From Aurantiacibacter marinus (GTDB lineage: Bacteria; Pseudomonadota; Alphaproteobacteria; Sphingomonadales; Sphingomonadaceae), in NCBI RefSeq assembly GCF_001021555.1, contig NZ_LDCP01000001.1:1240001-1304000 (forward strand): a stretch of DNA of 64,000 bases, written 5' to 3'. Both the position numbers and the translations under genes were made by a program. Below are positions 1-64,000 of this stretch, piece by piece (positions within the stretch are counted from its first letter, which is position 1; each line of letters begins with the position of its first letter). The notes below the pieces were generated by a model. The model was given only the letters and a program-made list of their open reading frames with translations. It had not been told where the DNA came from and did not search any database.

Positions 1-210
1 CTTGCCGGACGTTGCGCGTTCAAGCCCGGACAACACGGACATGAGCGAGCTTTTCCCGCTGCCGGACGGGCCGAGCAGGGCGAGTGTTTCTCCGCGCGCA
101 ACATCAAGGTCGATGCCGCGCAGGATCTCCACAGCAGCGTCCCCTTCGCCAAGGGTCAGGCGCAGGTTGCGGGCGGAAATGACGGGTGAGTTGTTAGAAG
201 GGCTTGTCAC
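1..210 (-). CDS. ABC transporter ATP-binding protein, N-terminal part only
   Basis: The reverse strand reads about 70 codons of an ABC ATPase that runs off the left edge. The Walker A motif GPSGSGKS is visible, preceded by a typical ILRGIDLDVARGE strand-turn segment. Start is probably GTG at 210 (VTSPSNNSPVISARNL); no strong Shine-Dalgarno is visible, so the start is uncertain. It is divergent from the TesA-like esterase gene, an arrangement common for YbbA-type lipoprotein/lipid-export ATPases, which suggests but does not prove that subfamily. Signature and Walker B motifs lie outside the window. Confidence 0.8.
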   Translation of the reverse strand, partial: MTSPSNNSPVISARNLRLTLGEGDAAVEILRGIDLDVARGETLALLGPSGSGKSSLMSVLSGLERATSGK

Positions 211-237
211 ACCGGTGCGATGGCATAGCTAGAGGGC

Positions 238-981
238 ATGAACAAGCCATACCAAAGCCCGTGGGCGCAGCCTGTCCGCCTTTTGTCGATTGCACCCCTA
301 GGAGCTGCGACTTTGATGCTGGCCGCCTGCGGAACAGAGGCTCCCATGGCGGAGCCGGTGAGCGAAGCCGAAACGCCGATTGCGGATGTGCTGCCGGTCA
401 TGGGGCCGGAGCGGGTGATCCTTGGCTTTGGCGACAGCCTGATGGCTGGCTATAACCTCGAAGAGGCGCAGGGCTATCCCGAACGCCTGGAAGCGGTGAT
501 GCGCACGCGCGGCGTGAACGCACGCCTTATCGACGCGGGCGTTTCCGGCGATACGACAGCGGCGGGATTGCAGCGGATTGCCTTCGTTCTCGATAATCTG
601 GCGGAGACACCGGACCTGGCGATTGTGGAACTGGGCGGGAATGATCTGCTGCGCGGCATTACGCCGGATCAGACGCGCGCCAATCTTGCAGGCATTATGG
701 ATGTGCTGGCCGCGCGCGATATTCCTGCGGTGATCATGGGTATGCGCGCGCCGCCCAATTTCGGCAGTGAATTCCAAACTGCGTTCGACGGCCTCTATCC
801 CGATCTGGCCAGGCAATATGACGCAGCCTTGGTGCCCTTCTTCATGGAACCATTGATGGCGAACCCCGATCTGCTGATGCCGGACCGCATCCATCCCACT
901 GCCAAGGGCATTGAGGAAATGGTCGCGGCGACGGTGGATACGGTTATTGGCGCTTTGCCGGAAGATAACGAAGGTAGCTAG
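238..981 (+). CDS. Arylesterase/lysophospholipase, SGNH hydrolase (TesA-like), lipoprotein
   Basis: 247-aa SGNH/GDSL hydrolase expected to cleave short-chain esters, thioesters or lysophospholipids in the cell envelope. The GDSL nucleophile block appears as GFGDSLMAG near residue 65, the oxyanion Asn as GGND near 136, and the catalytic Asp-His as DRIHP near 218. The N-terminus has a hydrophobic stretch ending in LAAC, a lipobox, so the mature protein is probably membrane anchored after Cys31. It is divergent from an ABC ATPase gene and its stop overlaps the convergent recF stop. Family assignment is firm; the physiological substrate is not known from sequence. Confidence 0.9.
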   Translation: MNKPYQSPWAQPVRLLSIAPLGAATLMLAACGTEAPMAEPVSEAETPIADVLPVMGPERVILGFGDSLMAGYNLEEAQGYPERLEAVMRTRGVNARLIDAGVSGDTTAAGLQRIAFVLDNLAETPDLAIVELGGNDLLRGITPDQTRANLAGIMDVLAARDIPAVIMGMRAPPNFGSEFQTAFDGLYPDLARQYDAALVPFFMEPLMANPDLLMPDRIHPTAKGIEEMVAATVDTVIGALPEDNEGS

Positions 982-2063
982 AGCCGCTCCGCCGCACCAT
1001 CGGCGACCCGCCAGCTTGCCGCCACGCTGGCAATACCAGAAAAAGGGCCGGCTTCCGTTCCGGTCAACCACACCTGAGTGGCGCTATCCTGCAACCGCTC
1101 GAACAAGGCCTCTCGCCGCACAGGGTCGAGATGCGCGGCGACTTCATCCAGCAATAGCAGGCTGGCGCGCCCGCGTGCGGCAAGTGCGGCATGGGCAAGC
1201 GTAATCGCGATCAACATCGCCTTTTGTTCGCCGGTCGAACATTCGGCAGCAGGCATTCCTTTGCCATCCATCACCACTTTCAATTCATCGCGGTGAGGGC
1301 CGTTCAGCGTGCGCTGCGCTGCGCGGTCACGCCTGCGGTTGCTGGCGAGTTGATCGACCAGTGCGTCCTCCTCCAGTGCTCCGCCCGGTATATGGGTCAG
1401 GGCCGGGCGCGCAAAAGGCTGCGCGGGAAGGGCAAACAATTCCTGCGAAAGCGCTTCGATGAGCCGCGCACGCCCCTGCGCCAATTGCGAACCTGCCGCC
1501 GCCATTTGCGCCTCGATTGAGTCCAGCCATGCCGGTTCGGGTGTCCGCTCGTCTGACAGCAGCTTGTTGCGTTCCCGTAATGATGCTTCGTAACGGCTGG
1601 CATAGCGCGCATGGGCCGGATCTATGGCGACGGCGAGCCTGTCCATATAGCGGCGCCTTGTGCCCGCGCTTTCGGCAAACAGGCGGTCCATCGCCGGGGT
1701 CAGCCAGCCAACCGCGAGCCATTCGCCAAGGCTTATTGCGCTCGCTTCTGTGCCGTTCACTTGCACAATACGCCTGCCGGGCCGGTCTGCCTGCATCCCG
1801 GTACCAAGCTTCACCGGCTCTCCGTTATCGCCTGCATTCAGCAAAGCGCTGACGGCGAACCCGCCCTGCGCGGATTGGGCCGCCATATCTGCAAGTGCTG
1901 CGCGGCGCAGTCCCCTGCCAGGCGAGAATAGAGACAGGGCCTCGAGCACATTGGTTTTCCCTGCGCCGTTCTCCCCGACCAGCAAATTGATCTGGCGCGT
2001 GCCATCCAGCCGCGTTTCAGCGTGATTGCGAAAGGTCGAAAGAGTGATGCGGTCGAGCGCCAT
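978..2063 (-). CDS. recF: DNA replication/repair protein RecF
   Basis: 361 aa, the usual length of RecF. It is an SMC-like ATPase that loads RecA at single-strand gaps together with RecO and RecR. Walker A GENGAGKT is at residues 30-37, an ABC-type signature STGEQK precedes Walker B LLLLDEVAAHLD near the C-terminus. The N-terminal LSTFRNH segment is typical of the family. It is convergent with the esterase gene, overlapping it by four bases, and its upstream region on the other side carries the sigma-54 peptide locus reading away. It is not in the classic dnaA-dnaN-recF arrangement. Confidence 0.95.
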   Translation of the reverse strand: MALDRITLSTFRNHAETRLDGTRQINLLVGENGAGKTNVLEALSLFSPGRGLRRAALADMAAQSAQGGFAVSALLNAGDNGEPVKLGTGMQADRPGRRIVQVNGTEASAISLGEWLAVGWLTPAMDRLFAESAGTRRRYMDRLAVAIDPAHARYASRYEASLRERNKLLSDERTPEPAWLDSIEAQMAAAGSQLAQGRARLIEALSQELFALPAQPFARPALTHIPGGALEEDALVDQLASNRRRDRAAQRTLNGPHRDELKVVMDGKGMPAAECSTGEQKAMLIAITLAHAALAARGRASLLLLDEVAAHLDPVRREALFERLQDSATQVWLTGTEAGPFSGIASVAASWRVADGAAERL

Positions 2064-2127
2064 GTGAGGCTGAAGTTCCTATGCGAGCGGCGGGAAGCAG
2101 GCCACCGGAAATGTCACTCACCAGAAG

Positions 2128-2144
2128 TTGGGAAAATATCCCAA
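2128..2144. promoter_or_regulatory. Palindromic enhancer site, probable PspF binding site
   Basis: The sequence TTGGGAAAATATCCCAA has six-base inverted arms around a five-base AT-rich centre. It lies about 84 bp upstream of the -24 GG of the sigma-54 promoter at 2218-2234. A closely related palindrome, GGGAAATTTCCC, sits the same distance from the psp operon promoter at 17.3 kb. The shared core and spacing are seen directly; binding by PspF is inference from family knowledge of sigma-54 activators. Confidence 0.65.
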
Positions 2145-2217
2145 GGGTTAGGATGTAAAAACCTGCAACCTGTCTGGTGGATGAACAGGAATGGCAGAAT
2201 TCTCCCGTTTTTTCCAA

Positions 2218-2234
2218 TTGGCACGCCTCCTGCA
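2218..2234 (+). promoter_or_regulatory. Sigma-54 (-24/-12) promoter of the peptide-pspC locus
   Basis: TTGGCACGCCTCCTGCA matches the RpoN consensus TGGCAC-N5-TTGC, with -24 GG at 2220-2221 and -12 GC at 2232-2233, twelve bases apart. Transcription would begin near 2245 and reach the first peptide start codon at 2288, which has a GAGGAG ribosome site. No convincing sigma-70 alternative was seen in the same stretch. Confidence 0.8.
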
Positions 2235-2287
2235 ATGTTTGGTGCAAGAGACGTAACAGTTTGAATATACCAATGAGGAGACACAAA

Positions 2288-2416
2288 ATGACAAACTCAA
2301 ATGAATTCGCCACCAAGGTTTTCGCCGCTTTTGGTGCAGTCGCAATCAGCCTGACGCTTTTCGTCAGCAGCTTTGCAGACCCTGCCGCCACCAGCGTTGT
2401 GAGCTTGCTTGCGTAA
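2288..2416 (+). CDS. 42-aa membrane-targeted peptide, tandem paralogue 1
   Basis: Small gene with a good ribosome site (GAGGAG, 2275-2280) directly downstream of the sigma-54 promoter. The product begins MTNSNEFATKVFAAFG and has one hydrophobic segment (about residues 11-30) followed by SSFADPAAT. It is clearly homologous to the two next genes; invariant positions include FAA, G, A-I, TL, SSFA, P and AT. The hydrophobic segment could be a membrane anchor, or a signal peptide cut after SFA to release a peptide of about 12 residues. No known family is recognised. The paralogy and promoter make it a real gene in my view. Confidence 0.75.
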   Translation: MTNSNEFATKVFAAFGAVAISLTLFVSSFADPAATSVVSLLA

Positions 2417-2472
2417 TCTGGGCTCGCCTGAACCGGCAGTCTTACTTCCAACTATCACACAAGGATTTCGAC

Positions 2473-2601
2473 ATGACTACGACCAATGACTTCACCGCCC
2501 GCGTTTTCGCTGCTTTCGGCGCTCTCGCAATCACTGCAACTCTGCTCGTCAGCAGCTTTGCCAACCCCAATGCAACCAGCGTCATCGGCATGCTTGCCTG
2601 A
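2473..2601 (+). CDS. 42-aa membrane-targeted peptide, tandem paralogue 2
   Basis: Second copy in the tandem set, starting MTTTNDFTARVFAAFG and ending ATSVIGMLA. It has the same length as its neighbours and keeps the FAAFGALAI hydrophobic core, the SSFANP turn and the AT pair. The ribosome site is AAGGA, about eight bases upstream of the ATG. A 56-base spacer separates it from copy 1. One hydrophobic segment and no cysteine are seen. Function is unknown; shared transcription with a PspC-domain gene suggests an envelope-stress role. Confidence 0.75.
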   Translation: MTTTNDFTARVFAAFGALAITATLLVSSFANPNATSVIGMLA

Positions 2602-2639
2602 TCGCCCGCTGACTCAAATACAATCAACAGGAGACAAAA

Positions 2640-2768
2640 ATGACTAACACCAATGACATTACAGGCCGGATCTTTGCCGCCATCGGCGCGCTGGCCATTT
2701 CTGCCACGCTGTTCATCAGCAGCTTTGCCAACCCGGCTGCCACCACTTTCACCCGGATGCTGGTGTGA
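2640..2768 (+). CDS. 42-aa membrane-targeted peptide, tandem paralogue 3
   Basis: Third copy, starting MTNTNDITGRIFAAIG and ending FTRMLV, with AGGAG a few bases upstream of the ATG. Its stop codon overlaps the GTG start of the downstream PspC-domain gene, so the two are probably translationally coupled. The copy is more diverged at its C-terminus than copies 1 and 2 but keeps SSFANPAAT. The overlap ties the peptide set to the PspC protein functionally. No enzyme or toxin signature is seen. Confidence 0.75.
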   Translation: MTNTNDITGRIFAAIGALAISATLFISSFANPAATTFTRMLV

Positions 2769-2977
2769 ACAATATCAGCAATCCCAATGGAGGCCCGCCA
2801 TCCAAGAAATTCCGCCTCGATCAAGTTGACGGAAAAATCGGCGGAGTATGCGGCGGTATCGCCAAATACTTTGGTGTTGATCCGCTGATCGTTCGGCTGG
2901 TCTTCCTGGTAGGTGCAGTCGCCGGTTTCGGCAGCTTCATCCTTATCTACCTCGCGATCTGGTTGCTGGCCAAGTAA
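2765..2977 (+). CDS. PspC-domain membrane protein, short form
   Basis: 70-aa protein that starts with GTG inside the stop codon of the preceding peptide gene. The PspC core is clear: DGKIGGVCGGIAKYFGVDP followed by a membrane segment (about residues 42-68) ending IYLAIWLLAK. It lacks the long C-terminal coiled-coil tail that the psp operon PspC (15609-15986) carries. PspC domains bind and regulate PspA or sense envelope stress. Here it is transcribed from its own sigma-54 promoter, so it looks like a satellite member of the PspF regulon. It is convergent with the downstream transporter gene. Confidence 0.85.
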   Translation: MNNISNPNGGPPSKKFRLDQVDGKIGGVCGGIAKYFGVDPLIVRLVFLVGAVAGFGSFILIYLAIWLLAK

Positions 2978-3009
2978 TCCCCACGGATTGCCGGCCAGCC
3001 GCCACCCCC

Positions 3010-3756
3010 TCAGCTGCGGCTTTCTCGATGCCCAAACGGCGAGAAGTCAGTGTCCGTATCGTACACTTCGACCCCCTCGCGCTTCTTGAGGAAATTTACG
3101 ACCCAGTAGGTCACCGGCGTGAGGAGTGCTTCCCACGCCGTTTTGATGAGCCACTGCGACACGACCACTTCCCACAATTGTTCGATCGGCCAGCCGGCCA
3201 GGCCATAAAAGGCCAGCGGATAGAAGATCAGGCTGTCCAGCCCCTGTCCGACCACGGTTGAACCAATCGTGCGGCTCCACAGCATCTTGCCTTTGGTCCA
3301 GACTTTCATCTTCGCCATGACGATGGAATTGGCAAATTCACCGACGCAAAAGGCGACAATGCTGGCCAGAACGATACGCCAGCTGTTCCCGAACACGAAT
3401 TGATACGCTTCTTGCCCCGGCCAGCCTTCTGCGGCGGGCAGAGAGACGACCACCCAAGCCATAAACGCCATGAAGATCAGCGCTGCAAAGCCAGTCCAGA
3501 TCACGCGGCGGGCGTTGGCATAACCGTAAACCTCGGTCAGCACGTCTCCGATGATGTAGCTGATGGGGAAGAACAACACGCCCGCACCGAAGGCCCATTG
3601 TGTGCCGTTCGGCAGCACAAGATAGCTGGGCTTTGATGCGCCGATGATATTGCTGAGCAGCAGGATCGCGACAAACGCGGCCATAATATAGGGAAAATAG
3701 CGGAAATTCGCATTGGCGACTTCGCTACCGGCAATTTTTCTCGGGGTTTCGGACAT
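3010..3756 (-). CDS. Queuosine precursor transporter, YhhQ (DUF165) family
   Basis: 248-aa integral membrane protein with about six hydrophobic segments. The family hallmarks are present: FFPISYIIGDVLTEVYGYANARRVIW near residues 62-87 and the GQGLDSLIFYPLAFYG segment near 170-185. YhhQ proteins import queuosine precursors such as preQ0/preQ1 for tRNA modification. The start MSETPRKIAG is chosen at the ATG at 3754-3756. The N-terminal 20 residues are probably cytoplasmic. It is separated by 57 bases from the tRNA-Arg gene reading the other way. The family is clear; the exact substrate is known only by family analogy. Confidence 0.88.
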   Translation of the reverse strand: MSETPRKIAGSEVANANFRYFPYIMAAFVAILLLSNIIGASKPSYLVLPNGTQWAFGAGVLFFPISYIIGDVLTEVYGYANARRVIWTGFAALIFMAFMAWVVVSLPAAEGWPGQEAYQFVFGNSWRIVLASIVAFCVGEFANSIVMAKMKVWTKGKMLWSRTIGSTVVGQGLDSLIFYPLAFYGLAGWPIEQLWEVVVSQWLIKTAWEALLTPVTYWVVNFLKKREGVEVYDTDTDFSPFGHRESRS

Positions 3757-3813
3757 CGCATGGGTCTACCTGCATTTGCGTGGAGCTCAAACATCGCTAA
3801 TGGCCCATATCAG

Positions 3814-3890
3814 GCGCCCGTAGCTCATCTGGATAGAGCGCGAGACTTCTAATCTTGAGGCAGCAGGTTCGAGTCCTGCCGGGCGCACCA
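3814..3890 (+). tRNA. tRNA-Arg (anticodon TCT)
   Basis: A 77-base cloverleaf with acceptor stem GCGCCCG pairing CGGGCGC, the D arm GCTC-ATCTGGATA-GAGC, anticodon loop CTTCTAA (anticodon TCT, reading AGA), T arm with GTTCGAGTC, discriminator A and encoded CCA. The five-pair anticodon stem contains one G-T pair. A hairpin follows immediately. Confidence 0.97.
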
Positions 3891-3914
3891 ATTCTTTTCG
3901 GAGAATAGAATTGG
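3888..3914 (+). terminator. Hairpin directly after tRNA-Arg
   Basis: CCAATTCT (3888-3895) is perfectly complementary to AGAATTGG (3907-3914) across an 11-base loop. It begins with the tRNA CCA end and is followed by a moderately T-rich stretch. It may end transcription or guide 3' processing of the tRNA. The poor T-run keeps the terminator call tentative. Confidence 0.45.
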
Positions 3915-3925
3915 TGCTTCTTGCT

Positions 3926-4005
3926 TTTCGCTCGCCCATCCGGGCGAGCGTCCTCCCGGCTATTCCCTTCGCTACGCTGCGGGGCCGGTCCGGGCGGGCG
4001 GTCGC
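3926..4005. repeat. Dispersed GC-rich intergenic repeat, copy A
   Basis: This stretch contains a hairpin (CGCTCGCCC / GGGCGAGCG) and the core TGCGGGGCCGGTCCGGG. A diverged copy in opposite orientation is found at about 6013-6100, sharing GGGCG-GCGTCCT, CGGCT-TTCCC and the GCGGGGCCGGTCCGGG block. It lies in a gene-free region, so it looks like a mobile or REP-like intergenic element rather than coding DNA. Only two copies are visible here. Confidence 0.5.
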
Positions 4006-4411
4006 CCTTTGTCGGTCGCTGGTCGCGACCGAGGTCAGTTAACCTTGTGATAGCCAAGCGCTCAAATCGTCGCCGACCAGGCGACGACAGAGCGCGACTG
4101 CGCGACCGCAGGTGCCCCGCAGCGTAGCGGAGAGATTAGCACCGAGGACGAAGGCGCGGATGCGCCTTCGAAAGGAAAGCAGATGCCGGTTTTCTTTACA
4201 TCACGCACCCGTGTTAACTTATCGCCAACCATCGTGTCCCGCAGGAAACTGCGGATCAGCGAAACTGGCACGGGACATGCAATGTTACAGGGGAAATCTA
4301 AGTCTTCGATAACGGCGGGGCCGTTCAAATGGTCCTCAACCAGTCTCCCGGCCCCGCCACCCGAAGCTTTCCCTCTCACATTTTGGCTAACCGACCTGAC
4401 AGCGACGCGTC
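4006..4411. other. Gene-free stretch with a weak sigma-54-like site and a GC hairpin
   Basis: No supportable gene was found here on either strand. The region holds an 18-base hairpin at 4151-4168 (AAGGCGC / GCGCCTT). It also has a sigma-54-like element, TGGCACGGGACATGCA, at 4266-4281 with GG and GC twelve bases apart, and a strong inverted repeat GGCGGGGCCG / CGGCCCCGCC at 4314-4358. No PspF-type palindrome lies upstream of the sigma-54-like element and no T-run follows the hairpin. A small RNA is possible but unsupported. Confidence 0.3.
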
Positions 4412-5029
4412 TTAGCGGCGTGCGGCCCAAGGCTCGTCCGTGCGGTCCATCTGCATGGCGCCCGCATAAGGTTTGAACAGCGTATAGGCATCGCGCGGCT
4501 GGGCGGTGAGGTAGGTGTTCCAGTCTTCCGGAGCCAAAATCACCGGCATTCTGTCATGCACGCCATGCATGGCTTCGCTCGCCTGAGTCATCAGCATGGT
4601 ATAGGCGCGGCCCCATTCGGCAGTGTCGCGCCAGAAGCCAGCTATGGCGAATAGCGGTGCATCGGCGGGTGAAAACCAGGTGCGGGTCATGCTGCCTTTT
4701 GGCCCCTCGGCCTCGGCAAAGGCGGATACCGGAATCAGGCAGCGGCGGTTTTCAAAGCTGGGCTTCCAGAACGAACTGCCAAGCTTATCGGTGCGCGCAT
4801 TGTTGACCGGTTTCGGTTTCAGCGGCTGGCCTTTTGCGCCCTTGCGTGCAAGCGGAAAGCCCCACACCATTTGCTGCAATGTGCCGTCTGCCAGCACCAT
4901 GCCAGGATAGCCGGGATAGACCGCTTCGGGCGCATTTCCGGCGGGAGAAACTGCCATGTCCTGCGCGATGGCATCGAAGAAATGCGCAACTTCGTCCTGC
5001 GATTTGGACATTTTATAAAGGTTGCACAT
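4412..5029 (-). CDS. SOS-response-associated peptidase, SRAP/YedK (HMCES-like)
   Basis: 205 aa, typical for the SRAP family. The protein forms a thiazolidine crosslink with abasic sites in single-stranded DNA through Cys2, which is present (MCNLYKMS). The conserved NARTDKL segment, the RCLIPVSAFAEAEG block with the catalytic-region glutamate, and HDRMPVIL with its histidine are all seen. In this family the initiator Met is removed to expose the cysteine, which fixes the start here. No SOS box was identified. The downstream partner gene (5037-5924) is only eight bases away but is upstream in reading order, so the two may be co-transcribed. Confidence 0.92.
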   Translation of the reverse strand: MCNLYKMSKSQDEVAHFFDAIAQDMAVSPAGNAPEAVYPGYPGMVLADGTLQQMVWGFPLARKGAKGQPLKPKPVNNARTDKLGSSFWKPSFENRRCLIPVSAFAEAEGPKGSMTRTWFSPADAPLFAIAGFWRDTAEWGRAYTMLMTQASEAMHGVHDRMPVILAPEDWNTYLTAQPRDAYTLFKPYAGAMQMDRTDEPWAARR

Positions 5030-5036
5030 CGCGCGC

Positions 5037-5924
5037 CTATTCCCCGGATACGTAGCCCGCTTCTGCTGCCGGCACGGGCGGGGCGATCATGCCGCCAGCC
5101 ATGGGCCAGATCATTTCGCCAGTCACCACACCCATGCTCATCGGCAGCAGGCCGGATACATAAATGTGCACCGGGCTGGGCGCATTTGCACCTTCATATT
5201 CGGTGACATAGACGCTCATCGCCAGATCGGTATCAGCTGTATCCCAAGTCACGACTTCGCATGTGTCTGTCACCAGTTCCGGTTCACCGTCGAGGCCAAA
5301 GCTGTCGAAGCCGACGCGGAAGTGCTTTCCCAGAGGGATCGCGCCTTCTTCGATCGGGCCGTTGAGAACATAGGCGTCAAATGTGCCATTGCTTCGCGGT
5401 GGGAGCACGATAGTGGCGAAGGTGACGGAGGGTTGCACTGCGCCGTCGCCGCTCTCGGCAGCGCAAAAGGCGGATTGGCCGGATGCGAGCACCGCACGCG
5501 GGGCAAAGCTGCGGGCCTGCGCCATTGCAGATGCGGGTCCATCCAGAAGCGGAATGGCATCAGTGGGATGAATAATCTCCGAGATTATGCGTCCGCCCGA
5601 TACTTCATATTCGGCCAGCGCCAGATAATCCGCGTCGGGTGCATCGCTGCGTTTGCCAACGATTACCGCCAGCCACACATCCGGAATTTCTGTGGGAAGC
5701 GCGATAGCGCCTTGATAGCCGGGGCCGGTATTGCCCACGGTCATACCGGCATATTGCGCCTGCGCGAGCGCAGATGCAATTTGCACTTCGCCCATCAATT
5801 GTGCGATTTCCTGCGCCTGTGTGGCGGCTTGCATATTTGCGTCGAAATCGGACTGGTCCTGCGCCCAAAGTGGTGCAGGCAGTAAACTTGCTGCGGCAAG
5901 GGCGAGGACGAGGGTGCGGATCAT
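5037..5924 (-). CDS. Hypothetical secreted protein
   Basis: 295 aa. A signal peptide is clear: MIRTLVLALAAASLLPAPLWAQ, with a likely cut after LWA. The mature part is acidic and mixed alpha/beta in composition, with two cysteines (in SAFCAAE and TDTCEVV) that could pair in the periplasm. No domain family is recognised. It ends seven bases before the SRAP gene and reads in the same direction, so a shared transcript is likely, though a functional link to DNA repair is not evident. Codon use resembles its neighbours and there is no sign of recent transfer. Confidence 0.7.
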   Translation of the reverse strand: MIRTLVLALAAASLLPAPLWAQDQSDFDANMQAATQAQEIAQLMGEVQIASALAQAQYAGMTVGNTGPGYQGAIALPTEIPDVWLAVIVGKRSDAPDADYLALAEYEVSGGRIISEIIHPTDAIPLLDGPASAMAQARSFAPRAVLASGQSAFCAAESGDGAVQPSVTFATIVLPPRSNGTFDAYVLNGPIEEGAIPLGKHFRVGFDSFGLDGEPELVTDTCEVVTWDTADTDLAMSVYVTEYEGANAPSPVHIYVSGLLPMSMGVVTGEMIWPMAGGMIAPPVPAAEAGYVSGE

Positions 5925-6012
5925 AGGTGCTCCAGTTGGGTATGCTGCGCGTGTTTAAGCGGAGCGTTCCTGAACACAACCGGACTGCAAAACGCGGCCC
6001 GCGAGGCCCAAT

Positions 6013-6100
6013 GGCCACCCGGACCGGCCCCGCACCCTGGACGCGTTTCAGGGCGAGGGAAAAGCCGTAAGGACGCGCGCCCTGATAGGGGTGCGCAAAC
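6013..6100. repeat. Dispersed GC-rich intergenic repeat, copy B (inverted)
   Basis: On the reverse strand this matches copy A at 3926-4005, including GCGGGGCCGGTCCGGG. It contains an extra insert of about 12 bases between the TTCCCTCGC and the GCGGGGCC blocks. It fills most of the gap between the secreted protein gene and grxD and would be transcribed through by neither start region. Open frames across both copies encode similar low-complexity peptides, which I treat as spurious. Confidence 0.5.
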
Positions 6101-6108
6101 CAAGGCGA

Positions 6109-6462
6109 TTAATCTTCGGCTTTGGCGACCTTTTGTTCGTCCATCAGTTGCTGCAATTCGCCAGCTTCGAACATTTCCATCATGATATCGCTGCCGCCGA
6201 CGAATTCGCCCTTAACGTAGAGCTGCGGAATGGTCGGCCAGTCGGAAAAGGCCTTGATGCCCTGACGCACTTCCATGTCCTGCAACACATCAACACTGTC
6301 GAAGGCGACCTTGCAGTGATCGAGGATTGCGATAGCCCGGCTGGAAAAGCCACACTGCGGGAAAAGCGGCGTGCCTTTCATGAAAAGCACGACATCATTG
6401 CCTTCAACGATCTTGGAAATGCGGTCTTTGGTTTCGGCGTTCAGTTCAGTCATTTTACCCAC
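6109..6462 (-). CDS. grxD: Monothiol glutaredoxin, Grx4/GrxD family
   Basis: 117 aa with the monothiol active site CGFS (FPQCGFSSRAIAIL), the KGTPLFP lead-in, the IPQLYVKGEFVGG glutathione-binding loop and the GG-SDIMMEM C-terminal helix. These proteins carry glutathione-bridged [2Fe-2S] clusters and pass them to target proteins, often with a BolA partner. The bolA gene is immediately upstream (21-base gap) in the same direction, supporting a GrxD-BolA complex. It is the last gene of a five- or six-gene co-directional cluster with leuC, leuD and DUF1476. Confidence 0.95.
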   Translation of the reverse strand: MGKMTELNAETKDRISKIVEGNDVVLFMKGTPLFPQCGFSSRAIAILDHCKVAFDSVDVLQDMEVRQGIKAFSDWPTIPQLYVKGEFVGGSDIMMEMFEAGELQQLMDEQKVAKAED

Positions 6463-6483
6463 CCGGATGTTCTTGTGTAAGCG

Positions 6484-6717
6484 TCAGTTGGGAACGCTGG
6501 TATGCAGTTGCAAGGCGTGAAGTTCCCCGCCCATGCGTCCGCCCAGCGCCGCAAATACCATCTTGTGCTGCTGCACGCGGTTCTTGCCTGCGAACTGCGC
6601 GGATGTGACGCGGGCGAGCCAGTGATCATTATCATCGGCCAGCGCTTCCATTACGACATTGGCGTCGGGGATCGCTTCCTTGATCAGCGCCTCGATTTGT
6701 TCTGCGGGCATCGGCAT
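6484..6717 (-). CDS. BolA/IbaG family iron-sulfur partner protein
   Basis: 77 aa. The BolA fold signature is visible: an N-terminal helix (EQIEALIKEAIPDANV), the DDNDHWLARV strand, then the conserved NRVQQHKMVFAALGGRMGGELHALQL segment with the cluster-ligand histidine near residue 51 and the late LHAL histidine. BolA proteins form [2Fe-2S] heterocomplexes with monothiol glutaredoxins, whose gene follows directly. Start MPMPAEQ is supported by the family length; an alternate internal Met at residue 3 exists. Confidence 0.93.
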   Translation of the reverse strand: MPMPAEQIEALIKEAIPDANVVMEALADDNDHWLARVTSAQFAGKNRVQQHKMVFAALGGRMGGELHALQLHTSVPN

Positions 6718-6741
6718 CAGGAATACTCCGGGGGCATCAAA

Positions 6742-7065
6742 TCAGGACTCGCTCATCAGTTGGCGCTTGGCTTCGATCATTTTTTCATCGAGCTTCGCCC
6801 GCACGGTCGCCTCGTCCACATCGCATTCGGCCTGGGTCAGGTCGCCCAGCAGCTTGCGGATCACATCTTCATCGCCAGCTTCTTCGAAGTCGGCCTGCAC
6901 AACGGCCTTCTTGTAGGCCTCGGCTTCTTCGGGAGTGAGGCTCATCAGCTCGGCAGCCCATTCTCCCATCAGGCGATTGCGGCGTGCGGCAACGCGAAAG
7001 GCGGTTTCCCCGTCCATTGCGAATTTGGCTTCTTCGGCGCGTTCGCGGTCTTTGAAATCTGTCAT
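6742..7065 (-). CDS. DUF1476 protein (F1-ATPase zeta-type subunit/inhibitor)
   Basis: 107 aa, the family length. Members in alphaproteobacteria bind the F1-ATPase and block ATP hydrolysis. The N-terminal FKDRERAEEAKFAMDGE region is the inhibitory segment; the RNRLMGEWAAELM and DVIRKLLGDL helices follow. It lies 24 bases upstream of bolA and downstream of leuD, all in one direction. Function is by family knowledge; nothing here shows ATP-synthase genes nearby. Confidence 0.9.
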   Translation of the reverse strand: MTDFKDRERAEEAKFAMDGETAFRVAARRNRLMGEWAAELMSLTPEEAEAYKKAVVQADFEEAGDEDVIRKLLGDLTQAECDVDEATVRAKLDEKMIEAKRQLMSES

Positions 7066-7102
7066 GTTGCTACTGTCCTTGTTCTAGTGTCTGCGGCCGG
7101 GC

Positions 7103-7708
7103 TCACGCTGCGGCGGCGGTTCCGCGTGCAAGCCACGGGCGGGCATTTGCCAGCCGTGTTTCGTAATCCGTGATAGCAGCATCGCGGGCCAACGTCAGGC
7201 CTACTTCGTCCAGTCCTTGCAGCAGGCATTCTTTGCGGAACGGATCAATTTCGAAGCTGAAGCGATCCTGGAACGGCGTGGTTACGCTTTGCGCTTCAAG
7301 GTCGATGCTTATCGGATCCGTTGCCGCAACTTCCATCAAACGGTCGATTGCAGTTTGCGGCAGGGCCACAGTCAGAATGCCGTTCTTGAAAGCGTTGCCA
7401 GCGAAGATGTCGGAGAAGCTGGGCGCGATGACGGCGCGAATGCCCATATCGAGCAAGGCCCATGCGGCATGTTCGCGGCTTGACCCGCAGCCGAAGTTAT
7501 CACCGGCCACCAAAATCGGGGCGCCGGTGTATTCCGGCTGGTCAAAGATATTGTCCGGATCGCTTGCCCGAAGCGCTTCGAAAGCGCCTTCACCAAGCCC
7601 TTCGCGGCTGATGGTTTTCAGCCAGCGCGCCGGAATGATAAGGTCTGTATCGACGTTCTCACGTCCGAACGGGATCGCGCGCCCATCGACTGCTCGCAAG
7701 GCTTCCAT
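7103..7708 (-). CDS. leuD: 3-isopropylmalate dehydratase small subunit
   Basis: 201 aa when begun at the ATG at 7706-7708 ([11 protein letters not shown]); a TTG one codon earlier is possible. It is the swivelling domain of isopropylmalate isomerase in leucine synthesis and pairs with LeuC. Family marks: [18 protein letters not shown] near residues 15-32, [17 protein letters not shown] near 65-82 and the FKNGILTV loop. The start overlaps the stop of a 52-aa gene lying between leuC and leuD, so it is likely translationally coupled to it. Confidence 0.95.
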
Positions 7709-7866
7709 CAATCTGTTTCCGGTTTTTCACCGCTGGGAATGGGGCCAGGCTGGGTCGGCTCGTTCTTCTTCTTGCGCTTGTTCACGTACAACAGGGCAGC
7801 AGCAACCGCTGCCGAACCGATCGCGCCTGCCGCCATCGCGGCCTTTCCGGGGATTTTCTTCGTCAT
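7708..7866 (-). CDS. 52-aa single-pass membrane protein between leuC and leuD
   Basis: A short gene read as [17 protein letters not shown], followed by [17 protein letters not shown] and a Pro-rich acidic tail ending PETD. It has one small-residue hydrophobic helix (about residues 8-28) followed by a basic KRKKK stop-transfer patch, so the tail would be cytoplasmic. Its TGA overlaps the ATG of leuD (TGATG). The tight coupling and sensible topology support it as real. No family is recognised and there is no evident reason for it to be tied to leucine synthesis. Confidence 0.65.
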
Positions 7867-7971
7867 GTTTCTTCAATGGGCCTTGTGAATTGCGGTGACA
7901 AGATGATCGGCAGGAATTCGCGCAGTTCCAGTACGCTGCCGTGTTTGAAAGCGGGCCGTGCTTGAAAACGG

Positions 7972-9414
7972 CTACGCATCCTCGCGCTGGAAATCGCGCA
8001 CGTCAGCCAGCCGACCGGTCACTGCTGCTGCCGCTGCCATTGCCGGGCTGACAAGATGGGTGCGTGCGCCGGGACCTTGGCGGCCCATGAAATTGCGGTT
8101 GCTGGTGGAGGCGCAGGATTCCCCGGGGGGAACCTTGTCCGGGTTCATGCCCAGACAGGCTGAACAGCCGGGTTCCCGCCATTCCATCCCGGCATCGGTG
8201 AAGACCTTATCCAGCCCTTCCGCCTCGGCTTGTTCCTTCACCAATCCCGAACCGGGTACGACAATGGCCCATTTGATATTACTGGCGATCCGGCGTCCCC
8301 GCAGCACCTCTGCCGCAGCGCGCAGGTCTTCGATGCGGCTGTTGGTGCAGCTGCCGATGAAGATGTTCTGGACCGGGATCTCCGTCATCGGTGTGCCGGG
8401 AACAAGGCCCATGTACTCCAGGCTTTTGGCCGCTGCCTGCTGCTTTGACGGATCGGCAAAACTGCCGGGGGAGGGCACGCTCCCGGTGATTGGCACGACG
8501 TCTTCGGGGCTGGTACCCCATGTGACGGTTGGCGCGATATCGGCGGCGTTAATCAAGACCGATGTGTCGAATTCTGCACCCGGATCGGTGTGCAGAGTGC
8601 GCCAGTATTTCACTGCTGCATCCCATTCCGCACCCTGCGGCGCGAGTGGCCTGCCCTTCAGGTAGGCGAGGGTTGTTTCGTCCGGCGCGATCAGGCCCGC
8701 ACGTGCGCCTGCCTCAATGCTCATATTGGAGACTGTGAGGCGCCCCTCCACGCTCATTTCCTCGAACACCTTGCCGCGATATTCAATGACATGGCCGGTC
8801 CCGCCTGCCGTACCGAGCACGCCGATAATGTGCAGGATAAGGTCCTTGGGCGTCACACCGGGGCCAAGCAGCCCTTCCACACGCACTTCCATGGATTTGG
8901 ACGGGGTAAGCAGCAGCGTTTGCGTGGCGAGCACATGTTCGACCTCGCTCGTTCCGATACCGAAGGCGAGCGCACCGATCCCGCCATGCGAGGCTGTATG
9001 GGAATCCCCGCAGACTATTGTGCTTCCGGGCAAGGAGAAACCCTGCTCCGGCCCGACGACATGCACGATGCCCTGTTCGCGCGCTGTTGCGTTGAAATAG
9101 CGGATGCCGAAATCGGCAACGTTCTTTTCAAGTGTGGCGAGCTGCTGCGCGCTTTGCGGATCGGCAATGGGAACATGCTGCCCATGTGCATCGAGGCGCG
9201 CAGTAGTCGGCAAATTGTGATCGGGCACAGCCAGCGTCAGATCGGTGCGGCGCACCTTGCGCCCCGCGATGCGTAGCGCTTCAAACGCCTGCGGGCTGGT
9301 TACCTCGTGTACAAGGTGACGATCGATGAAGATCAGGCAGGTGCCGTCATCGCGGCGTTCCACCACATGCGAATCCCAGATCTTCTCATACAAAGTGCGC
9401 GGTTTGCTTGCCAT
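7972..9414 (-). CDS. leuC: 3-isopropylmalate dehydratase large subunit
   Basis: 480 aa, aconitase family, from the ATG at 9412-9414 ([18 protein letters not shown]); an in-frame upstream extension is not family-like. The three cluster cysteines are visible: one in [18 protein letters not shown], two in the [16 protein letters not shown] and [13 protein letters not shown] segments. The [4Fe-4S] enzyme converts 2- to 3-isopropylmalate in leucine synthesis with LeuD, encoded downstream. The cluster genes grxD and bolA in the same gene string are iron-sulfur factors, which fits this enzyme's cluster need. Confidence 0.97.
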
Positions 9415-9513
9415 GGGATGCTGATAGCCCAACCGTGCGGGGAGCGGCAAGAAATTCAATCGCTTCACCGCATGCGGCTTGGAATCTCGAGGCTCCGTAG
9501 CTAATTGACAACC

Positions 9514-9918
9514 ATGTCAATCAAACCATTCGCGATTCCTATTCGCATTCTGCCCGAAGATATCGACTTCATGGGCCATGTGAACAACGCCCGATACCTG
9601 AATTGGGTGCAGGATGTTGTGCTACAGCATTGGCAGAAACTTGCCCCGGCGGAAGAAGTGGCGAGCAAGGCGTGGGTCGCACTCAAGCATGAGATTACCT
9701 ATCGCCGCCCGGCTTTTATCGACGATGATGTGATTGCCGAAACCGTGCTGGAAAAGATTGCCGGTGCGCGCAGCTTCTACAACACGGTCATACGCCGCGG
9801 TGAAGAAGTGTTGGCAGAGGTAGAATCCATGTGGTGCTGCATTGACGCGGCAACCTTGCGCCCCGCGCGCATCAACCGGGAAGTGGCGGAAACGCATTTC
9901 GGCATCCCGCGCAAATAA
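9514..9918 (+). CDS. Acyl-CoA thioesterase, 4HBT-like hotdog fold
   Basis: 134 aa from the ATG at 9514; a TTG nine bases upstream is an alternative. The YbgC/FadM-type motif [19 protein letters not shown] (about residues 15-33) carries the catalytic aspartate and the His-Val-Asn turn. These enzymes hydrolyse acyl-CoA or acyl-ACP thioesters in the cytoplasm. It is divergent from leuC and lies 68 bases upstream of crtW in the same direction. The substrate cannot be told from sequence. Confidence 0.88.
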
Positions 9919-9986
9919 CAGCCGTTCATATGGGCCTTTGCCCATGCTGCATTTGCGCGAATTTACGTCTACTGCTGCGTAACCAA

Positions 9987-10757
9987 ATGGAAAACCCGGC
10001 CATCTCCAACTCATACGCCCGCAATCCGCAACGGACGGCGCAAGCGGCCATTGGGTTGGCGCTGGCCATACTGATCGCCGGCGGCTGGCTGGGCCTGCAT
10101 TTCTATGCGATATTCGTTTTCGAATTGAACTGGTCAAATATTCCCGCCGCGCTGGGTATTGCACTGGTCCAGTGCTGGTTGTCTGTGGGTGTATTCATCA
10201 TCAGCCATGATGCGATGCATGGTTCGCTGGTGCCCGGCTGGAAGCGGCTCAACGGTGCAATCGGCGGAGCCTTGCTGTTCCTTTATGCAGGTTTTGGCTG
10301 GCGCAAAATGCGTGAGGCCCATTTCGATCATCACCGCCATTCGGGGACGGAAGGTGATCCCGATTTCGACGCCGATAATCCCACCAGTTTCTGGCGTTGG
10401 TACGGGACATTTCTCAAGCGCTATTTCGGCTGGCAATCGCTGCTGTATGTCCATGTGGTCGTGGGCATTTACTGGCTGGTGGTGGGTGTGCCCATGGCGC
10501 AGATCGTGCTGGTATTCGGTCTGCCTGCCATCGGCAGCAGCTTGCAATTGTTCTATTTCGGTACCTTTCGCCCGCATCGCCACGGCGGTGTTGCGTTTGA
10601 AGACCGGCACAACGCCCGGTCCGATGATTTTCCCGTTTTGCTAAGCCTCGCCACCTGCTTCCATTTCGGTTATCATGCGGAACATCATCGGTCGCCGCAA
10701 ACCCCGTGGTGGGGGTTGCCGCGATATCGCCGGTCCGCGCAACTTATTCGGAAGTAA
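9987..10757 (+). CDS. crtW: Beta-carotene ketolase CrtW
   Basis: 256 aa from the ATG at 9987 (MENPAISNSYARNP), the usual CrtW length. The membrane di-iron enzyme adds 4-keto groups to beta-carotene or zeaxanthin. The histidine clusters are all present: SHDAMHG (near residue 76), HFDHHRHSG (near 113) and FHFGYHAEHHRSPQTPWW (near 226). Four hydrophobic segments lie between them. With crtZ two bases downstream the pair gives astaxanthin-type ketocarotenoids, provided beta-carotene genes exist elsewhere in the genome. Confidence 0.95.
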   Translation: MENPAISNSYARNPQRTAQAAIGLALAILIAGGWLGLHFYAIFVFELNWSNIPAALGIALVQCWLSVGVFIISHDAMHGSLVPGWKRLNGAIGGALLFLYAGFGWRKMREAHFDHHRHSGTEGDPDFDADNPTSFWRWYGTFLKRYFGWQSLLYVHVVVGIYWLVVGVPMAQIVLVFGLPAIGSSLQLFYFGTFRPHRHGGVAFEDRHNARSDDFPVLLSLATCFHFGYHAEHHRSPQTPWWGLPRYRRSAQLIRK

Positions 10758-10759
10758 GC

Positions 10760-11278
10760 ATGTCTGTTTTTGCCATCCTCCTGCTGATCGCCGCCTCCGT
10801 CCTGTTCATGGAATGCGTCGCATGGTTTTCGCACAAATATATCATGCATGGCTTTGCCTGGAGCTGGCACCGCGACCATCACGAACCCCACGATAACACG
10901 CTGGAAAAGAACGATCTGTTTGGCATATTCGGCGCAGTTTTCAGCCTGTCGATGTTCGGCATCGGCAGCCCGGTCCTGCTGGGTGAAAGCGCATGGATAC
11001 CGGCCAACTGGATCGGCATCGGCATCATGCTGTACGGCGTGATCTACACGCTTATCCACGATGGGCTCGTGCATCAGCGCTATTTCAAATGGGTCCCCAA
11101 AAGCGGCTATGCCAAGCGGCTGGTACAATCCCACAAGCTGCATCATGCGACGATCGGCAAGGAAGGCGGGGTCAGCTTCGGCTTCCTGTTCGCGCGCGAT
11201 CCTGCCAAGCTGAAGGCAGAACTGAAACGCCAGCGAGAGGCCGGCATCGCCGTGGTGCGCGAAAGCGCCGGGGCCTGA
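10760..11278 (+). CDS. crtZ: Beta-carotene 3,3'-hydroxylase CrtZ
   Basis: 172 aa from the ATG at 10760; longer in-frame readings overlap crtW and are not family-like. The fatty-acid-hydroxylase-type histidine motifs are visible: HKYIMHG (about residue 28), WHRDHHEPH (about 38), HDGLVHQRY (about 101) and SHKLHHA (about 124). It hydroxylates the carotenoid rings, working with CrtW in the membrane. The two-base gap to crtW shows one operon. Downstream, a small gene of unknown function follows after 12 bases. Confidence 0.95.
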   Translation: MSVFAILLLIAASVLFMECVAWFSHKYIMHGFAWSWHRDHHEPHDNTLEKNDLFGIFGAVFSLSMFGIGSPVLLGESAWIPANWIGIGIMLYGVIYTLIHDGLVHQRYFKWVPKSGYAKRLVQSHKLHHATIGKEGGVSFGFLFARDPAKLKAELKRQREAGIAVVRESAGA

Positions 11279-11290
11279 CAAGAGCCGCGC

Positions 11291-11692
11291 ATGACGTCGC
11301 GGACGAACGATCTTTCGGGCGAATGGGACGGGGAGTTTTCCTATCCTGCGGGGAGCGGCCCGGTCACTCCGTTTCTGGCCAACCTAAACCAGCGCGGCAC
11401 CAGTTTTACCGGCTTCATCATGGAACCGGACATTCATTTGGCAGGCAACGCGGCAGAAGCGACGATTGTGGGCGTGATCGCAGGGGATGCGGTCGATTTC
11501 ACCAAGACATACCGCAAGGCGACACGGGGTTACGAAAATCCGGTCGATTATGTCGGTCAACTGTTGGATCGCGGCGAACGGATCACCGGTGTTTGGAGCC
11601 TGCTGCACATGAACGGCACCTTCGAAATGACTCGGCGCGGCGGTGCGGAGGCAGAGGAAGAACGCGAGGCAGAAATCGTTGTGGAGCGGTAG
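11291..11692 (+). CDS. Small conserved-looking protein of unknown function
   Basis: 133 aa beginning MTSRTNDLSGEWDGEFSYP. The strand-rich pattern (LSGEWDGEFSYP, GTSFTGFI, DYVGQLLDRGERITGVWSL, GTFEMTRR) suggests a small beta-barrel or lipocalin-like fold, but I do not recognise a family. There is no signal peptide, so it is probably cytoplasmic. The last 20 residues are highly charged (Glu/Arg). It follows crtZ by 12 bases in the same direction and may be the last gene of that operon. A terminator follows 12 bases after the stop. Confidence 0.7.
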   Translation: MTSRTNDLSGEWDGEFSYPAGSGPVTPFLANLNQRGTSFTGFIMEPDIHLAGNAAEATIVGVIAGDAVDFTKTYRKATRGYENPVDYVGQLLDRGERITGVWSLLHMNGTFEMTRRGGAEAEEEREAEIVVER

Positions 11693-11704
11693 GCTATAGA
11701 TACG

Positions 11705-11740
11705 AAAAGGGGCCGCGTACCTTCGTCCGCAGCCCCTTTT
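11705..11740. terminator. Bidirectional rho-independent terminator
   Basis: AAAAGGGG-CCGCG and its complement CGC-AGCCCCTTTT form a stem flanked by A and T runs on both sides. It sits between the crtWZ-linked gene and the convergent Pmp3-family gene and can serve both strands. Confidence 0.75.
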
Positions 11741-11759
11741 CATCATGTGATGGCCAGCC

Positions 11760-11918
11760 TTAGCGAGCGTAATTCACATACAATCCGTGGATCAGGCCCG
11801 GGATGAAACCCAGCAGCGTCAGCACAAGGTTGATCAGCGTCGTCTTGCCAAGGCCGTGCTTGGCTGCAACGCCCAATGGGGGAAGCAGAATAGTCGCGAT
11901 AAGAACAAGAATTGCCAT
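11760..11918 (-). CDS. Pmp3/YqaE family membrane peptide
   Basis: 52 aa, read as MAILVLIATILLPPLGVAAK and then HGLGKTTLINLVLTLLGFI, ending PGLIHGLYVNYAR. The two-helix layout, the PPLGVA turn and the LLGFIPGLIHGLYV second helix are diagnostic of the UPF0057/Pmp3 family, tiny membrane proteins linked to salt and membrane-potential stress. It stands alone between a terminator and the DUF3422 gene and reads in the same direction as the latter, 77 bases downstream of it. Confidence 0.93.
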   Translation of the reverse strand: MAILVLIATILLPPLGVAAKHGLGKTTLINLVLTLLGFIPGLIHGLYVNYAR

Positions 11919-11995
11919 TTGTATGTTTTCCCTAAATTGACGGTGTCCCGCCGTTCATATGGAAAACCAACGGCTTGTTGGCGGAGTCGTTCCGG

Positions 11996-13225
11996 TTACT
12001 CTTCCGGGCTACCGAGCAGCCGCCGCTTCGCAACGCGAACGCCGATCCACATTGTCAGCACTGTCGGCACGACCAGAATGGCCAACGTGCGTTCCACATC
12101 CACGCCGTCAAACCCCCGCAAGCCCCACTGGACGAGTCCGAGCAGATAATAACTGAGCGCGACGACGGACAGGCCCTCGACCAGCTGTTGCAGCCGCAAT
12201 TGGAGCTTGCTGGAGCGTTCCATGCTGCGCATCAGTTCGGCGTTCTGGTTTTCGATCCGCGTGTCGATCCGTGCGCGCAGCAGGCTGCCGAGCCGGTCGG
12301 CGCGTTCCGACAATTGCTGTTCGCGCACGACCAGCGCATCGCAAAACCGCACAGCGGGCTGGAAGCGGCGTTTGGTGAAAGTGTTGAGCGAGGCGTAGCC
12401 GTCCAGAGGCTGGACCTGCAATTCCTCCAGCCGTTCCTGCACCAACTGCGCGTAAGCGCGCGTGGCGCTCATCCGATATCCGGTTGAAGTTGCCACCGTG
12501 GACAGCTGCAGGGAAAGCGCCGACAATTCACTCATCAAATCATCATCGCGCCCTGTCTTGGCGCACAGCCGGTCCGCCAGATCGGCCAGCTTGTGTTCGA
12601 TATCGTCCAGCTGCGGCCAGTTCTTTTGCGCTTCGGGCAGACCCAGCAGCGCCTTGTTGCGGTAATTGCCCAAATCCTGAAGCCGCTGCACCGTGCGGGT
12701 GAAATCGCGGTCATCGAGGCCATTCTGCGCGACGAGCAAATGGCCAAATCCGTCACCCTGAAGCCTGAAATCCGCCCAGATGCGCGCTTTGCCGCTGATC
12801 ATGCAGCTGACGATTTCGTCGGAATTGAAATTCATCTTGGGCAGCAGGCGTGTGGCGGCGCGCTCATCCTTTACCAGCGTCAGGCTGGTCGCACGTACTA
12901 TCCGGCCCGGCAGGCCGGTGGCCCAGCCCATTGCGGCAGTCAGGTCAGGATCGGTTCCTTCGGCAAACAGCGCAAGGCTGCTGCCTTCGCTATGCCGTTC
13001 CCAGGCAATGGAGACGCCGGGTGCAAACTGGCCGGAGCGATGCGCTGCGCCGGGATTGTCGAGCGGGGCGGGCAACATATGGTCGAGATACTCGGCCTCC
13101 GCGCTGCGCTCGTCCTTTTCGACAACAAGAACCCATTGCAACACCTTGCCCGGCACACTGAGCTGCGGCCAGCGGCGCAAATGCATTTCCGATACGACGC
13201 GCCGCCTGAGTTCATGTTCGCGCAT
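11996..13225 (-). CDS. DUF3422 family protein, C-terminal membrane anchor
   Basis: 409 aa. The protein opens with HELRRRVVSEMHLRRWP, typical of DUF3422, has a large soluble body with coiled-coil-prone helices (about residues 190-350) and closes with two hydrophobic helices (LSVVALSYYLLGLVQWGL and ILVVPTVLTMWIGV). Topology suggests a cytoplasmic body anchored by its C-terminus. The function of the family is unknown; the anchor-plus-coil layout resembles CorA-like proteins only loosely. It lies 118 bases downstream of sufE in the same direction. Confidence 0.88.
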   Translation of the reverse strand: MREHELRRRVVSEMHLRRWPQLSVPGKVLQWVLVVEKDERSAEAEYLDHMLPAPLDNPGAAHRSGQFAPGVSIAWERHSEGSSLALFAEGTDPDLTAAMGWATGLPGRIVRATSLTLVKDERAATRLLPKMNFNSDEIVSCMISGKARIWADFRLQGDGFGHLLVAQNGLDDRDFTRTVQRLQDLGNYRNKALLGLPEAQKNWPQLDDIEHKLADLADRLCAKTGRDDDLMSELSALSLQLSTVATSTGYRMSATRAYAQLVQERLEELQVQPLDGYASLNTFTKRRFQPAVRFCDALVVREQQLSERADRLGSLLRARIDTRIENQNAELMRSMERSSKLQLRLQQLVEGLSVVALSYYLLGLVQWGLRGFDGVDVERTLAILVVPTVLTMWIGVRVAKRRLLGSPEE

Positions 13226-13343
13226 TTCTGTCCCCTGATACCACCGCGGAGGATGGCACGGGCGGTGGCGCGCTGCAATCTATACCAAAGGGCGTGCGGC
13301 CCATTGCCAGTTGCGCGGCCCAATCAGCGGAACATTCAGCGGT

Positions 13344-13751
13344 TCAGCCAGCGGCAAGGCGGGCCGCGTGTTCACGCACCAGTGCGATCATGTTCGGCAC
13401 GCCTTGGGTGCGCTGCGAACTGAGCTGGTTCTTCAGATCGAATGGCGCGAGTGCCTGCGCCACATCCATCTGTGCCACTTCGCTTGCGGGTTTGTCCTGC
13501 ACGGCGGCAATAACCAGCGCGACGATGCCTTTGGTAATGGCCGCGTTGCTGTCTGCCAGGAAATGCAATTTGTCTGCCTCTCCCGTAGGATAGACCCATA
13601 CCTGCGCCGAACAGCCGCGCACCAGAGTGGCGTCCGTTTGCAGCGCTGCTGGCATCTCCTCCAGATCGCGGCCCAGCTCGATCAGCAGACGATACCGTTC
13701 GTCAGCATCGAGGAAATCATACTCTTCGTGGATGTCTTCAAGTGTGCGCAT
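13344..13751 (-). CDS. sufE: SufE family sulfur acceptor
   Basis: 135 aa. SufE takes persulfide from the cysteine desulfurase SufS and passes it to the SufBCD scaffold. The active-site cysteine lies in LVRGCSAQVWVYP near residue 46, and the family N-terminus (YDFLDADERYRLLIELG) and the ADSNAAITKGIVALV region are clear. It lies 24 bases after the last psp operon gene in the same direction, so read-through from the stress operon is possible; a small hairpin (AGGCG AAA CGCCT) sits between them without a T-run. Confidence 0.94.
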   Translation of the reverse strand: MRTLEDIHEEYDFLDADERYRLLIELGRDLEEMPAALQTDATLVRGCSAQVWVYPTGEADKLHFLADSNAAITKGIVALVIAAVQDKPASEVAQMDVAQALAPFDLKNQLSSQRTQGVPNMIALVREHAARLAAG

Positions 13752-13775
13752 GCATGCGCATGTAGGCGTTTCGCC

Positions 13776-14021
13776 TCAGAGGTCCACCCCGCTGGCGATC
13801 GCTTCCAGCTTGCGGATGCGTTCTTTCAGGTCCGCGATTTCGATGCGGGCCATTCCCTCGGGAGAGCCGTGCTCCATTTCCGGCGGCAGGCGGCGCAGTT
13901 CCAGTTCGCGGTTCTTCAGCGCGAGCCATCCTTGCCATCCCAGCAGCATGGTTCCCGCGGTAATCACCAGCGCAACCAGCACGGTTGCAGCAACAATCAT
14001 GTCGATTTCCATCATCATCAT
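13776..14021 (-). CDS. PspB-like single-pass membrane protein, sixth extra copy
   Basis: 81 aa from the first of four consecutive ATG codons, preceded by GGGAGAAC. One long hydrophobic helix (about residues 8-29) precedes a charged linker and a short coil ending ERIRKLEAIASGVDL. That tail is a truncated version of the ERIVTD-type motif of the upstream copies. It is the most diverged member and the last of the psp operon. The gap to the preceding copy is 34 bases. Role unknown; PspB-like proteins recruit PspA and PspC in the inner membrane. Confidence 0.8.
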   Translation of the reverse strand: MMMMEIDMIVAATVLVALVITAGTMLLGWQGWLALKNRELELRRLPPEMEHGSPEGMARIEIADLKERIRKLEAIASGVDL

Positions 14022-14055
14022 GTTCTCCCTGCCGAGCTTGCCATTTGCGATATTC

Positions 14056-14307
14056 CTATTCGTCCCGCAGTTTTTCAATTTCTTCGGCGGTGCGCCGCGA
14101 TGGATCTGTGGCGATGCGTTCCAGCACTTTCACCCGCTCCCGCAGGCTTTCGACTTCGTTTTCCAGTTCCTTCTCGCGCAGGCTGGACACCTGCTGCGGA
14201 TCATCATGAACGTGGCGGATTTCGTTATTTTTCCCGCTACGTGATCGAAACACGCCAGCCGCGACCACAATCAGCACGATCAGTACGATGGCACTATAAA
14301 AGCTCAT
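14056..14307 (-). CDS. PspB-like single-pass membrane protein, fifth extra copy
   Basis: 83 aa. The N-terminal helix SFYSAIVLIVLIVVAAGVF spans the membrane; the rest is a charged coiled coil (EKELENEVESLRERVKVLERI) that ends with the shared tail ERIATDPS..AEEIEKLRD. It overlaps the stop of the preceding copy by four bases (ATGA). The tail matches E. coli PspB in arrangement, where a single helix is followed by an RIQALEDIL coil. Function inferred only from family resemblance and operon position. Confidence 0.82.
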   Translation of the reverse strand: MSFYSAIVLIVLIVVAAGVFRSRSGKNNEIRHVHDDPQQVSSLREKELENEVESLRERVKVLERIATDPSRRTAEEIEKLRDE

Positions 14308-14597
14308 GCGACTTTCTCTCCATCAACCTTGATTTCGCGCAAATTTTCGATCTGGCGCGATATGTCGGCGGAAGGATCAGTGGCGATGCGTTCCAGCACG
14401 CGCAGGCGATCTTCCATTTGCTGGAAATCCTGATTGCGTGCGCCAGCCTGGCCCTTTTTCGCCTGCTCGATCTGCAATTCCAGCTCCAGCTTGCGCTGCT
14501 CATGATCGACTGCCCGCTGGTGAAATTTCTGCCCCATGGCAAAAACCAGAGAGGCCGCGAGCAGAATGAAAGTGAATATGACGACCAGTTCACCCAT
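14304..14597 (-). CDS. PspB-like single-pass membrane protein, fourth extra copy
   Basis: 97 aa. Membrane helix GELVVIFTFILLAASLVFAMG, then a long heptad-rich coil (HEQRKLELELQIEQAKK ... MEDRLRVLERIATDPSAD) and the tail SRQIENLRE. Start ATG overlaps the TGA of the preceding copy (TGATG) and its own stop overlaps the next start, so the set is translated as a coupled chain. The shape is like PspB but with a longer coil. Confidence 0.82.
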   Translation of the reverse strand: MGELVVIFTFILLAASLVFAMGQKFHQRAVDHEQRKLELELQIEQAKKGQAGARNQDFQQMEDRLRVLERIATDPSADISRQIENLREIKVDGEKVA

Positions 14598-14914
14598 CAG
14601 TTGGCCTCCGTCTTGGAACCACGCAGGCTCTCGATGTCATGGGTCAGCTGGTATCCGCTGTCGGTCACAATCCGCTCCACATTGGCCATGCGGTCCTTGA
14701 TGGAGCCAAGTTCGGCGCGAAGGGCAGCGTTTTCCTGGCTGAGCAGCTTCACGCGCTCCTCGTTTTCAGCGCCCTTGGGATAGACGGCCTTGCCCCAGCT
14801 GTTTTCCAGCGGATAACCGTGGCGCACGCGAATGAAGGTGTTGATCACCCAGGCCACGGATAGCGAAACAACGCCAACGCCCAGAACTGCGGGTGTGATG
14901 ATGCTCAAATCCAT
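14597..14914 (-). CDS. PspB-like single-pass membrane protein, third extra copy
   Basis: 105 aa. The hydrophobic helix IITPAVLGVGVVSLSVAWVIN is followed by RVRHGYPLENSWGK, a segment shared with the preceding copy (RAKHGYSLEDEWGG), so these two are close paralogues. The coil (EERVKLLSQENAALRAELGSI) leads to DRMANVERIVTDSGY and DIESLRG. Start overlaps the preceding stop (TAATG). Confidence 0.83.
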   Translation of the reverse strand: MDLSIITPAVLGVGVVSLSVAWVINTFIRVRHGYPLENSWGKAVYPKGAENEERVKLLSQENAALRAELGSIKDRMANVERIVTDSGYQLTHDIESLRGSKTEAN

Positions 14915-15273
14915 TAAACCTGTTCCTTCTGTTCAAAGTTCATCTGTACGCCGCTGTCCGTTGCCGGAGCGGCATTCCTTGCAGGCGGCGCATCACGCAG
15001 CGCCTCGATTTCTTCGGCCACGGTGTAGCCTTTGTCTGTAACGATGCGTTCCAGCACGACCATGCGGTCCTGCATCTTTTCCATCGTTTGCAGCAGCTTC
15101 TGGTTCGCTTCTTGCAGCGCATTATCATCGCGCTGGACGCGTGGTTCGGTCTTGCCGCCCCATTCGTCTTCCAGCGAATAGCCGTGCTTGGCGCGGATCC
15201 AGTTGTTGATCAGCCAGCCAAGCGTGCTGACGGCGATGATCGCGATGACGAATTCAGGGCTGCCCCAATCCAT
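14914..15273 (-). CDS. PspB-like single-pass membrane protein, second extra copy
   Basis: 119 aa. Membrane helix (FVIAIIAVSTLGWLINNWI), then AKHGYSLEDEWGG, a Gln-rich coil and DRMVVLERIVTDKGY with EEIEALRDA. The C-terminus SGVQMNFEQKEQV is nearly the same as the end of the first extra copy (SGVQMNFDQKEKA), and the DNA over this end is almost identical (about 14933-14956 and 15291-15314). That points to recent duplication or gene conversion. Start overlaps the preceding stop (TAATG). Confidence 0.84.
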   Translation of the reverse strand: MDWGSPEFVIAIIAVSTLGWLINNWIRAKHGYSLEDEWGGKTEPRVQRDDNALQEANQKLLQTMEKMQDRMVVLERIVTDKGYTVAEEIEALRDAPPARNAAPATDSGVQMNFEQKEQV

Positions 15274-15581
15274 TATGCCTTTTCCTTCTGATCAAAGTTC
15301 ATCTGTACGCCGCTGCTTCTGGCCTCCACGTCACGGGTGTCCCGCAATGCTTCGATCTGGGTTGCGACATCATATCCGCGGTCGGTGACGATGCGTTCCA
15401 GCACTTGCACCCGGTCTTCCAGCGCTTGCGTCTTGGCGGCATATTGGGCGGCCATTTCGGCGGTGTGTTCGGCAGTGGCGCCGATGCGCATTTCCGCCAT
15501 TTTGCGCTGGTGGCTGGTCCAGATCGCGATGATCGGGATGCTCACGCCCAGAATTGGTATCAGCAGTGCAAGTTCACCCAT
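15273..15581 (-). CDS. PspB-like single-pass membrane protein, first extra copy
   Basis: 102 aa. The helix GELALLIPILGVSIPIIAIW is followed by a basic HQRK patch, then a coil (TAEMAAQYAAKTQALEDRVQ) and the motif VLERIVTDRGY with TQIEALRDT. It begins 27 bases after the pspC stop with a GGGGACG ribosome site. This is the prototype of the six-gene series downstream of pspC. It ends with the SGVQMNFDQKEKA tail shared with the second copy. Confidence 0.84.
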   Translation of the reverse strand: MGELALLIPILGVSIPIIAIWTSHQRKMAEMRIGATAEHTAEMAAQYAAKTQALEDRVQVLERIVTDRGYDVATQIEALRDTRDVEARSSGVQMNFDQKEKA

Positions 15582-15608
15582 CGTAACGTCCCCTCGTATG
15601 CAAATGTT

Positions 15609-15986
15609 TCAGCGCAGGCGCTCGATTTCGGAAGTCAGGCGCGGGTTAGAACTGACGTAGTAGCTTTCAACCTCGGCCAGCCGGCGATCGACATCCTTCA
15701 TCTGGCCGCGGATTTCGCGGGCCGTGCGTTTCGGATTCTGCCGAACACCCTGCCAGTACTGGTTCTCACCCGGATCGGCGGAGTAAAGATGCGCCGGCTT
15801 CTTGCTCAGCAGGACGCCCATGACGATATAGATCAGGAACGGCCAACCCATCGTTATTGTCAGCACAATGGTTGCCAGACGGACCCAGATTGCGTTGACC
15901 CCGGTGTAGTCGGCGATGCCGGAGCAAACGCCCATGAGCTTGCCATTCTGCTTGTCACGGTAAAGCGTGGTGCGGGGGGTATTCAT
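15609..15986 (-). CDS. pspC: Phage shock protein PspC
   Basis: 125 aa. The PspC domain is clear: NGKLMGVCSGIADYTGVNAIW (about residues 14-34), then a double hydrophobic stretch (ATIVLTITMGWPFLIYIVMGVLL). The C-terminal half is a coiled coil ending RRLAEVESYYVSSNPRL-TSEIERLR, a form of the tail shared by the PspB-like proteins. PspC works with PspB in the inner membrane to bind PspA under envelope stress and free PspF. Its start overlaps the pspB stop by four bases. Confidence 0.93.
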   Translation of the reverse strand: MNTPRTTLYRDKQNGKLMGVCSGIADYTGVNAIWVRLATIVLTITMGWPFLIYIVMGVLLSKKPAHLYSADPGENQYWQGVRQNPKRTAREIRGQMKDVDRRLAEVESYYVSSNPRLTSEIERLR

Positions 15987-16279
15987 GCGCGTTCTCCCTT
16001 CTTTGCGGCGAGCATTTCTTCCAGTTCGCGGAGCGGCACATTGTCCGCTTCCTTGTTGTGCTGGATGCGGGCGGGCTGGAAATCGGCATTGTCATGCGCG
16101 ACCAGACGTTCAACCGTGTCCATCCGCTCATCCAGACGCTTGGCCAGACTGTAGAGGTCTTCCAGCAGCGCCTCGTCATCGGTGGTGATGGTTGCGGCGG
16201 TTTTCCATTTTGTTACGTAATGGAGGATCACCCACGGCAGGCCGATGAAAATGGCCGGTATGATGATGATTTCTTCCAC
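15983..16279 (-). CDS. pspB: Phage shock protein PspB
   Basis: 98 aa. A membrane helix (IIIIPAIFIGLPWVILHYV) is followed by TKWKT and a coil (LLEDLYSLAKRLDERMDTVERLV), matching the PspB plan of helix plus RMRERI-type coil. The C-terminal extension of about 25 residues is charged. It lies two bases after pspA and overlaps pspC. PspB and PspC form the membrane sensor that recruits PspA. Confidence 0.9.
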   Translation of the reverse strand: MEEIIIIPAIFIGLPWVILHYVTKWKTAATITTDDEALLEDLYSLAKRLDERMDTVERLVAHDNADFQPARIQHNKEADNVPLRELEEMLAAKKGERA

Positions 16280-16281
16280 GT

Positions 16282-16977
16282 TTATTCCCCTTCGATCTTT
16301 TTAACGTCGCCGCCTTTGCCAAGCGCGCGCTTCATTTCTTCCAGTTCCTCGTCCACCTTGTCGCCGCCTTCCAGCGCTGCGAATTCATCGGCGAGGCTGC
16401 CGCTGCTGCCCTGGGCAATCTGCAGCGAATCTGCGCGCCCTTCGGCGTAATCGACACGGCGTTCGAGCTGGTCGAAGCGAGTGAGTGCATCGTCCACGCG
16501 TTCGTTCGTCATCAGGCTGCGCAGCTTCACACGGTTTTCCGCGCTTTCCAGGCGGGCCGCGATCTGGGTCTGGCGGCTGCGGGCTTCGCGCAAGCGGTTC
16601 TGCAACTTGGCAATATCCTGTTCGTAAGCGCGCAATGCATCGTCCAGCACAGCCATTTCCTGCTTCAGCTGATCAATCATGTCGGTCGCTTTGCGCTTTT
16701 CCATCAGCGCAGCGCGCGCCAGGTCTTCGCGGTCCTTGCTGAGCGCCAGCTGGGCCTTTTCGCCCCAGTCGGCCTGCAAGCGGTCCAGCTTCACCGTGTG
16801 GCGATGCATTTCCTTCTGATCGGCAATGGTGCGCGCCGCGCTTGCCCGAACTTCGACCAGCGTTTCTTCCATCTCGAGGATAATCATGCGGATCATCTTC
16901 GTGGGGTCGTCCGCCTGGTCGAGCAGCTCGTTGAAGTTGGCAGCGATAATATCACGGGTGCGGCTAAAAATGCCCAT
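16282..16977 (-). CDS. pspA: Phage shock protein PspA, membrane-repair ESCRT-III/IM30 family
   Basis: 231 aa from the ATG at 16975-16977 (MGIFSRTRDIIAANFNELLD), the universal PspA start, with a strong GGAGGAAA ribosome site. PspA assembles on damaged inner membrane and inhibits PspF. The amphipathic N-terminus, the DDPTKMIRMIILEMEETL segment and the long helical hairpin with VRASAARTIADQKEM are family hallmarks. The frame stays open to a GTG at 17118, adding 47 residues (MSDENNNPLAPIGDGLKR...); that start overlaps the stop of the 51-aa peptide. A ribosome site embedded in the extension argues for the short form as the main product. Confidence 0.93.
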   Translation of the reverse strand: MGIFSRTRDIIAANFNELLDQADDPTKMIRMIILEMEETLVEVRASAARTIADQKEMHRHTVKLDRLQADWGEKAQLALSKDREDLARAALMEKRKATDMIDQLKQEMAVLDDALRAYEQDIAKLQNRLREARSRQTQIAARLESAENRVKLRSLMTNERVDDALTRFDQLERRVDYAEGRADSLQIAQGSSGSLADEFAALEGGDKVDEELEEMKRALGKGGDVKKIEGE

Positions 16978-17114
16978 CCAGTTTCCTCCAGAGTTAAGTG
17001 CGCGCGCGGTTGGGGTGGGGCTGGTGCGCAGGCGCTCGATTTCCTGATCGAGCCGCGTTCCCGCGCGCTTCAGCCCGTCGCCAATCGGCGCTAGGGGGTT
17101 GTTGTTCTCGTCGC

Positions 17115-17270
17115 TCACGCCAGTTCGCCAACAGTGGCAAGGCTCAAAATGGCGTCAGCGTCTGACACATCGGACTGCATCTGCGCGAAAACGGTGAATG
17201 CAACCATTGCCATCACGCTAACCATCGCGGCGTGTCCTACCTTGCTGGAGAAGAAGCTGTGATTGAACAT
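17115..17270 (-). CDS. 51-aa membrane-targeted peptide heading the psp operon
   Basis: First gene after the sigma-54 promoter, with ribosome site AGGAGGG seven bases before ATG. The product begins MFNHSFFSSKVGHAAMVSVM and has one hydrophobic segment ending TVFAQ, then an acidic tail QSDVSDADAILSLATVGELA. The layout recalls the 42-aa peptides of the 2.3 kb locus: short polar head with K/R-V, hydrophobic core, possible signal-peptidase site (VFA) and a short A/L-rich tail. Sequence identity is weak, so common ancestry is inference. Function unknown. Confidence 0.75.
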   Translation of the reverse strand: MFNHSFFSSKVGHAAMVSVMAMVAFTVFAQMQSDVSDADAILSLATVGELA

Positions 17271-17307
17271 TGTGAAACCCTCCTGAAATTCTGTACATCC
17301 GATTAAT

Positions 17308-17324
17308 AGCAACACCCGTGCCAG
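17308..17324 (-). promoter_or_regulatory. Sigma-54 promoter of the psp operon
   Basis: On the reverse strand CTGGCACGGGTGTTGCT fits the RpoN consensus TGGCAC-N5-TTGC exactly. The -24 GG is at 17321-17322 and the -12 GC at 17309-17310. The first gene starts at 17270. It lies about 84 bp from the palindrome at 17400-17411. Confidence 0.87.
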
Positions 17325-17399
17325 ATGTTCGGAATGGCGGATTTCTGCGGGTTTTTGGTAACGCGGCGTAACGCAATGTGGTTCTGCTTGCCAAGATGT

Positions 17400-17411
17400 G
17401 GGAAATTTCCC
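17400..17411. promoter_or_regulatory. Palindromic PspF enhancer site between pspF and the psp operon
   Basis: GGGAAATTTCCC is a perfect 12-base palindrome. It is placed to activate the reverse-strand sigma-54 promoter and overlaps the 5' region of pspF itself, 14 bases before the ATG, which would allow PspF to repress its own gene as known in enterobacteria. A related palindrome lies at 2128-2144. Confidence 0.72.
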
Positions 17412-17424
17412 TATATATTGGGTC

Positions 17425-18450
17425 ATGGAGCAGAAGAACCAGTTTATCGGCCAGTCGGGTGCTTTTCTCGATGCGGTGGAGCGGGCCAGTAAAGCTGCTC
17501 CGATGGCGCGGCCCGTGCTCGTGATCGGAGAGCGCGGGACCGGCAAGGAACTGATTGCCGAACGTCTTCACCGCCTGTCCAATCGCTGGGAAAATCCGCT
17601 GGTCACGATGAACTGCGCGGCTTTGCCCGAAACCCTGATCGAAGCCGAACTGTTCGGCCATGAACAGGGTGCATTCACCGGCGCTACCAGAGCGCGCGAG
17701 GGCCGTTTCGAAGAAGCCGACGGAGGCACGTTATTTCTCGACGAACTGGGCACGCTGTCCATGGGCGCACAGGAAAGGCTGCTTCGCGCGGTGGAATATG
17801 GCGAAGTGACCCGCATCGGATCATCGCGCCCGACGCAAGTCGATGTGCGGATCGTCGCGGCCACCAATGAAGACCTGCCGCGCCGTGCGGAGGAAGGCAC
17901 GTTTCGCGCCGATCTGCTCGACCGGCTTACCTTCGAAGTCATCACTCTGCCCCCTCTGCGGGTGCGCGAAGGAGACATTCAGGTGCTGGCCGATTATTTC
18001 GGCAGGCGCATGGCAGCGGAACTGGGCTGGGAACAGTGGCCCGGTTTTGCCGATCACATTGCCCAGGCGATGGAAGATCATCCCTGGCCCGGCAATGTCC
18101 GCGAATTGCGCAATGTAACAGAGCGCGCGATTTACCGCTGGGACAATTGGGAACAGCCTGTCGGTGAAGTCGTGTTCGATCCGTTCGACAGTCCGTGGAA
18201 GCCGCTTCCCGTTGCCGCGCAGCATGAGCATGACAAGACGGGGAGGGTGGCTGCAAAACCTGCGCCAGCCGCGCCGCGCTTTGACGATGTAAACGACCTG
18301 CGCGCTGCAGTGGACGCGCATGAACGCGCTATCGTCGAACATGCACTGGGCGCAAACCGCTGGAACCAGCGCCAGACTGCGAAAGCGCTGGGTCTGAGTT
18401 ACGACCAGCTGCGCCACTGCATAAAGAAGCACGACATCGCGGCGAACTGA
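17425..18450 (+). CDS. pspF: Sigma-54-dependent activator PspF
   Basis: 341 aa from the ATG at 17425; the GTG at 17398 would place coding sequence across the enhancer palindrome and does not match the family N-terminus. It lacks a receiver domain, as PspF does. Walker A GERGTGKE is at residues 35-42, the sigma-54 contact loop GAFTGA at 82-87, Walker B GGTLFLDEL follows, and the C-terminal Fis-type helix-turn-helix is NQRQTAKALGLSYDQLRHCI. A 45-residue charged, Ala/Pro-rich linker precedes the HTH. PspA binding normally keeps it inactive. Confidence 0.95.
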   Translation: MEQKNQFIGQSGAFLDAVERASKAAPMARPVLVIGERGTGKELIAERLHRLSNRWENPLVTMNCAALPETLIEAELFGHEQGAFTGATRAREGRFEEADGGTLFLDELGTLSMGAQERLLRAVEYGEVTRIGSSRPTQVDVRIVAATNEDLPRRAEEGTFRADLLDRLTFEVITLPPLRVREGDIQVLADYFGRRMAAELGWEQWPGFADHIAQAMEDHPWPGNVRELRNVTERAIYRWDNWEQPVGEVVFDPFDSPWKPLPVAAQHEHDKTGRVAAKPAPAAPRFDDVNDLRAAVDAHERAIVEHALGANRWNQRQTAKALGLSYDQLRHCIKKHDIAAN

Positions 18451-18471
18451 AGCGCGCACCAATTTCGCATA

Positions 18472-18500
18472 TTGCTTTCCTGCGCGGCTCGCCCTACATA
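18472..18500 (+). promoter_or_regulatory. Sigma-70-type promoter of the rimP-nusA-infB operon
   Basis: TTGCTT and TACATA are separated by 17 bases, about 100 bp before rimP. The leader between (18501-18601) includes a GC-rich inverted stretch near 18536-18560. The call rests on spacing and position only. Confidence 0.5.
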
Positions 18501-18601
18501 GCCGCCATCCCGACATTGTCTGACAGAGTGGGGCTGGCGCCGAAAGGGGCCGGCGCGAAACCGGTTTGTCATGACACTGCCGATCCAATGATGGAGACCG
18601 T

Positions 18602-19162
18602 GTGGCCGATATTGCGCGCCTGATTGAAGTATTTGAACCCGAAGCCGAAGCTCTCGGTTTCGAGCTTGTGCGCGTGAAATTGACCGGCTCTGGCCTGGAG
18701 CGCACGTTGCAGGTGATGGCGGAAGACCCGGAAAACGGTCAGTTGATCGTTGCGCAGTGCGCGAAGTTGTCGCGCGCCATTTCCGCCCGGATCGACGCTC
18801 TTGAAGAAGAGGGCGAGGAACTTGTGAAAGGCGCCTATCACCTCGAAGTCAGCAGCCCCGGCATCGATCGCCCGCTGACCCGCGCCAAGGATTACGTTAA
18901 TTGGGCCGGACATGAAGCTCGGATCAACCTTGCCGAGAAAGTCCACGGCCACCGCAAGCTCCATGGGGAGCTTGTTGGCATCGAAGGCGAGACTGTCACC
19001 ATCGCGGATAAGACATCCGGCGAGGTTGCGGTTCCGCTCAGCACCATTCATTCGGCGCAGCTTGTCCTGACAAACAGACTGATTGCCGCTACCCAGCCGC
19101 TCGATATGAGCGGTGTCGACGATATTGAAGAATCCAACGAGGAAGAAGAGGCTCAATCCTGA
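18602..19162 (+). CDS. rimP: Ribosome maturation factor RimP
   Basis: 186 aa from a GTG at 18602. RimP assists 30S subunit assembly. The N-terminal alpha/beta domain (LIEVFEPEAEALGFELVRVKL) and the family core YHLEVSSPGIDRPLTRAKDY near residues 79-98 are plain. The C-terminal SH3-like part is followed by an acidic tail. The stop overlaps the nusA ATG, the conserved order rimP-nusA-ylxR-infB. Confidence 0.95.
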   Translation: MADIARLIEVFEPEAEALGFELVRVKLTGSGLERTLQVMAEDPENGQLIVAQCAKLSRAISARIDALEEEGEELVKGAYHLEVSSPGIDRPLTRAKDYVNWAGHEARINLAEKVHGHRKLHGELVGIEGETVTIADKTSGEVAVPLSTIHSAQLVLTNRLIAATQPLDMSGVDDIEESNEEEEAQS

Positions 19163-20874
19163 TGGCCAGCCCCATTTCAGCTAACAAAGCGGAACTGCTT
19201 GCAATTGCAAATGCCGTCGCATCGGAAAAGATGATCGACAAAGGCATCGTGATCGAAGCGATGGAAGAAGCAATCCAGAAGGCCGCGCGTGCGCGTTTCG
19301 GCCAGGAAAACGATATTCGCGCCAAGCTGGATCCGGTTACCGGTGATCTGCGCTTGTGGCGCGTTGTCGAAGTGGTCGAGGAAGTCGAGGACTACTTCAA
19401 GCAGGTCGATCTGGAACAGGCTGAAAAGCTGGAGCCGGGTAGCGTAGTGGGCGACTTCATCGTCGATCCGCTTCCCGCCATGGACGATCTGGGACGCATC
19501 GATGCGCAAAGCGCGAAGCAGGTGATCTTCCAAAAGGTCCGCGATGCGGAGCGTGAACGCCAGTTTGAAGAATTCAAGGACCGCGCAGGCGAAGTCATCA
19601 CCGGCGTTATCAAGTCGGTGGAATTCGGCCATGTGATCGTCAACCTCGGCCGCGCCGAAGGTGTGATCCGCCGTGATCAGCAGATCCCGCGCGAAGCTGC
19701 CCGTGTGGGTGAGCGCGTCCGCGCGCTGATCAGCAAGGTCGAACGCAACAACCGCGGCCCGCAGATTTTCCTCAGCCGCTCCAGCCCTGATTTCATGCGC
19801 AAGCTCTTCGCGCAGGAAGTGCCGGAAATCTACGACGGCATTATCGAGATCAAGGCTGCGGCCCGCGATCCCGGCAGCCGTGCCAAGATTGGCGTGATCA
19901 GCCACGATTCCTCCATCGACCCCGTCGGCGCCTGCGTCGGCATGAAGGGCAGCCGCGTTCAGGCGGTGGTGCAGGAATTGCAGGGCGAAAAGATCGACAT
20001 TATTCCATGGTCGGAAGACACCGCCACCTTCGTCGTTAACGCATTGCAGCCGGCTACCGTGTCGCGCGTGGTGCTGGACGAGGACGAAAGCCGCATCGAA
20101 GTGGTTGTCCCCGATGACCAGCTTTCGCTCGCCATCGGTCGCCGCGGCCAGAACGTGCGGCTCGCCAGCCAACTGACCGACAGCCAGATCGACATCATGA
20201 CCGAAGAGGAATCTTCGGAAAAGCGCAGCAAGGAATTTGCCGAGCGTTCCAAGATGTTCGAAGAAGAACTGGACGTCGACGAAACCCTGTCGCAGCTGCT
20301 GGTTGCCGAAGGTTTCGTGGAGCTGGAAGAAGTCGCCTATGTCGAACTGGCCGAACTCGCCAGCATCGAAGGCTTTGACGACGAACTGGCCGAAGAACTG
20401 CAAAGCCGCGCCCAGGAAGCGTTGCAGCGTCAGGAAGAAACCTTCCGGACTGCTCGCCGTGAACTTGGCGTTGAAGATGATCTGGCTGAACTGCCGCACC
20501 TGACTGAGCAAATGCTGGTGGTGCTGGGCAAGGCCGATATCAAGACGCTGGACGATCTGGCCGATCTGGCCACCGATGAACTGATCGCCAAGAAGCGTGA
20601 AGCGCCGCGTCGCCGCAAGACCGAAGATGGTCCGCCGCAGCGCCGTCCGCAGCGCGCTGAAGACAAGGGCGGCGTGCTTGGCGTGTTCGGTCTGTCTGAA
20701 GAGCAGGGCAACGAAATCATCATGGCCGCGCGTGCGCACTGGTTTGAAGATGAGGACACAGCAGAGGCCGCCCCGGCTGCCGACGCAGACACCAAGGTTG
20801 AAGAAGAGGCCGCTCCGGCTGCTGACGCTGAGCCCCAAGCAGAGGAGGCCGCCGATGCGGAATCCTCAACGTGA
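19162..20874 (+). CDS. nusA: Transcription termination/antitermination factor NusA
   Basis: 570 aa. Domain order is the N-terminal RNA-polymerase-binding domain (1-130), S1 (about 135-200, [21 protein letters not shown]), KH1/KH2 (about 230-345, with [15 protein letters not shown] and [14 protein letters not shown]) and the C-terminal helix-hairpin-helix repeats around 350-490. A long acidic Ala/Glu-rich tail (about 530-570) closes the protein. NusA controls pausing and termination of RNA polymerase. Its end overlaps the ylxR gene start by 20 bases. Confidence 0.97.
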
Positions 20875-21607
20875 CCCATTAGGCTCGCCTAAAACCGACA
20901 CCGGCGTTTCTCGCGAAAGCGGGAGCGAACGCCGCTGCGTGCTGAGCGGAGAAAGCTCTGCGCGGGATGATCTCGTGCGCCTTGCCTTGTCGCCTGCCGA
21001 TGATGATGGGGTCAGCCACGTGGCGCCCGATCCGCTGGCCAAGGCTCCGGGCCGGGGTGCGTGGATCGGCGTTTCGCGCGATGCGCTGACTGAGGCCATG
21101 GCCTCTGGCAAATTGCGCGGCGCACTGTCGCGGGCATTCAAACTGGGCAAAACCGGCAAGCTCGCCATTCCAGACGATCTTCCTGCCATGACGGAAAACG
21201 CACTAAAACGCGCTTTCCTACAGCGGCTTGGGTTGGAAATGCGCTCCGGACGCCTTATTCTCGGGTCTGACCGGATTGCGCAGGAAGCGCGCATGGGCCG
21301 GGTATCTGCGCTTTATCACGCGGTCGATGCCAGCGAAGACGGCTGCAAGAAGCTGGACCAGGCATGGCGCGTCGGCAGTGATGCTGAAGGTTCGGGAAAA
21401 ACCGGAACGCGGCTTACACTGGACCGGGAGGCCCTGTCTGTGGCATTGGGCCGCGACAATGTCGTCCATCTGGCGTTAGCCGATTACCAATCGGCGCAGC
21501 GGGTAGCGATCCCGCTGGGGCGCTTGCAGACCTATCTTGGGGCCGCAGATGTGGCCGGGACAAGCGAAGAAGCTGGCAGTAAAACTGCTGCCGGCCTTTC
21601 CGCGTGA
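20855..21607 (+). CDS. YlxR-domain (DUF448) RNA-binding protein with L7Ae-like tail
   Basis: 250 aa from the ATG at 20855, which has an AGAGGAGG ribosome site inside the end of nusA. The YlxR domain spans about residues 22-95 (SERRCVLSGESSARDDLVRLAL ... GRGAWIGVSRDAL). A second domain (about 120-215, LQRLGLEMRSGRLILGSDRI) resembles ribosomal L7Ae-type RNA-binding folds found fused to YlxR in alphaproteobacteria. The position between nusA and infB is conserved. Probably a nucleoid- or ribosome-linked RNA-binding factor; exact role is not known. Confidence 0.9.
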   Translation: MRNPQRDPLGSPKTDTGVSRESGSERRCVLSGESSARDDLVRLALSPADDDGVSHVAPDPLAKAPGRGAWIGVSRDALTEAMASGKLRGALSRAFKLGKTGKLAIPDDLPAMTENALKRAFLQRLGLEMRSGRLILGSDRIAQEARMGRVSALYHAVDASEDGCKKLDQAWRVGSDAEGSGKTGTRLTLDREALSVALGRDNVVHLALADYQSAQRVAIPLGRLQTYLGAADVAGTSEEAGSKTAAGLSA

Positions 21608-21638
21608 TTGATTGATTTTGAAGGACTAGTACGAGCAC

Positions 21639-24182
21639 ATGAGCGAAGAAAACGACACACCGAAGCGCACCCGCAAGCCGCTTGGCCTCAAGCGCTCGGT
21701 AGACGCAGGCGAGGTCAAGCAGACCTTCAGCCACGGCCGCACCAACAAGGTTGCGGTTGAAGTGAAGCGTCGCCGTAAGCTCGTGAAGCCGGGCGAAGAA
21801 CCCGTTGCGGCGCCTCCTCCTCCGCCGCCACCCCCTCCGGCGCCGACACCGGCCCCGGCTCCGGTGGCCAAGGCTCCTGCGCCCAAGAAGGCTGCACCGG
21901 CGGGCGAAACCCCGCAGGAACGCGTCGCTCGGATGCAGCGCGAGGCTGAGGAAGACCGGCTGCGCCAGGGCGAGGAATCGCGGAAGCGTGAGGAAGAGCA
22001 GGCCAGAAAGGCCGCCGAGACAGAGAAACAGCGCGCCGAGGCCAATCGTGAGGCAGAAGTTGTTGCTGCAAAGGATGCTGAGCAGGAAGCCAAGGCTGAG
22101 GCCAAGGCCGAAGCTGAGGCCGAACAGGCAGTGCAGGACGCGCCGGCAGAGGCTCCGGAAGCTGAAGCCAAAACTGTGCCAGCTGCACGCAAGTTTACCC
22201 CTGTTGCCCGGCCTGAACCCAAACGTCCGGAAAAGAAGCGCGAAGAAAAGCCGAAACGTGGCGGCGGCGGTGCGGGCAGTTCCCCGGCCGACAAGCGCCG
22301 TTCGGGCAAGCTGACGGTCAACCGTGCGCTGAACGAAGACGAAGGCCGCCGTGCCCGCAGTCTCGCTGCGCTCAAGCGGGCCCGTGAAAAGGAACGCCGT
22401 GCACATGGCGGCGGCTCCAGCGCGCCGCGTGAAAAGCAGTTCCGCGACGTGGTCGTGCCGGAAGCCATCACCGTTGGTGAACTGGCGAAACGCATGGGCG
22501 AGAAGGGCGCAGATCTTGTGAAAGAACTGTTCAACCTCGACATGATGGTCACCGTCAACCAGACGATTGACCAGGACACCGCAGAATTGCTGGTCGAACA
22601 GTTCGGCCACACCATTCAGAAGGTTTCCGAAGCCGACGTCGATATTCAGACGACCGAGGACGATGATCCGGTTGAAACAATGGTTCCGCGTCCACCCATC
22701 GTGGCGGTCATGGGCCATGTCGATCATGGCAAGACCAGCCTGCTTGATGCGCTTCGCAAAACCAATGTGACACGCGGCGAAGCTGGGGGGATTACGCAGC
22801 ATATCGGTGCCTATCAGGTGACGACCAAGGACGGCTCCAAGGTCACTTTCCTCGATACGCCGGGCCACGCGGCCTTTACCGAAATGCGCCAGCGCGGTGC
22901 CAACGTCACCGATATCGTGGTGCTGGTGGTTGCCGCCGATGATGGCATCATGCCGCAGACGATCGAGGCGATTAAGCACGCCAAGGCGGCCAATGTCCCG
23001 ATGATCGTGGCGATCAACAAGATCGACAAGCCCGAAGCCAACGCCCAGAAAATTCGCGAGCGTTTGCTGGAACATGAAGTGATGGTGGAAGCCATGTCCG
23101 GCGATGTGCAGGACGTGGAAATCTCCGCCAAGAACGGCACCGGCCTGGAAGAACTGATCGAGAAGATCGCGCTGCAGGCTGAATTGCTTGAACTGAAGGC
23201 CCGCCCGGACCGTCCGGCCGAAGCCACCGTGGTCGAAGCACAGCTGGACAAGGGTCGCGGCCCTGTTGCCACTGTGCTGATCAATCGCGGCACGCTGAAG
23301 CGCGGCGATACCTTTGTTGTCGGCACCGAAAGCGGCAAGGTCCGCGCGATCGTCAACGATCAGGGCAAGCAGATCAAGGAAGCTGGCCCTTCCATGCCGG
23401 TCGAAGTCCTCGGCCTTGGCGGCGTTCCGTCGGCTGGTGAATTGCTCACCGTGGTCGAAAACGAACAGCGCGCCCGTGAAGTGGCGCAATATCGTCAGGA
23501 AAAGGCGACTGAAAAGCGTACCGCTCTTGCCCCCACCAGCTTTGATACGATGTTCAACAAATCGAACGTCATCGAATGGCCATGTGTGGTGAAGGCGGAC
23601 GTTCAGGGCTCTGTGGAAGCTATCACCACGGCGCTGCACAATCTTTCCAACGATGACATCAAGGTCCGCGTCCTGCACGCCGGCGTTGGTGCTATCACGG
23701 AAACCGATGTGCAGCTGGCGTCAGGGTCCAAGGCCCCCATCATCGGCTTCAACGTGCGCCCGAATGCCAAGGCGCGCGAACTGGTGAAGCGGGACGGCGT
23801 GCGGATGATGTATCACGATGTGATCTATCACCTGACCGACGAAGTCACCGGCGAATTGCTGGGTGAACTCGGCCCGCTCAAAGTCGAAACCGTTGTCGGC
23901 CGTGCAGCTGTCAAAGAGGTGTTCAAGTCCGGCAAGAAGGACAAGGCGGCTGGTCTGCTGGTCGAGGAAGGCGTCATCCGCAAAGGTCTGCACGCTCGTC
24001 TCACCCGCGACGATATCATCGTGTCCGCCACCACCATCGCCTCGCTCAGGCGCTTCAAGGACGATGTGGACGAAGTCCGCGCGGGCCTCGAATGCGGTGT
24101 GGTTCTGGAAGACACCAACGACATCAAGGCTGGCGATCAGCTCGAAGTGTATGAGGTGAACGAGCAAGAGCGTACGCTTTGA
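21639..24182 (+). CDS. infB: Translation initiation factor IF-2
   Basis: 847 aa GTPase that brings initiator tRNA to the ribosome. The N-terminus begins with the IF2-associated region, then a Pro/Ala block (PPPPPPPPPAPTPAPAP, about residues 54-70) and a highly charged Glu/Lys/Arg coil. The G domain carries G1 GHVDHGKTSLLD (about 357), G3 DTPGHA and G4 NKID. Domains II-IV follow and the end is VYEVNEQERTL. Start ATG at 21639 follows GAAGGA. The stop overlaps the possible TTG start of the next gene. Confidence 0.97.
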   Translation: MSEENDTPKRTRKPLGLKRSVDAGEVKQTFSHGRTNKVAVEVKRRRKLVKPGEEPVAAPPPPPPPPPAPTPAPAPVAKAPAPKKAAPAGETPQERVARMQREAEEDRLRQGEESRKREEEQARKAAETEKQRAEANREAEVVAAKDAEQEAKAEAKAEAEAEQAVQDAPAEAPEAEAKTVPAARKFTPVARPEPKRPEKKREEKPKRGGGGAGSSPADKRRSGKLTVNRALNEDEGRRARSLAALKRAREKERRAHGGGSSAPREKQFRDVVVPEAITVGELAKRMGEKGADLVKELFNLDMMVTVNQTIDQDTAELLVEQFGHTIQKVSEADVDIQTTEDDDPVETMVPRPPIVAVMGHVDHGKTSLLDALRKTNVTRGEAGGITQHIGAYQVTTKDGSKVTFLDTPGHAAFTEMRQRGANVTDIVVLVVAADDGIMPQTIEAIKHAKAANVPMIVAINKIDKPEANAQKIRERLLEHEVMVEAMSGDVQDVEISAKNGTGLEELIEKIALQAELLELKARPDRPAEATVVEAQLDKGRGPVATVLINRGTLKRGDTFVVGTESGKVRAIVNDQGKQIKEAGPSMPVEVLGLGGVPSAGELLTVVENEQRAREVAQYRQEKATEKRTALAPTSFDTMFNKSNVIEWPCVVKADVQGSVEAITTALHNLSNDDIKVRVLHAGVGAITETDVQLASGSKAPIIGFNVRPNAKARELVKRDGVRMMYHDVIYHLTDEVTGELLGELGPLKVETVVGRAAVKEVFKSGKKDKAAGLLVEEGVIRKGLHARLTRDDIIVSATTIASLRRFKDDVDEVRAGLECGVVLEDTNDIKAGDQLEVYEVNEQERTL

Positions 24183-24193
24183 ACGCACCACCG

Positions 24194-24622
24194 ATGACAG
24201 AGCGGTCGGGGATCCTGCAATGGCCCTCTGCCAAGCTGATGGGCGCTGAATTCGTCGGCATGGATGAAGACACCATGACCGTCGAAATGGCGTTCACCAT
24301 GCCGCCCGAGTTTTCCAACATGCGCGGCAGCGTGCAGGGCGGATTGCTAGCGGCGCCGATGGATGAAGCGATGGGCGCGGCGGTGTATCTTGCCACGCAG
24401 GGCAAGCTGCAACTGACGCTGGACATCAATCTGTCGCTGCTGCGGCCGGTGCCCCTGGAACGAATCACGGTGAAAGCGCGGGCGGTGAAAGCTGGCCGGC
24501 GAGTGACCTTTGTTGAAAGCGAATTGTTCGACGCCAGCGGAAAGCTGTGCGCGCGCGCAACCGCCACCACGATCCCGACCGATTGGCCCGGCGCGACCAA
24601 GGAGCAGGGGCCAGACGCCTGA
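24194..24622 (+). CDS. PaaI-type hotdog thioesterase
   Basis: 142 aa from the ATG at 24194; a TTG at 24179 that overlaps the infB stop would add five residues. The family motif NMRGSVQGGLLAAPMDEAMG (about residues 43-62) holds the catalytic glycine/aspartate region. These proteins hydrolyse acyl- or phenylacetyl-CoA thioesters. It is packed between infB and a DUF1697 gene with overlapping ends, so it is co-transcribed with the translation cluster. Confidence 0.88.
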   Translation: MTERSGILQWPSAKLMGAEFVGMDEDTMTVEMAFTMPPEFSNMRGSVQGGLLAAPMDEAMGAAVYLATQGKLQLTLDINLSLLRPVPLERITVKARAVKAGRRVTFVESELFDASGKLCARATATTIPTDWPGATKEQGPDA

Positions 24623-25176
24623 TGCAGCGTTACGTCGCCTTTTTCGCCAGCATGAATGTCGGCGGCAACCGGCTGACCATGGCGGAATTGCGCGAGGCGT
24701 TGGAGCGCGAAGAACTGGAAGACATCGAAACCGTTGTCGCCAGCGGCAACGTGCTGTTCTCCTACGAAGATCGCCCGACAGATGGCCTGTCCGAAATGCT
24801 CGCTTTCATCGTGCAGGACCGCTTCCGCTTTGAAACCTTTGCCGCCGTGCGCAATGCTGCCGAAGTGCGCTCCGCCATCGAAGACAACCCGTTTTACGGT
24901 GAGGGCGAGGACAATCTCGTCCACACGCTGTTCCTCGAAGGGGAAGTCGATCCGTCAGGTTTCGATGCGCTGCTGTACGATCACAACGGACGCGGCAAAG
25001 GAGCACGCGGACCGGAACGCATCGCCAAGGGGCCGCGCTGCCTCTATATCGATTACGCTGGCGGCGTCGGCTCCAGCAAATTGACCGGCGATTTTATCGA
25101 ACGCAGAATGCAGATGCGCGGCACGGCACGCAACATGCGATCCCTGCAGCGCATTTTGGACAAGATGGAAGAATAA
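24622..25176 (+). CDS. DUF1697 family protein
   Basis: 184 aa from ATG at 24622, which overlaps the previous stop (TGATG). The family start [19 protein letters not shown], the [12 protein letters not shown] strand and the [13 protein letters not shown] segment identify DUF1697. The family has no assigned function. Its stop overlaps the rbfA start (TAATG), so it is tightly embedded in the operon. Confidence 0.92.
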
Positions 25177-25592
25177 TGCCCCGCCATTCCGCCCCTGAAG
25201 AACAATCCGTCCGCCTGCTGAAGGTGGGTGAGCGCGTGCGCCATATCCTGTCCGAACTGCTCGCGCGGGAAGAGGCGCATGATCCGCTTCTGCGCGCCTC
25301 CAGCATCTCCGTCACCGAAGTGCGCATGTCGCCCGATCTGCGCAATGCCAAGGTCTATGTGAAGCCGCTGCTGGGCCAGGACGAAGATGTGATCATCAAG
25401 GCGCTGCGTACCAACACGGCGTTTTTCCAGCGCGAAGTCGCCCAGCGCCTTGGCCTGAAATTTGCGCCGAAACTGCAATTCCGTGCCGACGAGAGCTTCG
25501 ATGAGGCGAGCCGGATCGAGGAACTGCTGGATGACCCGAAGGTGCGGCGGGATATTACGGACGATGAAGCGGACGGGGAAGCGGGCAGGTAA
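25176..25592 (+). CDS. rbfA: Ribosome-binding factor A
   Basis: 138 aa, KH-like 16S rRNA maturation factor needed for cold growth and 30S assembly. Recognisable parts are [37 protein letters not shown] and the late helix [28 protein letters not shown]. The C-terminal tail is acidic and basic mixed (DEADGEAGR). In most related genomes truB follows directly; here tdk and other genes lie between. Confidence 0.96.
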
Positions 25593-25623
25593 GCGGGCGG
25601 GGAATAACTCCCGAATTCGGTTC

Positions 25624-25644
25624 ACCCTGAGCTTGTCGAAGGGT
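25624..25644. repeat. Short extragenic palindrome
   Basis: ACCCTGAGCTTGTCGAAGGGT has arms ACCCT/AGGGT and the widely seen proteobacterial CCCTGAGC-TGTCGAAGGG form, a REP-like element. It lies between rbfA and tdk. Only this copy is seen in the window. Confidence 0.6.
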
Positions 25645-25669
25645 CGTCCTTGCTTTCATACCGTGAAGC

Positions 25670-26251
25670 ATGGCCAAACTCTATTTCTACTACGCCAGCA
25701 TGAATGCGGGCAAATCGACCACGCTGCTGCAGGCAGATTTCAATTACCGCGAACGCGGCATGGCCACCATGCTGTGGACCGCCGCGATCGACACGCGAAC
25801 CGAAAGCCCTATTGCCAGCCGCATCGGCCTGACCGCAGACGCGCGGCGCTTCACCCCCGGCACGAATTTGTGGAGTGAAGTCTCTTCGCAGCACGCCGCA
25901 TCCCCGCTCGCCTGCGTGCTGATCGACGAGGCGCAATTCCTCACCGCGATGCAGGTGTGGCAATGCGCACGGTTGGCGGACGAGGCTAATATTCCAGTGC
26001 TGTGTTACGGCCTTCGCACGGATTTTCGCGGCGATCTGTTCCCCGGCTCTGCCGTGCTGCTCGGCATCGCAGACTCGATGCAGGAACTGAAAGCGGTGTG
26101 CCACTGCGGCCGCAAGGCGACCATGAACCTGCGCGTGTCCGACACCGGCGAAGCGGTGGGCGAGGGGGCGCAGACCGAAATCGGCGGGAATGAACGCTAT
26201 CTCGCGCTGTGCCGGCGGCATTTTGCGCAATCGCTTGCGATGTACAAATAG
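25670..26251 (+). CDS. tdk: Thymidine kinase
   Basis: 193 aa type II thymidine kinase for thymidine salvage. Walker A ASMNAGKSTTLL is near residue 9, the Asp-Glu motif LIDEAQFL near 84, the lasso region follows, and the zinc cysteines are visible as CHCG (about 145) and LCRRHF near the end. It begins 25 bases after the REP-like palindrome. Convergent with the membrane protein gene at 26280. Confidence 0.96.
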   Translation: MAKLYFYYASMNAGKSTTLLQADFNYRERGMATMLWTAAIDTRTESPIASRIGLTADARRFTPGTNLWSEVSSQHAASPLACVLIDEAQFLTAMQVWQCARLADEANIPVLCYGLRTDFRGDLFPGSAVLLGIADSMQELKAVCHCGRKATMNLRVSDTGEAVGEGAQTEIGGNERYLALCRRHFAQSLAMYK

Positions 26252-26279
26252 GTGCGGTCACTAATCCCGGGAACAGGGA

Positions 26280-26732
26280 TTATCCGAGCAATACCGCTCC
26301 GGCTTTCCAGGCCAGTATTCCCCACGCTATCGTCAAGATGAAGACGGAGATACCGCCTAGGATAAACGCGGTCTTCTGGATGGTTTCCCCGCCATAAACG
26401 AAAGCGTTTATGCCGAAAGCGCGCAGGAAATAGGGGACTGCGTTCATCCAGCCGCCAAAGATGATGCCTGCGACCAGCCAAACCGGTGCTGACAGATCGA
26501 AGAGCACGAGTAGTCCTGCCGCCAGGCCTTGCATGAAGGCCAGCATAATCCAGTCGAGGTGCGCGGATAGGAGCAGGCGAAAGTTGACGCTCCGCGTTGC
26601 TTTGGAAAGAGTGCTCATCTGCAAGTGCGGGATCATCATGAACAGGCCCAGCAGAGAGGCCCAGAAGATCGCCAGTGCGCCGCTGAACATCAGCCATTGC
26701 GCGGCTCTGGTCGGCTCGAAGATTTCAGCCAT
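26280..26732 (-). CDS. Four-helix integral membrane protein, unknown function
   Basis: 150 aa with four hydrophobic segments (about residues 12-33, 55-77, 82-100 and 122-145). The segment LLSAHLDWIMLAFMQG carries a conserved-looking histidine in a membrane helix and loosely recalls small membrane isomerase/mutase families such as styrene-oxide isomerase, but the likeness is too weak to name it. It is monocistronic, convergent with tdk. Codon use is normal. Confidence 0.7.
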   Translation of the reverse strand: MAEIFEPTRAAQWLMFSGALAIFWASLLGLFMMIPHLQMSTLSKATRSVNFRLLLSAHLDWIMLAFMQGLAAGLLVLFDLSAPVWLVAGIIFGGWMNAVPYFLRAFGINAFVYGGETIQKTAFILGGISVFILTIAWGILAWKAGAVLLG

Positions 26733-26783
26733 TCGAGCATGTTCCCATCGAAAGCGACGTTGATTTCCTGAAGTTACCTTGCA

Positions 26784-27278
26784 TCAAAAAACCCCTAGAT
26801 CCAGACCAGCCGCCAAAGTTTCGCCTAGTACGTGGGCCTCGGCCAATTCAGCCTCGTCTATTTGCTTCGGCGAGAGGATTTCCTCTTTCGTCTGCGCCTT
26901 CACATTGACGATCCGCGTCTCAGCCACCCGCTTCAGCCGCCATCCGGTTGCAATCCGCTCCAACTGGCGTTGTGCGTTGCTCCCGTCCGATCCGGCGCAG
27001 ATCATCGCGGCGTAGGGTCGGCCTTCGATCTGGCCGAGGACATCGTAATAGGTCCGGTCGAAAAAGGCTTTCATCACGCCGGCAATCGCGGCGAGGTTTT
27101 CCGGGCAGACGAAAATGTAGCCGTCTGCGTTCAGCAAATCGGCGGATTCAGCGTCCTCTGCTGCCAGGAGGCGCACGTCCACGCCCCCCGCCTCCACGGC
27201 GCCGCCGCGCGCGGCATCCGCCAACTGGCGGGAGCCGCTGGTGAAACTGTACCAGATGATCGCAAGTGTCTTTTCCAT
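26784..27278 (-). CDS. Flavodoxin-fold NAD(P)H-dependent FMN reductase-like protein
   Basis: 164 aa. The N-terminal strand LAIIWYSFTSGSRQLADAA binds the FMN phosphate, and the YIFVCPENLAAIAGVMKAFFDRTYYD segment lines the flavin ring, both typical of the flavodoxin-like reductase clan. It is probably a cytoplasmic FMN protein. It is 198 bases downstream of an AbgT-family gene in the same direction, separated by a repeat-rich spacer. Confidence 0.8.
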   Translation of the reverse strand: MEKTLAIIWYSFTSGSRQLADAARGGAVEAGGVDVRLLAAEDAESADLLNADGYIFVCPENLAAIAGVMKAFFDRTYYDVLGQIEGRPYAAMICAGSDGSNAQRQLERIATGWRLKRVAETRIVNVKAQTKEEILSPKQIDEAELAEAHVLGETLAAGLDLGVF

Positions 27279-27390
27279 CGTCCGGCAGCTTAGAGGCTCT
27301 GGCCTGTCCTACAAGCGGCGCGTTGTGCATTGGACCGGACAGTTCTTTGACACTGTTGATCCCGGCATTGCGCGTTTTTCAAACGAAAAG

Positions 27391-27480
27391 TGTCACCCTG
27401 TCTCAATCAGCCGGTGCATGGCGGATTTCTGCGGAAAACCAGCCTATCGTACAAGGTGACAGGGTGTAACCTTTGTCACC
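27391..27480. repeat. Cluster of GGTGACA/TGTCACC repeats after the AbgT-family gene
   Basis: Three copies of TGTCACC or its complement occur: TGTCACCCTGT at 27391-27401, AAGGTGACAGGGTGT at 27453-27467 and TTGTCACCCTGAG at 27474-27485, which includes the transporter stop codon. Two can pair as a hairpin CAGGGTG / CACCCTG on the reverse strand just after that stop. It may act as a transcription or mRNA-stability element. Confidence 0.45.
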
Positions 27481-29062
27481 CTGAGCCCGTTGCAGCGGGA
27501 ATATCCATGAACACTGACGTGCCCGGCCCAAGCGGAATATCGAACACCACCCAGCTGACCGTTACCGCCAGCCCCGCTGCCATAATCCCGAAGAAATACG
27601 GCATCATCAGCGCGGTCAGGCTGCCCAGGCCGAAATGTTTGTTCCAGCGCTGGCAAAAGATCAGGATGAGCGGGAAATACACCATCAGCGGGGTGATGAT
27701 ATTGGTCGCGCTGTCGCCCACGCGGTAGGCCGCTGTGGTCATTTCGGGGGAGACGCCGAGCAGCATCAGCATGGGCACCAGGACCGGGGCGAGCAGCGCC
27801 CATTTCGCACTGGCAGAACCGATGATCAGGTTCAGCGCCGCACCGAACAGCACGATGGCGATCAGCATGGCCCACACCGGCAACCCGCTCGCCTTCAGTG
27901 TATCTGCGCCAGTCACCGCCAGCACGATACCAAGATTGGACCACGCGAACATGACCACGAAATGCGCCGCTACGAAACTGAGGACGAGGTAATAGGCCAT
28001 GTCCTTCATTGCGTCTGCCATCATGCCAATCAGATCGCGGTGATCGCCAATTGTCCCGGCAGCTTTGCCATAGGCGTATCCGGGCAGCAGGAAGACCAGC
28101 AGGAAGAACGGCAGCAGGCTTTTGTAAAGGGGGTTCAACTGTGCTTCGGGCGGGGCGGCCGGGTCTATCAGAGGTGTCACAGGTCCGAAGAAGAGGAACA
28201 GCCACAGGGCCACGAGGCCCAGCACTACCAGCCCGGCGTTGCGCATACCGCGCTTCTGATCCGCGGTAATGGCCGTGGGCGCTTCTTCGGTGGCCGCTTC
28301 ACCTGCAAGCGATGGATCATAGGCGCCAAGGCGCGGCTCTATCATCCGGTCCGTCACGAACCAGATGACTGGCAGATAGGCAACAGTCATCGCGGCGATG
28401 AAGTACCAATTGCCTGCGATATTGATCGTGTAATCGCCGAACACCGTTTGAACGGCGGCCTCTGTAATGCCCAGCAGCAGCGCATCCAATTGGCCCGGTA
28501 CCAGGTTCGCGCTGAACGCGCCTGACACTGCGGCAAAGCTAACCCCGATGCCCACAAGCGGATGGCGGCCCGCTGCGTGGTAGATGATCGCGGCCAGCGG
28601 GATCATCACCACAAAGGCGGCATCGGCGGCGTGGTTCGCCATCATGCAGGCCAGCGCCATCGCGGGGGTGAGCCAGAAGCGCGGTGCGTTGGCGACGCTG
28701 GCGCGCATGGCGGTGGTGAACAGGCCGGACCGCTCTGCCACGCCAGCGCCCAGCATCACCACCAGCACGAAGCCCAATGGCGGGAAGTGGGTGAAGGTTT
28801 CGGGCACCAGCGTCAGCAGCCGGCGCAGGTTTTCCTCCGACAGCAGGCTCTCAACCGTGATCAGGCGATTGGTACCGGTGTCCGGATCTATCTCTGCCGG
28901 ATGCGGCGCGGCCCATCCGGCAAGGTTCGCCGCCACAGACAGCGCGATCAGGATGGCGATGAAATAAACGAACAATAGCACCGGATCGGGCAGGCGGTTG
29001 CCCGTCCGTTCGATCCAGCCGAGAAAACCGCTTTGCGCAGTTGGCGTGCCGCTCGTGTTCAT
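27476..29062 (-). CDS. AbgT family transporter, copy 1
   Basis: 528 aa from the ATG at 29060-29062, which follows GGGGGGAAGAG. The family signatures are the N-terminal GWIERTGNRLPDPVLLFVY, LGFVLVVMLGAGVAERSGL and the late GSASAKWALLAPVLVPMLM and VGDSATNIITPLMVYFPL hairpins. AbgT proteins export sulfonamides or import p-aminobenzoyl-glutamate using ion gradients. It is the downstream member of a tandem pair and is 32 bases from copy 2. Confidence 0.93.
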   Translation of the reverse strand: MNTSGTPTAQSGFLGWIERTGNRLPDPVLLFVYFIAILIALSVAANLAGWAAPHPAEIDPDTGTNRLITVESLLSEENLRRLLTLVPETFTHFPPLGFVLVVMLGAGVAERSGLFTTAMRASVANAPRFWLTPAMALACMMANHAADAAFVVMIPLAAIIYHAAGRHPLVGIGVSFAAVSGAFSANLVPGQLDALLLGITEAAVQTVFGDYTINIAGNWYFIAAMTVAYLPVIWFVTDRMIEPRLGAYDPSLAGEAATEEAPTAITADQKRGMRNAGLVVLGLVALWLFLFFGPVTPLIDPAAPPEAQLNPLYKSLLPFFLLVFLLPGYAYGKAAGTIGDHRDLIGMMADAMKDMAYYLVLSFVAAHFVVMFAWSNLGIVLAVTGADTLKASGLPVWAMLIAIVLFGAALNLIIGSASAKWALLAPVLVPMLMLLGVSPEMTTAAYRVGDSATNIITPLMVYFPLILIFCQRWNKHFGLGSLTALMMPYFFGIMAAGLAVTVSWVVFDIPLGPGTSVFMDIPAATGSG

Positions 29063-29094
29063 CTCTTCCCCCCCGGTATGCTGGCAAATTCGGA

Positions 29095-30762
29095 CTATTG
29101 CGTAGCTGGTAAAGCCATGCCGGACGCATCTGCTGCCGAAGGCAGGACGTAACCGACCGGCGCATCGGGCCCAAGCGGAATGCCGAGATAGAACCAGACA
29201 ACAATCAGCAAGGTGCCCGAAATCAACAGCCATATCGAGTACGGCAGCATCATGGCGGTCAGGCTACCAAGGCCGAAATCCTTCTGCCAGCGCTGGGCGA
29301 AGACGAGGATCAGCGGGAAATAGACCATCAGCGGAGTAATGATGTTGGTTGCACTGTCGCCAACACGGTACGCTGCGGTAGCGCCCTCGGGGCTAATCCC
29401 GAGCAGCATTAGCATCGGCACCAGGATCGGCGCGAGCAAAGCCCATTTCGCGCTGGCCGAACCCACGAAAAGATTCAGCAGCGCCGCGAACAGCACCATC
29501 AGGCCGATGACCAGCGGAAGCGGCAAGCCAGTCGACTGGATCGCATCTGCGCCGTGAACGGCCGAAATAAGCCCGAGATTCGACCAGTTGAACATCGCCA
29601 CAAAATGCGCTGCGGCAAAGGCGAGGACGAGGTAGTAGCCCATGTCTTTCATGGACTCCGCCATCATGGCCACGAGGTCACGGTGATCGTTGATTGTCCC
29701 CGCCGCGCGGCCATAGGCCCAGCCCGTCAGCAGAAACAGAATGAAGAATGCAGCGACCAGCGATTTGTAGAACGGATCGAGCTCCGTGTGGATTGAACAA
29801 TCGGTCAAACCCTCGCACGCAGCCTCATTGATGAGCGGAGTTCCCGGCGCGAACACCATGGCCGCCCACAGGGCGACGACAAAGATTGCAGCAAGGCCCG
29901 CATGCCGCAGGCCTTTGGCTGCTGCGGGGCCAGTATGTTCATCCGGATCAGGGCTGGTTTCCGTGGCCACGGTAGACGCAGTTCCCGGTGCCGAGGCACC
30001 GCCCTTCCAAGCGCCCAGACGCGGTTCAATTATCTTGTCGGTGACGTACCAGATCAGCGGCAGATACAGGAACGTCATTGCGGTAATGAAATACCAATTG
30101 CCCGCAATATTGGTGGTCCACATCGGGTCAAGCCCGCTGCCGCCAACCGCTTCTTCGGTAATCCCGAACAATAGTGCATCAAGCTGACCGGGCGAGATGT
30201 TAGCCGAGAAACCGCCGGACACACCGGCGAAGGCGGCTGCAATACCTGCCAGCGGGTGCCGGCCCGCCGCGGCGAACAGAATGCCTGCGAGCGGGATCAA
30301 CACCACATATCCTGCGTCGGCGGCATGGTTGCCCAGCATCGCCACCAGTGCAACTACGGGCGTCAAAAGGGCTGTCGGTGCCTTTCTGACTGCGGCGGAC
30401 ATGCCTGCAGCAAAAAAGCCGGACCGTTCCGCCACACCTGCGCCCAGCATTACGACAAGAACATAGCCGAGAGGATGGAAATGGGTGAACGTCGTCGGCA
30501 TTTGCACCCAGAGCCGCTGTATGTTCTCCGCCGAAAGCAGGCTGGTGGCCTGGATCGTGCTTGGCAATCCGGTCGCCTCGTCCACCAAGGTCGGATGGAA
30601 CGCAGAAACGCCTGCCAGTTCGCAGATGATCGATATCACTACGAGCGCCAAGATCAGGTAAAAGAAGATGAAAACAGGATCGGGCAATTTATTGCCCGTG
30701 CGTTCAACGTATCCGAGAAAACCTGTTTGAGCCTGAGGCGCAGCGGCGGCGGTATCGTTCAT
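29095..30762 (-). CDS. AbgT family transporter, copy 2
   Basis: 555 aa from the ATG at 30760-30762 (MNDTAAAAPQAQTGFLGYVE). It matches copy 1 through most of its length, with the same LGYVLVVMLGAGVAERSG, GSASAKWALLAPILVPMLM and VGDSATNIITPLMVYFPL blocks. It differs in a longer central loop (about residues 265-355), which holds cysteines in EAACEGLTDCSIHTEL. The two copies are a clear duplication. Both lie between rbfA and truB. Confidence 0.93.
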   Translation of the reverse strand: MNDTAAAAPQAQTGFLGYVERTGNKLPDPVFIFFYLILALVVISIICELAGVSAFHPTLVDEATGLPSTIQATSLLSAENIQRLWVQMPTTFTHFHPLGYVLVVMLGAGVAERSGFFAAGMSAAVRKAPTALLTPVVALVAMLGNHAADAGYVVLIPLAGILFAAAGRHPLAGIAAAFAGVSGGFSANISPGQLDALLFGITEEAVGGSGLDPMWTTNIAGNWYFITAMTFLYLPLIWYVTDKIIEPRLGAWKGGASAPGTASTVATETSPDPDEHTGPAAAKGLRHAGLAAIFVVALWAAMVFAPGTPLINEAACEGLTDCSIHTELDPFYKSLVAAFFILFLLTGWAYGRAAGTINDHRDLVAMMAESMKDMGYYLVLAFAAAHFVAMFNWSNLGLISAVHGADAIQSTGLPLPLVIGLMVLFAALLNLFVGSASAKWALLAPILVPMLMLLGISPEGATAAYRVGDSATNIITPLMVYFPLILVFAQRWQKDFGLGSLTAMMLPYSIWLLISGTLLIVVWFYLGIPLGPDAPVGYVLPSAADASGMALPATQ

Positions 30763-30857
30763 TTTGCGTCCTGTCCCGAAAAACAATATGGCGTCTGCTA
30801 ACATGCAGATGGCCGCAGGTCTTTACCCTTGCTGCAGCCTTCCCCATCTAGGACGCA

Positions 30858-31544
30858 ATGACTGACACCCTTCTTCTGGCAAGCATCCTGATCCCTTGCT
30901 TGATCATCGCCATCGTTTTTCATGAAGTGGCCCACGGCTGGGTCGCTTTGATGCTGGGCGATCCGACCGCTCAGGAGCAGAACAGGCTCAGCCTCAATCC
31001 CATCCGCCATGTCGATCCCATCGGGACGCTGCTGGTGCCGGGAGCGCTCGCGCTGGCCGGAATGCCGGTGTTCGGCTGGGCCAAGCCGGTGCCGGTCATC
31101 AAACAACGCCTGAACAATCCGCGGTTTGGCATGATGGCTGTGGCGGCGGCAGGGCCCGGTACGAATTTCGTGCTGGCGGCGATCGGGGCGGTGTTGCTCG
31201 GCCTGATCGCGCCGAATCTTGCCGGTGGCCCAGGCGGGGAACCGCACTTGTTTGTCACAGCCCTGGTCTATTTCATCTCGATCAATATCTTCCTTGCGCT
31301 TTTCAACCTGCTGCCAATCCCGCCGTTTGATGGATCGCACGTGATTGAGGGACTCCTGCCGCGCTCTGCCGCAAAGGCTTATGAGAAAATCCGCCCGCTC
31401 GGATTCCCGTTGCTGTTCGTCCTGCTGGTGGCCGTGCCGTATATCTTCCCCGGTGCTGGCATCGTCGAGAATGTGGTGCTGCCGCCGGTCGAATGGGTGA
31501 TGGACAAATATCTGTCGCTGGCTGGAGCAATTGCCGGTGAGTGA
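30858..31544 (+). CDS. Site-2-protease-like membrane metalloprotease, M50 family
   Basis: 228 aa. The zinc motif HEVAHG is at about residue 22 in the first membrane helix, the second motif NLLPIPPFDGSHVI supplies the aspartate near residue 158, and the NPIRHVDPIGT segment is typical of the minimal S2P-like group. There is no PDZ domain, so this is the short form. The last codons overlap the truB start. Substrate unknown. Confidence 0.92.
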   Translation: MTDTLLLASILIPCLIIAIVFHEVAHGWVALMLGDPTAQEQNRLSLNPIRHVDPIGTLLVPGALALAGMPVFGWAKPVPVIKQRLNNPRFGMMAVAAAGPGTNFVLAAIGAVLLGLIAPNLAGGPGGEPHLFVTALVYFISINIFLALFNLLPIPPFDGSHVIEGLLPRSAAKAYEKIRPLGFPLLFVLLVAVPYIFPGAGIVENVVLPPVEWVMDKYLSLAGAIAGE

Positions 31545-32532
31545 CAGGCCAGTCCCTGATAAGACCGCACCAAACGGCTGGCTGATCCTCGACAAGCCGC
31601 GCGGGCTTGGCTCTACACAGGCGGTTGGCGCGGTGAAGCGAAATTTGCGCGAAGCAGGTTACGGCAAGGTCAAGACGGGCCACGGCGGCACTCTCGATCC
31701 GCTGGCAGAGGGTGTTCTGCTCATTGCGTTGGGAGAAGCGACGAAGCTGACCGGCCGTATGCTTGATGCCGACAAGACGTATGAATTCACGATCCAGTTT
31801 GGCGAAGAAACGACCACTCTCGACACAGAAGGCGAAGTCACCGCCACGTCAGACCGCCGCCCGCCGCTGGCCGCCATTGCCGCAATTTGTGAGCATTTCA
31901 CTGGCGAGATTGACCAGGTCCCTCCCAAATATTCCGCGCTGAAGGTGGACGGCAGACGCGCATATGATCTGGCGCGGGCAGGGGAGGAAGTTGAGCTGAA
32001 GACGCGGCGCGTCACCATTCATTCGCTTTCTTTCACTGGCCCTGATTTGTCCGGCGAAGGCGTCTCTGCTTTCGACACCACGCTTGGCAGGCCTGACCCG
32101 TGGGACCCGCAGGCGCCGTTGGAGATGGCCGATGCCGTCACGCTGGTCGCGCGTGTCTCCAAAGGGACTTACATCCGTTCTCTTGCACGGGACATCGCGC
32201 GCGCCCTTGGCACAGTTGGCCACGTCACCTATCTAAGGCGAACACAGGCTGGCCCATTCCGCGAGGAACAGGCGATTTCGCTGGACATGCTGAATGAAAT
32301 CGGTAAGGGCGCGCCTCTTCAAGACCACCTCCTGTCACTGGAGGCGGGGCTGGACGGTATCCCGGTTCTCGCTCTCGATCAGACAAGTGCGCAGGCGGCC
32401 AGACAAGGCCGGGTCGTTTCTGATCTGCCCCACCCCGACGGGCTCTACTTTGCCAGACTGGACGATGTTCCGGTGGCTTTGGTGGAACTTAACGGGGGCG
32501 CGATGAAGGTCGTGCGGGGGTTCAACCTTTAA
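31537..32532 (+). CDS. truB: tRNA pseudouridine(55) synthase TruB
   Basis: 331 aa from the GTG at 31537, overlapping the M50 gene by eight bases; a TTG at 31531 is an alternative. It makes pseudouridine 55 in the T loop of tRNA. The catalytic motif [19 protein letters not shown] (about residues 47-65) contains the Asp nucleophile, and the family start [18 protein letters not shown] and [13 protein letters not shown] region follow. It re-joins the translation cluster with rpsO and pnp downstream. Confidence 0.96.
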
Positions 32533-32557
32533 AGATACTGCGGAAGGTACGAATTAC

Positions 32558-32827
32558 ATGACGATTACTGCAGAACGTAAGGCCGAAGTCATTGCCGAAA
32601 ACGCCCAGAGCGACGGCGACACCGGCTCCCCCGAAGTACAGGTAGCGATCCTCACAGAGCGCATTCGCAACCTGACCGATCACTTCAAGGGCAACCACAA
32701 GGATAACCATTCCCGCCGTGGTCTGCTGAAGATGGTCAACAAGCGTCGTTCGCTGCTGGCCTATCTGAAGAAAGAAGATCTGGCGCGGTACAACGCGCTG
32801 ATCCAGAAGCTGGGTCTTCGTAAATAA
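32558..32827 (+). CDS. rpsO: 30S ribosomal protein S15
   Basis: 89 aa, standard length. It binds the central domain of 16S rRNA. Conserved blocks are [39 protein letters not shown] and the end LIQKLGLRK. It lies 25 bases after truB and is followed by a terminator, the usual rpsO-pnp layout. Confidence 0.98.
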
Positions 32828-32840
32828 GAGTTTCGTGAAA

Positions 32841-32867
32841 AAGGCGGCTCCAACGGGCCGCCTTTCT
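32841..32867 (+). terminator. Rho-independent terminator after rpsO
   Basis: AAGGCGGC and GCCGCCTT form an eight-base stem with an eight-base loop, followed by TCTC with few Ts and preceded by an A-run. It sits 13 bases after the rpsO stop. Confidence 0.75.
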
Positions 32868-32955
32868 CGCATTTGGGGTATGGCGGCATCCGGCTGCCAT
32901 CCTTGGGGCTTACAAGCGCCTCGCACCGGACCGGGACGGTTTTCCCGGATTGGAA

Positions 32956-32999
32956 GTATCGCGGCAGAAAGTGGAAACCGGTTTCTGCGACCGCGATAC
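32956..32999 (+). promoter_or_regulatory. Long hairpin in the pnp leader
   Basis: GTATCGCGG (32956-32964) pairs fully with CCGCGATAC (32991-32999); after a three-base bulge CAGAAA pairs with TTTCTG. In enterobacteria a comparable stem in the pnp leader is cut by RNase III for PNPase autocontrol. Position 58 bases before pnp fits such a role, which is inference here. Confidence 0.55.
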
Positions 33000-33057
33000 A
33001 ACCAGACAAATAGGCCCCGCATCGCAATGTGGCGGGCGGGTTCAATAAGGAAAATAC

Positions 33058-35349
33058 ATGTTCGACAAGAAAACCGTATCGATTGAGTGGGGCGGCAAGA
33101 CCCTCACCCTCGAAACAGGCCAAATCGCCCGTCAAGCCGACGGCGCTGTTCTGGCCACTTATGGCGAAACCGTGGTGCTGTGCGCCGTGACCGCCGCCAA
33201 GAGTGTGAAGGAAGGGCAGGATTTCTTCCCGCTGACCGTCCACTATCAGGAAAAATTCTCCGCAGCAGGCCGCATTCCCGGCGGCTTCTTCAAGCGTGAG
33301 CGCGGCGCGACCGAAAAGGAAACGCTGACCAGCCGCCTGATCGACCGTCCGGTTCGCCCGCTGTTCCCCGAAGGTTTCTACAACGAAATCAACGTGATTT
33401 GCCAGGTCCTGTCTTATGATGGCGAAACCGAACCGGATATCGTCGCAATGATCGCAGCTTCCGCTGCACTGACCATTTCCGGCGTTCCCTTCATGGGCCC
33501 GATCGGCGCATGCCGCGTGGGTTATGAAGACGGCGAATATACGCTGAACCCGGCTCAGTCGGTTGCTGCCGATGGCGCGCTTGACCTGATTGTCGCCGCG
33601 ACCGGCAATGCCGTGATGATGGTGGAATCGGAAGCGAAAGAGCTTTCTGAAGAAGTCATGCTGGGCGGCGTCATGTTCGCTCATGACGAGATCAAGAAGG
33701 TCGTCAGTGCGATCATCGATCTGGCCGAGCAGGCTGCCAAGGAACCTTGGGATGTTGCCGTTTCCGACAACTCCGCCATCAAGGACAAGCTGGCCGGCGT
33801 AGTCGGCGGCGATATTGCTGCTGCCTACAAACTGACCGACAAGTCTGCGCGTTCGGACGCGCTCAACGCAGTCCGGGCCAAGGCCAAGGAAGCGTTTGCC
33901 GACGAAGACGGCCAGACGCAAATGGCAGCTGGCAAGGTCGTCAAGAAGCTCGAAGCCGAAATCGTTCGCGGCGCTATCCTGAAGGACGGCACACGCATCG
34001 ACGGACGCAAGACCGACGAAGTGCGCCAGATTGAAGCCATCGTTGGCTTCCTGCCCCGTGCACATGGTTCATCGCTGTTCACGCGCGGTGAAACGCAGGC
34101 AATCTGCACCACGACGCTGGGCACCAAGGACAGCGAGCAGATGATCGACGGGCTGGAAGGTCTGACGTACACCAACTTCATGCTGCACTATAACTTCCCG
34201 CCCTATTCGGTTGGTGAAGTGGGCCGTTTTGGCGCACCAAGCCGCCGCGATATCGGCCATGGTAAGCTGGCATGGCGCGCTCTGCGTGCTGTTCTGCCTT
34301 CCAAGGAAGATTTCCCGTACACGATCCGCGTTCTCAGCGACATTACCGAGTCCAACGGTTCATCTTCGATGGCCACGATTTGCGGTGGCTGTCTGTCGAT
34401 GATGGATGCCGGTGTGCCGGTGACGCGTCCGGTTTCCGGGATCGCCATGGGTCTGATCCTCGAAGGTGACGAATTCACCGTATTGTCCGACATTCTGGGC
34501 GACGAAGATCACCTTGGCGACATGGACTTCAAGGTGGCCGGTACCGAACAGGGTATCACCACCATGCAGATGGACATCAAGGTTGCCGGGATCACCCAGG
34601 AAATCATGACACAGGCATTGTCGCAGGCCAAGGCTGGCCGCGCGCACATTCTGGGCGAGATGGCCAAGGCACTCACCGGCGCACGGACTGAACTTTCGGC
34701 TCACGCACCGCGTATCGAAACGATGCAGATCGACAAGGCGAAGATCCGTGACATCATCGGCACCGGCGGCAAGGTTATCCGCGAAATCGTTGCTGAAACC
34801 GGCGCGAAGGTGGACATCGATGATGAAGGCCTGATCAAGATCAGTTCCTCCGACATCAGCCAGATCGAAGCGGCGCGGGCATGGATTGCCGGCATCGTGG
34901 AAGAAGCCGAAGTCGGCAAGGTGTATGACGGCAAGGTCGTCAACATCGTTGATTTCGGTGCCTTCGTGAACTTCATGGGCGGCAAGGACGGTCTCGTCCA
35001 CGTGTCCGAAATGAAGAACGAGCGCGTCGAAAAAGTGACCGACGTCGTTTCCGAAGGGGACGAAGTGAAGGTCAAGGTTCTTGAAATCGACCAGCGCGGC
35101 AAGGTTCGCCTGTCTATGCGGGTTGTCGATCAGGAAACCGGCGAGGAACTGGAAGACACCCGTCCTCCCCGCGAAAGCAAGCCGCGCAGCGGCGGCGGCG
35201 GCGGTGGCGATCGTCGTGGCCCACGCAGCGGCGGCGGTGGCCGTGGTCCTCGCGGTGGCGGTGATCGTGGTCCTCGCGGCAACGATGGCGGCGGCAAGGA
35301 CAGTGGCGGCAGTGCCGACCACATGCCTGCCTTCCTCAAGGACGACTAA
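33058..35349 (+). CDS. pnp: Polyribonucleotide nucleotidyltransferase (PNPase)
   Basis: 763 aa 3'-5' phosphorolytic exoribonuclease. Two RNase PH domains (about 10-220 and 310-540) flank the helical domain; [18 protein letters not shown] and the [21 protein letters not shown] block belong to the active second domain. The KH domain shows [16 protein letters not shown] near residue 563 and the S1 domain [27 protein letters not shown] (in two parts) near 630. The tail is a Gly/Arg-rich run of about 60 residues with repeated RGPR/GGGG, an RNA- or RNase E-binding region. Confidence 0.98.
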
Positions 35350-35371
35350 TCGCGTCGACCATACTATAGGG

Positions 35372-35401
35372 AAAGGGCCGCGAGCGATCGCGGCCCTTTT
35401 T
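35372..35401 (+). terminator. Rho-independent terminator after pnp
   Basis: AAAGGGCCGCGA and TCGCGGCCCTTT form a 12-base stem followed by a T-run. It ends the rimP-to-pnp group. Confidence 0.87.
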
Positions 35402-35516
35402 CATGGCGGCGGGTTGTTCTCTGACAGCTAATCTGGGACTGTTGATCCGGGACTGCGTTGCTTCCCCAAAACCGCGCAGGCTACCAATATGGGAACGAGG
35501 CAAACCGTTGTCTGCA

Positions 35517-36611
35517 ATGCTGGAGGATTTCCTGTTGGACGATAAGCCCCAAGTCACGCCCCGCAGGCGAGCACCCTTGCGTGAACCGTTTTCACTTGGC
35601 GGGGAAACCGTCGAGGCGGGTGCGTCCCGTACGATCGATTTGCCTATCAGCCGCCTGTCCACACGCACTGAAATCAACATGCCTGTTCGGGTGCTGCATG
35701 GCACCAAGCCCGGGCCAACCCTGTTTGTCAGCGCTGCGGTGCATGGCAATGAGATCATCGGCGTCGAGATGATCCGCCGGTTGCTGAAAAATGTATCGCC
35801 GAAGCGCATTGCCGGGACGCTGCTGTGTATTCCAGTGGTGAACGCATACGGTTTTACCGCACACAGTCGTTATTTGCCTGATGGCCGCGATCTCAACCGC
35901 GTGTTTCCCGGAAACGAGCGTGGTTCTCTGGCAGCGCAGCTTGCCAATGTTTTCACAACAGAGATTCTTGCGCGCAGTGATTACGGCATCGATCTGCATT
36001 CCGCTGGCATGAACCGCGAAAACTTGCCGCAAATCCGGTTTAGTCCGGATAATCTGGGTGCTTCTGCTTTGGCAGATGTCTTCGGCGCACCTGCAATTAT
36101 TGCGTCGCCGCTCCGCCCCGGGTCGCTCCGCCAGACAGCGGACGAGGCGGGCTGCACAATGTTGCTGATGGAATCGGGAGAAGCGCTGCGGTTCAATGAA
36201 TATGCCATTCGTATCGGCGTTCGCGGGATACTGCGCGTAATGGCTCACCTACAGATGGGCGTGCGCAAACAACCAGCACCTGCGGCAAGTGCAGTGCGCA
36301 GCGATGGCAGTCGCTGGGTTCGCGCAGAGCAAGGCGGCATATTCCGTGCGATGCGGAACACCGGCACAATGGTTCTTGAACATGAACAGATTGGCTATAT
36401 CAGCGATCCCTTCGGCGACCACGATACCCCAGTCCTGGCGCCTCTCACGGGCCTGATAATAGGGCGCAGCGTCATGCCGGTCGTCAACCAGGGCGATGCG
36501 CTGATGCATATCGCCAGAGTGCGCATTCCGGGCACCGCCGATGCCCGCCTCACGGCGATTGAGGAAGCTACAATCGACGATCCCCTATTCGATGAAGACG
36601 AGATAATGTGA
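35517..36611 (+). CDS. Succinylglutamate desuccinylase/aspartoacylase family protein
   Basis: 364 aa from the ATG at 35517 (MLEDFLLDDKP); an in-frame start at 35403 would overlap the terminator region. The zinc carboxypeptidase-like fold is shown by SAAVHGNEIIGVEM (His and Glu ligands, near residue 80), the PDGRDLNRVFPG loop and DLHSAG with the third ligand. The C-terminal beta domain (from about 250) resembles a lipoyl-like lid. Such proteins often sit next to RimK-type ligases, but none is seen here; a spermidine-synthase-like gene follows after one base. Confidence 0.88.
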   Translation: MLEDFLLDDKPQVTPRRRAPLREPFSLGGETVEAGASRTIDLPISRLSTRTEINMPVRVLHGTKPGPTLFVSAAVHGNEIIGVEMIRRLLKNVSPKRIAGTLLCIPVVNAYGFTAHSRYLPDGRDLNRVFPGNERGSLAAQLANVFTTEILARSDYGIDLHSAGMNRENLPQIRFSPDNLGASALADVFGAPAIIASPLRPGSLRQTADEAGCTMLLMESGEALRFNEYAIRIGVRGILRVMAHLQMGVRKQPAPAASAVRSDGSRWVRAEQGGIFRAMRNTGTMVLEHEQIGYISDPFGDHDTPVLAPLTGLIIGRSVMPVVNQGDALMHIARVRIPGTADARLTAIEEATIDDPLFDEDEIM

Positions 36612-36612
36612 A

Positions 36613-37293
36613 ATGTTACCACGCGAAGAAATAGCAACTGCGCAGATACCCGGCGGCGATACGCTGACCCTCGTCAGCCATGGGCGTGACTTCATCATCA
36701 TGCTCGGCCGGGATGAGCTGATGGGCACCAGGATGCAGTTCAGCGAAGAACAGCTTGCCCAGCTGACGCTGGAGCGGCTGGACGTGCCAGGTCCTCGCCT
36801 CCTGATTGGCGGATACGGCATGGGGTTCACGTACCGCGCTGCGCTGGAACATCTGCCTGAAGGCGGCAGTGTTATTGTGGCCGAAGTGGTGCCCGGTATT
36901 CTCGAATGGGCGAAGGGGCCGCTGGCGGATCTGACCGGCGAAAGCCTTTCCGATCCGCGCGGCGAAGTCGTACTGGCCGATGTCGCTGCGCTGATAGATG
37001 ACGCAGTCGACGGCACAACGCCCCTGTTCGATGCGATCCTGCTGGATGTTGACAATGGGCCAGATGGTATTGTGCGTGAAGGCAATGAACGGCTGTACAC
37101 GCGCACCGGCATTGCCCGCATGCGCGATGCGCTGAAGCCCGGCGGGATCATCGCGATCTGGTCCGCCGCACCAGATCACAAGTTCACCGGCCGACTGCGT
37201 GATGCGCAATTGGATGTCGAAGTGCGCACCGTGCGTGCGCGCCCCAATAACAAGGGCCCGCACCACACGATCTGGTTTGCGCGCCGGCGCTGA
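36613..37293 (+). CDS. Spermidine synthase-like methyltransferase-fold protein
   Basis: 226 aa. The Rossmann-type motif LLIGGYGMGFTYRAALEHLP (about residues 59-78), the VAEVVPGILEWAKGPL acidic loop and LLDVDNGPDGIV match spermidine-synthase-like proteins that lack the full polyamine pocket. It begins one base after the aspartoacylase-like gene, indicating a shared transcript. It may aminopropylate or methylate a small substrate; which one cannot be seen. Confidence 0.82.
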   Translation: MLPREEIATAQIPGGDTLTLVSHGRDFIIMLGRDELMGTRMQFSEEQLAQLTLERLDVPGPRLLIGGYGMGFTYRAALEHLPEGGSVIVAEVVPGILEWAKGPLADLTGESLSDPRGEVVLADVAALIDDAVDGTTPLFDAILLDVDNGPDGIVREGNERLYTRTGIARMRDALKPGGIIAIWSAAPDHKFTGRLRDAQLDVEVRTVRARPNNKGPHHTIWFARRR

Positions 37294-37303
37294 TCAGTAT
37301 TGC

Positions 37304-37822
37304 CTAGGCCTGCTTCATCCGCAGCGCGCCCATGTAATCCATTTTGCCGACCTTCAGGCCTTTCATGCGCAAAATGGCATAGGCAGTGGTCGCGTGGAAA
37401 TAGAAGTTCGGTTGGCTGAAACTCAGCAGGAATTCCTCGCTCGCGAAGGGCAGATCAATCTTGGCGCGCTCGAATACGAACCGTGTCTCTCCGCCCACAA
37501 AGCTATCGATTTCGCCCTTCGAAATGGCGCGTAACGTATTTTCCGCGGCTCCTAGGTTCAGGCGCATTTGTTCAAGCCCTGTCGCGGGTTCTTCCATATC
37601 TGGAGAGAATGCGCCGCGCCGTACGCCCTCGATCGCACCCACCGAATGCACGACCATGCTTTTTACCTGATAGGCAAAAGGAAGCATGTCCTCGGCCATA
37701 CGGGCCCCTGCCAGTTCCTCTTCCGGAATGTCGCAATCCTTGGCTTTCCCAATCCAGCCCTGTCCGGCTTTCAAAAGCTGGATCATCGACGGAATAGTGG
37801 CTTCATATAGAGAAAAAGACAT
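37304..37822 (-). CDS. DUF1993 family protein
   Basis: 172 aa from the ATG at 37820-37822 (MSFSLYEATIPSMIQLL). The family shows the AGARMAEDMLPFAYQVKSMVVHS helix pair and the FYFHATTAYAILRMKGLKVGKMDYMG C-terminal part. It resembles the DinB four-helix fold. The role is unknown. It is convergent with the spermidine-synthase-like gene and its upstream region (229 bases to the LuxR gene) shows no clear motif. Confidence 0.92.
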   Translation of the reverse strand: MSFSLYEATIPSMIQLLKAGQGWIGKAKDCDIPEEELAGARMAEDMLPFAYQVKSMVVHSVGAIEGVRRGAFSPDMEEPATGLEQMRLNLGAAENTLRAISKGEIDSFVGGETRFVFERAKIDLPFASEEFLLSFSQPNFYFHATTAYAILRMKGLKVGKMDYMGALRMKQA

Positions 37823-38051
37823 GGACCTAAAGCTCCTGACAGCCGCGCAGGGACGCGCGATCAATGTATTGGAACTTGCTGCCACTCGCTGCAGCTGTTT
37901 TCAAGCGTCCTGCGGGTTGCCGTACCAGCGCCAAAAGGGCAGTTAGCATTCAGCCGATTCGCCTTGGCTTGTCGCTCGCGAAATTGGCCACATCGAAATT
38001 CATGTTACAAATTAGGGCCTTATGTTCCACATTTGCGCCCCATACTGAAGC

Positions 38052-38918
38052 ATGACAAAAACAAGACCGAGTCAGTCCGCAATACTCTGCTTATCCAACA
38101 AGCGATTGACCGGTCGCATCACGCCGCTGTGTGGGGGTTTGGCGATGCAGGTAAATAATGACGCTATGACCAGGGCTCTCGGTGCGATCCGGGACGCGAC
38201 TGATGTCGCTGGCTTGCGCACAGAGGTGATGCACGCCCTTGGATTGTGCGGGATTGACGCAGCCTTTTTTGTGGCGCCGCTGGCCCGCGATATGCGCGCC
38301 GGCCGCTTGCTGACCAACATGGGTTTCCCCCGTGTGTGGGAACGCCACTATCGTGCTCGCCTGCATTTTGTCGATCCGCTGCCCACATTGTCCTTTGATT
38401 TCAGCAATGCGTTTTTCTGGCCGGAAGATGTGCACAGCGGCAAACTCAGCAAGCAAGAACGCCGCTATATGGAAATTGCGTCGCAGTATGGATTGGCATG
38501 CGGAATAGGGGTTGCCTGCTACGGGCCTCATGGCAGAGCGGGTTTTCTTGGGACGGCCTGGACTGGCGATATCCGTCCTTCCGATAATATCCTGCTGACC
38601 GTCCACCAGATCGGGCAGACATCGTTTCAGCGGTACTGCCAGATCATGCGCGAACACATCGATATAACGCCGCTGTCCAATCGCGAGCTGGAGGTGCTGG
38701 GCTGGATGTGTTCGGGCAAGAGCAATCCTGCGATGGCGGAAATCATCGGAGTCTCTCGATCATCAATAGATGCGTATATCCGGCGGATCTTTGCCAAGTT
38801 GGGAACCACGGACCGCACTGCCGCCTGTGTGCGGGCCTATTCGCTGGGCCTGATTGCCAGCCAAGAGGTTGTAACACTTGTCGAAAAAGCGCGCGTGCGT
38901 GATGAGCCGCGCCGCTGA
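38052..38918 (+). CDS. LuxR family regulator with autoinducer-binding domain
   Basis: 288 aa. The N-terminal domain (about residues 45-200) carries the acyl-homoserine-lactone pocket pattern: a tryptophan and tyrosine in VWERHYRARLHFVDP, the DP pair, and a tryptophan in NAFFWPED. The C-terminal LuxR helix-turn-helix is LSNRELEVLGWMCSGKSNPA ... SRSSIDAYIRRIFAKLG. No luxI-type synthase gene is present in this window, so it may be a solo receptor. The start could also be at 38145 (MQVNNDAM). It is followed by a structured RNA region on the same strand. Confidence 0.88.
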   Translation: MTKTRPSQSAILCLSNKRLTGRITPLCGGLAMQVNNDAMTRALGAIRDATDVAGLRTEVMHALGLCGIDAAFFVAPLARDMRAGRLLTNMGFPRVWERHYRARLHFVDPLPTLSFDFSNAFFWPEDVHSGKLSKQERRYMEIASQYGLACGIGVACYGPHGRAGFLGTAWTGDIRPSDNILLTVHQIGQTSFQRYCQIMREHIDITPLSNRELEVLGWMCSGKSNPAMAEIIGVSRSSIDAYIRRIFAKLGTTDRTAACVRAYSLGLIASQEVVTLVEKARVRDEPRR

Positions 38919-38999
38919 CGGCACAGCTCAGGCGCAAGTGTAAAAAAGCGTAAATATCTGAGATTCAAGCGATTGCGTAACATGACTATGAAGAACGTG

Positions 39000-39183
39000 G
39001 TCCGTATATGAACCTACAGAGGCGCTGGCTGAGGCTTCGGGTCGCACCGTGGACTCACAGCGCCTTGGCGTTTTGGAACCCACACCGGGACGCCAAATTA
39101 TCTGCCGTGGACCTTCATAGGTCCGCAGCCGATACCTTACGAAGCGCCCTTTCGGAGCCCCCCTCCGAAAGGGCGCTTTTTTT
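39000..39183 (+). ncRNA. Candidate structured small RNA between luxR-type gene and gcrA
   Basis: This gene-free stretch folds into a series of stems: GGCGCTG/CAGCGCC (39021-39027 with 39058-39064), TTGGCGT/ACGCCAA (39065-39071 with 39090-39096) and GGACCT-TCAT-AGGTCC (39109-39124), then a very strong terminator. The next gene is on the other strand, so the terminator does not serve it. The 5' end is not fixed; no clear promoter was placed. No match to 6S, SRP or tmRNA features was recognised. Confidence 0.6.
39142..39183 (+). terminator. Strong rho-independent terminator
   Basis: AAGCGCCCTTTCGGAG pairs perfectly over 16 bases with CTCCGAAAGGGCGCTT around a short C-rich loop and is followed by a run of T. 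It is the best terminator of the window and ends the candidate RNA. Confidence 0.93.
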
Positions 39184-39269
39184 GCATTGAGCAGACGTGA
39201 AAAAACCCGCCGGTCAAATATGACACGGCGGGTTTGTTCCGGCCCGGTAGGCCATGATTTGCCGGTGAA

Positions 39270-39956
39270 TCAGCGCACGCGTGGGCCGCCAAACGGCAAA
39301 GGCGGTGGGGGACGGCGCGCACCCCGGGGCAGCTGTGCCTGATAGGCCCTTCCGCAATGTTCGACGCAATAGGGGAAGCCGGGGTTCACCTTCACGCCGC
39401 AAAAGTGGAAGTCCGGTTCGCCCGGATGGCCCATCGGCCAGCGGCACACACGCTCATTCAAATCCAGCAGGCTGGTTTTTTCAGCCATTTCGGGACTCGG
39501 CTTGGCGGGCACCAGGCGACGCGGAGGCGCCGGCGGGATGGGTGGCTGCTGGTCACCCGGTCCCTGACGCAGAAACCCGCCAGGGCCGTAAGACACGATT
39601 TTGGGAAGATCGTTCTGCTTGTTCGGCATCGGCTGGCTTGGAATGCCGGATTGGGCGGGAGAAGGGGTTGGCGCAGCACTAGGGGCAGCGGCAGGCGCCG
39701 CTTGCCGTGCCGGTGCGGCCGGCTTGCGCGCAGCAGGCTTCGCTGCGGGCGCTGCCGCCGCCTTCTTCTTGGCAGGCGCTTTCTTGGTGTCCTTGGCCTT
39801 CACAGGGCTTGGCCGCGCTTTCAGGCCGAGCCGGTGCGCTTTGCCGATCACTGCATTGCGTGACACGCCGCCAAGTTGCTCTGCAATCTGGCTGGCAGTG
39901 GAGCCGCCCTCCCACATTTTGGTGAGCGTTCCAATGCGTTCTTCCGTCCAACTCAT
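39270..39956 (-). CDS. gcrA: GcrA cell-cycle regulator
   Basis: 228 aa from the ATG at 39954-39956 (MSWTEERIGTLTKMWEGG). GcrA binds sigma-70 RNA polymerase and methylated GANTC sites and controls alphaproteobacterial cell-cycle genes. The N-terminal helix-turn-helix ASQIAEQLGGVSRNAVIGKA is diagnostic. A long Ala/Pro/Lys linker (about residues 45-150) is followed by the C-terminal domain with CRWPMGHP and the CG-KV-PYCVEHC cysteine region. The frame is open far upstream, but that extension runs antisense to the ABC permease gene and is spurious. Confidence 0.95.
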   Translation of the reverse strand: MSWTEERIGTLTKMWEGGSTASQIAEQLGGVSRNAVIGKAHRLGLKARPSPVKAKDTKKAPAKKKAAAAPAAKPAARKPAAPARQAAPAAAPSAAPTPSPAQSGIPSQPMPNKQNDLPKIVSYGPGGFLRQGPGDQQPPIPPAPPRRLVPAKPSPEMAEKTSLLDLNERVCRWPMGHPGEPDFHFCGVKVNPGFPYCVEHCGRAYQAQLPRGARRPPPPLPFGGPRVR

Positions 39957-40049
39957 GCAATCTTGTCCAATCGTGTTCGTGCAGGCGCTTTTAAAAGCTG
40001 CGTGCCGTAATTCTTGCCAGTCCGCTCCGCTCAAGATAGGCGCACTCCC

Positions 40050-40952
40050 ATGGCTGAACAAGCATCTGAAACCGCCGGAATGGGCAAAGCCGCTTCCGCC
40101 GAATTCGCGGGCACGCAAAACCGTGCCAAGCGCCAGTTCCCGCCAAAGGGGGAGCCCCAGATCACCGGTATCAACCGGATCGGACTGTGGAGCCTCTATA
40201 TTAAGGAGATTCGGCGCTTTCTCAAGGTGCAGACGCAGACTGTTTGGGCCCCTGCTGTCACGACGCTGCTCTTCCTGGTGATTTTTACCGTCGCGCTCGG
40301 GCGTGAGGGGCGGGTAGTGCTGGGCGTTCCGTTCGGCACCTTCGTTGCGCCGGGGCTGATTATGATGGGCATGATGCAGAACGCATTTGCCAATTCCAGC
40401 TTCAGCCTGCTGGCAGGAAAGATGCAAGGCACAATCATTGATCTGCTGATGCCGCCCATTTCCAATGCGGAGCTTATGCTGGGCATTGTCGCCGCAGCGG
40501 TGACGCGCGCAGTGCTGGTAGGCGGCGCGGTGGCGCTGGCAATGTGGCTTTATCCCGGCGTCGATTTGCATGTCGCGCATCCATGGGCTGTCATCTGGTT
40601 CGGCTTGATGGGCGCGACAATGCTGGCGCTGTTTGGTTTTCTGGTGAGCATCTGGGCAGAAAAGTTCGACCACAATTCGGCGATCAGCAATTTTATTGTC
40701 GCCCCGCTCAGCCTTCTGTCGGGCACGTTTTACGTCATTTCCAACCTCTCGCCCTTTTTCCAGACGATCAGCCGCGCGAACCCGTTTTTCTATATGATTT
40801 CCGGCTTCCGCTTCGGCTTCCTGGGTGAAAGCGACATCGGCAACACAAATACGGCGGTGCTGGGCGCAGCCATTGGCGTTGGTGTGCTGAATGTGGTGCT
40901 GGGCCTGCTTACCTACGCGGTTCTCAAAAGCGGCTGGAAGCTCAAAAGCTGA
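40050..40952 (+). CDS. ABC-2 type transporter permease
   Basis: 300 aa from the ATG at 40050. Six hydrophobic segments follow a 60-residue cytoplasmic head. The pattern ALGREG, FVAPGLIMMGMMQNAF and the late FIVAPLSLLSGTFYVISNLSPFFQ match the YadH/NodJ group of ABC-2 permeases that export lipids, glycans or drugs. No ATPase gene lies beside it here, which is unusual; the partner must be elsewhere. It is divergent from gcrA and convergent with hspQ. Confidence 0.9.
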   Translation: MAEQASETAGMGKAASAEFAGTQNRAKRQFPPKGEPQITGINRIGLWSLYIKEIRRFLKVQTQTVWAPAVTTLLFLVIFTVALGREGRVVLGVPFGTFVAPGLIMMGMMQNAFANSSFSLLAGKMQGTIIDLLMPPISNAELMLGIVAAAVTRAVLVGGAVALAMWLYPGVDLHVAHPWAVIWFGLMGATMLALFGFLVSIWAEKFDHNSAISNFIVAPLSLLSGTFYVISNLSPFFQTISRANPFFYMISGFRFGFLGESDIGNTNTAVLGAAIGVGVLNVVLGLLTYAVLKSGWKLKS

Positions 40953-40965
40953 TCGCGGAAGCCCG

Positions 40966-41346
40966 CTAGTGCGTGAGTGAGCGGCGCAAACGGTAGCGAC
41001 TGCCTTGAAAGTCCTCGAACAATTGGCCGATTTGCGGATGGTCAATCGGCTCGCTAGCCAAATCCATCAGCAAGTTCTGCTGACTGACATAGGCAACATA
41101 AGAACTTTCATCGTTTTCGGCGAGCAGATGATAGAACGGCTGATCGCGGCGCGGACGTTGGCCTTCCGGTATCTGTTCGTACCATTCTTCCGAATTGGCA
41201 TAGACGGGGTCGATATCGAACACGACGCCGCGAAAATCATGGCTGCGGTGCCTTACAATGTCGCCAATGGCAAAGCGGGCTCGGGAACGGCGAGGTGCGT
41301 CCACCCGGCGTCCGGCGTGGGAAGAATAGAAATCGGCGCGGTCCAT
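40966..41346 (-). CDS. hspQ: Heat shock protein HspQ
   Basis: 126 aa from the ATG at 41344-41346. HspQ binds hemimethylated DNA and acts as a Lon specificity enhancer in enterobacteria. The family core is ARFAIGDIVRHRSHDFRGVV, DPVYANSEEWYEQIPEGQRPR and QPFYHLLAENDESSYVAYVSQQNL (read in segments). The longer upstream frame passes through the tRNA-Ser gene and is rejected as coding. Confidence 0.93.
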   Translation of the reverse strand: MDRADFYSSHAGRRVDAPRRSRARFAIGDIVRHRSHDFRGVVFDIDPVYANSEEWYEQIPEGQRPRRDQPFYHLLAENDESSYVAYVSQQNLLMDLASEPIDHPQIGQLFEDFQGSRYRLRRSLTH

Positions 41347-41509
41347 GATAACAAATATAGGCGGGGAAGCTGTCACAACAAGGCGGACCTTCGGCCAATC
41401 ACCGGTTTTTGGCTGCGAATGGCACACAAGGACTTGGCAAGCGTTCGCCCATCCGCTAACCGCCGCGCTCCTAAAAGGCCATGCGGGTAATCTCGCAACC
41501 TCATCTCGC

Positions 41510-41600
41510 GGAGAGGTGCCGGAGTGGTCGAACGGGGCAGTCTCGAAAACTGTTGAGCTCTTATAGGGTTCCGAGGGTTCGAATCCCTCCCTCTCCGCCA
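41510..41600 (+). tRNA. tRNA-Ser (anticodon CGA)
   Basis: 91-base class II tRNA: acceptor GGAGAGG with CCTCTCC, anticodon loop CTCGAAA (CGA, reading UCG), a long variable arm, T arm GGTTCGAATCC and encoded GCCA end. It lies between hspQ and the GH3 gene. Confidence 0.97.
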
Positions 41601-41628
41601 CTTACCAGCCGCCGAAACTCCGCACGCT

Positions 41629-43986
41629 CTAGACAAGCGTGATGCGCGTTTCTTGCAGGTTTTGACTATCTGGCCCGGCCATGATCACGATTTCGCCTGG
41701 CTCTACCAGCAGTTTGCCGTCGGCATCGCGGTACCCGAAATCTTCCGGCCCAAGCTCGAACTGCACAACTTGCACCTCCCCCGGTTCCAATAAGACTTTC
41801 TGAAATCCCCGCATTTCCTTGATCGGGCGCGCCCTGCTGGCGATGGAATCGCGAATATAGAGCTGGACAACGTCCTGCCCGGCACGGTCACCAGTGTTTC
41901 TGACTGACACCGATACCCGCAACCTGTCTTGCAGACCGATTGAAGCACGCTCTGCTTGCGGAGCGCCATAACCAAAACTCGTGTAGCTCAGCCCGTGCCC
42001 GAACGGATAGAGCGGCGTCGAATCGGAGAACACATAATTGCGGAATCGCCCCGTCGGCTTCTGGTAATAATAGCCCGGCAATTGTCCGACATTGCGTACG
42101 ATTGTCACCGGCAGTTTGCCGCTGGGATTCACGTCACCGAACAGGATGCTGGCGATGGCGTGGCCGCCTTGTTCGCCGGGATAGAAGGCATCAAGGATCG
42201 CCGGGCAATTCTCTGCCAGAACCAGCGGAGATAGCGGCCTGCCATGGATCAGCACGGCGACGGTGGTCTTGCCGAGCGCCAGCAGGGCCTCTGCCAGTTC
42301 ATTCTGCTCTCCGATCAGTTCCAGATCATCACGGTCACCGCGTGAATCTCCGGCGAAATAGGCTTCTCTTGCGGTGGATTCGTTTCCGCCCAGGCACATC
42401 ACGATGACATCGCAATCCTGTGCGGTAGCAACAGCTTCTGCGATCAAGCGCCGATTGCGCGCAGGATCGGCCTGAACGCTTTCATCCGAGGCATCGGTCT
42501 CGATCTCATTATTGCCTTCATCGCCTGCAGTGATAGCGCAGCCTTGCGCGTATTCGACTTCAAATCCCGCCTGCTCGGCATAGGCCTGCAACCCCTCGAG
42601 CGCGCTGACCCCGACGAAGGGTTTGGGCGAATATCCGCCCAGATGGACTGATGCGGCATTTGGGCCGACCACCAGCATCTTGCGTACCGCAGAGCTTTGC
42701 AGGGGGAGGACATTGCCTTCATTCTGGAGGAGGACGATTGATTCCTCTGCCATGCGCCGGGCGAGCAGTTTGTGCTCGGTACTGCGGGCCAACCGGCCGG
42801 CAAGGGCAGGATCGGCAAACGGCATATCGAACAGACCGCATTTGAACTTGGCGGCAAGGATGCGTTCGGCCGCGCGCCGCACGTAACGTTCTTCCAGCAA
42901 GCCATCGCGGACAAGCTGGGGCAACATGAGGTAAACGCCATTGTTCGCCAGTTCGATATCAACGCCCGCGCGCAAACCCATGATGGCCGCCTCTGCTTCT
43001 GATCCGGCAACGCCGTGCAAACTGTGAATGCGGCGCACATCGTCCCAGTCGGACACGACATAGCCTTCGAAACCCCAGTCATCGCGCAGCACATCATTCA
43101 GCAAATGCGTATCGGCATGGGCGGGCACGCCGTCGATTTCCCCGTGCGAAGCCATCAGGCCAATCGATCCCGCCTCTGTGATCGCCGCCCGGAAAGGCGG
43201 AAGCACCACGTTCTGCATTTCCACCGGCCCGATGTGCGACGGTGCAAAGTTTCGGCCGCCAATGCCTTGCCCGTACCCGGCGAAATGTTTCACGCTGGTA
43301 GCGATCCGGTTAGCTGGGAGGTATTCCGCAGGAGCACCTTGCAGCCCTTCGACAATAGCCTTCGCAGACACGGTAACAACGTGTGGGTCTTCGCCCCAGG
43401 TTTCTTCCGAACGGCCCCAGCGCGGGTCTGTGCAGATGTCGATATTCGGAGAGAAACAACCCTGCGACCCGCGTGAGCGCGCTTCTTTGGCGGTGGCTTC
43501 AAACACCTGCCTCACCATATCGGGGCGGAAGGCGCAGGCCATTGCCATCGCTTGCGGGAACTGTGTTGCCCCGTCGGCGAGCAGGCCATGCAGGCATTCT
43601 TCAAACACGAAGGCGGGAATTCCGAAGCGGCTGCGGCTGACAACTTCCTGCTGCATCGCCATCACGGCGCGGGCGTTGTCTTCCGGCCCGGCTTCAAGGC
43701 TGGCGGAATAGACGCCGCCGATCCCGTGCGCGAAATAGGGGAAATCCGCTTCAAACCCGGCAGGGTCAGACATGACATCGGCAGCGCGGGGGCAATTGAG
43801 CTGGGCGGCCATTTCGTCCAGCGTCATCAGATTGGCCAGTGCCGCTGCGCGCCTTGCAGGAGAAAGGCTTCTGTCGCGGTAATCGTCGCTTGCCTGATTT
43901 ACTGCGGCAAGCACCGGCATTGGAAACGCAGCCGTAAGGCTCGCGCCTGAAATTCCGGCCAGTAGGGCGCGTCTGCTTACCTGCAT
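41629..43986 (-). CDS. Glycoside hydrolase family 3 beta-glycosidase, Tat-exported
   Basis: 785 aa. The N-terminus QVSRRALLAGISGASLTAAF is a twin-arginine signal. The GH3 N-terminal barrel has ATSVKHFAGYGQG and the nucleophile segment YVVSDWDDVRR (Asp, near residue 305). The C-terminal domain and a fibronectin-III-like end (LQDRLRVSVSVRNTGDRAGQDVVQLYI) complete the usual BglX-type plan. It likely removes beta-linked glucose or xylose from oligosaccharides in the periplasm. It is the last gene of the reverse-strand polysaccharide cluster and has its own operator-like repeats upstream. Confidence 0.93.
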   Translation of the reverse strand: MQVSRRALLAGISGASLTAAFPMPVLAAVNQASDDYRDRSLSPARRAAALANLMTLDEMAAQLNCPRAADVMSDPAGFEADFPYFAHGIGGVYSASLEAGPEDNARAVMAMQQEVVSRSRFGIPAFVFEECLHGLLADGATQFPQAMAMACAFRPDMVRQVFEATAKEARSRGSQGCFSPNIDICTDPRWGRSEETWGEDPHVVTVSAKAIVEGLQGAPAEYLPANRIATSVKHFAGYGQGIGGRNFAPSHIGPVEMQNVVLPPFRAAITEAGSIGLMASHGEIDGVPAHADTHLLNDVLRDDWGFEGYVVSDWDDVRRIHSLHGVAGSEAEAAIMGLRAGVDIELANNGVYLMLPQLVRDGLLEERYVRRAAERILAAKFKCGLFDMPFADPALAGRLARSTEHKLLARRMAEESIVLLQNEGNVLPLQSSAVRKMLVVGPNAASVHLGGYSPKPFVGVSALEGLQAYAEQAGFEVEYAQGCAITAGDEGNNEIETDASDESVQADPARNRRLIAEAVATAQDCDVIVMCLGGNESTAREAYFAGDSRGDRDDLELIGEQNELAEALLALGKTTVAVLIHGRPLSPLVLAENCPAILDAFYPGEQGGHAIASILFGDVNPSGKLPVTIVRNVGQLPGYYYQKPTGRFRNYVFSDSTPLYPFGHGLSYTSFGYGAPQAERASIGLQDRLRVSVSVRNTGDRAGQDVVQLYIRDSIASRARPIKEMRGFQKVLLEPGEVQVVQFELGPEDFGYRDADGKLLVEPGEIVIMAGPDSQNLQETRITLV

Positions 43987-44018
43987 GTCTGTTTACCTCT
44001 TCACCATTTGTGCAATAT

Positions 44019-44041
44019 TGATTGCTTATGATTTGTTCTGA
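44019..44041. promoter_or_regulatory. Phased TGATT direct repeats upstream of GH3 (operator candidate)
   Basis: TGATT at 44019, TGATT at 44029 and TGACT at 44039 follow each other at exactly ten-base spacing, 33-55 bases before the GH3 start codon. The same phased motif occurs at four other promoters of this locus. Confidence 0.6.
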
Positions 44042-44105
44042 CTGTTTTGGAGTAAGTGATCAAGCTTTAGCGGCCTTCCGTCCCAAGAGGACTGGACGCG
44101 GATAT

Positions 44106-45788
44106 TCAGGGTAGCTGGGTTGCTGCAAGTTCGCTGGCCATGAAGCCGTACCTTATTGCGCGCGCGCTGATGGTGGTGCCCGGTTCGGCGTGGAACGGCC
44201 CTGTGTAGATGCGCCCCGGTTCGGGTGCCTCGGCTCCGAGCGTATAGGCGATGCTGGCACCCGCCGTCCCGCTCGACAGGGTGACAAGTCCTTGTTCGAC
44301 CGTGATCTGCGGAGTGGCGGTTTGCGGCTGGACCAGTCCCGGCCACATCGCTTCGATCATCTCGATCTCGGGCAGGGCGCTGAGATCACCTGTGGACGTA
44401 ATCCAGTCGTCCATGGCACCGCGCAGCCTGCGCAGATGGTATGAATAGGCGGGATCGCTGGCGAGATTATGGATTTCATGCGGGTCGGCGATGATGTCAT
44501 ACAGTTCTTCGGCCCCGCGCGGCTGTGTTAGCCGGGCGGCGGCTGGCGGAAGGCCGCCTTCTGCTGCGACGCGCCAGAATTCCTGCATCGTGGGCAGATT
44601 GTCCCTGTAGGCTAGAGGCCGCAGGACAGCGAGTTCCGGCTGATAATTGCGGATGTATTTGAAGTGTGCATCCCTCACCGCCTTTGTCCGTCCCGGAACA
44701 GCGTCAAGCCGGTCGGCGGCTGCAAAAACGTACTCAGCCGCAGGTTGGGTGGTGAAGTCGCGGCCCTGAATAAAGGCCGGACTATCCGCGCCTGCAAAAG
44801 CGAGCAATGTGGGTGCAAGATCAACAAAGCTTACAAGGCTTGTGTCAATCTCGCCTGCGCGCCTGCCATCGGGATAACGGACCATCATGGGCACTTGAAT
44901 ACCGCTGTCGTAAACGGTTCTTTTCATGCGCGGCAGTCCATCGCCATGGTCTGTGGTGATGATGACAATGGTGTTGTCCGCCAGCCCTTCTGCCTCAAGC
45001 CGCGCGACAATTTCACCCACTTTTTGTTCGGCGAATGCGACATTGTCATAAAGCGTGGCAATATCGCGCCGCACGATTGGCGTGTCGGGCAGGTATGGAG
45101 GCACTTCAACGGACGCGGGATCAGTCAGCCGCTGCTTACCCGCAAGCGCCCGCCGGTTCCGCTCTGTCACTCTGGTGACAAGCGGATCATCGCTTACGCG
45201 ATCTTCCGGCCACATGTACCCTTCGTGCGTCTCGTAAATGTTGACCATGGCGAAGAAGGGCTGCCCTTCGGCTCTGCCAGTCCAGTCCGCATCGCCGCCA
45301 TTGGCGTCCCAAATGGTGAAGGGGTCGCCGAATTGGTAATCCGTCTTGCCGTTGTTGACCGTGTAATATCCTGCGCGGCGAAGCAGTTCGGGGAAGGCCT
45401 TCACATCGGCTGGCGGCACCGCCTCATATTCAATCGGACCGCCGCCGGAAATCCACGTGACCGGAGAGCGGGTGCGCATGTGCTGTGTGCCGAGCGTTTG
45501 CTGATGGACGCCAGTGATCAGCGATGATCTGCTTGGCGAGCATACACCCGAAGTGGTGAAAGTGTTGGGATAGCGGACCGCCTGCCGGGCAAAGGCATCG
45601 AGGTGGGGGGTTGTGGCGATATCATCGCCAAAGGCACCGATGCGCGGGCCCATATCTTCGAAAACGATCAAAACGATATTGGGCCGCGCATCGGGTGATG
45701 GTTCCGAACCCGTTCCAGCAGAGGTGGCTACGCATCCTGCCAGCAGCAGCACCGCGAGGGCGGCGAGCAGGCTTTTCAGATGCTGCAT
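44106..45788 (-). CDS. Type I sulfatase, lipoprotein, with C-terminal beta domain
   Basis: 560 aa from the ATG at 45786-45788. A signal and lipobox (LLLAGC, Cys19) anchor it in the envelope. The formylglycine site is GVCSPSRSSLITG with Cys83, the canonical CxPSR form. Metal and substrate residues appear in IVLIVFEDMG and TTDHGDGLP. The last 70 residues (TISARAIRYGFMASELA end) look like the chitobiase-type C-terminal beta domain, an accessory carbohydrate module. It likely removes sulfate from a rhamnose-containing glycan. Four bases after the next sulfatase gene. Confidence 0.93.
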   Translation of the reverse strand: MQHLKSLLAALAVLLLAGCVATSAGTGSEPSPDARPNIVLIVFEDMGPRIGAFGDDIATTPHLDAFARQAVRYPNTFTTSGVCSPSRSSLITGVHQQTLGTQHMRTRSPVTWISGGGPIEYEAVPPADVKAFPELLRRAGYYTVNNGKTDYQFGDPFTIWDANGGDADWTGRAEGQPFFAMVNIYETHEGYMWPEDRVSDDPLVTRVTERNRRALAGKQRLTDPASVEVPPYLPDTPIVRRDIATLYDNVAFAEQKVGEIVARLEAEGLADNTIVIITTDHGDGLPRMKRTVYDSGIQVPMMVRYPDGRRAGEIDTSLVSFVDLAPTLLAFAGADSPAFIQGRDFTTQPAAEYVFAAADRLDAVPGRTKAVRDAHFKYIRNYQPELAVLRPLAYRDNLPTMQEFWRVAAEGGLPPAAARLTQPRGAEELYDIIADPHEIHNLASDPAYSYHLRRLRGAMDDWITSTGDLSALPEIEMIEAMWPGLVQPQTATPQITVEQGLVTLSSGTAGASIAYTLGAEAPEPGRIYTGPFHAEPGTTISARAIRYGFMASELAATQLP

Positions 45789-45792
45789 GGAG

Positions 45793-47115
45793 TTAGTCCG
45801 GCCACCATTCTTCGATTTGGGCGCGCAGCGAGGCGACCCGCTGGGTTTGCGCAGCGTCCCCAGCCAGATCATCACGCTCATCAGGATCGTTAACCAGATT
45901 ATACAGTTCTGCCCGGCCTCCATCGTGATCATTGACGATCAGCTTCCAATCGCCTTCGCGGGCCCAGCGATGGGTCACATTGACCGTCGGATTATCAAGA
46001 TCGACCGAGGTGTGGTAATAGATTTCCCCGAACATCGTGCGCGGGGCAAGGCTGGACTGGCCGCGCAGGTACGGCAGCAGATTTGTGCCTTTCAGTTCGG
46101 GCCGCTGCGGCAGATTGGCTAGCGCCAATGTGGTCGGGAAGAAATCGACAGAACTGATCAGATCGTTGCGTCGGCCTGGTTCGATATGTCCCGGCCAGCG
46201 TACCATGATCGGTGTGCGAACCCCTCCTTCGTAGGGCGAGCTCTTGCTTCGCGGATCGTACCGCAGCGTGCGCCCCTGAAGGTCACGGAAGCTTTCCCCT
46301 TGCCGGTTGGGGACCCAGCCATTGTCGACGATGAACATGATAACGGTGTTGTCTGCCTGACCATGCGCTTCCAGCAAATCCATCATCTGCCCGACAGTTT
46401 CGTCGAGCCAGGCGATATTGGCATAATATCCAAGGGTCCGATCATCGAGGCCCATGTTTTCATAAGGCTCCCTGAAGCGGGGTTCGGCATCGAAGGGCGA
46501 GTGCGGCAGGTAAGGCGCGAACCAGACGAAGAATGGATCATCCCCGACATCACCCAGAAAATCATCAATCGGCTGCATTGTGCGGCGGCCAATACTCAGT
46601 CCCTGGTCGCCATGACGCGTCCCTTGCGTCATTCCATCGGTAAAGCCGCCATTGGCAAAGGGGCCTTCCCAGAACTTGCCAGTCTGCATGCTGCGATATC
46701 CCTGCCTGCGAAGATCCATCGGCATCGGAGTCTGCATTTCGAGGAAACGGAAAGTATCAGAATGCGCCATGCCTTCGGGCGGATCATTGAAGCAGATACC
46801 GTGATCCCAAGCGTATTTGCCGGTAATCAGAGTGGCCAGTGACGCACGGCACAGGCTGGTCGGCACATAGCCATTGGGAAAGACCGCCGATTCAGCAGCA
46901 AGCTGGTCGAGGTTCGGGGTCTGCACAATGTCATGCCCCATGAAACCGAAATCGCCATAGGCCTGATCATCGGCGATGATCCAGACGATGTTTGGCGGGG
47001 TTTCCTGCTCCAGCGCAGCCTCTGCCAAAGGGTTGTCCTGCGAAAAGGCGCAGCTTGCCAAAATCGAGAGCAACCCGATGGTCGCCACTATTCTTGCCGG
47101 AATGCGGATTTGCAT
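45793..47115 (-). CDS. Sulfatase with altered signature motif, lipoprotein
   Basis: 440 aa. The lipobox LASC (Cys22) predicts an envelope lipoprotein. The active-site region is TSLCRASLATLITG: Cys89 is kept, but the arginine at +4 of the canonical CxP/AxR motif is leucine (CRASL). Other sulfatase features are normal (NIVWIIADDQAYGDFG, FIVDNGWVPN, LPHSPFDAEPRF). Related sulfatases with CRPSL-type sites exist, so it may still be matured. It is packed between the GH78 gene and the other sulfatase. Confidence 0.9.
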   Translation of the reverse strand: MQIRIPARIVATIGLLSILASCAFSQDNPLAEAALEQETPPNIVWIIADDQAYGDFGFMGHDIVQTPNLDQLAAESAVFPNGYVPTSLCRASLATLITGKYAWDHGICFNDPPEGMAHSDTFRFLEMQTPMPMDLRRQGYRSMQTGKFWEGPFANGGFTDGMTQGTRHGDQGLSIGRRTMQPIDDFLGDVGDDPFFVWFAPYLPHSPFDAEPRFREPYENMGLDDRTLGYYANIAWLDETVGQMMDLLEAHGQADNTVIMFIVDNGWVPNRQGESFRDLQGRTLRYDPRSKSSPYEGGVRTPIMVRWPGHIEPGRRNDLISSVDFFPTTLALANLPQRPELKGTNLLPYLRGQSSLAPRTMFGEIYYHTSVDLDNPTVNVTHRWAREGDWKLIVNDHDGGRAELYNLVNDPDERDDLAGDAAQTQRVASLRAQIEEWWPD

Positions 47116-47138
47116 AGTCTGAATTCCCAGTCTGATTG

Positions 47139-49988
47139 TTATTCCCGTTCCACGGAAACGATGCGGTCACCTGCTTGAGACAGGGTGAAGTGGTACGTTC
47201 CGGGGCCAATCCTGCGCGCGGCGATATCGTTCACGCCGAGCCGGACAGTAGCCTGCGTGTTGAACGGCACTTCGACTTCCCAGCCGATGGTATCATCGGT
47301 CCGCGCCCACTCGCTGCGGATAAGGCCGTAACCTGTTTCCAGAGAGACAATTGCCTCATCAAGATCGGCCGGGAACACAGGGCTGAGCCGGAAATGCTTG
47401 TAACCCGGATTGTCGGGATCGGGATTTATGCCGCCTAGTCCGCTGTAGAACCACGCATCGTAACCCCCTTTGAACGGGTGGTTCAGTGATTTGCCCGGTT
47501 CAGCACCGTCTTCCGGCACATATTGCATATTGTCTTCCCACAGGGTCGTGCCGCCAAGCGTATCGAACAGGTAAGAGTATCCCGGCGCACCCGGCGCCGT
47601 GAAAATTGCGAAAGCTGTATCGGCATGGCCATGATCGCTGAGAGCCGGATAAAGCCAGGTCTGTCCCAACGCGCCTACGCTGGCGTGCCCGCCCCAGGTT
47701 ACGCGCACATCATGTTCAATCGCGGCAGAGACACGTTCAAGTTCAGAATCTGGCGCGATCCCGAAGGATATCGCCATCGCGTTGGCCGTCTGGCTGCCAT
47801 AGCTGCCCGCAGCGGCATCGTAATAGGCAGCGTTGAAGGCATTGCGGATCGCATCGCGGCGCGCAGTAAACGCTTCGGCATCGTCATTCCGGGCCGTCAG
47901 CGCTGCCATATCTGCCATCTGGTCGTAGACCCGCGCAATCAGCGCTGTGGCGGTCACTTCGCCCGGCGTGCTGACGGACATGCAGCGTCCCAGCGGACGC
48001 GCCGCGCCGACCGCTGGCAGGGTATCGCACCAGTCGCCGTAGAAATGTGTGTCGTCCGTGAACAGGTCGCCATCTGCGACGGTTTCGACATAGGCAACAT
48101 ATTCCAGCAGACTTTCATATTGCCCTTCGATCACTGAAAGATCGCCGCTGTGCAGATAATGCTCCCACGCCAGAAAAACTTCGGCCGCAGCCCAGTCAAT
48201 CATGCCGGACCGCGTCCGGCGACCCGGCACGATGGTGGGGGCGATTTGGTCGGTGGTTTCGAAATCGCCCAAATATTTTTCAAGGAACGGCGCCATATCG
48301 AAGTTGTAACTGGCCATGTTTACAGTGGCATGGGCATCGCCGGTCCAGCCATTTCGTTCCCGGATCGGGCAATCCGAAGGCACACTGACCAAATTGGTTT
48401 CGAAGGACCAGAGAGCGGTTTCGTGAATGCGGTTGAGCAATTCGCTCGACGATTGGAAATGGCCAATCCGGTCAACATCGGTGCGGGTAAGGTGGGCCGT
48501 GAACGCATTGATCGGAGGAGGGCCTGAAAGGCCTGTAACTTCCATATAACGGAACCCGTGCCACGTAAAAGAAGGCGACCACGGCTGCGCGTCCACGCCG
48601 TCTGAAACATAGGCGTCAACTTGTTTGGTGCGCGGCGCTCCTCCTCCTGAATTCATGCCAACCTGGCCGGTATCGTCCGCCCACTCGGCATATCGGAAGA
48701 TCACCGTCTGTCCCGGCTCCAGATTCAGTTGCGAGAAATCGATCGTGGGAATTCCGGTGAAGTTTTGCCCGAAGTCGATTGTCCAGACACCCGTTGCAGG
48801 GTTCAGCACCGCCTGCGGTGTTACCTCTGTCACCCGGCGCACAGGCGGCATTTCAGCAGCGACAAGTTGCTGAGTGGGAGCATCGGCAAAGACGGCTGCA
48901 GGCACCCAATCAGCGGAAGACGCGCCAGCTGGCGTTGTCCATCCGGAAAGCTGCGCCCGCGCGTCAAACACTTCACCCGAATAGACGCCGTTCTTCAGAA
49001 TGGGGGAGGGGTGGGCCTGCCAGCTTTCATCGCTGATGATCACTTCGCGCGATCCATCCTCATACTCGATTTCCAACTGGGCGATGGCGGCGGGTTCGCC
49101 GTAGAACAGCCTGTCCAGCCCGAACGCCGTGCGCTCTGCGTAAAAGCCGTTGCCCAGATGGATGGCCAGCGTGTGTTCGCCCATGCCCAGCCGGTCGGTA
49201 AGATCATCGACATCGTAATAGATGCGCTTGTCGAAATCAGTCTGTGCCGGGTTCAGGATACGGTCGCCGATTTTCTCGCCGGACAGGAAGAATTCGGAAT
49301 AGCCCGCTGATGTAGAATACAGCATGGCCGAGCGAACCGGGCGATCAACTGTAAAATCGCGCCGAAAATAGGTTGCGGGGCGCATCGCCCTCAGCCGCCC
49401 GAACGTGTCTGCGACCGTCGCCGGGTCACGGAACTGTGGATCATTAGCCGTCGCAGCAAGCCAGCGTTCCAGGCCGGGCGTTGATTCTGCCGGATCAAAC
49501 AACGGGCTGGTTATCCAGCGCGCCTGCCAGTCAGTCTGTTCCAGCAGGGCCATATTCCATGATGCAGTTTCGCTCCACGCGCCGGGAGCATCCGCTCCGT
49601 CAGCCCAGATCCGCACCCGCCAGAACGCCTGCTGCCGCGAAGCCAGTGGGGCGCCGGCATAGGGAATGGCCAGCGAGCGGCCGTCAGACACTTTCCCGCT
49701 GTTCCAAAGGTCAGCTTCGCCCGCGGTTAACCGTCCAGCCGTGCTCGCCACTTCAATCTGGTAGGCATCCTGCGCAGTGACCGGGCTGCGCCATGAAAGG
49801 CGCGGAGAGGTGCGGTCCACTGCGCGGGGCACCAGTTGATTCTCTACCTGAAGGTGGAGCGGCGCGATTGTTGCGGCAGATGTAACGGGCGACCCTGCCT
49901 GCAAACCTGATTGCGGATTTAGGAAAAGCGCAGCTGCGGCCACAAGCGGAAGACCGAACACGCCTGAGCGCCAACTAAATCGAGACAT
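47139..49988 (-). CDS. Alpha-L-rhamnosidase, glycoside hydrolase family 78
   Basis: 949 aa from the ATG at 49986-49988 (MSRFSWRSGVFGLP), with a signal peptide. The N-terminal beta domains include YSEFFLSGEKIGDRILNPAQ and the (alpha/alpha)6 barrel has the GH78 catalytic region DCPIRERNGWTGDAHATVN, where the glutamate of RER-GWTGD is the proposed acid. The late WGGHASVGALGQ and GGYDAWFYSGLGG segments belong to the same fold. It removes terminal alpha-L-rhamnose, feeding the rhamnose pathway encoded downstream at 56-62 kb. Confidence 0.94.
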   Translation of the reverse strand: MSRFSWRSGVFGLPLVAAAALFLNPQSGLQAGSPVTSAATIAPLHLQVENQLVPRAVDRTSPRLSWRSPVTAQDAYQIEVASTAGRLTAGEADLWNSGKVSDGRSLAIPYAGAPLASRQQAFWRVRIWADGADAPGAWSETASWNMALLEQTDWQARWITSPLFDPAESTPGLERWLAATANDPQFRDPATVADTFGRLRAMRPATYFRRDFTVDRPVRSAMLYSTSAGYSEFFLSGEKIGDRILNPAQTDFDKRIYYDVDDLTDRLGMGEHTLAIHLGNGFYAERTAFGLDRLFYGEPAAIAQLEIEYEDGSREVIISDESWQAHPSPILKNGVYSGEVFDARAQLSGWTTPAGASSADWVPAAVFADAPTQQLVAAEMPPVRRVTEVTPQAVLNPATGVWTIDFGQNFTGIPTIDFSQLNLEPGQTVIFRYAEWADDTGQVGMNSGGGAPRTKQVDAYVSDGVDAQPWSPSFTWHGFRYMEVTGLSGPPPINAFTAHLTRTDVDRIGHFQSSSELLNRIHETALWSFETNLVSVPSDCPIRERNGWTGDAHATVNMASYNFDMAPFLEKYLGDFETTDQIAPTIVPGRRTRSGMIDWAAAEVFLAWEHYLHSGDLSVIEGQYESLLEYVAYVETVADGDLFTDDTHFYGDWCDTLPAVGAARPLGRCMSVSTPGEVTATALIARVYDQMADMAALTARNDDAEAFTARRDAIRNAFNAAYYDAAAGSYGSQTANAMAISFGIAPDSELERVSAAIEHDVRVTWGGHASVGALGQTWLYPALSDHGHADTAFAIFTAPGAPGYSYLFDTLGGTTLWEDNMQYVPEDGAEPGKSLNHPFKGGYDAWFYSGLGGINPDPDNPGYKHFRLSPVFPADLDEAIVSLETGYGLIRSEWARTDDTIGWEVEVPFNTQATVRLGVNDIAARRIGPGTYHFTLSQAGDRIVSVERE

Positions 49989-50063
49989 AAACCCCTCCAG
50001 ATTCGATATGATCAATATGCATCATTAAGGCGCAGAAGCAATCAGCAATCCAATCGGGAGTGC

Positions 50064-51539
50064 CTACTCAATGTTGCTGTCCAGATCGCTGAAAGCATTG
50101 CTTGCCGCGATATCGACATTGGCGGATGCAATTGTTCCGGCGATCCCGGCATGGGAGCCGATAGTGATGCCGACCGTCGTGGAGGCCGTGCTGCGTGCGC
50201 CCTCAACGCCGAAAATGCTGTTGTCGGCCACGCTGGCATTGGTAACGCCTTCAAGCACAATGCCTTCGTACCGGCTGTAGCGAACGGGGCTGTCGGCCTG
50301 CGAAACGCGGGCGCCAAGATTGCGGATCAGGTTCCCCGATATGGTAACATCATTGGCGGATTCGACTTGAATGTTACGCTGTACGCCATTGAAGATATTG
50401 TCCTTCATCACCACGGGTTGGACAATCCGCTCTATTGTCTGCCCATTGGTAGTGCGCAGCGGACCGCTGAGGGATTCGAGCGAAAGGCCGCGCACGATAT
50501 TCACGAACAGATTGCCTTCCATGCGAATGTTCTGTGCGCCGCGTTTGGACGAGATGCCGTCGAACCCGCCGTAAAAGCGATTGTTTCGCAGCACGTAATT
50601 ACCGCCGAGTGTGGGATCATATGGGGAAGCGGAGACATAGATGCTGGCATCGCGGATGCCGAAGAATGTGGAATCCTCCACCAGTGCAGACCTGACGCCA
50701 GTGATGAATAATCCGCTGTCCCCGCCAGCATTGCGCCACGTGTCGCTAGTGCTGTCAATCGCGGGGGCAGTCCGGGGATTGTCGAAATAGGCATTTCGGT
50801 TGGCATCCGCGATCGGCGCGCCGATTACTGTGAGGCTGCGTACGGTTACTGCCCCGACCTTGAGTGGCGGGCTGGTTGACAGGGTGCCGCCGCCGTTGAT
50901 GCCGCGGAAGGATAGGCCATCTGTAGTGCCCGCCACCGGCGTACCTGTGGTGGTAGCCCCAACGCCGGTTCCCTGTGGCACTGTGCCGGAAAGGCGTGCT
51001 TGGGATATATTCAGCTCTCCTCCCGTCCAGCCTATGTCCACGACATCATTGCCGCCGCAATTTCCGCTGAAGGAGGAAGCAGTCACATCGAAATCTATCA
51101 GATCGGAATTCACATCCGGCCCGGCCACAAAGACCGCACCGGTTGCAATAATGGCAAAGCTCTTGTTCTGGATCACTGCAGTGACGCCATCTGCGCTGTT
51201 GATGTTATACGTGCCCGCAGGGATAGTAAGTGTGTCGCCCTTGCTGGCAGCCTGTTGCAGCGAGGTCTGGATTGCCTGCGTGTCGTCCAGCCCGTCATTT
51301 GCAATTGCGAGCCAACCGGCAGTTCCATCACATTCCCCTCCAGTAGCCGCGAAGGTATTACCACTTGGCGGAGGTGATGGACTGGGTGTTGGACTTGGTG
51401 ATGGTGTTGGCGTGCCTGACACAGTCGGAGTAGGTGAGCTGCTGGAACCTCCTCCGCATGCGACAAGCGGCATCGATGCAGCCAGAATTACGGCGAGCGT
51501 TATTGGTTTGGCTGTAATCCCTTTGGCAATCCTGCGCAT
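50064..51539 (-). CDS. Right-handed beta-helix lipoprotein, candidate polysaccharide lyase
   Basis: 491 aa. A lipobox (LVACGG, Cys28) is followed by a Ser/Pro/Thr linker (about residues 33-60). The body shows a pectate-lyase-like start (DGLDDTQAIQTSLQQAASKG) and repeated short strands with N-ladder pattern (NNRFYGGFDGIS, GNLFVNIVRGLSL, DNIFNGVQRNIQV, GNLIRNLGARV, DNSIFGVEGA), the mark of a parallel beta-helix. Family is not recognised. Its operon place and the GH105 gene, which needs a lyase product, make it a lyase candidate; that is inference. Confidence 0.82.
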   Translation of the reverse strand: MRRIAKGITAKPITLAVILAASMPLVACGGGSSSSPTPTVSGTPTPSPSPTPSPSPPPSGNTFAATGGECDGTAGWLAIANDGLDDTQAIQTSLQQAASKGDTLTIPAGTYNINSADGVTAVIQNKSFAIIATGAVFVAGPDVNSDLIDFDVTASSFSGNCGGNDVVDIGWTGGELNISQARLSGTVPQGTGVGATTTGTPVAGTTDGLSFRGINGGGTLSTSPPLKVGAVTVRSLTVIGAPIADANRNAYFDNPRTAPAIDSTSDTWRNAGGDSGLFITGVRSALVEDSTFFGIRDASIYVSASPYDPTLGGNYVLRNNRFYGGFDGISSKRGAQNIRMEGNLFVNIVRGLSLESLSGPLRTTNGQTIERIVQPVVMKDNIFNGVQRNIQVESANDVTISGNLIRNLGARVSQADSPVRYSRYEGIVLEGVTNASVADNSIFGVEGARSTASTTVGITIGSHAGIAGTIASANVDIAASNAFSDLDSNIE

Positions 51540-51567
51540 CTATCCCGTCGTCCCATTAAACACATTA

Positions 51568-51602
51568 TGATTATTTATGATTCTTTCTGACCTAACATGA
51601 TT
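51568..51602. promoter_or_regulatory. Four phased TGATT direct repeats upstream of the beta-helix gene
   Basis: TGATT (51568), TGATT (51578), TGACC (51588) and TGATT (51598) lie at exact ten-base spacing, 29-63 bases from the gene start. This is the best example of the locus motif. Confidence 0.68.
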
Positions 51603-51658
51603 GTTATTGTGGTCAAGAGGCCGGTAGTGCTCCGGATTTCATGATCTGGGGCCGCAGG

Positions 51659-51692
51659 AAAAAGGGGGCACCGCAGCGCGGCACCCCCTTTC
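51659..51692 (-). terminator. Terminator after the TonB-dependent receptor gene
   Basis: On the reverse strand GGGGGTGCCGC and GCGGTGCCCCC form a stem followed by TTTTT. It lies 20 bases after the receptor stop and separates it from the beta-helix gene, which has its own operator. Confidence 0.83.
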
Positions 51693-51711
51693 CTGTTCAA
51701 CTGCCTGTGCC

Positions 51712-54700
51712 TTAAAACTGGAAGCTGACGCCGGCGACAAATCGGCGGTCGGTCAAGCCCTGCTCGCACAGGAGTGCATCGTCATTGATGCACCATTCAT
51801 TCCGGTCTTCGCGTAGCAGGTTGATCCCGTCGATACCGACGCTCAGTCGGTCCGTGATCGCATAGCTCAGACTAGCATTCAGCTGACCACGATCATCGAC
51901 TACGCGGGGCAGGCCGAAACGCTGCGTTTCCTGAATGACGAAGTCGGACCGCCAAGTGTAGCGGGCGCGGAAGTTGATGCCATATTTGTCGTAGAAGAGC
52001 GTAGCGTTGTAAGCGTAATTCGACAAATTCGGGAGCGTTATCCGTTGAAACACGACATCATCATCGAGCGTCTGGGTTGACTGGTTTGTATCTGTCCGGC
52101 CCAGCAACTGGTTGAGAGCATTGCCTCCACCACTTCCGTTGTAGAAGTTGCTGACGTCACCACCATCTTCTTGATACGTGAAATTGCCGATAAATCCGAA
52201 GCCGGACGCAAACCCGAGCGTGTTTTCGAAGCGGGACAGATCATATTGAAAGGCAACTTCTACACCGGTCTGTGTGGCAACGCCGCTTGAGTTAATGGTC
52301 GAGGCGACGGGCACGCACAGTCCTTGGCCCTGTATGGACGAGAAGACGTTACGGTCTGCAAACGGATTGAAGATACCGCCACCTTCGCATGGCGGAGTGA
52401 TATCCCGTTCAATCTGGCCTCCTGCACCGGTGGTTTCTGTCGGAAATGCGGTTTCGCGAGCAAACAGATTTGTACGCCGCTTGTGGAAGACGCCGACACT
52501 GATCAATCCTGTATCGGAGAAGTAGTACTCGCCCGCCAGATCATATGACCACACAGTTTCCGGCTGAAGATCAGGGTTGCCGATCGTAACTGGTGCCGTT
52601 GCGCTGCCGGAAAAAGCGACCGAGATCGACAAATCATCAAAATTCGGTCGGCGAAGGTCACGCGATATGCCAGCGCGTATCAGTAAATCTGCAGCCGGCT
52701 CTGCAACAAAGCTCCATCTTGGCAGGAGGAAGTCATAGCTCGACGATTGGTTGAGCTGTCCCTCCACCACGCCGTTGATGACATTGTTGCCCGTTGAATT
52801 GATATCGGTTTGTACCCAGCGCACGCCCAGGTTGCCGCGAATGGGGATATTCCCGACGTCGAAGTCGTAATTGCCTTGTACATACAAGGCATTGGTCTTT
52901 TCTTCGATGTCAAAAAACGCAGTCAGCGTTTGCGTTGGCTCTCCGATGAGAGGCAGACTGACATTGTTGGCCTGATTGTTTTCGCTGATGGCAGCGTTGA
53001 TCGCTGTAATCAAACCAGCACGATCTGTCACAGATGCGACAGGATCGATTTGCAGATAATCCGGAATGAACAATGTCCGACTATCGGCGGCGTTGAAATT
53101 GTTCGGTCCGGCGACGACGAACTGACTGAACTGATCAAGGCTAGGGCGGAAGAACGAAGGTGAACTCGTTGCTGTAAAGTTGCTGGACAAAGTGCTGTCC
53201 AGATTTACCGCAGAACTCACATTGTGTCGCCAGCCTGCGTCGATCGACGAAAACAGCGGCAAAACCCCTACAGTGTCGAAATTGAGGTCGACCCGAAACG
53301 CGTCTTCCTGATTGTCGTTACTGCTGGCCCCTTGGCCAAGACCCCGAAGGCGATAGTTCGCCGGATTGAGCAGATCCGCACTCGTAGGGCTTTCTGCAAG
53401 GCCGGGAGCAATCCCGAATTGCAGTATTCCATCGCGAGTGTCGAAAATGGCGGGAACGCCATTGTCGCTGCTGCGACCCAACGAAGGTTGCGGGCCGCGG
53501 GGGTTGATGAAATCGATCTCTGACGAAAGGTTCGGAAGATCTGTGACCGATTTCGAGCGCGAAAGTTCCACGTTGGCTGTCAGCCTGTCGAAATTCCATT
53601 CGAAGCCTGCGGCGAGCACCGAACTTTCAGTAAGGCGTGAACCTGTCTGCGTGCCCATTCGTAAATTGGCATCAATTGAGCCATTGCCGGCTACACCAAC
53701 GCCCAGAACACCCGACGTAACTGCCTGGACCTCGCCCAACACGAGCGGGCCGTTAGGGCCATCGACTGTTCCGAGATCTACGGTTTCGAAAGAGGTATTA
53801 TCGGTGTTGTTGATTACCGGTGTGGCGGTAGTTCCCGAAAAGAATGCGCGCGAACTTTGCTGAATGCGGCTCTGATCGTTGATGGTCGCGTCAACATAAA
53901 GCCGAAGGTTGTCCGTCGGCTTCCATTCGACTGAGCCGGTGAAGTTGAGAGTTTCATACTCCTGGTTCGTCAGTTGCTGATCAAGAAACTGGATGCGCAG
54001 GAAGGGAAACGATTCAGCGCTGGCCAATCCGGAATTGGGAAGCACCGCGCGGTCGCGATCAACGCGCGGCGAAAATTGGGTGACGTCGAGTTCAGCGTAA
54101 CTCGCGCTCAACACGAGACCGATCTCTCCCGCCCCCGTATCCCAATTGTTGCCGACCGTCGCCGAGATGCGCGGTGAAATTGTGTCGGACAGATCGCTGT
54201 ACTCGCCTTGCGCGCGCACCGAGATCAATGGGCCACGCAGGTCGAGCGGGCGAATCGTGCGCAGATTGATCGTCCCGCCAACTGAACCTTCGATCGTGCT
54301 TGCTTCAGAGACCTTGGTTACTTCAACGGCGGCAATCAGTGCTGCGGGCAAATCTTCAAAGCTGATACCTGACCGGCCATTACCAGCGCCGACAGTAGAA
54401 ACGCCGTTAATCTCAACCCGGTTTGCGCCCGTGCCGCGGATCTGTACTGATGTACCAACCCCCGCTGAACGATCAATTTGAACGCCCGTGATGTTTTCGA
54501 GCACTTCGGCGAGGTTCTGATCGGGCAGCTTTCCGATATCCTCGGCCCGAATGACCTCCACGATATTGTCCGCACGACGTTCTTCTTCAAGCGCGCTGGC
54601 GAGCGAACCGAGAATGCCGCTAACGATAATGACATTGGTGTCATTGTCTGGCGAAGTAGAATCCTGATCATCGGTTGATTGTGCAAGTGCTTGATTCGAA

Positions 54701-54771
54701 ACCAGTAGCAGGGCCGATGCCACAGCAGTGGAAGCGGCCGTGCATAGGGCCGATTTGATTGTCTTTCGCAT
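51712..54771 (-). CDS. TonB-dependent receptor, glycan uptake
   Basis: 1019 aa from the ATG at 54769-54771. A signal peptide (ASALLLVSNQALAQ) precedes a plug domain (about residues 45-160, NVIIVSGIL ... LPDQNLAEVLENITGVQIDR) and a barrel ending in the aromatic GVSFQF. The N-terminal VIIVSG stretch is typical of sphingomonad carbohydrate receptors. It likely imports oligosaccharides of the sulfated glycan. Its own promoter region carries the phased repeat. A second receptor begins at 63581. Confidence 0.96.
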   Translation of the reverse strand: MRKTIKSALCTAASTAVASALLLVSNQALAQSTDDQDSTSPDNDTNVIIVSGILGSLASALEEERRADNIVEVIRAEDIGKLPDQNLAEVLENITGVQIDRSAGVGTSVQIRGTGANRVEINGVSTVGAGNGRSGISFEDLPAALIAAVEVTKVSEASTIEGSVGGTINLRTIRPLDLRGPLISVRAQGEYSDLSDTISPRISATVGNNWDTGAGEIGLVLSASYAELDVTQFSPRVDRDRAVLPNSGLASAESFPFLRIQFLDQQLTNQEYETLNFTGSVEWKPTDNLRLYVDATINDQSRIQQSSRAFFSGTTATPVINNTDNTSFETVDLGTVDGPNGPLVLGEVQAVTSGVLGVGVAGNGSIDANLRMGTQTGSRLTESSVLAAGFEWNFDRLTANVELSRSKSVTDLPNLSSEIDFINPRGPQPSLGRSSDNGVPAIFDTRDGILQFGIAPGLAESPTSADLLNPANYRLRGLGQGASSNDNQEDAFRVDLNFDTVGVLPLFSSIDAGWRHNVSSAVNLDSTLSSNFTATSSPSFFRPSLDQFSQFVVAGPNNFNAADSRTLFIPDYLQIDPVASVTDRAGLITAINAAISENNQANNVSLPLIGEPTQTLTAFFDIEEKTNALYVQGNYDFDVGNIPIRGNLGVRWVQTDINSTGNNVINGVVEGQLNQSSSYDFLLPRWSFVAEPAADLLIRAGISRDLRRPNFDDLSISVAFSGSATAPVTIGNPDLQPETVWSYDLAGEYYFSDTGLISVGVFHKRRTNLFARETAFPTETTGAGGQIERDITPPCEGGGIFNPFADRNVFSSIQGQGLCVPVASTINSSGVATQTGVEVAFQYDLSRFENTLGFASGFGFIGNFTYQEDGGDVSNFYNGSGGGNALNQLLGRTDTNQSTQTLDDDVVFQRITLPNLSNYAYNATLFYDKYGINFRARYTWRSDFVIQETQRFGLPRVVDDRGQLNASLSYAITDRLSVGIDGINLLREDRNEWCINDDALLCEQGLTDRRFVAGVSFQF

Positions 54772-55214
54772 TTCCCTCTCCAATGTCGACCCTGTCTTTT
54801 GTGAGGGCCTGAATCGGGTCTATGCAAAATTATGATCAGTCTTGCAATATAATGACTGAACTTGAATTAACATTGTTGCTTTATTGTTTCATCCTGCGTT
54901 GTGGATTGTCTCAAATATTGCCTACTTTAAGAATGAGCCTTGCGCAGCTTGCCACCTGTTCGTGCCGACTGGCCCGACGTGCGGCAGATGAGTCTGCGTG
55001 GGATAGTATTTCTTTATACAACAGCGGGTTATTGGCCAGGGTTGCTTATGGTAAGATGACATCTCGTGCTTTGAAAAGCCTCGGACAGCTTGCATGAATC
55101 TTCAACCTCGTGCGCGCTGTGATACAATTGCGTCAGTTTGTGCCTTGCTACCCACTTGGCCAACATGCAGTAGTGGTAGAAGGGGAATTTGATTGAACAG
55201 GCGATTTTCAAGTT
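54772..55214. other. Divergent control region between receptor and DeoR-family gene
   Basis: No gene is seen here. It holds the receptor-side repeat array (54833-54867) and, near 55120-55128, an extended -10-like TGTGATACAAT that could drive the regulator. The middle 200 bases show no motif I can support. Confidence 0.4.
54833..54867. promoter_or_regulatory. Phased TGA repeats upstream of the receptor gene (weak operator candidate)
   Basis: TGATC (54833), TGCAA (54843), TGACT (54853) and TGAAT (54863) keep the ten-base phase but are less conserved than the other arrays. Confidence 0.45.
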
Positions 55215-56042
55215 ATGGCTGACATTCAAAAAGCGCGGGGCATGCACGCATCGGAGCGAGAGGATATTATCCTCGGCGCTCTGCGTGAAAAGGGCTTTGC
55301 GACCTACCGTGATCTGGAAGAAAAGGTGGACGCTTCCCCGGCAACGATCCGAAGGGATTTGGCGCGGCTTGAGAAGCTGGGCAAAATCACGCGGCTGCAT
55401 GGCGGGGCCAAGGAAGTCGATCCTTCTTCATCAGAGCAGTCCGCCCTGCCAAGTCTGACCGGGACGCCATTCGATAAATCCCTGCGACAGAACGTCTTGG
55501 CGAAGCGGGCCATCGGGAGGGCGGCGGCAAAATATTGCAGGCCCCACGAAGGCATCATCATCGACGGCGGGACGACGACCTACCAGATGTGCGAATTTCT
55601 GGACGAGATCGAACTGCAGGTTCTCACAAACTCGCTGCATATCGTGAATGCATTGCTACGGCAGGAAACTACGCAATTGTTGGTGCCGTCAGGGCCTATT
55701 TTCCGCGAACAGAACATCATTCTTGCTCCTGCGGGCGAAACCAGCATGCCCAATTTTCACGCGGGCAAGCTGTTTATCGGGGCGGCCGCTGTCAGCCCGC
55801 GCGGAATATTTCAGGCTGACGCGCTTCTCGTGGCGAGCCAGCGGCGCTTTCTTGAACGCACGGATGAAACGATCCTGATGGTCGATTCAAGCAAGCTGGA
55901 AGTATCATCGGGCGCAATCGTGTGCGAATTGGCGCGTATCGATCGCATGATCACGGACAGTAATGCCGACCCCAAACTGATTGCGCAGCTGCGCGATGCC
56001 GGGCTCAAGCACATCGAGATCGTTGAGCCTGACGCGAGCTGA
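55215..56042 (+). CDS. DeoR/GlpR family transcriptional regulator, probable rhamnose-locus regulator
   Basis: 275 aa. The N-terminal winged helix is ERED-IILGALREKGFATYRDL with the DeoR signature SPATIRRDLARLEKLGKITRLHGG (read in two parts, residues about 15-66). The effector domain shows IIIDGGTTTYQMCEFL and the MVDSSKLEVSS end, typical for sugar-phosphate sensing. In Rhizobium a DeoR-type RhaR controls rhamnose genes. The position between glycan and rhamnose genes and the repeat arrays fit a local regulator. Start ATG at 55215 follows no strong ribosome site. Confidence 0.92.
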   Translation: MADIQKARGMHASEREDIILGALREKGFATYRDLEEKVDASPATIRRDLARLEKLGKITRLHGGAKEVDPSSSEQSALPSLTGTPFDKSLRQNVLAKRAIGRAAAKYCRPHEGIIIDGGTTTYQMCEFLDEIELQVLTNSLHIVNALLRQETTQLLVPSGPIFREQNIILAPAGETSMPNFHAGKLFIGAAAVSPRGIFQADALLVASQRRFLERTDETILMVDSSKLEVSSGAIVCELARIDRMITDSNADPKLIAQLRDAGLKHIEIVEPDAS

Positions 56043-56087
56043 CGCCAGCTGACTTTCTGCGGCCTTCAGGCTGCAGATCGCACACAG

Positions 56088-57236
56088 TCAGTGGTCCTTC
56101 ACCAGAATATCACGTGAGATGGCATCAATCGAGGTCACCCCTGTCAGCGCCATCGCGACCCGCATTTCCGCTTCGATAAGCGCAAGCATATGCGTGATCC
56201 CGGCCTCGCCGTTGCCGGCGAGCGCATATGCCCATGCGCGCCCAAGCAGAACACCTTTCGCTCCGAGTGCCAGCATCCGAATAACATCCAGGCCCGTGCG
56301 AACGCCTCCGTCTGCCAGAACGGTAAGCCGGTCGCCCACCGCATCAGCAATTGGCGGTAGCGCCTGTGCGGTGGACGGTACGCCGTCCAGCTGCCTGCCG
56401 CCGTGATTGGATACCACGATTCCGTCCGCTCCGGCGTCGGCAGCCATACGGGCATCCTCTGCATCCAGCAGGCCCTTGATAATTAGTGGCCCTTTCCACT
56501 CGCTTCTGATGAAAGCGATGTCATCCCACGTTACTCTCGGATCGAAATTGTCGCGCATCCACGCGAAGAAATCTTCGATGCCTGAACCTTCACCAAGAAC
56601 CGGAGCGACATTTCCCAGACTGTGCGGCCGACCGTGGATGCCAACGTCCCATGCCCAGCGCGGACGCATCGCACCTTGCCAGGCGCGGCGAAGGTCGCCT
56701 GCGAAACCCGGTGCGCCGGCAAGGCCGGAACGGTAATCGCGGTAACGGCTACCGGGCACAGGCATGTCCACCGTAAAGACCAGTGCCGTGCAGCCTGCTG
56801 CGACAGCGCGGGCCATCAGATCGCGCATGAATTCCCGGTCGCGGATCATGTAAAGCTGGAACCAGAACGGATCACTTGCGGCCGCGGCGACTTCTTCCAG
56901 ATCGCAGGCCGACACGGTGGATAGCGTAAACGGAATACCCGCCTTGTTCGCAGCCCGAACGGCCTGACACTCACCGCGACGGGCGTTCATGCCGGCAAGG
57001 CCAATCGGCGCAAGTGCGACAGGAAGTTGCTGCTTGTTGCCGAACAGCTGCGTGGTCAAATCAAGTTTCGAAACATCGGTCAACACGCGTTGGCGCAGGG
57101 CAATGTCCTGCAAATCCGCGATATTCCGGCCCAGCGTCTGTTCCGCATAGGAACCGCCGTCGATATATTCGAACAGGAAATGCGGCAGGCGGCGACGGGC
57201 CAGTTCGCGGTAGTCTGTTGTGCTGGCGGGTTTCAT
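56088..57236 (-). CDS. lldD: FMN-dependent L-lactate dehydrogenase
   Basis: 382 aa from the ATG at 57234-57236. The alpha-hydroxyacid oxidase fold shows [23 protein letters not shown]-type FMN loop, [10 protein letters not shown], the catalytic His in [15 protein letters not shown] and [20 protein letters not shown]. It oxidises L-lactate to pyruvate. Its start overlaps the kinase stop by four bases, so it is the second gene of a rhamnose operon, taking the L-lactate produced by the aldolase/dehydrogenase fusion. Confidence 0.93.
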
Positions 57237-58633
57237 GCCGGAACTTCCAATTGTGCGTGCCACGCGGCGGCGTAAAGGCTGATATCTTCGTCAAGTGGCT
57301 GGACCTGTCGCAATTCGCCGGACGGACGAAGAGAAGGATCAATCAGGCGCATGGCTCCGAAGCTGACATCATTATGGGCATTGGCAACATAAACCTTCGT
57401 GCCGGGCCGGAGCGATGCGAGCGCGCGGACAAAAACCTCCGCTTCGGAAAAGCGGCCTTCTACCAGAAGCCGTTCCTGTGCGCCCACCAGATCAAGCGCG
57501 GTGTTGGCTACAAGTGCTGCATACAAACATGCCCCCGCGCGGCGGGCATACCAATCTTCCGGGCGCCTGACCCAGCCACCTGCAAGATCGGGGTATGGGC
57601 CATTTCCGGCTGACAGGGTGGGCAGCACAAAGGCCTGCTGAGTGAAAACATCGGCCACCGCTTCGAGCAGCTTGGGCTGGTCTGGTTTGATGTCCACTCG
57701 GCGGGTGTCGATCTGGATCAGGCTTTCGATCTCCCGTCCGCCCATAAAGCGGGCCGACGGGACAAGTTGACCAAAGGGATCGACATTCGCCAGGCAATCA
57801 CGGCTTTCGGGCAGGTCTGCAAGATCGACTGCCGATCGGGCAAGCCGCATAGCGATGAACCACGTTCCGGTAGATAGAATGGTCGCCTCATTGTCCTCGA
57901 TCTCGGCAAAGCCTCTCGCTGCGAGCAGCGCGGCGTTCGAATCGTGCAGGCCGGCAAGAATTTTGACATCAGGCGACAAGCCGGTCTTCGCAGCCAATTC
58001 CGGACGAAGCGTGCCAAGCACATCGTTTGCCTTGCGAAGCGGGGCGAATCGATCTGCCCAACCGCGCTGTTTGGCGAGGGAGGAGAAATCGCCGGACACC
58101 GGATCCCATAAATCCGTGTGGCAACCCAGGCTGGTAACTTCGCTGGCGGCCACGCCGGACAGAAGCCACGCCCAGTATTGCGTCCAGGGCACCAGGGTCG
58201 CACCTTTGGTCTGTTCGGGAAACTTCGAGTCGGCCCAGTACAGCTGCATTCCCAGATTGAGTCCCGCTGGAAGGGCAGGAGATCCGGTTTCGGCAAATGG
58301 CGCGCGGATCTGGCGATAGGCCGAGACAATTTCTTCTGGCGGTTCGGCTTCATAATCAAACGGTGGATGGGTGATGGATCCATCCTTTATCGCCACTGCC
58401 CCAGCGCCGTGCGCTACTGGTACGATGAATTCGACCGGATGATCAGATACTTTGGCAAGCGAATCGAGAACAAAGCCTGCGATCCCGCTTTCGTCGAGGC
58501 GGGCTACGCCCTCCTCTACGATGCGCTCGTTGGGCCGCGTAAATCGTTCAAGTATCTCACCTTCACGCGACCAAAGGGTCAGTTTGCTGAGAGTTTTGCC
58601 GATGTCGACAACAACCGCGAACCCACTTTGCAA
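57233..58633 (-). CDS. Rhamnulokinase, FGGY family
   Basis: 466 aa from a TTG at 58631-58633 with a good GGGAGAG ribosome site; the frame is open further upstream but that part covers the operator region. The FGGY ATPase core shows [16 protein letters not shown] (phosphate 1), [16 protein letters not shown] (adenosine/catalytic Asp region) and [13 protein letters not shown]. It phosphorylates L-rhamnulose. It is divergent from the aldolase gene and shares the phased repeat region with it. Confidence 0.9.
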
Positions 58634-58667
58634 TACACTCTCCCGGCACCAAGACTTATACGTTTTA

Positions 58668-58702
58668 TGATTGCTGATTAGCGAAATTGATTGCTTATGA
58701 AA
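58668..58702. promoter_or_regulatory. Phased TGATT repeats between kinase and aldolase genes
   Basis: TGATT (58668), TGATT (58688) and TGAAA (58698) keep ten-base phasing, with an extra TGATT out of phase at 58675. It sits in the 76-base divergent spacer and could serve both directions. Confidence 0.6.
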
Positions 58703-58709
58703 AGTCCCG

Positions 58710-60839
58710 ATGGTAACGCTCGGCGTTATGAACATGCACACGCCTCTGGCTGAGAAAGCCATCCCGTTTGCGATCCCGGAAAACAACTGGGACGCTAGTG
58801 AAGCATCGAACATGAGCGAATCGGAGCTGTTGCTCTATCGCTCCAACCTTCTCGGTGCCGATCTGACTGTAACCAATTTTGGCGGGGGGAACACCTCCGC
58901 GAAAGTTATGGAGCGGGACCCGCTGACGGGTGAGGAAGTGGAGGTCTTGTGGGTAAAGGGTTCCGGCGGCGATATCGGCTCCATGGGGCTTGATGGCTTT
59001 TCGACGCTTTATCAGGAAAAGCTTCTCGCTCTTGAATCGCACTATTCCGGCGATGAAGATGACGACAAGATGGTCGGCTTCCTTCCGCATTGCACTTTCA
59101 ACCTGAATGGCCGCGCTGCCAGCATCGATACACCTTTGCATTCCCTGCTTCCGTCCAAGCATATTGATCATGTCCATCCGGACGCGATCATCGCTCTGGC
59201 TGCTTCAAGCGGCGGCGAAGCTGCCACGCGGGAGCTTTGGGGTGAAGAGATAGGCTGGCTACCGTGGAAGCGCCCCGGCTTTACGCTGGGTGTTCAAATC
59301 CGCGATTTCGCTAAGGCCAATCCCAATGCCAAGGGCGCAATGCTGGCTGGCCATGGCATCATCTGTTGGGCCGACACTGCCAAGGATTGCTACGACCAGA
59401 CTGTTCGTCTGATTGCCGAGGCTGCCGAATATCTCAACGGCAAGCTTGAAAGCGCCCCGGCCTTCGGTGGCGCGGTGACCGGTGCGCGTGAAGATCGTGC
59501 GGAAATTGCGGCAGGCCTGATGCCGCGCCTTCGCGGTCTGATGATTGGCGATCGCCGCAAGGTCGGCCACTTCTCCGATGATGCGGCCACGATGGAGTTT
59601 GTGGGCAGCAAGGACTTCCACCGTTTGGCGGAGCTGGGAACATCATGCCCGGATCACTTCCTGCGCACCAAAATCGCTCCGCTGACGCTGGACGCTGACC
59701 GTTTGGAAGATGACGCGTATCTGGCGCAGTCTATCTCCGATTATCGCGCCATGTACGGCGCATATTACGACCGCTGCAAGCGCGACAATTCGCCTGCCGT
59801 GCGCGATGCCAATCCGGTGGTTGTGCTGGTGCCTGGCGTAGGCCGCATGACTTTCGCAAAAGACAAGGCCACCGCGCGTATTGCAGGTGAATTCTATCTC
59901 AACGCGATCAATGTGATGCGCGGCGCAGAAGCTGTCGGTGATTACATCGCTTTGGACGAGCAGGAAGCATTCGACATCGAATACTGGCTGCTTGAGGAAG
60001 CCAAGCTACAGCGCATGCCTGCCCCCAAGGAAATGGTCGGCAAGGTCGCCTTGGTAACCGGCGGTGCTGGCGGCATCGGTGCAGCCGTTGCGCGCCGCAT
60101 GTTGCAGGATGGCGCATGTGTTATGTTGGCAGACCGCGATGAAGGCAGCGTCGAAACTGTGCATGGCGATCTCGCCAAGGCTTTCGGTGCTGATGTTGTG
60201 CGGTCTGTAAAGTGCGACGTAACCGACGAGGCGCAGGTCGCAGCAGCGGTTGCAGAATGTGCCCGCGAATTCGGCGGTATTGATGTGCTGGTGGCCAATG
60301 CCGGTATCGCATCCTCGGCCCCGATTTCGGAAACCACCACAGAGCTGTGGGACAAGAACTTCGATGTTCTGTCAAAGGGCTATTTCCTTACGGCAAAGCA
60401 CGCCTGGCCCCTGATGGAGGGTATGGCCGACATGGGTGGTACCAGCATCGTGTTCATCGGTTCCAAGAACGCTGTGGCTGCTGCAAAGAATGCCAGCGCC
60501 TATGCCAGTGCAAAGGCTGCTGCCAATCACCTTGCACGCTGCCTCGCGCTTGAAGGGGCAGACAGCGGTATCCGCGTGAATGTCGTTAATCCTGATGCAG
60601 TCATTCGTGGCAGCCGCATCTGGGATGGCGACTGGCGTCAGGAACGTGCCGGTGCGCATGGCATCGATTCCGGTGACGAGCTTGAAGAACACTATCGCCA
60701 GCGTTCCATGCTGAAGCGTTCGGTTCTTCCCGATGATATCGCTGAAGCCACCTATTGGTTCGCCAGTGAGGCTTCGGCCAAATCAACCGGCAATATGATC
60801 AATGTAGACGCGGGCAACGCGCAGGCATTTACACGTTAG
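58710..60839 (+). CDS. Bifunctional rhamnulose-1-phosphate aldolase/lactaldehyde-type short-chain dehydrogenase
   Basis: 709 aa fusion. The class II aldolase part (about residues 35-420) has NFGGGNTSAKV, the zinc histidines in HIDHVHPDAIIAL and the LAGHGIICW loop. The SDR part (about 435-709) has the NAD motif VTGGAGGIGAAVA and the catalytic Tyr-Lys in SAYASAKAAANHL. The aldolase splits rhamnulose-1-phosphate into dihydroxyacetone phosphate and L-lactaldehyde, and the dehydrogenase oxidises the aldehyde to L-lactate. Alternate starts at 58728 or 58734 are possible. Confidence 0.94.
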   Translation: MVTLGVMNMHTPLAEKAIPFAIPENNWDASEASNMSESELLLYRSNLLGADLTVTNFGGGNTSAKVMERDPLTGEEVEVLWVKGSGGDIGSMGLDGFSTLYQEKLLALESHYSGDEDDDKMVGFLPHCTFNLNGRAASIDTPLHSLLPSKHIDHVHPDAIIALAASSGGEAATRELWGEEIGWLPWKRPGFTLGVQIRDFAKANPNAKGAMLAGHGIICWADTAKDCYDQTVRLIAEAAEYLNGKLESAPAFGGAVTGAREDRAEIAAGLMPRLRGLMIGDRRKVGHFSDDAATMEFVGSKDFHRLAELGTSCPDHFLRTKIAPLTLDADRLEDDAYLAQSISDYRAMYGAYYDRCKRDNSPAVRDANPVVVLVPGVGRMTFAKDKATARIAGEFYLNAINVMRGAEAVGDYIALDEQEAFDIEYWLLEEAKLQRMPAPKEMVGKVALVTGGAGGIGAAVARRMLQDGACVMLADRDEGSVETVHGDLAKAFGADVVRSVKCDVTDEAQVAAAVAECAREFGGIDVLVANAGIASSAPISETTTELWDKNFDVLSKGYFLTAKHAWPLMEGMADMGGTSIVFIGSKNAVAAAKNASAYASAKAAANHLARCLALEGADSGIRVNVVNPDAVIRGSRIWDGDWRQERAGAHGIDSGDELEEHYRQRSMLKRSVLPDDIAEATYWFASEASAKSTGNMINVDAGNAQAFTR

Positions 60840-60865
60840 AAAATCAAAACCCGGGAGGGGTTCAC

Positions 60866-62158
60866 ATGACGGGATCACCAATTTCAATCGATCTGGTGTC
60901 GCAGTCCAACGCGTCCGCCAGCGAAGTGCTGGAAGACGAATATGCGGCACTGGGCAGGAAGCTTGAACGGCGCGGAATCGCAATCGATGCGATCAAGGAC
61001 CGCGTAAAAGATTTTGGCGTTGCAGTGCCAAGCTGGGGTGCGGGCAGGGGCGGTACGCGCTTTGCCAAATTCCCGCTGGCCGGCGAACCGACCAACATCC
61101 ATGAAAAGCTGGAGGATTGCGCGGTAATCCATCAGCTTGGGAAAAGCACTCCCGGCGTTAGTCCGCATTTCCCGTGGGATTGCGTGGATGATTACGCCGG
61201 CCTGCGTGAAGAGGCGGCGGCTTATGACCTCGTCTTCGATGCAGTCAATTCCAACACATTTCAGGATCAGCCCGATCAGGTGCAGACCTACGCCACCGGT
61301 TCGCTTTCTTCCACAGTGGAGGCGACCCGCCAGCAGGCGATAGAGCACAATATTGATTGTATCGAGATCGGTAAGAAGATCGGCTCGAAGCGGCTGACAG
61401 TATGGGTTGGTGACGGCACCAATTTCCCAGGTCAGCAGGATCTCGGGCGCTCTCTTGATCGCTATATCGATGCCACCAGCCACGTTTATGACGCGCTTCC
61501 AGCAGACTGGACAATGATGCTGGAACACAAGATGTTCGAACCTGCATTCTACTCCAGCGTGATTGCGGACTGGGGCAGTTCGCTCATGGCAGCGCAGGAA
61601 CTGGGCGATCAGTGCAAGTGTCTGGTCGACCTTGGTCACCATGCGCCGAATGTGAATATCGAACAGATCGTTGCGCGTCTGCACCGTGCCGGAAAGCTGG
61701 GCGGCTTCCATTTCAACGACAGCAAATACGGCGACGATGATCTGGACAGCGGCAGTATCAATCCACACCAGCTGTTTCTGGTGTTCAACGAACTGATCGA
61801 GGCGGAACGCAATCCGCGGGAAGGGTTCGATCCTTCCTACATGATAGACCAGTCGCACAACGTCACGGACCCTATCGAAAGCATGTTGTCTTCGGCGGAA
61901 ACAATTGCCGGATGCTTTGCGCGTGCCGTGATCGTTGACCGCGAAGCCTTGTCGGCCGCGCAAAACGATAATGACGTGATGCTCGCGTTCCGCACTCTGC
62001 GTGCCGCCTATGATACCGATGTCGGCCCGATACTTGCCAAGGCCCGAGAAGAGCAGGGCGGGGCAATCGACTGGCTTGGGGTCTATCGCGCCAGCAAATA
62101 CCGTGAACGCAAAGCGCAAGAGCGCAAAGCAGTCGGCCTTGGTGCCGGCATCGTCTGA
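60866..62158 (+). CDS. L-rhamnose isomerase, RhaI type
   Basis: 430 aa TIM-barrel sugar isomerase of the Pseudomonas-type RhaI group. The metal-binding region shows MMLEHKMFEPAFYSSV, LVDLGHHAPNVNIEQI and GFHFNDSKYGDDDLDSG (aspartates near residue 285-295). It converts L-rhamnose to L-rhamnulose. It lies 26 bases after the aldolase gene with a GGGAGGGG ribosome site and is part of the same transcript, followed by the GH105 gene. Confidence 0.94.
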   Translation: MTGSPISIDLVSQSNASASEVLEDEYAALGRKLERRGIAIDAIKDRVKDFGVAVPSWGAGRGGTRFAKFPLAGEPTNIHEKLEDCAVIHQLGKSTPGVSPHFPWDCVDDYAGLREEAAAYDLVFDAVNSNTFQDQPDQVQTYATGSLSSTVEATRQQAIEHNIDCIEIGKKIGSKRLTVWVGDGTNFPGQQDLGRSLDRYIDATSHVYDALPADWTMMLEHKMFEPAFYSSVIADWGSSLMAAQELGDQCKCLVDLGHHAPNVNIEQIVARLHRAGKLGGFHFNDSKYGDDDLDSGSINPHQLFLVFNELIEAERNPREGFDPSYMIDQSHNVTDPIESMLSSAETIAGCFARAVIVDREALSAAQNDNDVMLAFRTLRAAYDTDVGPILAKAREEQGGAIDWLGVYRASKYRERKAQERKAVGLGAGIV

Positions 62159-62191
62159 ACAGGCGCCTGAAATCAAGACAAAAAGCGAGAG

Positions 62192-63379
62192 ATGATGTCC
62201 AAGATGCGTAATCCACTGTCCGCGGCCGGTTTGGTGCTGGCCCCTATGGCGATGCTGTTGTCATCCTGTGCAACAGTGCCGGTGCCGGCGACACAGAACG
62301 TCATGGCGGAACAGCACACGAGAGCGGAGATCCGCGAGGTCGCCAATCGTGCGGCGAACTGGCAGCTGGCAAACCTGGATAATCTGGAAGAAACGATTCG
62401 CTACATTTCCCGCGAAACGCCAAACAAACGCGGCTGGGTTATGGGCACGTTCTTCCTTGGACTGGCGGATTACGCCCAGCGGACCGATCAGCCGCTCTAT
62501 CTCCAATCGTTAACGCGGATTGCCGATGATCAGGACTGGCGTCTTGGTGACAGGCTGTATCACGCCGATGATCACCTGATCGGGCAAGTCTATTTCGCGC
62601 TGGATCGCGCCGGCGTGGCGTCGGCAGACCTTGCTCCAACACAGGCGACACTTGATGCCATTCTGGCTGATCGCCCGACCAACCAGATGATGCATCCTGA
62701 TGTCGAGAGCGATCCTGGTTGTGCCCGGCGCTGGTGCTGGTCCGATGCTCTATTCATGGCGCCAGCCACATGGTGGGACGCTGCATCGACTTTGAACAAT
62801 GCGGCCTATGCAGATTTTGCGCATGAAGAATTCGTGGTGGCGACCGATCTGCTCTTCGATCAGGAAGTGGGGCTGTACTACCGTGACAGTCGGTTCTTCG
62901 ATCGGCGCGGCGCCGATGGTGAAAAACTGTTCTGGAGCCGCGGAAACGGCTGGGTGTACGGCGGGCTGGTGAACATTCTTCAGGTCATGGACGTGAATGA
63001 TCCGCGCCGCGATTACTATATCTCGCTGTTCCGGCGTATGTCCGACAGCCTTGTCGCTATCCAGACTGATGAAGGCATGTGGCGTGCGTCCTTGCTGGCA
63101 ACTAGCGAGACCCCGCCGGAGACCAGCGGTACCGGGTTCTTCACATACGGCTTGGCGTGGGGCCTGAACGAAGGCGTGCTTGTGGGCGATCGCTACGAAA
63201 CCGCGGCAAATGCAGGCTGGGATGCGCTTGTCGCAAATGTCGATGCCGATGGCCGGCTGGGTTACGTGCAGCAGGTTGGCGATCAGCCCGAGGGGGTTCA
63301 GCCGGACGATACGCAGCTTTACGGAGTCGGAGCATTCCTGCTTGCAGCAGGACAGATCGAGCGCCTTCGCACGAGGTGA
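62192..63379 (+). CDS. Glycoside hydrolase family 105 unsaturated glucuronyl/galacturonyl hydrolase, lipoprotein
   Basis: 395 aa. Lipobox LSSC (Cys26) predicts envelope anchoring. The (alpha/alpha)6 barrel shows RRWCWSDALFMAPATW with the catalytic aspartate (near residue 189), the LFWSRGNGWVYGGLVNILQVM helix (read in part) and the GTGFFTYGLAWGLNEG end. GH105 enzymes cut the unsaturated uronic acid left by a polysaccharide lyase from rhamnose. It is the last gene of the rhamnose operon and links lyase action to rhamnose release. Confidence 0.93.
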   Translation: MMSKMRNPLSAAGLVLAPMAMLLSSCATVPVPATQNVMAEQHTRAEIREVANRAANWQLANLDNLEETIRYISRETPNKRGWVMGTFFLGLADYAQRTDQPLYLQSLTRIADDQDWRLGDRLYHADDHLIGQVYFALDRAGVASADLAPTQATLDAILADRPTNQMMHPDVESDPGCARRWCWSDALFMAPATWWDAASTLNNAAYADFAHEEFVVATDLLFDQEVGLYYRDSRFFDRRGADGEKLFWSRGNGWVYGGLVNILQVMDVNDPRRDYYISLFRRMSDSLVAIQTDEGMWRASLLATSETPPETSGTGFFTYGLAWGLNEGVLVGDRYETAANAGWDALVANVDADGRLGYVQQVGDQPEGVQPDDTQLYGVGAFLLAAGQIERLRTR

Positions 63380-63477
63380 GCGCAATCAGCCTCGAATCGG
63401 CAAAAACGACCAAGGTCAATGGCTTAACGTGATGGTTGCATAATCGCCGCTAGTTGCGGATTTGCAACTGTAAGCGC

Positions 63478-63506
63478 AATCAATCATAAAAAATCATAAA
63501 ACATCA
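63478..63506. promoter_or_regulatory. Phased AATCA (TGATT inverse) repeats upstream of second receptor
   Basis: AATCA at 63482, AATCA at 63492 and CATCA at 63502 follow at ten-base spacing; reversed they read TTTATGATT, the same unit as in the other arrays. They end ten bases before the -35 element of the promoter at 63517. Confidence 0.62.
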
Positions 63507-63516
63507 CTTAAGAGCA

Positions 63517-63544
63517 TTGACCTGCTCAGTCGGCTTGATACACT
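63517..63544 (+). promoter_or_regulatory. Sigma-70-type promoter of the second receptor
   Basis: TTGACC and TACACT are spaced by 16 bases, 37 bases before the start codon. The repeat array lies just upstream, in a place suited to activation or to blocking polymerase. Confidence 0.6.
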
Positions 63545-63580
63545 TTGATCAAATAATAAGAATTCACTTGGGGAGAAATT

Positions 63581-64000
63581 ATGAAAATTCGCGGCGCCTG
63601 CAATGGCTCATTCGTTGGTAAATCGGCTTTTTTTGCAGGGGTTGCGCTCACCGCGCTTTGTGTTCCTGGATTTGCTTCGGCGCAGGATGCGCCGGCTCCT
63701 GAAACGGCAGAAACAACCGACGACAATGTGATTATCGTCAGCGGTATCCGCGACAGTCTTGCGAATGCGCTGGATATTCGCCGGAATGCTGACGTTGTTC
63801 TCGACGGTATTTCTGCCGATGACATCGGTTCGACGCCGGACCTTAACCTGGGTGAGGCGCTTGCGCGTATCCCCGGTGTCCAGATCAACCGCGAAGGGGC
63901 ACGCCGCGATGCGACGATCTCCGTCCGCGGGCTTCCGGGCCAGTTCACCAAGACAACTGTTATGGGTCAGGCGATTGCGTCGACCACGCGTGGCAGCAAC
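63581..64000 (+). CDS. TonB-dependent receptor, N-terminal part only
   Basis: 140 codons are visible before the right edge. The start ATG has a GGGGAGA ribosome site. A signal peptide (FFAGVALTALCVPGFASAQ) is followed by DNVIIVSGIRDSL and a plug domain with IGSTPDLNLGEALARIPGVQI and ATISVRGLPGQFTKTTVMG. It belongs to the same sphingomonad receptor type as the gene at 51712-54771. Expression is probably tied to the locus by the upstream repeats. Confidence 0.93.
   Translation, partial: MKIRGACNGSFVGKSAFFAGVALTALCVPGFASAQDAPAPETAETTDDNVIIVSGIRDSLANALDIRRNADVVLDGISADDIGSTPDLNLGEALARIPGVQINREGARRDATISVRGLPGQFTKTTVMGQAIASTTRGSN

Follow-up and report, generated by a model that had tools for sequence, protein, structure and literature searches.

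The psp operon of Aurantiacibacter marinus raises the question of what the six small membrane proteins encoded in series behind pspC (c1-c6, here called the array) are, and what they contribute to the operon. The array bears on the means by which PspB and PspC detect damage to the membrane and signal PspA. A sequence-only reading of the 64,000-nucleotide stretch of DNA that we analysed (the window) had taken the six for extra PspB-like proteins that enlarge the membrane sensor. In the excerpted text of Ravi et al. (2024), a single line mentions 'PspB duplicates in the operon', with AOL22920.1 as the example, and the same excerpts give no copy number, tail analysis, relation to the PspC tail, conservation or mechanism (PMC11237479). 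The excerpts of Popp et al. (2022) leave the array unmentioned (PMC9239133), and no paper devoted to it was found in the open-access literature; its conservation and the kinship of its tails with that of PspC seem undescribed. In Zymomonas, a sphingomonad, pspABC transcripts go up under ethanol (PMC3495753), and pspA and a small upstream gene respond to temperature (PMC8237431); the excerpts of these stress studies do not name the array genes (PMC3495753, PMC8237431). Here, we describe the locus (Table 1), its relatives across genomes and a proposed role for the array proteins.

Table 1. Features of the psp and array locus, in positions of the window.
Feature	Position	Strand	Remarks
pspF-type sigma54 activator, divergent	17398..18450	+	identified by sequence and position
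sigma54 (-24/-12) promoter TGGCACGGGTGTTGCT	17308..17323	-	346 nt before pspA
51-aa small membrane-leader ORF (MFNHSFF..VGELA)	17116..17271 (approximate)	-	first gene 3' of the sigma54 site
pspA	16282..16977	-	PF04012 6e-36, TIGR02977 4e-83, above cut-off
pspB	15983..16279	-	PF06667 1.8e-18, TIGR02976 3.9e-26, above cut-off
pspC, C-terminal tail RRLAEVESYYVSSNPRLTSEIERLR	15609..15986	-	TIGR02978 4.3e-38, above cut-off
c1, single-pass, tail LEDRVQVLERIVTDRGYDVATQIEALRD, end SGVQMNFDQKEKA	15273..15581	-	leave-one-out E 3.9e-13
c2, head WIRAKHGYSLEDEWGG and shared tail	14914..15273	-	leave-one-out E 1e-14; conserved ortholog class
c3, head RVRHGYPLENSWG, tail KDRMANVERIVTD..IESLR	14597..14914	-	leave-one-out E 2.4e-13; starred ortholog clade
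c4, single-pass, with tail	14304..14597	-	leave-one-out E 5.3e-13
c5, kin of NPFEMVV-type single copies elsewhere	14056..14307	-	leave-one-out E 5.9e-12
c6, single-pass, end RIEIADLKERIRKLEAIASGVDL, coil half of tail	13776..14021	-	leave-one-out E 0.025
sufE, constant neighbour 3' of the array	13344..13751	-	PF02657 2.1e-34

All six open reading frames lie where the sequence-only reading had placed them, between 13776 and 15581 on the minus strand. The start preferred for c6 is the ATG at 14021, which follows GGGAG; a longer TTG frame reaching 14078 was set aside as mechanical. Each copy has the single N-terminal membrane helix that had been claimed for it, seen as one strong hydrophobic segment (best 19-residue KD 1.8-2.7). 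Overlapping starts and stops couple most of the copies, with overlaps of 1, 1, 1 and 4 nt at four of the five junctions and a 34-nt gap between c5 and c6. The ends of c1 and c2 are near-identical (44/48 nt by count), and this common stretch also holds the AGAAGGA ribosome-binding site for the next overlapping gene. Since positively charged residues follow the helix in 198/199 array proteins, the C-terminus is placed in the cytoplasm, and from this charge distribution the tails are predicted to be cytoplasmic. An AlphaFold2 model of c1 is one long helix (mean pLDDT 79; pTM 0.36, a low global confidence), and a model of the PspC tail consists of helices 85-113 and 115-124, that is, coil and end helix.

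Reading along the minus strand, the sigma54 site is followed by the leader ORF, pspA, pspB, pspC, c1-c6 and sufE. Within the 64-kb window, TGGCACNNNNNTTGCW is matched exactly just once, at the sigma54 site 5' of the whole psp and array set, and this exact matching located no second sigma54 site inside that set. A sigma54-like site lies ~110-650 nt 5' of pspA in nearly all Sphingomonadales loci examined, and the gene equivalent to the divergent activator carries the annotation pspF in Sphingomonas parapaucimobilis. These observations support the array genes as part of a sigma54/PspF-type psp operon, with which they are predicted to be co-transcribed. A sigma70-like site within the array (14322-14293, 9/12 matches) was dismissed as being at chance level. 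Many family loci have a comparable leader ORF 34-66 nt past the sigma54 site, with the pattern M[FY].R.FF..K.G.AA..S.AAM... and the end E(L/I)A; its position is that of Zymomonas ZMO1062, which, in excerpts of two studies, is induced together with pspA (PMC8645129, PMC8237431). Between 17118 and 16978 on the minus strand, in frame 5' of the PspA start, the motif RLDxEIERLRTSPTPT is conserved in the clade of the window and has EIERLR in common with the tails of the array; this stretch may belong to PspA as an N-terminal extension or form a small ORF of its own. At the other end, sufE comes after the array in most family loci, and in eight loci (L040, L044, L047, L048 and L056 included) a short conserved ORF of the type AGIGLGSAIAVAISWSLHxSIxWAI..GWFYVIYYAxTRPGG lies between c6 and sufE; no such ORF was seen in the window.

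The shared tail had been proposed with a profile search as its test, and it passed: when a profile built from five copies was run against the 940 ORFs of the window to seek the sixth, c1-c5 were recovered at E 6e-12 or better, and c6 had an E of 0.025, yet was still the next-ranked ORF among the 940. PspC and PspB rank right behind the array copies in 6/7 profile runs. The search, together with reversed and shuffled profile controls, ruled out chance coiled-coil similarity. The consensus given for the tail agrees best with c1-c3; IATD without GY stands in c4 and c5, and c6 is without EIExLRD. The tail of c6 has the coil LKERIRKLEAIA and the end '..ERIRKLEAIASGVDL', and its EIExLR element is absent. 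Against solved structures, the array proteins matched generic coiled coils at E>0.04 and PspB matched none.

That PspB and the PspC tail carry related forms was also borne out. By hhalign, a profile of relatives' array proteins matched the PspB profile at 93% over 23 columns, which are the coil, and the PspC profile at 95% over 40 columns, which are the coil and the end element; reversed profiles gave 1% and 7%, and the top score of 40 column-shuffled profiles was 23.6, where the unshuffled profiles scored 43-49. The PspB and PspC of Sphingomonadales find no match in each other (2%), and the array therefore links both families. Of these two families, PspC alone has the second tail element, EIExLR. 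No array copy scores above the Pfam/NCBIfam cut-offs for the PspB or PspC family. The best PspB-family score is that of c1 (PF06667 17.7 bits, cut-off 25.6; TIGR02976 21.0 bits, cut-off 51.7; E 3e-4 against the PspB model, under cut-off), and among 28 relatives the PspB model gives a best E of 8e-8 without reaching the curated cut-off. At E<=0.01, the PspC model TIGR02978 matches 21/28 array members and the PspB model 15/28. The copy c4 aligns to positions 43-121 of the PspC model (second helix and tail; E 1.1e-3), and homologs unlinked to psp align to it from ~43 to 121, which is again membrane helix plus tail. PF04024, the N-terminal PspC domain, has no match in any of the six copies.

What, then, becomes of the label 'PspB-like'? 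It holds for the layout (N-terminal membrane helix and, by computation, a cytoplasmic coil), for the place in the psp operon and for the common tail; a PspC-type C-terminal coil plus end helix is likewise found in every copy except c6. It does not hold in the sense of PspB duplicates, since the median scores of the array profile are 42 bits for unlinked gammaproteobacterial proteins, 16.4 for PspC and 11.6 for PspB. This ranking rules out recent PspB duplication and makes the array a distinct family rather than fresh PspB copies, one that lies outside the Pfam/NCBIfam cut-offs and is annotated as hypothetical. Judged from sequence, 'extra PspB' would be better replaced by putative free PspC-half modules in a PspB-like layout, with a function suggested by that likeness.

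The proteins could still act as extra PspB-type subunits, mixing with PspB and PspC via their membrane helices in a larger hetero-oligomeric sensor without direct contact to PspA. The PspB-like layout and orientation and the profile match of 93% speak for this, as does E. coli PspB, which self-associates and binds PspC via membrane regions (PMC3068692). However, the array is no closer in sequence to PspB than to PspC, its second tail element is common to PspC only, and the strong variation of the heads fits poorly with a single conserved helix-helix interface; we regard this explanation as unlikely.

In a tree of 105 proteins (86 columns), the c6 and c3 classes are starred clades, and the other copies cluster mostly by class, not by genome, with many forks open. 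Between classes, identity is 11-32% in the heads and 36-51% in the tails of the five full-tail classes c1-c5, or 30-43% in tail comparisons involving c6; within classes it is 27-54% in the head and 52-86% in the tail, the highest tail value (86%) being that of c6. Individual classes are conserved across genera. The dN/dS values of close pairs are 0.07-0.74, mostly 0.15-0.45, and the array genes are under purifying selection; these values and the conserved order ruled out non-coding or decaying ORFs. Within one genome, the last residues are often common to neighbouring copies, which suggests local duplication or conversion; the ribosome-binding site that serves the following gene may in part preserve this likeness. 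Minimal loci keep c5 alone or c5 and c6, from which c5 is likely to be the oldest member. Could the array consist of effectors, small membrane proteins similar to PspG/PspD that, without any part in signalling, stabilise a damaged membrane or serve as anchors for PspA scaffolds? The same stress promoter, a high copy count that suits a structural role and a copy number free to vary from one to eight per locus are in keeping with such proteins, but their best-conserved part is the PspC-like signalling tail and not the membrane segment, and we find this explanation quite unlikely.

The enlargement of the psp set is real and family-wide. Array proteins were found by a six-frame profile search in 285/298 genomes and 81/89 genera of the window's family, with one to nine matches per genome from a profile that mostly misses c6. 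PspC itself is present in 143/148 Sphingomonadales genomes. A gene-by-gene walk through 41 family loci found between one and seven copies directly behind pspC, and the longest tandem runs seen are eight copies per locus. PspA was detected in 288/298 family genomes, 284 with array proteins and four without; of the ten others, nine are without array proteins and one has them. This co-absence (284/4 versus 1/9) gives a Fisher p of 1.6e-13 with shared ancestry ignored, the nine genomes without both being five genera and hence not independent events. The exception with an array and without PspA is an assembly artefact, because its pspC lies at base 71 of the contig; one of the four opposite cases is another, because its pspC lies at a contig end.

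Beyond the family, 20 sampled psp loci of other families of the order are without an array, except that a few have one relative close to pspC. Among these few, three loci of another family (L088, L090 and L091) have pspC, a second, tail-less PspC, one c5-like protein and a different conserved gene; the PspC tail seems to be supplied there in trans. Outside the order, gammaproteobacteria and a few alphaproteobacteria have one homolog or a pair of them, with no linkage to psp within the 6.5-kb stretches examined. Because single-copy homologs sit outside psp operons, the tail need not mean PspA binding in gammaproteobacteria. The gammaproteobacterial single-pass tail proteins (L127-L146) have varied contexts, several adjoining a tadA-like deaminase gene. 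A plasmid collection yielded one match, on a Sphingomonas replicon and within its psp locus; PLSDB/RefSeq annotates the array-equivalent genes there as hypothetical proteins. That the array genes are unrelated genes parked behind pspC by position only would suit the unlinked homologs outside the family, but it is made highly improbable by the overlaps between the genes, the homology of their tails to PspB and PspC, the retention of the array throughout the family and its absence together with psp.

We give about even weight to the array proteins being, and not being, free-standing equivalents of the membrane-helix-plus-tail half of PspC, directed at PspA with several inputs and one output. Each is proposed to be a module directed at PspA, with a head of its own that reads the membrane, because the build is that of E. 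coli PspC40-119 and the tails are predicted to be cytoplasmic. The tail match to PspC over both elements, the varied heads on like tails, the conservation of each class, the dN/dS values, the co-absence with PspA and the one exact sigma54 site ahead of the whole set also speak for this reading. PspC40-119 (membrane helix and tail) bound PspA in some two-hybrid fusions, its overexpression induced psp without PspB, and PspC zipper mutants lost PspA binding (PMC3068692). Four points count against this PspC-half reading: the E. coli tail-PspA contact is fusion-dependent and aided by PspB (PMC3068692); the c1 model (pTM 0.36) is without the break present in the PspC tail; c6 has no end helix and is only weakly linked by sequence; and the gammaproteobacterial single-copy homologs sit outside psp operons.

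Under the PspC-half reading, each array protein would lack the PspC domain and consist of one membrane helix and a cytoplasmic coil, to which five of the six add a short end helix, and would be co-produced with the PspF-controlled pspABC. The common tails would most likely contact one partner, PspA, alone or inside a PspB/PspC complex, and the differing membrane and juxtamembrane segments would sample different membrane states or sites. Under stress, the array proteins would pull PspA off PspF and retain it at the membrane. We infer PspA as the partner, sensing by the heads and the effect on PspF, and with them the sensor role of the array; the diversified heads are best read as several inputs or docking sites feeding one output. 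A constant output tail with a varied input segment across genera offers a natural set for module swaps and deletions. More tentatively, and with some doubt on our part, a family of free 'PspC-half' proteins, which several proteobacteria have as unlinked single genes, may have been recruited to the Sphingomonadaceae-type psp operon of the window's family and have divided there into classes, the heads of each class reading distinct membrane conditions and one tail leading to PspA. If so, the recruited PspC-half classes would be a multi-input sensor of membrane damage.

Three known arrangements can be set beside the array. The first is the C-terminal half of PspC (TIGR02978), which likewise has a membrane helix (the second of PspC) followed by a coil, here a leucine zipper, and an EIExLR end element, in the same operon; the array proteins differ in being without the N-terminal PF04024 domain and in having a gene each, with as many as eight such genes per locus. 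The second is PspB (PF06667/TIGR02976), which is alike in size, single N-terminal helix, C-in orientation, a coil with ERI(V/I) and operon; nevertheless, the array stays below the curated cut-offs, has the additional EIExLR end element and is not nearest to PspB by sequence. The third, from the excerpts of Ravi et al. (2024; PMC11237479), is a PspC to which a divergent PspB domain is fused. There too a PspB-like module is joined to PspC, but within one protein, whereas the modules of the array are separate and multiplied.
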